Shown here: piece after piece, positions 1-24,327 of the stretch
How the letters are laid out: each line of letters begins with the position of its first letter
Numbering within the stretch: position 1 is the first letter of the stretch
IMG/VR virus record: IMGVR_UViG_3300010413_000175
Span: 1 to 24,327 of that record
Direction: 5' to 3' (one strand)
Source of the DNA: a virus
DNA: 24,327 nt
Notes under the pieces: generated by a model
Told to the model about the DNA's origin: nothing
The model's database searches: none
What the model saw: only the letters and a program-made list of their open reading frames with translations
Program-made: the position numbers and the translations under genes

Positions 1-538
1 AACCACCTCCAACACGCTCCAAATATTGAATAAAATATCTATTTTGACGAAATCCATGAGGAACTGCTTCCCCTGCTCGTTTACAATACCAGCGGCGAAT
101 CGGTGCTATGTCAGCATTCAACAATATTCTTTGTGCACGTTCAATTTTTGGGAGATCAGTAAGATACCCTATTGTCATACATATTCCAAACGCTACATCA
201 AACTTCACCCCAATATCAATCCAATCACGCGGCTGCCAATAAATACGTAGATAGACAGTTGCCGTAGGTTGAAGCGTATTACGACCACTACCACCACAAC
301 GAGGACAAATTGTGTAATTTTGAAAAGGAATGGGGCCACCTGCTTTATAAATATTAGCAGATTTGTGAGTACGTGGATCTAGGATACAGTTGTCACATTC
401 AGTAGCCTTAGCAGGATAGTATAGGGTACATTGGTGACCTGTATCACCATCCAATAAAGCATCAGCAATCCATTCGTGTTCATCAAGTAACGATGTCGGT
501 ATCTCAAAATCACCAAGCGAAGGAATTCTATTTGCCAT
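1..538 (-). CDS. Phage virion protein with zinc-ribbon cysteines, partial at window edge
   Basis: An open frame of 179 codons runs from an ATG at 538 on the minus strand to the left edge, so the C-terminus is missing. The protein starts MANRIPSLGDFEIP. It has a CxxC pair at about residues 48-51 (ECDNC) and a second at 78-81 (CPRCGGSG). The 26 residues between them contain an NIYKAGGPIPF stretch. Two CxxC pairs at this spacing look like a zinc ribbon. The middle part (VYLRIYWQPRDWIDIG) looks like beta structure. The start follows the stop of the 62-aa gene by two bases, so the gene belongs to the same virion operon. I recognise this only as a conserved type of phage protein from the region after the capsid gene. 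A head-completion or neck role is inference. Confidence 0.7.
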   Translation of the reverse strand, partial: MANRIPSLGDFEIPTSLLDEHEWIADALLDGDTGHQCTLYYPAKATECDNCILDPRTHKSANIYKAGGPIPFQNYTICPRCGGSGRNTLQPTATVYLRIYWQPRDWIDIGVKFDVAFGICMTIGYLTDLPKIERAQRILLNADIAPIRRWYCKRAGEAVPHGFRQNRYFIQYLERVGGG

Positions 539-540
539 TA

Positions 541-729
541 TTAGTAATATCCTTTGTTGTCAAATCTATTAAAATATGCTCCAGAAAGAGCAGTATCACT
601 AAATGGACTCGCCACCTCTTCTGTTTGATCAAGACGTTGATATCCACCATTAGCTTCAACAGCAATGATAATATCACCACCTTCTATAGCATTAGCAGAA
701 ACTGCTTTAACAGCAACATCAAAAGCCAT
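541..729 (-). CDS. Small hypothetical virion-operon protein (62 aa)
   Basis: The start chosen is ATG at 729 (MAFDVAVKAVSANAI...), because a GAGGT Shine-Dalgarno lies 5-10 bases upstream. A GTG at 741 would add four residues but would consume that ribosome site. The protein is acidic and soluble, with no membrane segment and a Tyr-Tyr C-terminus. It sits 12 bases after the gene before it, and its stop almost touches the zinc-ribbon gene. I do not recognise a family. The position implies a minor virion or head-tail joining component, but nothing in the sequence proves this. Confidence 0.6.
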   Translation of the reverse strand: MAFDVAVKAVSANAIEGGDIIIAVEANGGYQRLDQTEEVASPFSDTALSGAYFNRFDNKGYY

Positions 730-741
730 TTTATACCTCAC

Positions 742-1416
742 TTAATAATCGTTAGGATATTCATTAGTCGATCCTAACTTGTTAATCTGATAGTGAAAAT
801 CGAATTCAAGCAAACCAACGTCATCAGCATAATCATCGGTTCCGCCCGCCCCAGTAGCATCTCTAAACAATCTACAAATCAACATACTAGACGTGCCTTT
901 TCCGGCACCTCCAATATTTTCCAAAGAGGTTACATAATGACCACTGGCAGCTAAATCTTCCGCTGGATAATGGGAATCTCCATAAATTGTTGTAGTAGCA
1001 GGAAACTCATCACCAACATTCGTCCAAGTGTATTCTAGACCCCATGAAACCTTATCTCCAGTCGAACCATCAGTCTTTGGAGTCCAATGAACGTGAGGAT
1101 GAATATCGGTTCCAGCAAGTCTGGCGTGTGGTAATTGAACATCTATAAAAACTTGTTCCATAGTTGAAGGATCAAACCATAAAGCCTGTAAAGTTCCAAA
1201 AGCTCCCCAAGCTGGTATATTCGATGCTCCCTGAACCTTCACTGTATTAGCAGAAACGCGTAAGTCATCCCAAACGGGAGAACTACTCATCCTATCATCG
1301 TATTTATCGAGCAAACTACCATCCAAACCACGATCATAATCGTAGGGGCCTTGAACGGTCACAGCACCATTGTTGATGTTTTCTCCAGAAACAGCCATTA
1401 CCATATATTCAGACAT
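742..1416 (-). CDS. Phage structural protein, jelly-roll-like (224 aa)
   Basis: The protein carries a string of motifs that I associate with a common phage virion protein: WDDLR near residue 50, HPHVHWTP around 105, W.LEYTW.N.GDEFP shortly after, and LLEFDFHYQ near the C-terminus. The alternating pattern suggests a beta-sandwich. It has no signal peptide and no transmembrane segment. The start ATG overlaps the stop of the upstream gene (TAATG), with GGAG eight bases upstream, so translation is probably coupled. It may be a head fibre, decoration or tail-associated protein; the sequence alone does not decide. The family assignment is from memory of motifs, not a search. Confidence 0.7.
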   Translation of the reverse strand: MSEYMVMAVSGENINNGAVTVQGPYDYDRGLDGSLLDKYDDRMSSSPVWDDLRVSANTVKVQGASNIPAWGAFGTLQALWFDPSTMEQVFIDVQLPHARLAGTDIHPHVHWTPKTDGSTGDKVSWGLEYTWTNVGDEFPATTTIYGDSHYPAEDLAASGHYVTSLENIGGAGKGTSSMLICRLFRDATGAGGTDDYADDVGLLEFDFHYQINKLGSTNEYPNDY

Positions 1417-2039
1417 TACAGATACTCCAAATAAACGCTTAGACCAGCCGTTCTGCTACCAACTTGTTCAGGTGAAACTGAAATTGCCACATACCAATCG
1501 TGACGACTACAACCATGCAGGGCATATCTACCAACGTTCGCTCCGCTAGGTCCAGGATTGTCAGCCAAGGAAACAGGTTGTCCTGTAGAAGCTATGATCC
1601 AAGTACTATCACCTTTACCTCCACTTTGTTGAAGTTTCGACGTATGACAAATCTCAGCTATTCTAGCATTCCAACCATAAGGGGAATTAGCAATATTAAC
1701 GCCATCATACAAATGACATTGAGCATTATAGACTCTTACGTCATGATCTTGATTAAATCTAATGTTAAGAGTGGATTGATAGTTGGGAATATAACTCAAC
1801 AGTAAACCAGTTTCACCTTCAACAGCACCAGAGTTTGATGCTTCATATGTGACGTTTTGAGATTGTGCATAAGGAACCCAGGGGTCTCCACCTTCAATAA
1901 TATAACTGGTAGAATTCCATTCGCCGGGAGATATAATACTTCCTGACCCTTGAGGACCAAAAAAGCCTAAACCCCTACCTGCTAAATCAAATTCAAAATC
2001 ATATCCAAGCCTAGTATGAAAACTTATAGCATCAGACAT
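1416..2039 (-). CDS. Hypothetical virion protein (207 aa)
   Basis: ATG at 2039 (MSDAISFHTRLGYDFEF) is chosen over the upstream TTG at 2051. The string TTGGAG at 2046-2051 is the Shine-Dalgarno, six bases before this ATG, and it lies inside the last codons of the adaptor-like gene. The protein is rich in Gly, Ser and Tyr and ends in beta-like HDWYVAISVSPEQ...LSVYLEYL. It contains a few cysteines and no membrane segment. Its stop overlaps the next start by one base. I do not recognise a named family. The composition and the neighbours fit a virion surface protein, possibly acting with the jelly-roll-like protein that follows. Confidence 0.65.
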   Translation of the reverse strand: MSDAISFHTRLGYDFEFDLAGRGLGFFGPQGSGSIISPGEWNSTSYIIEGGDPWVPYAQSQNVTYEASNSGAVEGETGLLLSYIPNYQSTLNIRFNQDHDVRVYNAQCHLYDGVNIANSPYGWNARIAEICHTSKLQQSGGKGDSTWIIASTGQPVSLADNPGPSGANVGRYALHGCSRHDWYVAISVSPEQVGSRTAGLSVYLEYL

Positions 2040-2041
2040 AA

Positions 2042-2554
2042 TCAACTCCAATTACCATACATCTCTCTCTGTGCAGTAGCCAACGTCTTACCAGCATAAT
2101 ACCCAATATTATATGGGGTAACTACAGCAACACCATGTAAACCATCACCAGTTAAATAGGACGTTCGAGCACGGCTATAACTCAATTCCGCATCTCTCAA
2201 AATTTCCCTTTTCGCATCAGCCACACCACGCGTATCCAATTGCGATGGGCCATCTTTAAACGAGATCGCTTTATCGGAAGCTGTACGATATTCCCCTGCT
2301 GCAATAATTTCTACAGCTTTTAATGCGACGAGAATCTGGAATGCAACTTCAGCAGTGCTCTCAACAGGATCAGGAGTAATACTATATTGAGATAAATTCA
2401 CAGTATATGTATTAGCAAAGTCAACCTCCATCACTACATGTAATGCAGCAGTAATCACAATTTCTTCAATAGTTTCATCAGAGTGCCTAAATGGACTCGT
2501 CATGTCACCAGTTAAATTGCGAACAAGCGTAACCAATATTTGTTGCCAAGCCAT
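2042..2554 (-). CDS. Head-tail adaptor-like protein (170 aa)
   Basis: The protein is mostly helical, with motifs that recur in phage head-tail connector or adaptor proteins: SDETIEEIVITAALHVVMEVDF near residue 25-46, SITPDP near 60, LVALKAVEI near 75, and an ISFKDGPSQLDTRG segment near 96-110. This order (two long helices, a PDP turn, then a helix and an extended DG..S.iDTRG strand) matches the plan of gp6/gp15-type adaptors that bind the portal ring. A GAGG Shine-Dalgarno lies just before ATG 2554. A head-tail adaptor is expected among virion genes, but here it lies far from the portal gene. Function is inferred from pattern, not search. Confidence 0.6.
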   Translation of the reverse strand: MAWQQILVTLVRNLTGDMTSPFRHSDETIEEIVITAALHVVMEVDFANTYTVNLSQYSITPDPVESTAEVAFQILVALKAVEIIAAGEYRTASDKAISFKDGPSQLDTRGVADAKREILRDAELSYSRARTSYLTGDGLHGVAVVTPYNIGYYAGKTLATAQREMYGNWS

Positions 2555-2562
2555 ACTTCACC

Positions 2563-2874
2563 TCATTCTAAGTTATCATATACACGAAACATAGTTGTAC
2601 TAGTTTTCCAAGACCCAAGTGGCGTTTCGAGATAAGCCTGCAAAGCCCAAACTCCATTTTGATCCAAATCACCGCTAACAGTTTTATATTCAATAATGCC
2701 GTCAGTACCATTTGTATAAAAAGTAGCCTCTTTAGTAATAATAGTTCCATCAGGTTTTTTAAATATCAGGTTCTTCGTAGTTAAGGCACTTGCATCAAAT
2801 ATTACAGTATTATTATAAAGCGTAACCCTAAATACCGTTCCAATATCAGAATTATGAATTTCTCGTAATGACAT
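2563..2874 (-). CDS. BppU N-terminal-domain-like protein, copy B (103 aa)
   Basis: The protein matches the plan of the N-terminal domain of the lactococcal-phage baseplate upper protein BppU: a short DIGT strand, LIFKKPDGT at about residue 36-44, a TDGIIEYKT stretch near 57-65, GDLDQNGVWALQAY near 68-81, and a closing FRVYDN. In the known family this immunoglobulin-like domain anchors receptor-binding assemblies to the baseplate. Here it is the whole protein. It follows the 796-aa repeat fibre by 16 bases, with GGAG ahead of its ATG. A clear paralogue is encoded at 6959-7273, also right after a repeat fibre. By eye about half the residues are identical, so it is probably a fibre-docking or adaptor subunit. 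Confidence 0.7.
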   Translation of the reverse strand: MSLREIHNSDIGTVFRVTLYNNTVIFDASALTTKNLIFKKPDGTIITKEATFYTNGTDGIIEYKTVSGDLDQNGVWALQAYLETPLGSWKTSTTMFRVYDNLE

Positions 2875-2890
2875 AATTCAACTCCATCTC

Positions 2891-5281
2891 CTAAAATATT
2901 AGAGAAATTTCATTTAAAGAAGTAAAGTATGCAGAGACCTCATTCAAAGTACAAAAATAAGCAGAAATCGTAACTATATCACCTTGTGTAATTCTTGTTC
3001 TATCAGCTTCATAAAGGTCACTTAAAACAAAACCATCTAAGCAAGAGCTAGACGTAGAAACATATCCCCTAAAAGTACTTGAAAGCAAAACTCTTTCTAG
3101 CTTTACTGCACTAGCTGATAACCATGTCGTATATAAATCACTAAATACTGCCGTATCCGATAAACTCGACGCTGCTGACACGAGACCAATAAATTGATCG
3201 CTGAACTTAGAACCCTCAACAATTCCAGATGATAATGATTTAAGAGCTTCATAAGCATCGCTTAAAACGACACCTTCCGTTTGACTTAATGCAGCTACCA
3301 ACGAAGCGGCCCAACTGTCCCCCATAACTAAACCTTCTGCTAAAGCTTTTGTCATATCAGCCCTAACAGTATAATCATCAGATAACTTCAAACCATCAGT
3401 TATTCTCGCCTGCCCAACTAAGCGTGTCTCATATAAATCAGAAAACTTTGATGCATTTTCACATAAAACGGAAAGAGCTGTAAATACATTCGCAGTAAAT
3501 AAATCACTAAAACGAGCTTCTTCTCCTACGGATTGAATAGTCCTTGAAATAACAGAAAACGAGTCGCTAAGTTTTATATTTTCTTGATATTGTTGTAATG
3601 TTGTTATCGTAGCAGAGAGTGTATCACTAAATTTACCAGACTGTACATCGCTTGGACGAACAGTAAGTAATTTAGATAAAGTATCTTGTAATTCAATATT
3701 CTCAGATGCTTCAGCAATCAGGGCACTTACCGCAGTAACCAAATCTGAAAGTTTAATATTCTCAGCAACTTCCAAATTGGCTAAAATCGTCCCCACATAA
3801 TCGTCTCCAAATGAAACAGATTCGGAAATCGATTTCAACGTGTGAATCAGTCTTTCGTATAAATCCGAAAGCTTAATCGACTCAACAGCATTAGCTTGAA
3901 GTGTAACAAAAACATCATATAAATCCGAAAACTTTATGGATTCCGTGACGCTCCCTACTGTGGTTAAAATTCCTTCATAAACGTCAGACAATTTTATCGA
4001 TTCGCTAACATCTGCTCCAAGAGTACGAAAAACATCATAAACATCAGAAAGTTTTACTGACTCAGATTGTGATCCATAAGTAGTTAACAAGTATGTATAA
4101 ACATCTGATAATTTTGTAGATTCAATAAGACTGACCTGATGCGTTTGTCCTCCAACTGTTCCAACATAAGAATCAGATAACTTAACTGCTTCTATTAGAT
4201 TTCGATTAATAGTTAAAAGTGAATCAATTAAATCTGAAAGTTTTACTCCCTCTACTTGATATGCATCCTGCCCAGCCGCAATATATTGATCAGCACCAAT
4301 ATCCCAGTCGACGCCTAAAGCGTCTCTATCATTTCCAGAAATATCTATATTAATTCCACTAGGACTTGTACCAAAATCGTATCCAGCACCAATAGCATCA
4401 GCACCAGATTTTAAACGAAGATCTTCAGATCCAAAAACAGTAGAAACATATTGATTGTCTGGATCTTTATTAGTTAAAGAACCGGTTCCTGTCGCAGTTC
4501 CATCAGATGATAAATTATAACCAGCTTGTGCTACAGTTACATCAGTATCATTAAAACAACCTGAACCTCCACCAACAGTAGAAACATAAGTGCCAATATT
4601 ATTATAAATCCAGTGTGTTGATCTAAGATCTCTGAAGTAATAGCAATTTACATTACCAGCACCGCTAGCAACAATGCGATGAACAGTATTATTAGCTATA
4701 TATAGATCTCCATCAGCATAAGCTTCATGATCTATTCCTCTAACGTGACGGGTAGAGGTGCCATAATAACCAACATTATAAACAATATTATTTATAACAA
4801 GATTTCTTGTACTACCAAGTCCAATTCCGTAAGAATAATTAGTTCCAACCCAATCATGAAAAAGCATATTTCTCACAATATATAAGTTGTCACCAACGGC
4901 TGGAGTGTAAATGTTAAAAGTCGGATAGCTACTTCCACCATTATCATTTTCATCAACCTCCAACCATTCCCAAATAATATTTCTGGGAGCATTATTAACA
5001 AAATAAAACATTCTGGTTGTCGAACATAATATTCTAGCTCCAGTACCAGCACTTCCATCATGTCGATCTGTAGCCGCAACGCTAAGCTTAACCTCTCTTA
5101 GACCAATGGTTCCACCACCATTAAGTGTTACAGCTTCATCAAAATCATCATCATTATAACATTCACCAATAGCTATATCATCAGCACTAAAGATAGCCCC
5201 ATTATCTAATTGGGCCTCCCAGCCAGTAATTGTAGAATAATCACGACTATTTGTTCCAATAGTCTTAGTAACTATAGCCAT
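2891..5281 (-). CDS. Tail fibre/spike: right-handed beta-helix plus 20-residue repeats (796 aa)
   Basis: Residues 1-342 resemble a pectate-lyase-type right-handed beta-helix: repeated Asn-rich turns (NNAPRNIIW, STRNLVINNIVYNV, DLYIANNTVHRI, HWIYNNIG) and an end signature GNDRDALGVDWDIGADQY typical of such domains. Residues 343 to about 763 are some 21 tandem repeats of about 20 residues with consensus xESIKLSDxYxxxxTxxxxx. The tail end has a duplicated SAYFxxLNE(V/I)S motif. Beta-helices of this kind often bind or cleave polysaccharide; no catalytic residues could be assigned. The start ATG overlaps the previous stop (TAATG) and has only a weak Shine-Dalgarno, which suggests coupling. The BppU-like gene follows 16 bases later. 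The whole is best read as a receptor-binding fibre or spike. Confidence 0.75.
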   Translation of the reverse strand: MAIVTKTIGTNSRDYSTITGWEAQLDNGAIFSADDIAIGECYNDDDFDEAVTLNGGGTIGLREVKLSVAATDRHDGSAGTGARILCSTTRMFYFVNNAPRNIIWEWLEVDENDNGGSSYPTFNIYTPAVGDNLYIVRNMLFHDWVGTNYSYGIGLGSTRNLVINNIVYNVGYYGTSTRHVRGIDHEAYADGDLYIANNTVHRIVASGAGNVNCYYFRDLRSTHWIYNNIGTYVSTVGGGSGCFNDTDVTVAQAGYNLSSDGTATGTGSLTNKDPDNQYVSTVFGSEDLRLKSGADAIGAGYDFGTSPSGINIDISGNDRDALGVDWDIGADQYIAAGQDAYQVEGVKLSDLIDSLLTINRNLIEAVKLSDSYVGTVGGQTHQVSLIESTKLSDVYTYLLTTYGSQSESVKLSDVYDVFRTLGADVSESIKLSDVYEGILTTVGSVTESIKFSDLYDVFVTLQANAVESIKLSDLYERLIHTLKSISESVSFGDDYVGTILANLEVAENIKLSDLVTAVSALIAEASENIELQDTLSKLLTVRPSDVQSGKFSDTLSATITTLQQYQENIKLSDSFSVISRTIQSVGEEARFSDLFTANVFTALSVLCENASKFSDLYETRLVGQARITDGLKLSDDYTVRADMTKALAEGLVMGDSWAASLVAALSQTEGVVLSDAYEALKSLSSGIVEGSKFSDQFIGLVSAASSLSDTAVFSDLYTTWLSASAVKLERVLLSSTFRGYVSTSSSCLDGFVLSDLYEADRTRITQGDIVTISAYFCTLNEVSAYFTSLNEISLIF
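2975..4255 (-). repeat. About 21 tandem 60-bp units coding the ESIKLSD repeat
   Basis: Within the 796-aa fibre, residues from about 343 onward fall into units of 20 residues (a few have 21-23). Each has an acidic-x-x-x-(K)-LSD-x-Y core, for example SESVKLSDVYDVFRTLGADV. Units in the first third are the closest to consensus. Later ones drift (FSDLF, MGDSW, LSSTF). DNA identity between units is low, so this is an old protein-level repeat and not a fresh tandem duplication. Confidence 0.8.
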
Positions 5282-6375
5282 TAAGGTAAACTCACAATTG
5301 TAACACCAGTATTTTTATCAATAACATCAGAAAAATTAGACTGTAACGGTTGATCTTTTGATCTATATCCCAACTTTCCACTAGGAAATATAATTTCGCT
5401 TCCAACAGAAAATTCCAAGTCTTCCACATTAGTAATGGAAACGCCGATATTATCAACTAATTTAATCCTCCAATCCCAATTAACATTTCTTTTGGCAATT
5501 TGAATACGTTTCCATTGTTGTCCTTCTGGAATATCTCCATCGGGAGGATCATCTCCTTTCTCAGTAGATAAAACATAATCTCTAGTCCCATACCAATACC
5601 ATTCACTTTCATCCAATTGGGCAATTACACCACCACCAAGATCATTCACCTTAATTAACTGCCATTCATAAGAAGAATCGAGCGAATCAATAACAGTTTG
5701 AGGCTTCTCAGGATCATGAGGTATAGTTAAAATTTGTGGCTCAATTAATGACCATACTGGATCTCCATTAATGTCAACCTCTAATTGTGGAGATATATAA
5801 CTTTCTGCTTGTTCGTCGCTGAAGTCAACAGATCTAACAGCTAAATGATGGCGAATATCGTAATAGCCCATTGGCCATAATTGAAATTCCTGTTCGGATT
5901 CCAGTCTTGGAGTATGTGTTTCGATACTATTCCAAACTAAATTAAGCTTGACATTACTATAATCTGTTTTTCCACCATACCAGATAACATTAGCTATATC
6001 TCCAAACATTGCTAATTTTGGAGCACCATTTCTTGCTTTAGAATTCAATCTACGTCTAATAAATTCCTCAACATAAATAGCTTCCCCATATTCATTAGGT
6101 ACGTCACTTAGCAGAGAGGTTTCATCTGTAATGAGATTAGTTCTAAGAATCTCATATCTACTAACTCTTTGAAATTTAAACTCGCGAGTATGTTGAAAGA
6201 ATTTTTCAATATGATCACCTCCATCAAGAAACCCCTTACTGTTTATAGGGGCATCCCATGGATGGCAAACATGTTGGGCATGGCAACAACGAATCCTGCG
6301 ACGATTAAAAGCACAGAGAACGTCGCCATCGCTGTAATCAGAACCATCGTTAACTTTCAACAAAAACTCAGCCAT
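5281..6375 (-). CDS. Hypothetical virion protein (364 aa)
   Basis: The N-terminus MAEFLLKVNDGSDYSDGDVL is followed by CAFNRRRIRCCHAQHVCH, a cluster of four Cys and two His within about 17 residues that could bind metal. A basic segment follows near 108 (FIRRRLNSKARNG). The rest is a soluble, Trp-rich mix of strands with EWYWYGTRDYVLS near 260. I have the impression of a conserved phage protein of unknown role but cannot name it. Both ends overlap neighbouring genes by one base (TAATG), so it is translated in a coupled series between the 190-aa protein and the beta-helix fibre. It may be a fibre-attachment or baseplate-type component. Confidence 0.65.
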   Translation of the reverse strand: MAEFLLKVNDGSDYSDGDVLCAFNRRRIRCCHAQHVCHPWDAPINSKGFLDGGDHIEKFFQHTREFKFQRVSRYEILRTNLITDETSLLSDVPNEYGEAIYVEEFIRRRLNSKARNGAPKLAMFGDIANVIWYGGKTDYSNVKLNLVWNSIETHTPRLESEQEFQLWPMGYYDIRHHLAVRSVDFSDEQAESYISPQLEVDINGDPVWSLIEPQILTIPHDPEKPQTVIDSLDSSYEWQLIKVNDLGGGVIAQLDESEWYWYGTRDYVLSTEKGDDPPDGDIPEGQQWKRIQIAKRNVNWDWRIKLVDNIGVSITNVEDLEFSVGSEIIFPSGKLGYRSKDQPLQSNFSDVIDKNTGVTIVSLP

Positions 6376-6947
6376 TAAACACCGTCATCCGCAGAACCGA
6401 AAGTAGCTGTGACTTGAAGAAGATCACCACTCCCCACAGACTTATCGCCAGTAGAAAAAGCACCAGCAGAATACAGCGTCCCACCAGTTCCTCCTTTAGT
6501 GTTGTCGCTCGTTAAGAAACATCCACCAACGGTATCTGAATCCACAACCATATTAAACTCCGCTTTATTTGCTGAATTATCAATACTCTGAGAAGCAACA
6601 GCACCATCCTGCCATAAAACACGGGTCGCCTCACTGTAATTTTGATTCTCAGTCCATCCACCATGACTACTCATAGTATCAGCACCAGCAGGGGATGGAG
6701 ATGTAGCCGTTAATCCAAGATACCACGGATAAATTGCAGTACCCGAACCAAGACCTGTATCCAAAATATAATCTAATCCAACGTTAACAACAATGTTTTC
6801 AATCACATCTTCCCATTTAAGAGAACCATCGGGAGAAAAACATTGAACATCATAATGACCACTAAACTTTATGTTATTGTGACCAGCTTGACGTGTAATT
6901 TTTCTATTTGCATAGAAATCACTAAATACATTTTTTTGTAAACCCAT
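6375..6947 (-). CDS. Phage structural protein, GLT/SHGGWTE type (190 aa)
   Basis: Features seen are NIVVNVGLDYILDTGL near residue 50, a PWYLGLTATSPSPAGADTM segment near 75-92, SHGGWTENQNYSEATR near 93-108, then a beta-rich C-terminal half with GGCFLTSD and a terminal SGDLLQVTATF. This set of motifs recurs in a family of small phage virion proteins found beside tail genes; I recall the pattern but not a firm name. An AAGGG Shine-Dalgarno is eight bases upstream of ATG 6947. It follows BppU-like copy A by 11 bases and overlaps the 364-aa gene by one base. A virion role is likely; the exact place is unknown. Confidence 0.65.
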   Translation of the reverse strand: MGLQKNVFSDFYANRKITRQAGHNNIKFSGHYDVQCFSPDGSLKWEDVIENIVVNVGLDYILDTGLGSGTAIYPWYLGLTATSPSPAGADTMSSHGGWTENQNYSEATRVLWQDGAVASQSIDNSANKAEFNMVVDSDTVGGCFLTSDNTKGGTGGTLYSAGAFSTGDKSVGSGDLLQVTATFGSADDGV

Positions 6948-6958
6948 CTTAAATACCC

Positions 6959-7273
6959 TTATGAAATATTTTCATAAACCCTAAACATAGCTATATTTGT
7001 TTTCCATGAACTTGAACCAATAACAACATATACCTGAATAGCCCATTTTCCGGCAACATTTAAATCTCCTTCAACAGTTGTATAAACAATAACCCCGTCA
7101 GTGCCGTCCCCATAAAGAACTGCCGTTTTAGTTAGTACATTACCATCGGGCTTTTTAAAGATCATCTCTATAGTGCTTGCACCACTTAAATCAACCGGGC
7201 TGGTATCATCATAAACACTAACAAGTATTTGAGTACCAATATCGTTTTGATGAACTTCTTCAATAACAGACAT
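6959..7273 (-). CDS. BppU N-terminal-domain-like protein, copy A (104 aa)
   Basis: It is paralogous to the protein at 2563-2874. Shared landmarks in the same order are HxxDIGT, MIFKKPDGN, a GTDGVIVYTTVEGDL stretch, GKWAIQVYV, SSWKT and FRVYENIS. These match the BppU baseplate-anchor domain plan. ATG 7273 is preferred because MSVIEEVHQNDIGT aligns with MSLREIHNSDIGT of the other copy. TTG codons at 7282 and 7279 are possible alternatives. GAGG at the end of the fibre gene lies 11 bases before the ATG, so spacing is loose. It starts 13 bases after the stop of the 712-aa repeat fibre. The pairing of one repeat fibre with one BppU-like protein occurs twice in this operon. Confidence 0.7.
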   Translation of the reverse strand: MSVIEEVHQNDIGTQILVSVYDDTSPVDLSGASTIEMIFKKPDGNVLTKTAVLYGDGTDGVIVYTTVEGDLNVAGKWAIQVYVVIGSSSWKTNIAMFRVYENIS

Positions 7274-7286
7274 AACCAACAAAGCC

Positions 7287-9425
7287 TCATGTATATATTG
7301 TAAATGGCTTAACGCGATCTATATACAATATTCCCACATTAAATTGATCCCTAGCAGTAGAAAGTACAGTTATTAATCTACCAGTAATAGATGAAACAGC
7401 ATGAATTTCACCTCTAAGATTAATAGGCAATCCAAGAGTACCGGTTATCGAACTAATACCATCAATTTCACCTATTAAATTTCTTTCAACCGAAAGCAAT
7501 GCCAATAGACTAGAAGTTCCTTCAGTTTCTCCTGCTATTCCGGAAGTTCCAGTTAATGGACCGCCAATGGAAGAAGCTCCAGCTATAACGCCAGCAAGAT
7601 TTCTTAATCTACTTAACGACGCACTAAGTGAAGATACTCCATTAATAACACCTTTCAGTGAAACTTCAGATGATATAGTTAAGATTCCACTAATAGATGA
7701 CGAACCAGCAATAATTCCGGCAAGCGGAATATCATTACTTATACTTCCGGAAATTGATGATTGTCCATTAATCTCACCAGCAAGCAATTCACTTACAGAT
7801 AATCTATCCGTAGATACAGTCGAAACCGCATTAATTACACCAGATAAATCTTTTGTTGCTTCGATAGAACCAGTAATACTTGAACTACCAGCTATAACAC
7901 CCTTTAATGTTACTTGTCCCTGAATTGTAAGAATTGCAGAAAGACTAGATGCACCGTCTATCTGACCAACAAGTTTCTTAGTTGTTTGAATTATGCCAGA
8001 AACACTTGACGTTCCATCAAACTCACCCACAAGATCTTTTGTCGTCAATAAAATTCCGGAAACACTAGAAGTTCCATCACATAGACCAGCTAAAGTTACA
8101 CTATTTGATATTGCACCAGTAATTGATGAAAGACCAGCAACCTCCCCTGCTAATTTAACAGATTTAGTCAGGACTCCAGCAACACTTGATGAACCAGCAA
8201 TTGTAGAGCTTAGTTTCTTTGTCGCATCCAAACTTCCAGTTATCGATGAAGATCCGGCAATAGTACCACTAAGTTTTTTACTAGCGTCTACTGCTCCACT
8301 AACAGAAGAAGATCCAGCAACAACACCCTTAAGTGTAACAGTTCCTTGAATGGTCAAATCGCCAGATATCGAAGAAGTACCAGCGATAGCACCAATTAAT
8401 TTTCTATCTACATCAAGGATTCCAGAAACAGCAGAAGTTCCATTAAAGGCACCGGCCAAATAAACATTACGATTTAAAATGCCGCTTATAGATGATTGAC
8501 CAGCAATCGTACCCGCAATCGTCGTTGCACTGGGAGTTGTTAGAATAGCCGCGATAGATGAAGCACCATCAAAAGCTCCAATTAATTTTTTGCTCGCGTC
8601 TATTGATCCACTTACAGCAGACGTTCCATCAAATTGTCCAGCAATAGTAAGACCTTTTGACAAAACACCAGTGACAGAAGAACTCCCATCAAATTGTCCA
8701 GCAATGTTTTTACTTACATCTAAGACACCTGCTACCGATGAACTTCCCGCAACAATACCGGCTATCGAAACAGAATTTACTATAGCTCCGGAAACCGAAG
8801 ATGAACCTGCAATAACACCAGCAATAGAAACAATGGTTTCAACACTTAAATCGCCAGCAACGGAAGAAGAACCAGCAACAACACCAGCAAGAGGAACAAC
8901 TGTTGCTTTACTAATAGTTAAAGTAGGAGTTTGTGTATAACTATTTAATTCAGTACCGCCAGATCTATATACATGAAAATCGTAGGTATCATTATTTGAT
9001 ACATCAAGATAAACGATCTCCATAACGAATTCTATTTCACAAACATCGTTCTTAGCAAAAGTAATAGCAGCAATAGCACCATTAGTATCCATGTTACCAA
9101 CAAGATCACCACCAATTTGAAGTGTAGTAGCATCTCCGTCAGTAATTGTCCATCCATCATTAGCAGATTCAGCATTACAAATACCAGTAGAGCTAGTACT
9201 CATTTGCGAATAACTGGTAGAATTCCGATTCATCCATATTTCGAACGCTTGACTACTACCAACAACACTATTGGTAATCAAAAATCGAATACGAAATGTG
9301 GTATCACCAGTTATAGTTTCTATATGATTAGTATTCCCAAGCTCTGACCATGTGGCAGCACTCTCACTACCATTATCATTTCGAAATCTAAAACCAGTCT
9401 GTGAATAGGAAGGTTCTTGACCCAT
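7287..9425 (-). CDS. Tail fibre with SSVSG 20-residue repeats (712 aa)
   Basis: Residues 1 to about 178 form a beta-rich head (TTFRIRFLITN, DVCEIEFVMEIVYLD, YDFHVYRSGGTELNSY). Residues 179 to about 690 are 25 tandem units of about 20 residues with consensus L-x-G-x-I-x-G-(S/T)-S-(S/A)-V-S-G-x-L plus a variable five to nine residues. A 22-residue C-terminal tail (FNVGILYIDRVKPFTIYT) closes the chain. Such regular Gly/Ser/Val units suit an extended beta-structured shaft. The start ATG overlaps the previous stop (TAATG) and has GAGGG six bases upstream. The BppU-like copy A follows. No enzyme motif was seen. A host-binding or shaft function is inferred from repeat architecture and position. Confidence 0.7.
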   Translation of the reverse strand: MGQEPSYSQTGFRFRNDNGSESAATWSELGNTNHIETITGDTTFRIRFLITNSVVGSSQAFEIWMNRNSTSYSQMSTSSTGICNAESANDGWTITDGDATTLQIGGDLVGNMDTNGAIAAITFAKNDVCEIEFVMEIVYLDVSNNDTYDFHVYRSGGTELNSYTQTPTLTISKATVVPLAGVVAGSSSVAGDLSVETIVSIAGVIAGSSSVSGAIVNSVSIAGIVAGSSSVAGVLDVSKNIAGQFDGSSSVTGVLSKGLTIAGQFDGTSAVSGSIDASKKLIGAFDGASSIAAILTTPSATTIAGTIAGQSSISGILNRNVYLAGAFNGTSAVSGILDVDRKLIGAIAGTSSISGDLTIQGTVTLKGVVAGSSSVSGAVDASKKLSGTIAGSSSITGSLDATKKLSSTIAGSSSVAGVLTKSVKLAGEVAGLSSITGAISNSVTLAGLCDGTSSVSGILLTTKDLVGEFDGTSSVSGIIQTTKKLVGQIDGASSLSAILTIQGQVTLKGVIAGSSSITGSIEATKDLSGVINAVSTVSTDRLSVSELLAGEINGQSSISGSISNDIPLAGIIAGSSSISGILTISSEVSLKGVINGVSSLSASLSRLRNLAGVIAGASSIGGPLTGTSGIAGETEGTSSLLALLSVERNLIGEIDGISSITGTLGLPINLRGEIHAVSSITGRLITVLSTARDQFNVGILYIDRVKPFTIYT
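7356..8891 (-). repeat. 25 tandem units coding the LAGxIAGSSSVSG repeat
   Basis: Units are 20 residues, with 21-22-residue variants at units 1, 6, 9, 16, 18, 20 and 25. Units 9, 16 and 20 contain an LTI(Q/S)...V(T/S)LKG junction, so units 9-10 and 16-17 look like copies of a larger block of seven units. The antisense strand stays open over long stretches because of the repeat, which produces meaningless reading frames there. Confidence 0.85.
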
Positions 9426-9778
9426 TATAGACCCTCAATTACTCTCTTACCGGTTTTTGCAGGTAAACCATATTGCTCACAAGCTATTTGAATTTTCTCG
9501 TAATCAGAGTGCGTAACCATTCTGCCCTGTATAACCCATTTAATTTGATCTAGAAAATGCATTATTTGATCAAGCATACCTTGAAGGTCAGCACCGTACC
9601 ATAAATCATTTTTATAATAATACCAATCAAACCCCTTCCATATTTGGCGACCATGTTTAGAATCAATATCCGCAATTACAACGACACCCAACCTCCTGTC
9701 TTTAGGAAGCTGGGTATCATCATATCCATCAAGAACAAAACCGTCATCGTAATATATTTTCCACAATATATTTTTCAT
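9425..9778 (-). CDS. Conserved phage protein, YDDG/W-rich type (117 aa)
   Basis: The protein opens with an LWKIYYDDGFVLDGYDD segment, continues RRLGVVVIADIDSKHGRQIWKGFDWYYYKNDLWYGADLQGML and ends with QGRMVTHSDYEKIQIACEQYG. This order (W.i.YDDG, a Val-rich strand, GR, D.Y.y, W.g.D..G, GR, Y..i...A) is one I know from many phages as a small conserved protein without assigned function. The start ATG lies 35 bases inside the end of the sulfotransferase-like gene, and no good Shine-Dalgarno is seen, so translation is probably coupled. It precedes the 712-aa fibre with a one-base overlap. Confidence 0.65.
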   Translation of the reverse strand: MKNILWKIYYDDGFVLDGYDDTQLPKDRRLGVVVIADIDSKHGRQIWKGFDWYYYKNDLWYGADLQGMLDQIMHFLDQIKWVIQGRMVTHSDYEKIQIACEQYGLPAKTGKRVIEGL

Positions 9779-10496
9779 ATTTACGATAGAACCCTTCTAT
9801 TTCATCGTCAGAGTAAAAATGTCTACAATATTTCGATTGCAACATTTTGTCAACTAACGATTTTGGCAGGGGGGGAATATCATATGGTTCAGACACTGCT
9901 TTATGCTCTGGTCTGATTTTTTTATCCCTCTGTCGAAATGGTATAAAAGCTTTCAAAGCTGTTTCAGCAGTTGAATCTATATCTTCAGTTCTCAAAATTA
10001 GAATAGGATAAGTACGATTTTCACGGATTATCATCCACTTAGCAATATTGTCAAATGGATAATTAAAGACATCAACACCAATATAATGTTTTATCTCATT
10101 ATCAAACCAATTGAGAATCTTGTCATGATCAAACTCTTTAGCAAAGTTTGTCCTACAATTAAAAAAAGATTTCCAAGCAGAGAGATTTCTTGCTAATGGT
10201 TCACGAACAATAGTGACAATAAAAAACTTCTCATCTCTGGAAGCTATGCGATCAGGAACGTCCCATGATTTTGATTTAGAACTAATGCCAAGTGTGTGGA
10301 GATGATGTGTATTCTCCTTCATTTGTTTTCTGAGAATATCATATAATGTATTCGAACCGACTCTTCCGGGTTGATAGATTAAAATGTCCGGATAGTTTGG
10401 ATCAATATTAAATTTTTCCGGATCCCTTTCAAGATAGCTTGGTGCTTTTTTCTTTTTTGGTTTATAAATAACACCAGCCAAATCCACATGTCCCAT
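9744..10496 (-). CDS. Sulfotransferase-like protein (250 aa)
   Basis: The protein shows the two nucleotide-binding signatures of PAPS-dependent sulfotransferases. A 5'-phosphosulfate loop lies at residues 41-51 (YQPGRVGSNTL, compare the usual GxxGSxxL/T), and a 3'-phosphate motif at 98-108 (REPLARNLSAW, compare RDPxxRxxSxF). A helical C-terminal half with a WFDNEIKHYIGVDVFNYPFD stretch, LILRTEDI and FYSDDEIEGFYRKY resembles the bacterial capsular-polysaccharide (NKWYS-type, PF10364) branch of the family. Its expected reaction is transfer of sulfate from PAPS to a sugar hydroxyl. AGGAG lies six bases before ATG 10496. It sits between a tail-type gene and the fibre genes, unusual company for an enzyme. 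Fold assignment is fairly firm; substrate is unknown. Confidence 0.7.
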   Translation of the reverse strand: MGHVDLAGVIYKPKKKKAPSYLERDPEKFNIDPNYPDILIYQPGRVGSNTLYDILRKQMKENTHHLHTLGISSKSKSWDVPDRIASRDEKFFIVTIVREPLARNLSAWKSFFNCRTNFAKEFDHDKILNWFDNEIKHYIGVDVFNYPFDNIAKWMIIRENRTYPILILRTEDIDSTAETALKAFIPFRQRDKKIRPEHKAVSEPYDIPPLPKSLVDKMLQSKYCRHFYSDDEIEGFYRKYEKYIVENILR

Positions 10497-10508
10497 AAAC
10501 TTCTCCTA

Positions 10509-10916
10509 TTAACCTAATGTAATGTCAAGATCACCGGTAGAGAATTTCGGTGTATCACCATTCACAATAGTCTTCGAGGTAGTTAAATCACCATATCCCA
10601 ACATATTCCCACCGGTAGGATGGTCATAAATTGCGAAATAGGTAATCGTGCCCCACGAACCACTTGCTTGATTGAACGTAATGTCAGTACCATTAGCTTT
10701 AGCACCAGCGGCTGCTGCTGGCCAATTCGTAGCATTATTCGTAACAGATGCACGAGCATAGTTATTACCAACCGGCTCAGTATCACCAGTTCCATCATCA
10801 CTAATCGTCGTGGTACTCAAACCAACGTGTAATGTACCAGATGGTTGATAAGCAGCATTTCCAAATACGTGATCAAGTAGTTCGTTTTCAAGAAAATCAG
10901 TAAAACTACCAGCCAT
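10509..10916 (-). CDS. Phage tail-fibre-associated/virion protein (135 aa)
   Basis: It begins MAGSFTDFLENELLDHVFGNAAY, followed by a GTLHVGLSTTTISDDGTGD segment, NNYARASVTNN, a FNQASGSWGTITYFAIYD stretch and a GGNMLGYGDL end. The order 'tdflEn.lLdhvfg...Y.p..l.vGLst...EP.g..YaR..vtN...W...N...itF..a...WGtit.faiyD...gGn.l.yg.L' is a widespread small phage virion family, usually labelled tail fibre or Gp80-like. AGGAG stands six to ten bases before ATG 10916. It is the first gene after the terminator behind the capsid gene, so it is expressed either by read-through or from a promoter I cannot see. Confidence 0.75.
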   Translation of the reverse strand: MAGSFTDFLENELLDHVFGNAAYQPSGTLHVGLSTTTISDDGTGDTEPVGNNYARASVTNNATNWPAAAAGAKANGTDITFNQASGSWGTITYFAIYDHPTGGNMLGYGDLTTSKTIVNGDTPKFSTGDLDITLG

Positions 10917-10927
10917 TATTATCTCCT

Positions 10928-10984
10928 AAAAAAAATAGGGGCAGTAACGGCAACCAGTTTTGTCACCGTCACCGTCACTACCCC
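10928..10984 (-). terminator. Intrinsic terminator behind the major capsid gene
   Basis: Read on the minus strand, GGGGTAGTGACGG pairs with CCGTTACTGCCCC (13 pairs including two G-T wobbles, extendable inward), then TATTTTTTTT follows. The stem covers about 10938-10984 and the T-run 10928-10935. It starts about 24 bases after the capsid stop and ends just before the ribosome site of the next gene. It would make the capsid-side transcript more abundant than the fibre-side one. Confidence 0.85.
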
Positions 10985-11008
10985 TGAATTGTAAACAAAT
11001 TATATAGA

Positions 11009-12016
11009 TTATAGAGAACCTAGAATGATACGTCGGTTGTCCAAAATACCAAATCCATGTTCACCCCAACCATATACACCAGCACGTCTCTGACGATGCA
11101 ATGTATCGTCTTCCCATACTTGAATAGCTTCGCGAACAGGCATCACAAATGAATCTGAAGTTCGTTGGTCTAGACCAACTACAATTTCAACATCATTACT
11201 AGCCATTGAACCACCAAGATCGTTCTCAAAGAACAATTGATATTCTTGATCTTCGCCTAGCTCATCAATATCGTGCAAGTTAACCGAGAAAATTCGATTA
11301 ATAGCTCCATCTTCTGCAACATAGATCTCACGACGAGTTACTTCGTCAACCTGATCTACGCCCCAATCACGAACGTCTTCTAAGGCTTCAGGTGAAAGGT
11401 AAACGTCGGTCAGACGACCACGATTAACAGAATTTGAGTTACCACCACCATTTCTACGCATAACGGTCTTCATCAAAGAAATAAGACGCTTGGTAAATTG
11501 AGCAGCGTTTGCAGCAGCATCGTAAACAACAATGTTACGGTCTACGCCAGCAGCCAATAGAGTGTGCCAAGCATCATCATTAATTTTCTTCGTAAAACTG
11601 GCTTCCAAGCATTGCATAGCACGACCGACAATGTCCCATCGTGCATCTCGTGCATACTTCAAAAGCCAATCAATTGAACAACCAATCTCGTACGTAGGAA
11701 TGGTTACATAATCGCCTTCCACATTCCGTTCAGGAATACGTCCGTGATTCGGAATAGTGTAAGCGATGTAATTCTTTTCAGTCCCAGGTGCCACAAAGTC
11801 CAATGGAAATTCAGGACTTGTACCGGGCTCCAGTGGAATACGCTCATAGATGTTGCCAGTAATGTCACCGCCTAAAACGCCCTTACGAAGTGGAGTCTCC
11901 AAAGCTACTGCTAATTCATGCAAAGCAGCTAAAGATTCTTCACGACGTGGGGAGCCGCTTTTGATCAGCAATGACTTCATTTCCGGCGTTGCTACCAGAA
12001 GTTTATCTTTTGTCAT
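11009..12016 (-). CDS. Major capsid protein, HK97 fold (335 aa)
   Basis: Length, position right after a decoration gene and the protease-scaffold gene, and composition fit an HK97-fold major capsid protein. Seen are an N-terminal helical arm (LAALHELAVALETPLRKG), an IYERIPLEPGTSPEFPLDF stretch like the E-loop region, a long central helix around RWDIVGRAMQCLEASFTKKI, a VYLSPEALEDVRDWG segment (P-domain/A-domain boundary type) and a C-terminal strand set ending RRAGVYGWGEHGFGILDNRRIILGSL. GGGAG lies eight bases before ATG 12016. No separate delta-domain can be marked off, consistent with the scaffold being supplied by the upstream gene. A strong terminator follows, which fits high expression. 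Confidence 0.85.
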   Translation of the reverse strand: MTKDKLLVATPEMKSLLIKSGSPRREESLAALHELAVALETPLRKGVLGGDITGNIYERIPLEPGTSPEFPLDFVAPGTEKNYIAYTIPNHGRIPERNVEGDYVTIPTYEIGCSIDWLLKYARDARWDIVGRAMQCLEASFTKKINDDAWHTLLAAGVDRNIVVYDAAANAAQFTKRLISLMKTVMRRNGGGNSNSVNRGRLTDVYLSPEALEDVRDWGVDQVDEVTRREIYVAEDGAINRIFSVNLHDIDELGEDQEYQLFFENDLGGSMASNDVEIVVGLDQRTSDSFVMPVREAIQVWEDDTLHRQRRAGVYGWGEHGFGILDNRRIILGSL

Positions 12017-12033
12017 TATTATTTCTCCCCAAA

Positions 12034-12519
12034 TTAGGCTACCGAAGGCAGCTTAACATATACTTTACAATAGCCGTCTTCATCTTTCGTTGACTCGAAA
12101 CGTCCGATTGGTTTTGAAACTCCGGACGTACTCTCATCAGATTGAGCAGACGTACTAAGATAACCAGAAAGTGACACGTAACATGGATTTTGAACAGCAG
12201 GAGTTACACCTGGATAAATCATATTAGTTACGACCCAACCCTCACGAAGGATTGTTACTTTACCACCCTTCTGCGTCTCGTTCTTATGGAAGTTGATGTG
12301 CTGCCTAGTAAGATCGAGATTAACAACATCGTTAAGCAAAATGCCCATTGGTGTATAACCCGAAGGTGCGGCAAGATATTGAACCGCATGGGCAGCCTGA
12401 TCAAGGGCGGCACCTGAACCAGCAGTGTACTGGCAAACGCATCCCCCTCTCTCAGCTACTTGATCCATGAAGAACGCAATCTCCTGGATAATTTCATAGC
12501 GGTCACCTTTAAGTGCCAT
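12034..12519 (-). CDS. Capsid decoration/stabilisation protein (161 aa)
   Basis: Motifs are MALKGDRYEIIQEIAFFMDQ, AERGGCVCQY, YTPMGILLNDVVNLDLTRQ, the HKNETQKGGKVTILREGWV stretch, VTNMIYPG, and an end PIGRFESTKDEDGYCKVYV. I recognise this as a recurring phage protein encoded immediately before the major capsid gene and usually annotated as a head decoration protein. It is small and beta-rich, with no signal or membrane segment. GGAGG stands nine bases before ATG 12519. It lies 17 bases ahead of the capsid gene and 19 bases behind the protease-scaffold gene, so all three are made from one transcript. The decoration role is family knowledge plus position. Confidence 0.75.
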   Translation of the reverse strand: MALKGDRYEIIQEIAFFMDQVAERGGCVCQYTAGSGAALDQAAHAVQYLAAPSGYTPMGILLNDVVNLDLTRQHINFHKNETQKGGKVTILREGWVVTNMIYPGVTPAVQNPCYVSLSGYLSTSAQSDESTSGVSKPIGRFESTKDEDGYCKVYVKLPSVA

Positions 12520-12538
12520 AATTTACTACCTCCAACAT

Positions 12539-13225
12539 TTAATTTTGCTCACGACTTCCAAGATAACTACCAAGATATGAAGCAATAGACTCATGAAGAT
12601 CAGATGCGTCATCATCAGTATCTTCAGATGCTAGAGCAGCATCTTTCTCTTCCTCAGCATCACTAAGTGTTTCATCAGTTTCCGCTTCAGTCGAATCATC
12701 AGTCTCTTCAGTTTCCTCTTCTTCCTCAGATGCCTTAGACTTTTTATCGTCTTCCTCATCCTCGTCAGAACATTTCTTCTTAGCAGCTAACTCAGACTTC
12801 AATTCTACAAGTTTATTAAACTTGCCGTCATCAAGATCGCTGAACTCAGCTACAAGCTCTTCAGCCTCAGCTTTATCAACTCCCTTGTCCACAAGCATGC
12901 TAATACGAGAAGTCTTCAACGTTTCAGCCTTCGAAGCTTCAATTGCTTCTTCAGCCTTCGTCAATTTCTCTTGAATCTCAATTTTAGCCGCAACGGCTTC
13001 ATCACGAGATTTCTCCAACTCTTTAACAGAAGCAGTCAATTCTTCAATGCTTTTTGTAAGAGTAGCCACATTATCTTTCAACTCAGTAATACTCTTATCT
13101 TTCGCATCAAGCTTTGCCTGAACTGCCGCTTCACCCATTTCTTCAAGTTTGTGTAAAGCCTCAGATAGCTTCTGCTCTAGAGCAGCATTCTTGTCTTTTA
13201 ATTCTCTCAGAATTTCATCTGACAT
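12539..13225 (-). CDS. Internal-start scaffold protein (228 aa)
   Basis: An in-frame ATG at 13225 (residue 279 of the fusion, MSDEILRELKDKNAALEQ) opens exactly where the protease domain ends and the coiled coil begins. A GGAG Shine-Dalgarno at 13237-13234 is eight bases upstream. The product would be the coiled-coil, acidic and C-terminal capsid-contact parts alone, made in excess over the protease. Lambda Nu3 inside gene C is the known precedent. Seen: start, ribosome site and domain boundary. Inferred: that it is used. Confidence 0.6.
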   Translation of the reverse strand: MSDEILRELKDKNAALEQKLSEALHKLEEMGEAAVQAKLDAKDKSITELKDNVATLTKSIEELTASVKELEKSRDEAVAAKIEIQEKLTKAEEAIEASKAETLKTSRISMLVDKGVDKAEAEELVAEFSDLDDGKFNKLVELKSELAAKKKCSDEDEEDDKKSKASEEEEETEETDDSTEAETDETLSDAEEEKDAALASEDTDDDASDLHESIASYLGSYLGSREQN

Positions 13226-14059
13226 ATTATCTGCTCCACTAATTAAAACTTTAGTTTCGTGTTCATTTGCTAACACGCCTTTAAACATATCTGTATCGTT
13301 AAAAATTATAGAATCCGGATTAGCAGGATTTCTCACCAAACCTTTTCCAGAAAAAGTAATATTACGTAGTACACGACCAAGTCGTCTACCACCATATTCA
13401 CCAGTGCCTCCAAATATCCTTAAATGTTTAGTTAAGAAAGCCGTGTTCTCTTGCCTAGCTACAACCTGTTGATTTCCGTCTGGGCTCACTAGCCCATAAT
13501 CAAAGTTTGTGAACAAAGCTTCCATAGAGACAAACCACTCATTACGAGCAATACCCTCAATTAACTTGGCTACTTCTTCTTGCCACTCTGGATTCCTCGA
13601 CGTAACATGTTTATATATTACAGAACGTGTAAGAATATGAAATTTATCTGGAAGTTTTGAACCGTCTTGAATAACCTTATAGGACTCATCAACTCCAGCA
13701 GAGTTAGTAATATGCCCAATTATTTTAGATGGCTCATGTTCCAAATTAAAAGGTTTATCAACAGGAGAACTTCTAGCATCCCACGTTTCTTGACCATCGA
13801 ATATATCATCATTCTTATTCCAACCAGTAGTAACAAGAATAGTATAAACAGGATGTAAATCAATATCTTGACGTGAGAGACCAAGAGTTTCTTCTGCAAA
13901 CTCGATGTCTTTTTTACGAGATTCACCCTCAAAGACGGCCGGGTCAATTAGAGGCTCAATTCGAGCCAAAGTACCAGCAACAAATGAATTAGAAGAACAT
14001 AAAAGATCTTCCAATCCATCGTCTATCTCAGCCGCATATACTTTAAAAGTCTCACTCAT
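12539..14059 (-). CDS. Prohead protease fused to scaffold (506 aa)
   Basis: Residues 1 to about 255 are a prohead-type serine protease. His108 in FNLEHEPSKIIGHI and Ser178 in NEWFVSMEALF are the likely catalytic pair of the T4 gp21/U9/U35-like fold, and FSGKGLVRNPANPDSII near 236-252 is the usual end of the domain. From about 279 the chain is a long coiled coil (AALEQKLSEALHKLEE and onward), then an extremely acidic stretch (Glu/Asp/Ser-rich, about 430-490) and a short C-terminal helix HESIASYLGSYLG that may contact capsid protein. This is a protease-scaffold fusion as in lambda C/Nu3. AAAGGG lies eight bases before ATG 14059. An internal start inside it is listed separately. Confidence 0.85.
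   Translation of the reverse strand: MSETFKVYAAEIDDGLEDLLCSSNSFVAGTLARIEPLIDPAVFEGESRKKDIEFAEETLGLSRQDIDLHPVYTILVTTGWNKNDDIFDGQETWDARSSPVDKPFNLEHEPSKIIGHITNSAGVDESYKVIQDGSKLPDKFHILTRSVIYKHVTSRNPEWQEEVAKLIEGIARNEWFVSMEALFTNFDYGLVSPDGNQQVVARQENTAFLTKHLRIFGGTGEYGGRRLGRVLRNITFSGKGLVRNPANPDSIIFNDTDMFKGVLANEHETKVLISGADNMSDEILRELKDKNAALEQKLSEALHKLEEMGEAAVQAKLDAKDKSITELKDNVATLTKSIEELTASVKELEKSRDEAVAAKIEIQEKLTKAEEAIEASKAETLKTSRISMLVDKGVDKAEAEELVAEFSDLDDGKFNKLVELKSELAAKKKCSDEDEEDDKKSKASEEEEETEETDDSTEAETDETLSDAEEEKDAALASEDTDDDASDLHESIASYLGSYLGSREQN
13226..13237 (-). promoter_or_regulatory. Internal ribosome binding site of the scaffold
   Basis: GGAG at 13237-13234 followed by eight bases (CAGATAAT) and ATG. 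Spacing and strength equal those of the annotated gene starts nearby, and the site lies inside the protease-scaffold frame. Confidence 0.55.
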
Positions 14060-14080
14060 AAAAAATTCCCTTTCAATAAT

Positions 14081-14090
14081 TTATACACCA
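14081..14090 (-). promoter_or_regulatory. TGGTGTATAA motif ahead of the protease-scaffold gene
   Basis: On the minus strand TGGTGTATAA is followed by ATTATTG, about 20 bases before ATG 14059. The same ten bases occur ahead of the portal gene at 16582-16591. It contains a TATAA core resembling late-promoter or -10 elements. It is listed as a candidate late promoter element only. Confidence 0.3.
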
Positions 14091-14130
14091 TATTCTCATA
14101 AAAACATATTTTATAGGGAAAAAAGGTAAC

Positions 14131-14150
14131 AATTCAATTATAATCGAATT
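14131..14150 (-). terminator. AT-rich palindrome after the portal stop, possible weak terminator
   Basis: The 20 bases AATTCAATTATAATCGAATT are palindromic except for one mismatched pair. On the minus strand they are followed by GTTACC and a six-T run. They overlap the portal stop. The stem is AT-only in most pairs, so it would be a weak terminator or a processing site, or an operator. Confidence 0.3.
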
Positions 14151-16530
14151 AAGTAATCTTTATTTCGTATTCAAATGAAAGATTACAAATCCACCCATCA
14201 GGAACTCTGCTATAGGAAACATTGAGAAAAGTTACCATTCCCTGATAACCAGAACGAACGTTTCTTTTAGCATCTAACAAGGCTTCAGTCTCAGTTCTAC
14301 CAAAACCTTGAACGAGTCCACGCGACTTCAAATCAATACCACTTGTGTACAAAGTAGCATACGAAGACGCTTGAATTAAACGAAGTTCATCAAGAGTAGG
14401 CTCCCGCCCATTCTTTTGAACAACAAAAGATTTAAAACTGTCATACAACTTTTTAGCAATACTATTTGACAATAAACCACCATTCAGAATTGAAAAAACA
14501 GTACGATGTGTAATATCACTAAAAGGTTTCAAACAACACAATATTTGAAACTTAGCCTTCTCAGCATAATCAACTTCCTCTGCTGATAATGATCTAAGAT
14601 TTTTCTTCTCAAAATGATTTAGTATAGCGGGAGTAACAAGGTCAGAAATTTTACTCTGTGCTTCTTTAGCCCAAACCAAATGTGTTAGAAAATCAACTGA
14701 TTGATCGGAAGCTCCCACGGGTTTGGCTGTTCGCTTTCTTGGAGAACTGTCTTTAGAAGTTTTTGGGCGACCACCTGGCCCACCAGATGGTTTTTTTGCA
14801 GGAGAAGAACCACCCATCGCTTTAGCTTTAATCTGAGCTTCAAGCTGTTTATCAAATGGAGTTTTCTGACCTTGAAACTCCGTTGGTATTTCAATATCTG
14901 CTTGTTCCGGAGTGAGATAACCTCGACTCAAAGCAGCAACAATACGTTCGTGTATTTTCTCAGGAGAATGATATGGACTAGCCTTTTCAGTCATCTGACC
15001 AGTTTCCCTTAATCGATTTTCACGACGACGTTTAAGCATTTCTATTTCAGGAATTTCACCAAAGCGTTCAAGAATAGTATCAATAGAAACTATATCACGA
15101 TCTGCTAACTGAATATAAAGAGCTTTCTGCTCAGCTTCATCACTCAATACCATATGATCAAATTCAACAATTGCCCCCCTTCGAAAACTCATTGCACGAC
15201 GCACTAATTCTATTTCTTGTTGCCAGAATGCCCTGACTTGGGATCGTCCATATTCAAGCCTTTGAATAAGCGTCTTAAGAGAGATATAATTGTTTGTGAA
15301 CCCAGAAGCAGTTGCAGCACCAGTGAGGGTAGGAGGAACACCAAGACCAGCATAAATACTATTAAGAACTGGATCATACTTTTCACCTCCAAGAAAGTTA
15401 TGAACATCAGTGCTCGTCTCCTCTAATGTTAATTCTGGACCCCAGATTAAATCAAATGCACCACCACCAGTATTACTTAGTAAAATTTCAGCTAACTTAT
15501 TAACAGCAACATCAGTCGGGAAAATACCCCGTTCCAAATCGCCAAGCTTCCACAAACGAACTTGAGAAATAGCCCCATCCAATGCGGCTAAATCTGCGAG
15601 CTTCATTTTTTCTAAAAGAATAAGATCATCTAGGACAGCAAATATGAGAGGATCGGCCCAATTTTGCCAGTCATCTTTCTTATAAAAAAAAGCACTTACC
15701 TTAGACGGATCAAGAGGAAAAAGATGATCGCCTTTAATGATCGCGTTCCTCAAATCCGTAGGCAGTGCCTCAATTAATTGTCTCTCATGTTCGGTTTTTG
15801 GCGATTGTGCCGCACGACGTAAATTGTTATTTATCTTAATAGCATAAACTTGTCTTCCGACAAATTGAGCAATTTCTTTTCCTAAGACTTCGATAGTAAG
15901 CGGATTAAGAAAAACATATCGATAAGGAATTGTACGAGTCAATGGACTTAATGTAGGATCAGTTCGTACATCTGGATCAATACGTTGGTCAATTCCCAAA
16001 GTCCTCATCCTCTGCTCATCTTTTAAATCGATCCTAGCCATAGAACGATTAACTATAACATTACCAGTTCTATAAAGTATATTCAAAAATCTCTCAGTAC
16101 GCTCGACACCATTAATATGTTTAAACCAACCTCGATAAAACTTTTGAACACGCGGATTGGGATGAACCAATTTAACTCCATCAGCACCAAAGTCAGACAT
16201 AAGATCAATAATATTACGAATCAAACCTACGCGACGATATGCTTGCATGCACATTTGGATGATATCTTGAGATCGTCTTGGAATAGATTCAGACGACCTA
16301 AAATATTCATAGTCACCACGACGGAATTGGTCTCTGACAGAAGAATCGGTATCGATGTTTTGATATGTATCCCTAGACGCAAAACTCCTCTCTATGGATT
16401 GATAGCTAGTTAAACCAGTGGACGCTAACTGAATGCTATCCTTATTTGTAATGTCAACTTTTACAAAACTCGGCTTATCAGCAACGTCGGCAAAGTTTTT
16501 TGTAGGAATTTTGCGGATTTTTTTAGACAC
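14149..16530 (-). CDS. Portal protein with a C-terminal extension (793 aa)
   Basis: The protein forms the dodecameric ring at the capsid vertex through which DNA enters. Portal-like segments are IRNIIDLMSDFGADGVKLV near residue 103-121, ERFLNILYRTGNVIVNRS near 145-163, IPYRYVFLNPLTIEVLG near 201-217, a long segment LKLGDL-like near 325, the GLGVPPTLTGAATASGFTNNYISLK block near 390-415, and TLIQRLEYGRSQVRAFW after it, typical of the stem and wing helices. After about 570 comes a Pro/Gly/Lys linker (SPAKKPSGGPGGRPK) and then about 185 extra residues (609-793) that ordinary portals of about 500-600 residues lack. The start is GTG at 16530, with GAG five to eight bases upstream. It follows TerL by 70 bases. 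Confidence 0.85.
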   Translation of the reverse strand: MSKKIRKIPTKNFADVADKPSFVKVDITNKDSIQLASTGLTSYQSIERSFASRDTYQNIDTDSSVRDQFRRGDYEYFRSSESIPRRSQDIIQMCMQAYRRVGLIRNIIDLMSDFGADGVKLVHPNPRVQKFYRGWFKHINGVERTERFLNILYRTGNVIVNRSMARIDLKDEQRMRTLGIDQRIDPDVRTDPTLSPLTRTIPYRYVFLNPLTIEVLGKEIAQFVGRQVYAIKINNNLRRAAQSPKTEHERQLIEALPTDLRNAIIKGDHLFPLDPSKVSAFFYKKDDWQNWADPLIFAVLDDLILLEKMKLADLAALDGAISQVRLWKLGDLERGIFPTDVAVNKLAEILLSNTGGGAFDLIWGPELTLEETSTDVHNFLGGEKYDPVLNSIYAGLGVPPTLTGAATASGFTNNYISLKTLIQRLEYGRSQVRAFWQQEIELVRRAMSFRRGAIVEFDHMVLSDEAEQKALYIQLADRDIVSIDTILERFGEIPEIEMLKRRRENRLRETGQMTEKASPYHSPEKIHERIVAALSRGYLTPEQADIEIPTEFQGQKTPFDKQLEAQIKAKAMGGSSPAKKPSGGPGGRPKTSKDSSPRKRTAKPVGASDQSVDFLTHLVWAKEAQSKISDLVTPAILNHFEKKNLRSLSAEEVDYAEKAKFQILCCLKPFSDITHRTVFSILNGGLLSNSIAKKLYDSFKSFVVQKNGREPTLDELRLIQASSYATLYTSGIDLKSRGLVQGFGRTETEALLDAKRNVRSGYQGMVTFLNVSYSRVPDGWICNLSFEYEIKIT

Positions 16531-16581
16531 TTTTTCACTCTTTTAAAAATATAATACAATTACAATACAACCACTATTTAA

Positions 16582-16591
16582 TTATACACCA
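16582..16591 (-). promoter_or_regulatory. TGGTGTATAA motif ahead of the portal gene
   Basis: It lies in the 70-base gap between TerL and portal, about 52 bases before the portal GTG, and is followed on the minus strand by TTAAATAG. The gap is strongly AT-rich. It shares ten identical bases with 14081-14090. A candidate late promoter element; no proof of activity. Confidence 0.3.
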
Positions 16592-16600
16592 AAATTATAA

Positions 16601-18655
16601 TTATCTGCGAAAAACGCCCCTTCCGTAGTGCCCCCCCTGCATTCTGGTAACAATATGTTCAGGTCCAGCATACATCCTCCCGGAAGTTGCCCCAGTCTTT
16701 TGACCAACAAAACCACCAGCAAACTGATAGGAAAAGCCAGCAAGCTTGTGGACCATGACCCGAGCTACTATATTTGCTAACAGGAGAGCGGAATATCTAT
16801 CTTTTCTAAGCCTTCCTTTTTTATTACCAGGAAGTTTAACCTCAGGGGTGTCCCAACGATCCCGACCACTTGGAGTTTGATCATGAACAATTGTCGCTAA
16901 TTCATCTTTAAGTTCTTCAATCTCGACTACAGAATCCTCCAGCGTATCAAACTCACGTTTCCTCAATTTATCTTGTTGAAGAGCAAGCTCGATAGTCACA
17001 GAATCAAACTTAGGAAATAATAAAGTCTTATCCTCAAAATCTTTACGTAAACCATGGTTTGCCTCATAGGTGAAATCAGGCTTGGCAAATTGGCATAAAT
17101 GAAGAATGTGAAGCCCGGCTTCGCCATCTGTCGGCTTCTCCTTTTCTTCCCACCAAAACACATCCTCATCTCCCTGTTTAATCCATGGCCAAAGAGGAAT
17201 CTCCCCCTCTTTCATTTGATCTGGATCATGCAAAGCCTCCATAATATGAACACCACCACCCTGAGCATCCATAGAAATATGCTCAGTAGGAAATGCCATC
17301 ATCAATTCGCGAATCTTTCTTGCACAATAATTATAAAATGATTTTGTACCGGCATCTCCCTGTCGTTTCATTTGTTCACGTAGACTTTGCCTATTAGCTG
17401 ACCAACAATAGACTATCCTGCGGTGATCCGGCCAAAGTTCCATGATAACAATCGAAAAGTTGTCAGTCTCGGAAGCCGGGTCCACTCCAAAAACGTATTT
17501 GCGATTTGGATGACCAGAAGTAACAGCAGAAAATTGCACCTGGCCCGAATTCAAAAGAATGGGATTTTTGCAAACACAACTCTCAATTAATGATCGCTTA
17601 AAAAAACCGTTAGAATCAGTAGCAAATGCGGCACAATATTCCATTTGGTAGTTGGCTAAATGAAAGGTCGCTTTGGCTTGAGCAATTTGGGTTTCATCCA
17701 TAAATCCTTTAGGCAGGGAAGTCCATGGTATCTGGAAAACAGAATAATCTTTCCAATTAAATTCTTCGGGAACCTTGCCCTGAAATATTTCTATAAGGCG
17801 TTGCTGGTCTCCACGAGATTCAACTATTTGCTTATATCTTTTGTAGTATTCATAAAAATGATTAAAGGCATAATAAGCGGTGCCAGAAATGATCAACTGG
17901 TTTCCAAAGTCCAATAAACTCTCTCTCCACTCAGCCTCCTCATCATAACCCAATTTTCTCAACTCAGAAATTTTGGATATATCACGAACTCTCTCAGCAG
18001 GGGAAGCTGTAACAGATCCGAACCCTTTAACCACAACCTCGAAAGTTTCTTGTGGAATACTGGCAAACTCATCGGCCAGGACGTAGTTTGCACGTAAACC
18101 ACGAATCTTCGTACCGTCTCCGAGCGGTATCGCGATGATTTCAGAATCCCCGATATAAAAGTTGCATCGATCAATATCTCGTTTCGGCCCCTCATGTTTC
18201 CCAGTCCCCACCATATTTCGAAGAATGGGGGCTTTTCTCCAGAAGTCTTCCATATATTCAAACATCAATTTAGATTGTCTGAATGCAGCACCAACCACAA
18301 CAATCTTGGAGCCCTGATAGAATAATGCACGAAGCAGTGCATAGAGAGATAGCAACCAGGTTTTAGAGCCACCACGGGTTGCTATCAGCATGGGGAACTT
18401 TCGACGCCACAGTTCCCGGAGAATGACGACCTGAAAAGGTAGAAGTTCAATGTTGAGGAGGTGCCTGCATGTATAGCTGAAGTAATCAGGGTTCTTCATT
18501 ACAGACAGGATTTCATAGGCGGGATTATCATAATCAACGTCACGGGATAGTAGAACATTAGTTAATTGTAACTCTTTTGTACTTCCAAGCCCAATGTATG
18601 ATTCTTCAATGAGTTGTTTTATTTCCTCATCATTCGGTTTCTTTCTTTTTACCAC
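16601..18655 (-). CDS. Terminase large subunit, TerL (684 aa)
   Basis: This is the ATP-driven motor and nuclease that cuts and packages phage DNA. The ATPase half shows Walker A TRGGSKT at residues 93-99, Walker B YVLADEF at 191-197 with Glu196 catalytic, and the coupling motif ISGTA at 256-260. The RNase H-like nuclease half shows the three acidic residues Asp392 (VFGVDPASETDNF), Asp463 (HISMDAQGGG) and Asp619 (RKDRYSALLLAN). All essential residues are present. It starts at GTG 18655, 26 bases inside the ERCC4 nuclease gene, with a weak AAAGAG ahead, so it is probably translated by coupling. At 684 residues it is on the long side; the C-terminus ends in a Gly/Arg-rich tail (GGHYGRGVFRR). Confidence 0.95.
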   Translation of the reverse strand: MVKRKKPNDEEIKQLIEESYIGLGSTKELQLTNVLLSRDVDYDNPAYEILSVMKNPDYFSYTCRHLLNIELLPFQVVILRELWRRKFPMLIATRGGSKTWLLSLYALLRALFYQGSKIVVVGAAFRQSKLMFEYMEDFWRKAPILRNMVGTGKHEGPKRDIDRCNFYIGDSEIIAIPLGDGTKIRGLRANYVLADEFASIPQETFEVVVKGFGSVTASPAERVRDISKISELRKLGYDEEAEWRESLLDFGNQLIISGTAYYAFNHFYEYYKRYKQIVESRGDQQRLIEIFQGKVPEEFNWKDYSVFQIPWTSLPKGFMDETQIAQAKATFHLANYQMEYCAAFATDSNGFFKRSLIESCVCKNPILLNSGQVQFSAVTSGHPNRKYVFGVDPASETDNFSIVIMELWPDHRRIVYCWSANRQSLREQMKRQGDAGTKSFYNYCARKIRELMMAFPTEHISMDAQGGGVHIMEALHDPDQMKEGEIPLWPWIKQGDEDVFWWEEKEKPTDGEAGLHILHLCQFAKPDFTYEANHGLRKDFEDKTLLFPKFDSVTIELALQQDKLRKREFDTLEDSVVEIEELKDELATIVHDQTPSGRDRWDTPEVKLPGNKKGRLRKDRYSALLLANIVARVMVHKLAGFSYQFAGGFVGQKTGATSGRMYAGPEHIVTRMQGGHYGRGVFRR

Positions 18656-19115
18656 TATTAACTCTTTCTACGATACGCTTAAATATAGATGTAGCTACTT
18701 GTTGCCCATATTCCCCGACAAAAATAAATTTAGACTTAAATCTTAGTTGAAATTCAATAAATCTTTTAAGAAGTTGTGGACCTTTTATTTTTAGATATTT
18801 CCAACGTCTAGCTGGAATGCCAGATCCAACGGGATATTGAATAAGGTCTTCCATCGTAAATTCTAAAAGGACGAAGGGGAACTCAATAAGTTCCAATCTC
18901 TCAAGCTCTGCTTCAAATCTCTTATCAAAAAGGTTATGGGCGAACTCACTAATAAGCCCCTTCCTCTCAATAACAAAAATTGACTCCAAACCCCTCAAGG
19001 TATAGTCACCAGACTTCAAACTTCCCAAAACTGTCCCCGAACAATTCTGACTTCTCTTGAAGTTCCAACCCTTTCCGATCTTTTCCCTCGTATCTCTTAC
19101 AACAGTGTAGGGCAT
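18630..19115 (-). CDS. ERCC4 (XPF/Mus81)-type structure-specific nuclease (161 aa)
   Basis: The protein is essentially a lone ERCC4 nuclease domain. Seen are VRDTREK at residues 6-12, SGDYTL at 35-40, and IERKG at 49-53 (the ERK catalytic core), followed by HNLFDKRFEAELERL, where RF..EL is also conserved. Together the acidic residues and Lys of D-x-RE, GDY and ERK bind metal. Known relatives cut branched DNA at 3' flaps and forks. No helicase and no C-terminal (HhH)2 domain is present. AAAGG lies six bases before ATG 19115. It overlaps gmd by 19 bases upstream and TerL by 26 bases downstream, so it is tightly tied to the packaging motor. A role in trimming branched replicative DNA for packaging is inference. 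Confidence 0.8.
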   Translation of the reverse strand: MPYTVVRDTREKIGKGWNFKRSQNCSGTVLGSLKSGDYTLRGLESIFVIERKGLISEFAHNLFDKRFEAELERLELIEFPFVLLEFTMEDLIQYPVGSGIPARRWKYLKIKGPQLLKRFIEFQLRFKSKFIFVGEYGQQVATSIFKRIVERVNSGKKKETE

Positions 19116-20152
19116 GGTTGGCCTTTCATTAATTCAATATCAGAATCAACCATCCTGTCAACTAATTGCTCAAAAGTAATGGTTGGTTTCCACTTTAATT
19201 GTTTTCTTGCTTTTGTCGCATCTCCACACAAATAAGATACGTCGGAAGGACGCACGAACTTCGAATCAACAACAACAAAATTACCCCAATCCTCAATGCC
19301 AATCCGCTTGAAAGCAAGACTGCAAAATTCTATGACACTATGTGACTCGCCCGTTGCGATAACGAAATCCTTTGGTCTTCCCTGCTGCAACATTAACCAC
19401 ATCGCCATTACATAATCCTCCGCATGCCCCCAATCTCTTGAAGCACTCATATTCCCAAGGTGTAGTTTTTCCTCATATTTAAGTGGATAAGTTTTAGTAG
19501 TCCATCTTACATTTTTCAACCAGCCCACATATCTAGTAATCTTTCGGGTGACAAACGAATCCCCCCGTCGTTCACTCTCGTGGTTAAACAATATTCCTGA
19601 GCAGGAGAAAATATTATAAGCATCCCTATACATCTTGGTCAGGTAATGACCTGCAAGCTTGGAAATAGCGTAGGGCGAGGTAGGGGAGAATGGGGTATCT
19701 TCATTTTGAAAGTGAACCTTCGAACATGCACACCTGCTACAATTTGTTGAATAATTGTTCCCAAACATTTCAGACGTTGAGGCTTGATAGAACCTTGCCG
19801 AAGGAGCCCATCTTTTTATCGCCTCCAAAATATTGAGAACACCAATAGCATCCGTTTTCCAGGTATAGTGGGGTTGTTCAAAACTCGTATGGACATGTGA
19901 CTGAGCAGCGAGGTTATAAACTTCGTTTACTTCTGGGTTCGCCCTAATAATTGAATTGATAGAGGATTCGTCGGTCACATCCCCCTCAATAAGATGAAAA
20001 TTCTCGTGCTTCATTGCAATTCGAAGACGTTGTGTCGTGTCGACCGAAGCCCTACGACACATGCCGTAAACTGAGTATCCTTTCCCCAATAATAGTTCCG
20101 CCAGATAGCTGCCGTCCTGCCCCGTGGCTCCAAATATAATGGCTGTTTTCAT
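19097..20152 (-). CDS. gmd: GDP-mannose 4,6-dehydratase (351 aa)
   Basis: It converts GDP-D-mannose to GDP-4-keto-6-deoxy-D-mannose, the branch point to GDP-fucose, GDP-rhamnose and GDP-perosamine. Seen are an NADP Rossmann loop FGATGQDG at 7-14, catalytic Ser/Thr in ASTSEMFG at 124-131, the Tyr-x-x-x-Lys pair in SPYAISK at 159-165, the signature NHESERRGDSFVTRKI at 190-205 and ASRDWGHAEDYV. These place it firmly in the short-chain dehydrogenase GMD family. ATG 20152 is chosen over an upstream in-frame start because the Rossmann core begins there and the preceding gene stops four bases ahead. An extra segment with Cys138, Cys141 and Cys143 follows the catalytic loop. It is encoded in the packaging operon. 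Confidence 0.9.
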   Translation of the reverse strand: MKTAIIFGATGQDGSYLAELLLGKGYSVYGMCRRASVDTTQRLRIAMKHENFHLIEGDVTDESSINSIIRANPEVNEVYNLAAQSHVHTSFEQPHYTWKTDAIGVLNILEAIKRWAPSARFYQASTSEMFGNNYSTNCSRCACSKVHFQNEDTPFSPTSPYAISKLAGHYLTKMYRDAYNIFSCSGILFNHESERRGDSFVTRKITRYVGWLKNVRWTTKTYPLKYEEKLHLGNMSASRDWGHAEDYVMAMWLMLQQGRPKDFVIATGESHSVIEFCSLAFKRIGIEDWGNFVVVDSKFVRPSDVSYLCGDATKARKQLKWKPTITFEQLVDRMVDSDIELMKGQPCPTLL

Positions 20153-20156
20153 CGTG

Positions 20157-20381
20157 TTACGCCTTTGGTTTGTGAATGCAGTCAAAACGACTCGCAACTT
20201 CTTGCTCAGATGATTCCTGAGCAGGAAGCTGTGTATCACGTGTGATTAAATTTTTGTCATCTTTTTTCTTTTTAAATATGGGCTGGGGAACTCCCGGTTG
20301 ACTAGTATCATAGGTAATCAATCCCTCGTCCCGAGCATAAACACCATCCTTCGTCATAACAATCGGTTTATATTCACTCAT
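20157..20381 (-). CDS. Small charged hypothetical protein (74 aa)
   Basis: ATG at 20381 (MSEYKPIVMTKDGVYARDEG) is chosen. It overlaps the preceding stop by eight bases, with GAAGGGG nine or more bases upstream. The longer form would need a start within the preceding gene. The protein is hydrophilic and has a Lys run (FKKKKDDK), with Asp and Gln throughout and a C-terminal HKPKA. There is no membrane segment and no recognised family. It lies between the HTH/coiled-coil protein and gmd with overlapping or four-base spacing, so it is co-translated with both. No function is proposed. Confidence 0.55.
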   Translation of the reverse strand: MSEYKPIVMTKDGVYARDEGLITYDTSQPGVPQPIFKKKKDDKNLITRDTQLPAQESSEQEVASRFDCIHKPKA

Positions 20382-21177
20382 TTCTTGAGACCCCTTCTGG
20401 TGATAGGAATGGGCTATTATAAGACCCATCCTCGAATTTCATAGAATGTTGCCAGTCCGCCTCTATCTTATCAGCCCCCATTTTCATCAACTCCATCCAT
20501 CTTCCCTCTTTCTTTCTTTTATCCAGGGAATCCAAATCTTTAATCAACTCAAAAATATTCTTTTTGGACTCCTCGATATGTTTAAATCTTAGATCCCTCG
20601 TTGCCTTCAAGTCACGAAGCTTTTGGTCCTTGCGTTGTTGGTATTCGAGGTGTTCTTTGGATAGAGCAGGGAGTGCTGTTCGTAGGGAACTTATTTGCGT
20701 ATTGATCAATGCCATCAACGCCTTGTCCTGTTGATCATCTGGGAGAACCCTCTCCAAATCCATTTTATGTTCCAACTCCTGAATCATGATGAGGGCTTTC
20801 CGCTTCTCCGTATTAGCCCGAAGCCCCCCGATCTCCAAAATAATGAGATCCTTAATCATCATTTCATCGGTGGGCAAGATTTCATTGGTTGAGAATTGAT
20901 CGACCAGCTTCACCCACTGTTGTTCAAAGAACCCCACTTCATTGGGCATTAGGGTACGTTTGACCTCTTCCCAAAAGTGGCTTTTATGCAGGCGAGACAC
21001 TTCATCTTCGCGATCCATCTTTTCCTGAATAACGGGGATTTGAGCGATGCGTTCCTTGACGAATATCTCGGTGCGGTTGAGAATTCTGGCGATCTCGGGC
21101 ACGTCGATGCTTTCATAATTTTCCCTAATAAATTTTTCTTCTTCGAGGCTCGCAGGCCCCCTCTTCTTACCCCCCAT
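20374..21177 (-). CDS. HTH and coiled-coil protein, possible small terminase (267 aa)
   Basis: Residues 10-45 (SLEEEKFIRENYESIDVPEI, ARILNRTEIFVKERI) fit a helix-turn-helix or SANT-like fold. The remainder is almost wholly helical and charged, with a long heptad-like region (KEHLEYQQRKDQKLRDLKAT to KKNIFELIKDLDSLDKRKKE, about 170-225). A DNA-binding N-terminus joined to an oligomerising helical body is the layout of small terminase subunits, and it lies upstream of TerL with three genes between. A transcription cofactor for the sigma-like factor encoded just before it is the alternative. ATG 21177 overlaps the sigma gene by 11 bases, with GAGGGA upstream. The TerS label is a guess from architecture. 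Confidence 0.5.
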   Translation of the reverse strand: MGGKKRGPASLEEEKFIRENYESIDVPEIARILNRTEIFVKERIAQIPVIQEKMDREDEVSRLHKSHFWEEVKRTLMPNEVGFFEQQWVKLVDQFSTNEILPTDEMMIKDLIILEIGGLRANTEKRKALIMIQELEHKMDLERVLPDDQQDKALMALINTQISSLRTALPALSKEHLEYQQRKDQKLRDLKATRDLRFKHIEESKKNIFELIKDLDSLDKRKKEGRWMELMKMGADKIEADWQHSMKFEDGSYNSPFLSPEGVSRNE

Positions 21178-21730
21178 ACTCTTCCCTCACAATTCTTCGA
21201 ATCTCTTCTTCGATTCTCAATCTTCGATGTTTTGGTAGTCGAACCCCCTCAAGATATCTTCGGTAATCCGCTTTGAGAGCGAGGGGAAATTTGTTTTCGA
21301 CCAATTGGACGATTTCTTGATCTATGAGAGATTCACAACCGTCGAAGAAATCGGCATGGGTCTCCTCCGTCCTAATGTCCTCATTATCAAAGCACTCAAC
21401 CAGGGTTTTTTTGGCGACGTTTCGATCATTCCAGGCGTTCCATTTAGGGCAGAGGTCGACCGCTTCGCAGTCCTCAAACTTTTCGCAGAGAGAGCAAGGG
21501 GGCTCCCGTCTTTCCATTTTGTCACGACGCAAATTAATAAAACGGTTTCTCACATGAATTCGAATAAATTGTTCGAGAGAACAACCCCGAGATTCGTCAA
21601 AACGGGGAATGACTTCGAGGGCTTCTATCCTCCCCTCCTGCATCATATCATCAAAATCATAGTAGCCGAACGCGTAAGTCTTTGCCAAATTACGAATTGC
21701 CCTATCAATCGTTGGAAGGTAATTTTCCAT
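21167..21730 (-). CDS. Phage-encoded sigma70-family factor, region 2 with Cys cluster (187 aa)
   Basis: Residues 5-75 match sigma region 2: IDRAIRNLAKTYAFG, then YYDFDDMMQEGRIEALEVI at 24-41 (the DxxQEG core that binds the polymerase clamp helices), then RFDESRGCSLEQFIRIHVR-N-RF (-10 recognition helix). Next is an unusual cysteine cluster, C79-x2-C82-x5-C88-x5-C94 (PPCSLCEKFEDCEAVDLCPK), able to bind zinc. A helical C-terminal part with LPKHRRLRIEEEIRRI may act like region 4. ATG 21730 is chosen for the core alignment and the GAGGA five bases upstream; a longer frame extends to 21901 but has no sigma content. As first gene of the packaging and virion operon it is a natural candidate for directing late transcription. 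Confidence 0.7.
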   Translation of the reverse strand: MENYLPTIDRAIRNLAKTYAFGYYDFDDMMQEGRIEALEVIPRFDESRGCSLEQFIRIHVRNRFINLRRDKMERREPPCSLCEKFEDCEAVDLCPKWNAWNDRNVAKKTLVECFDNEDIRTEETHADFFDGCESLIDQEIVQLVENKFPLALKADYRRYLEGVRLPKHRRLRIEEEIRRIVREEYGG

Positions 21731-21801
21731 TTTCGTCCTCTGGATCTGGAATTCCAAGTTCCCCCTCAATTTCTTTTTCAAGATTTTCCGACGCTTTGGT
21801 G

Positions 21802-21815
21802 TATAGTAAGGTGGG
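21802..21815 (+). repeat. Direct repeat TATARTAAGGTGGG, copy 1
   Basis: TATAGTAAGGTGGG, one base different from copy 2 at 21871-21884. It lies in the leader of the leftward operon. Confidence 0.55.
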
Positions 21816-21870
21816 AATAAAGTTGTCGTTTGACATATTTTTCTCCGTGGGTAAATGAAGTGAGCCCACT

Positions 21871-21884
21871 TATAATAAGGTGGG
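21871..21884 (+). repeat. Direct repeat TATARTAAGGTGGG, copy 2
   Basis: TATAATAAGGTGGG, 69 bases from copy 1. It overlaps the -10 box of the minus-strand promoter, so a protein bound here would block or modulate that promoter. Confidence 0.55.
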
Positions 21885-21901
21885 TAAAGGCCACCCGTCA
21901 A
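21872..21901 (-). promoter_or_regulatory. sigma70-like promoter for the leftward operon
   Basis: On the minus strand TTGACG (21901-21896) and TATTAT (21877-21872) are separated by 18 bases (TTATTA would give 17). Transcription would start near 21865, leaving a leader of about 135 bases before the sigma ATG. Both boxes are close to consensus; host polymerase could start the operon that then makes its own sigma. Confidence 0.5.
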
Positions 21902-21927
21902 GTTTTTTTTTAAAAAAAGGGAAAAAA

Positions 21928-22182
21928 ATGCATAATGTTTGGAATGATTTTGAGAGGCAATTTGTGTTTGATCATGTTGAAAAGCTGAGTGATGAGGAGG
22001 GGGCGAGGAAGTTGTCGGAGATTACGGGGCGAAGAATTTCAGTTCACTCGTATAGGAAGCAGAGGCATAAGTTGGGGATTAAGAAGAAGCCGGGCAGAGG
22101 GGTCTGTAAGGTTTCAAGAACAATTACATTGGAGGCAAGTGTGGCATATGGGTTGCTGAGAACGGAGAATGGTGATGGTTAA
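21928..22182 (+). CDS. Small HTH-like DNA-binding protein (84 aa)
   Basis: ATG 21928 (MHNVWNDFERQFVFDHVEKL) is chosen; AAGGGA lies six bases ahead, and a longer GTG frame from 21880 adds a nonsense segment coded by the T-run. The pattern, a helical segment followed by LSDEEGARKLSEITGRRISV and SYRKQRHKLGIKKKPGRG, reads as a helix-turn-helix in which the ARKLSEITG and VHSYRKQRHKLG helices make the recognition pair, followed by a basic patch. The gene overlaps the next one by eight bases. Position in a divergent control region beside repeated motifs supports a regulatory role. It could instead be an early host-takeover protein. Confidence 0.6.
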   Translation: MHNVWNDFERQFVFDHVEKLSDEEGARKLSEITGRRISVHSYRKQRHKLGIKKKPGRGVCKVSRTITLEASVAYGLLRTENGDG

Positions 22183-22405
22183 GCAATTAAATCCGCTCGA
22201 TATGACGGGAATTCTAAGTACGGATGTTTCAGTCTTGCGAGGTGGGCTGTTGGGAGTAAAGGGGATTCTAGTCCCTATCAAGAAGTTTCCGAAAAACTTC
22301 TCCAAGGAGCAGATTCTTGAAGAGGTGGAGAAGGCTTTAGCTGAGATTCAGAGGGTGTTGTTGGAGGAAGAGGTGGTGGGGGCTTTGGAGGGGGCGAATG
22401 AGTGA
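22175..22405 (+). CDS. Small acidic hypothetical protein (76 aa)
   Basis: ATG 22175 (MVKQLNPLDMTG) is preferred over ATG 22169, because GGAG at 22164-22167 is seven bases ahead of the former and only one base ahead of the latter. The N-terminal half is hydrophobic-basic (GGLLGVKGILVPIKKFPKNF). The C-terminal half is an acidic helix (EQILEEVEKALAEIQRVLLEEE). No family is recognised. The start overlaps the end of the HTH-like gene, so the two are co-translated. A role as partner or antagonist of the regulator is possible but unsupported. Confidence 0.55.
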   Translation: MVKQLNPLDMTGILSTDVSVLRGGLLGVKGILVPIKKFPKNFSKEQILEEVEKALAEIQRVLLEEEVVGALEGANE

Positions 22406-22423
22406 GGGGGGGCGATTTAAAAA

Positions 22424-22486
22424 AAAGTTGTCATTTGCGGGCCGGGATTTTTATAAAAATTGTCTTTTGGAAAAAAGTTGCCGTTT
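22424..22486 (+). repeat. Three copies of AAAGTTGYCRTTT-like motif
   Basis: Copies are AAAGTTGTCATTT (22424-22436), AAAATTGTCTTTT (22456-22468) and AAAGTTGCCGTTT (22474-22486). A fourth, AAAGTTGTCGTTT, is in the divergent control region at 21819-21831. Each differs from the consensus at one or two positions. Same orientation, unequal spacing (32 and 18 bases start to start). An operator array is the simplest reading. Confidence 0.55.
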
Positions 22487-22528
22487 CAAATTTTTTGGGG
22501 GTTGCTGTGTCTGAACCCCGGCCCGCCG

Positions 22529-22552
22529 CCCCCCATTCGGGGGGGTACCCCC
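22529..22552 (+). other. Competing GC hairpins (C6-G7-C5)
   Basis: CCCCCC at 22529-22534 can pair with GGGGGG at 22539-22544 across ATTC, while GGGGG at 22541-22545 can pair instead with CCCCC at 22548-22552. The two pairings exclude each other. No T-run follows on either strand, so it is not a standard terminator. Confidence 0.45.
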
Positions 22553-22811
22553 ACCAGACGTATAACGCCCCCCCCACTATGGTACCACCAATCATTAGTA
22601 AGTAAATGAGGAATTCACGTGTCCAGTTGAGAATTTTCCCCCCCCTGAGAGGCAATTTTCGACCGAGAAATAACGACTTACGACAAAAACCTCAAAAGGG
22701 GGGTTGCCTGGGGCGTGCACGTACCCCTAGAATTGGGTAGCTTTCGATCTTTGACAACCCGAGCGGTGTGGCAGAGCGGATCCTGAGGGATTACCTCGCA
22801 CCGATAGAGTA

Positions 22812-22834
22812 CCTAGGGGGATTCGCCCCCTAGG
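22812..22834 (+). other. Perfect 9-bp hairpin CCTAGGGGG/CCCCCTAGG
   Basis: Stem CCTAGGGGG (22812-22820), loop ATTCG, stem CCCCCTAGG (22826-22834). It is followed by GGTTTTCG. It sits 65 bases before the first right-arm gene. Possible RNA processing, protection or protein-binding structure. Confidence 0.6.
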
Positions 22835-22857
22835 GGTTTTCGACCTAGGGGTTTTCG
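22829..22857 (+). repeat. Tandem repeat CCTAGGGGTTTTCG x2
   Basis: Two copies of CCTAGGGGTTTTCG at 22829-22842 and 22844-22857, period 15. The first copy shares its start with the 3' arm of the hairpin at 22812-22834, so the second copy offers an alternative partner for the 5' arm. Confidence 0.6.
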
Positions 22858-22899
22858 CATCGGAAGCGATTACCCCACCACCCGAAAGGAGGGTCAACT

Positions 22900-23151
22900 A
22901 TGGGTAAGGGATTGCGTCCGTCTCCCGAGCGGATCGCTGCTTTGTCTGCGTTTTTCAGTAGGCAAGCGATCCAAGGGACACGCGAAAGCCCGTTCGACGA
23001 TGCGGGCCTACGGGTGTTTCTTCCGGAGTTTAAGGGGCTGGTAGCGTTCGCCCCCCGATCAACCCGCCGACGCGTCATCGCATCGGCAAACCACGTGGTT
23101 CAAAACCGCGTGTTCTTAAGCAATGGTCGGTCGGTCAGACTGACCGACTAG
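22900..23151 (+). CDS. Small right-arm protein (83 aa)
   Basis: It has the strongest ribosome site in the window (AGGAGG, seven bases before ATG 22900). The protein is basic and compact (MGKGLRPSPERIAALSAFFS and onward, with PRSTRRRVIASANHVV near the C-terminus). No family is recognised. The Arg-rich middle could bind nucleic acid. Its last codons form a perfect 8-bp hairpin GTCGGTCA/TGACCGAC (23130-23148). A GC-hairpin cassette follows directly. Codon use is GC-rich, unlike the virion genes on the left. Confidence 0.65.
   Translation: MGKGLRPSPERIAALSAFFSRQAIQGTRESPFDDAGLRVFLPEFKGLVAFAPRSTRRRVIASANHVVQNRVFLSNGRSVRLTD
23130..23148 (+). other. Hairpin in the 3' end of the 83-aa gene
   Basis: GTCGGTCA, loop GAC, TGACCGAC: eight perfect pairs, three-base loop, ending just before the stop codon. 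It adds a second stem close ahead of the GC-rich hairpin at 23166-23189. Confidence 0.6.
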
Positions 23152-23152
23152 G

Positions 23153-23206
23153 GGTCAACCGCATTGGGGGGCGGGTTAACCCGCCCCCCTTAGTTGGAGA
23201 CAAGCT
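23153..23206 (+). repeat. Hairpin-SD cassette 1
   Basis: Lead-in GGTCAACCGCATT, a perfect 24-base palindrome whose half is GGGGGGCGGGTT (23166-23189), then TTAGTTGGAGACAAGCT running into ATG 23207. GGAG is seven bases before that ATG. No T-run follows the stem. The same 19 bases TAGTTGGAGACAAGCTATG recur in cassette 2. Confidence 0.85.
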
Positions 23207-23521
23207 ATGTCGATCAAATTTACCCACGATCAACAGAGCACCACGTTTCGAATCCACGATCCTTCTGAAACGTCCGTTCACACACACCTAGAAAACGGGT
23301 TTGTGTGCTTGACCTTTTGGGAGGGAATGACAGACTGTGCTCGGGTGTTCCTGTCTCTGGAGGCGTTCCAGACGTTCCTGAGCAAAATGCTGTCAGCCGA
23401 TGCGGAGATGCGGAGACAGGCAGAACCGGAACCGGCAAATGAAGAAATGGACGTTCACTTTCTCAAGTCGCTTCTGGTAACAGATGCTGAGAAGCGTTGG
23501 GAACGATCTGAACGTAGGTAG
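23207..23521 (+). CDS. Small right-arm protein (104 aa)
   Basis: The start ATG is part of the conserved cassette, so it is well fixed. The first half is beta-like (STTFRIHDPSETSVHTHLEN, GFVCLTFWEGM). The second half is helical (SLEAFQTFLSKMLSADAEMR, then a charged EPEPANEEMD stretch and a basic tail KRWERSERR). It is acidic overall, with two Cys (FVCLTF, DCARVF). I recognise no family. The neighbouring genes share the cassette but not the protein sequence, so the genes are unlike each other while their expression signals are copies. Confidence 0.65.
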   Translation: MSIKFTHDQQSTTFRIHDPSETSVHTHLENGFVCLTFWEGMTDCARVFLSLEAFQTFLSKMLSADAEMRRQAEPEPANEEMDVHFLKSLLVTDAEKRWERSERR

Positions 23522-23574
23522 AGTCAAGCTTCACTGGGGGGCGGGCAACCGCCCCCCCTAGTTGGAGACAAGCT
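23522..23574 (+). repeat. Hairpin-SD cassette 2
   Basis: AGTCAAGCTTCACT, then GGGGGGCGG (23536-23544), loop GCAA, CCGCCCCCC (23549-23557), then TAGTTGGAGACAAGCT into ATG 23575. A GNRA-type tetraloop (GCAA) closes a nine-pair GC stem. Same order and spacing as cassette 1. Confidence 0.85.
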
Positions 23575-23595
23575 ATGTGGTTCTCGAACTATTGA
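23575..23595 (+). CDS. Six-codon ORF MWFSNY behind the cassette SD
   Basis: ATG TGG TTC TCG AAC TAT TGA sits at exactly the position where cassette 1 starts a 104-aa gene, with an identical Shine-Dalgarno. The next real gene starts only 16 bases after its stop with its own site. It may be a leader peptide, or the remnant of a gene deleted behind its cassette. Length alone gives no coding proof. Confidence 0.4.
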   Translation: MWFSNY

Positions 23596-23611
23596 CGGGG
23601 GAGGGGATATA

Positions 23612-23935
23612 GTGGCCCACTATACTGATAACCCGTTGCCCGCGTGCACGGATTGTGGGGAGCCCGTTGCGTACGGGCTCGAAACGTTGGGTGGATACGC
23701 GTTCCACAAGCAATGCTTGGAACGCGTGATGCGGGAATTAGACGTCGCTTTAGATCCCCAGGACGATCCCAACGATTCCCGCCCTGTGCGAATTCTCGCA
23801 GGGGCTTGGAAAGGCAGGATCGGGTTTGTCTTGGATCGGATCCCGCACACCAATTGGTACAATGTGCTCGTGATTGACTCGCAGGGCAAATCAATACGGC
23901 TTGCCCTGGAACCAAACGAATTTGAGGTAGAGTAA
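23612..23935 (+). CDS. Zinc-finger plus KOW-like protein (107 aa)
   Basis: The start is GTG 23612 with GGGGAGGGG ahead; the next Met is too deep. Residues 12-35 hold C12xxC15 and H32xxC35 (ACTDCGEPVAYG, FHKQC), a zinc-finger or treble-clef-like set. Residues 58-107 look like a KOW/SH3-type strand set: VRILAGAWKGRIGFVLDRI followed by NVLVIDSQGKSIRL and a closing EFEVE. KOW domains bind RNA or RNA polymerase in NusG-type factors. The combination suggests a nucleic-acid or transcription-factor protein of the early region. The gene lies between cassettes 2 and 3, after the six-codon ORF. Family is by motif only. Confidence 0.6.
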   Translation: MAHYTDNPLPACTDCGEPVAYGLETLGGYAFHKQCLERVMRELDVALDPQDDPNDSRPVRILAGAWKGRIGFVLDRIPHTNWYNVLVIDSQGKSIRLALEPNEFEVE

Positions 23936-23937
23936 CA

Positions 23938-23991
23938 CGTCAAGCTTAACTGGGGGCGGGTTATCCCGCCCCCTCAGTGAAAGGGAAAGCA
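23938..23991 (+). repeat. Hairpin-SD cassette 3
   Basis: CGTCAAGCTTAACT, then GGGGGCGGG (23952-23960), loop TTAT, CCCGCCCCC (23965-23973). The third part has diverged: TCAGTGAAAGGGAAAGCA replaces TAGTTGGAGACAAGCT. The lead-in differs from cassette 2 at only two bases. Confidence 0.8.
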
Positions 23992-24195
23992 ATGAGAACG
24001 ATCTACACTCAGGTCAAGGGACGTTTCGTCAAGGTGAACGAGCCCGAGCGACCAAACCACGTCAATTTCCTCATCCGTTGGAGGAATATGGATTGGTCCG
24101 GGTTCCGGACCATTGCCGAATGTGAAGCTCAGATTCCTGAACTGGAAGCAAAGCCCCACGCGTGCGATGACGAGTTTGTCATCGTGGAGACGTAA
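23992..24195 (+). CDS. Small right-arm protein (67 aa)
   Basis: ATG 23992 (MRTIYTQVKGRFVKVNEPER) is chosen, with AAGGGA five to six bases upstream. A GTG at 23977 lies in the ribosome site itself and is rejected. The protein has a beta-like first half and an acidic, Glu-rich second half ending in DEFVIVET. The central WRNMDWSGFRTIAECEAQIP stretch is Trp-rich, with one Cys. No family is recognised. It is the last gene of the right-arm transcript, which ends in the terminator just downstream. Confidence 0.6.
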   Translation: MRTIYTQVKGRFVKVNEPERPNHVNFLIRWRNMDWSGFRTIAECEAQIPELEAKPHACDDEFVIVET

Positions 24196-24202
24196 GCCAA
24201 AC

Positions 24203-24227
24203 GCCCCCCCGTTGGGGGGCTTTTTTT
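24203..24227 (+). terminator. Strong intrinsic terminator of the right arm
   Basis: GCCCCCC (24203-24209), loop CGTT, GGGGGGC (24214-24220), then seven T (24221-24227). Perfect 7-bp GC stem with a T-run. It is the only right-arm hairpin with a T-run, in contrast with the three cassettes. Confidence 0.9.
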
Positions 24228-24262
24228 GTGGAACGATAGATTAGTAAGTAGGTTGGGAAACA

Positions 24263-24327
24263 ATGGCAGCGGCACCCCCCCGTGGGGGGGTGTCGCAGCG
24301 GAGGCACGCCGCTGGCCAGCCGTCAGC
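24263..24327 (+). CDS. Possible gene start cut by the right edge
   Basis: ATG 24263 has GGGA ahead (four to six bases) and an open frame MAAAPPRGGVSQRRH to the edge. Its first codons form the hairpin CACCCCCC/GGGGGGTG, which would hamper translation. It is only 21 codons long here, so it may equally be noncoding. Confidence 0.25.
   Translation, partial: MAAAPPRGGVSQRRHAAGQPS
24273..24292 (+). other. GC hairpin CACCCCCC/GGGGGGTG near right edge
   Basis: Eight pairs with loop CGTG and no T-run. A fifth G/C-run hairpin of the right arm, separated by 45 bases from the terminator. Confidence 0.6.

Follow-up and report, generated by a model that had tools for sequence, protein, structure and literature searches.

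A predicted late sigma factor with a probable zinc loop and its candidate promoter in a family of uncultured phages

The sigma factor gene and its relatives

The window, that is, the whole 24,327-nucleotide stretch of viral DNA analyzed here, carries on its minus strand an operon that opens with a sigma factor gene, followed by a gene for an HTH protein and, farther along, by those for the large terminase (TerL), the portal, and the capsid. The sigma gene (positions 21167 to 21730, minus strand; ATG at 21730, stop codon at 21169 to 21167) encodes 187 amino acids and was delimited by its open reading frame and its relatives. This gene order, together with the linkage to the terminase, bears out the initial annotation, which had put the sigma gene at the head of the late operon. 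A GDP-mannose 4,6-dehydratase gene (19097 to 20239, minus strand; PF16363, E value of 1e-111) lies in the packaging operon, where it separates the HTH protein gene from that of an ERCC4-type nuclease. The tail region contains a match to the NKWYS/sulfotransferase family (9744 to 10496, minus strand), possibly a carbohydrate-modifying gene. The window also encodes two long proteins made of short repeats (7287 to 9425 and 2891 to 5281, both minus strand; AGxxxGSSSVSG-like and ESxKLSDLY-like) that had no Pfam family.

Residues 10 to 71 of the protein (21518 to 21703, minus strand) correspond to sigma-70 region 2. They matched the Pfam family Sigma70_r2 (PF04542) with an E value of 5e-10 and 39.4 bits versus a cutoff of 24, and the same family was matched by 50 of 58 relatives. 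An AlphaFold model built from 58 relatives (mean pLDDT of 86) consists of region 2 (residues 1 to 74), a cysteine loop (75 to 94), one helix (95 to 111), an unsure linker, and three helices (131 to 185). The modeled region 2 superposed well on solved ones, e.g., 8b3z_A (Z of 10.6 and root mean square deviation of 1.9 Å over 74 residues), and this region is intact and strongly conserved across the family. Both the Pfam match and the fold thus uphold the assignment as a region 2 sigma factor. By its region 2, the protein is probably a sigma-70 superfamily factor, predicted to bind core polymerase and to direct initiation at promoters.

Single-protein searches of viral contigs, genomes, and cultured phages returned no relatives of the sigma protein, and two single-protein scans added little. 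Relatives were reached through the large terminase of the sigma operon, which gave 480 matches in viral contigs, of which 80 were retrieved; in 26 of these 80 loci, the terminase gene was preceded, on its own strand, by a gene for a sigma relative. The eight closest sigma relatives were then aligned, and a search with this alignment gave 555 matches, of which another 80 were retrieved, using search patterns drawn from region 2 without the cysteine cluster. Pooled, the two retrieved sets contain at least 82 distinct family sequences, separated in the sigma tree by long branches, that of the window included. Three family members had no match among 50,697 sequenced phage records, and distant relatives appeared in only two metagenome-assembled genome contigs, too weak for naming a host. 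Several relatives also have further sigma factors that are of other types; one of them is the closest relative, which has the 28 late-motif sites described below and whose extra factor is ECF-like with a normal region 4 (L172, 6002 to 6538, minus strand). Judging from the retrieved sequences, this small sigma factor belongs to a large family of phages that have yet to be cultured. A literature search found no description of a phage sigma factor with a zinc loop, an absence that is no proof of novelty.

The four-cysteine loop and the C-terminal part

Directly after the part that recognizes the -10 element lies the loop C79-x2-C82-x5-C88-x5-C94 (21449 to 21496, minus strand), with its cysteines exactly at the residues first reported. 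We predict it to be a zinc site, based on column conservation and on the interchange of Cys and His; in the model, it belongs to the less confident part (pLDDT of about 59 to 80). Among 58 diverse relatives, column 82 and column 94 each had Cys in 46 (46/58), column 88 had either Cys (36) or His (10), and outside the four ligand columns no column had more than 9 Cys. Ligand 3 was Cys or His in all of the 46 loop-bearing members of this alignment. The cluster noticed at this place is therefore conserved and of a metal type. When all 82 distinct sequences were considered, 46 had four cysteines, 19 had His as ligand 3, and 17 were without the loop. Conservation in relatives, on which the initial annotation had staked the cluster, thus holds for 65 of the 82 sequences; it does not extend to two branches that lost or never had it.

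The 23 distinct loops with exactly the spacing of the window always had Cys as ligands 1, 2, and 4, with His (13 loops) or Cys (10 loops) as ligand 3. Most residues within these loops were variable, and the near-constant ones flank the last ligand: an acidic/Asn-Gly pair before it, of which the loop in the window lacks the Gly, and a Lys-aromatic pair after it. In a tree built with the loop columns excluded, well-supported branches forced at least three changes of the Cys/His state and at least two changes between presence and absence of the loop. At least two branches lack it, and the phages of these branches share the same promoter core. An exchange restricted to Cys and His at ligand 3 is characteristic of a structural metal site, with zinc, as the ligand set suggests, the probable metal, and it argues against a disulfide switch that needs C88. 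The redox sensitivity proposed earlier therefore loses its footing, since the third Cys has been repeatedly exchanged for His, while metal responsiveness of the factor is at most a possibility.

By an alignment to the Escherichia coli protein, the loop would start where region 3.0 of sigma-70 starts. In the model, the loop likewise occupies the expected start of region 3 and is followed by one helix, consistent with the earlier suggestion that it replaces part of that region. This helix (residues 95 to 111; 21398 to 21448, minus strand) has conserved W100, R103, N104, and K107, according to the model and the alignment columns, and may correspond to region 3.0. As modeled, the loop most likely clips region 2 to this helix.

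The C-terminal three helices (residues 131 to 185; 21176 to 21340, minus strand) look like a reduced region 4. When the C terminus was modeled alone, the five solved structures most similar to it were sigma region 4 chains, but the similarity was weak (best Z of 5.6, 62 residues, 3.6 Å), and it gave neither a significant Foldseek match nor a match in a PDB sequence search; Pfam detected no region 4. Thus, the resemblance of the modeled C terminus to region 4 is weak.

Late promoter motif and expression of the sigma gene

Two sites in the window carry the candidate late promoter: TGGTGTATAAT at the TerL/portal junction (16581 to 16591, minus strand), found by motif scan and in relatives, and TGGTGTATAA at 14081 to 14090 (minus strand), 22 nucleotides before the gene at 14059 to 12539 and at the same place in relatives. 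At up to one mismatch, there were seven copies of TGGTGTATAA in the window versus 1.8 expected. Exact copies on the minus strand numbered two, just before the portal gene and the next (protease/scaffold-like) gene, and a third lies on the plus strand within a gene. Across the retrieved loci, TGGTGTAT was the top overrepresented 8-mer upstream of genes (101 regions versus 2.9 expected), and it extends to TGGTGTATAAT. Of 64 distinct loci, 37, including the window, had the exact motif at the TerL-portal junction, and most of the others had a variant there. In the closest relative, a contig of 173 kb contained 28 exact TGGTGTATAAT sites versus 0.1 expected, most of them 14 to 47 nucleotides before an open reading frame; their -35 positions scored at background, with TTGACA at the -35 distance in only 1 of the 28. 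The junction placement, the 28 sites, and the missing -35 box confirm the initial annotation of TGGTGTATAA as a repeated promoter signal.

The TATAAT within the motif is a perfect host-type -10 element. The closest relative also has 19 classical TTGAC-TATAAT promoters, all on one strand and many of them in a single block close to where the contig starts. In the same contig (L070, L164 to L172), there are seven CGGTGTATAAT sites, with C rather than T as the first letter, of which three have a TTGAC[A/G] -35, as if C marked host-type and T phage-type use.

The letters of the motif follow the sigma clade, with TTGTGTA versus TTGGTGTA in two sister clades, the loop-less clade among them; this variation is support rather than proof, because shared descent could also produce the pattern. 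Loop-less factors (L010, L015, L018, L025, L034, and L050) are accompanied by the TTGGTGTATAAT that is also seen in the loop-bearing window and by the TGGTGTATAAT of L003, L005, and L070, which indicates that the loop does not set promoter specificity. Given that some relatives have additional sigma factors, the attribution of the motif to this one rests on the wider pattern. In three genomes (G001, G002, and G004), the region 2 model found only this sigma factor, and the motif or a variant was present at the junction (L003, L005, and L079), although whole-contig enrichment at one mismatch was weak in G002 and G004. In some cysteine-bearing freshwater subfamilies, the motif was poor or absent, and they may use another. 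One freshwater relative with a loop of the Cys-x2-Cys-His type (L239 to L246) had ACGAATAA(T) as the top upstream 8-mer (13 regions versus 0.3 expected), which may be the promoter of that subfamily.

Upstream of the sigma gene itself, the window has a host-type promoter, TTGACG-N18-TATTAT (21872 to 21901, minus strand), whose spacer contains the inverted repeat GGTGG/CCACC. A small open reading frame of 43 amino acids with a GGAG ribosome-binding site (21705 to 21836, minus strand) overlaps the sigma start, suggesting from the sequence a possible translational coupling. Repeated GTGGG/CCCAC words and the inverted repeat at 21855 to 21901 (minus strand) have the look of operator sites to which a regulator would bind.

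The only similar copy of the late motif near the sigma start of the window is TGGTGTATAG at 21797, on the plus strand and thus in the wrong direction. Of the 71 loci that offered 600 bp or more of upstream sequence, only one had the late motif within 1.2 kb upstream of the sigma gene. Within 400 bp upstream, the core GGTGTATA had 3 copies over 75 loci versus 1.1 expected, while strict host-type promoters were found in 11 of the 75 versus 0.9 expected, six of the 11 being near relatives of each other. We rejected self-activation of the sigma gene, since the motif was absent in 70 of the 71 loci and in the window, where a host-type promoter is present instead. The positive loop started by the factor itself, as first envisaged, thus found no support in the window or in the several other loci with a host-type promoter. 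Given these counts, it is more plausible that the host polymerase expresses the gene early. A search of 12 large relatives detected no polymerase beta' gene, which makes the host polymerase the probable partner.

Proposed mechanism and known systems

Taken as a whole, these data make it likely, in our judgment, that the protein is an early-made, zinc-clipped late sigma factor that reads TGGTGTATAAT through the host RNA polymerase. The factor would be produced early from its host-type promoter and would then, as an alternative sigma factor, direct the host polymerase to the late promoters. Region 2 would bind the core polymerase and open the -10 hexamer (TATAAT), the parts just past region 2 would read the TGGTG directly upstream of it, and a -35 box would not be needed. 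The four-cysteine loop would be a structural zinc clip at the region 3.0 junction that holds the conserved helix in position relative to region 2; some lineages have a short linker in its place.

It is quite unlikely that TGGTGTATAAT is instead read by the host sigma factor as an extended -10 element, with the phage protein acting as an anti-sigma factor, a coactivator, or a factor for another promoter class. The perfect host-type TATAAT, the weak region 4 resemblance, and the other sigma factors in some relatives fit such a role, but the classical promoters of the closest relative all lie on one strand whereas its TGGTG sites have no -35, the motif varies with the sigma clade, and region 2 has kept its conservation. 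A direct reading of DNA by the loop, through contacts with the TGGTG letters or with single-stranded DNA at the bubble's upstream edge, appears equally improbable. The loop would lie where region 3.0 meets the extended -10 letters, and its ligand order resembles that of nucleic acid-binding CCHC knuckles; however, loop-less factors are paired with the same TTGGTGTATAAT, and the residues within the loop are mostly variable. CCHC zinc knuckles of the retroviral nucleocapsid type likewise fit their ligands, ordered C-x2-C-xn-[H/C]-xn-C, into fewer than 20 residues. The inner gaps of the sigma loop each exceed the classical x4-x4 by one residue, and Cys can serve as its ligand 3.

That the loop is a redox- or metal-responsive element of the factor we regard as unlikely. 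Four thiolates are open to oxidation, and a known metal-responsive sigma factor has cysteines in the same linker (PMC8999054), but His serves as ligand 3 in 19 of the 65 loop-bearing members, which a C88 disulfide would not tolerate, a Cys-rich C-terminal domain is lacking, and the same promoter core accompanies members without the loop. There is only a slim chance for the boldest version, an undescribed widespread sigma family in which the zinc loop stands in for the junction to region 3 and gates promoter opening, the late switch thus being under the control of the metal or redox state of the host cell. If this were true, loop-less lineages would have lost such control yet kept the same promoter code.

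Returning to the zinc-clipped late factor, hundreds of relatives in metagenomic viral contigs and a probable promoter code define the sigma family even though the three members tested had no sequenced-phage matches. With such a code, late operons could be called from sequence alone in many uncultured phages. Natural relatives with and without the loop that share a promoter core offer a ready comparison for the role of the region 2-region 3 junction in opening.

Three known systems help to place the factor. The phage sigma factor phiEco32 gp36 works on the host core, has no recognizable region 4, and relies, at its middle and late promoters, on one -10-type element, tAATGTAtA (PMC8948821). Late promoters of the window family would likewise consist of one -10-type element without a -35, as predicted from the 28 TGGTGTATAAT sites, but the motif is another one and the match to gp36 has no cysteine loop; hhalign aligned 53 columns, in region 2 only (4% probability, E value of 0.009). 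T4 gp55 is a small late sigma factor with the short -10-only promoter TATAAATA (PMC1524935); it has no cysteine loop and depends on the sliding clamp and gp33, and hhalign aligned 33 columns (2% probability). CorE and CorE2 (ECF238) have linker cysteines after region 2, and CorE needs a Cys-rich C-terminal domain (PMC8999054). Their motif is CXC as opposed to the C-x2-C-x5-[C/H]-x5-C of the window, and that domain is absent from the window family, given the low Cys counts in every nonloop column. The best reading, by analogy and from sequence, is that the factor would work like phiEco32 gp36 or T4 gp55 while being no demonstrable member of either family. Since the region 2 similarity to both is marginal and the CorE domain is missing, we class it with the phage late sigma factors, as a predicted member set apart by a metal-type loop where regions 2 and 3 meet.
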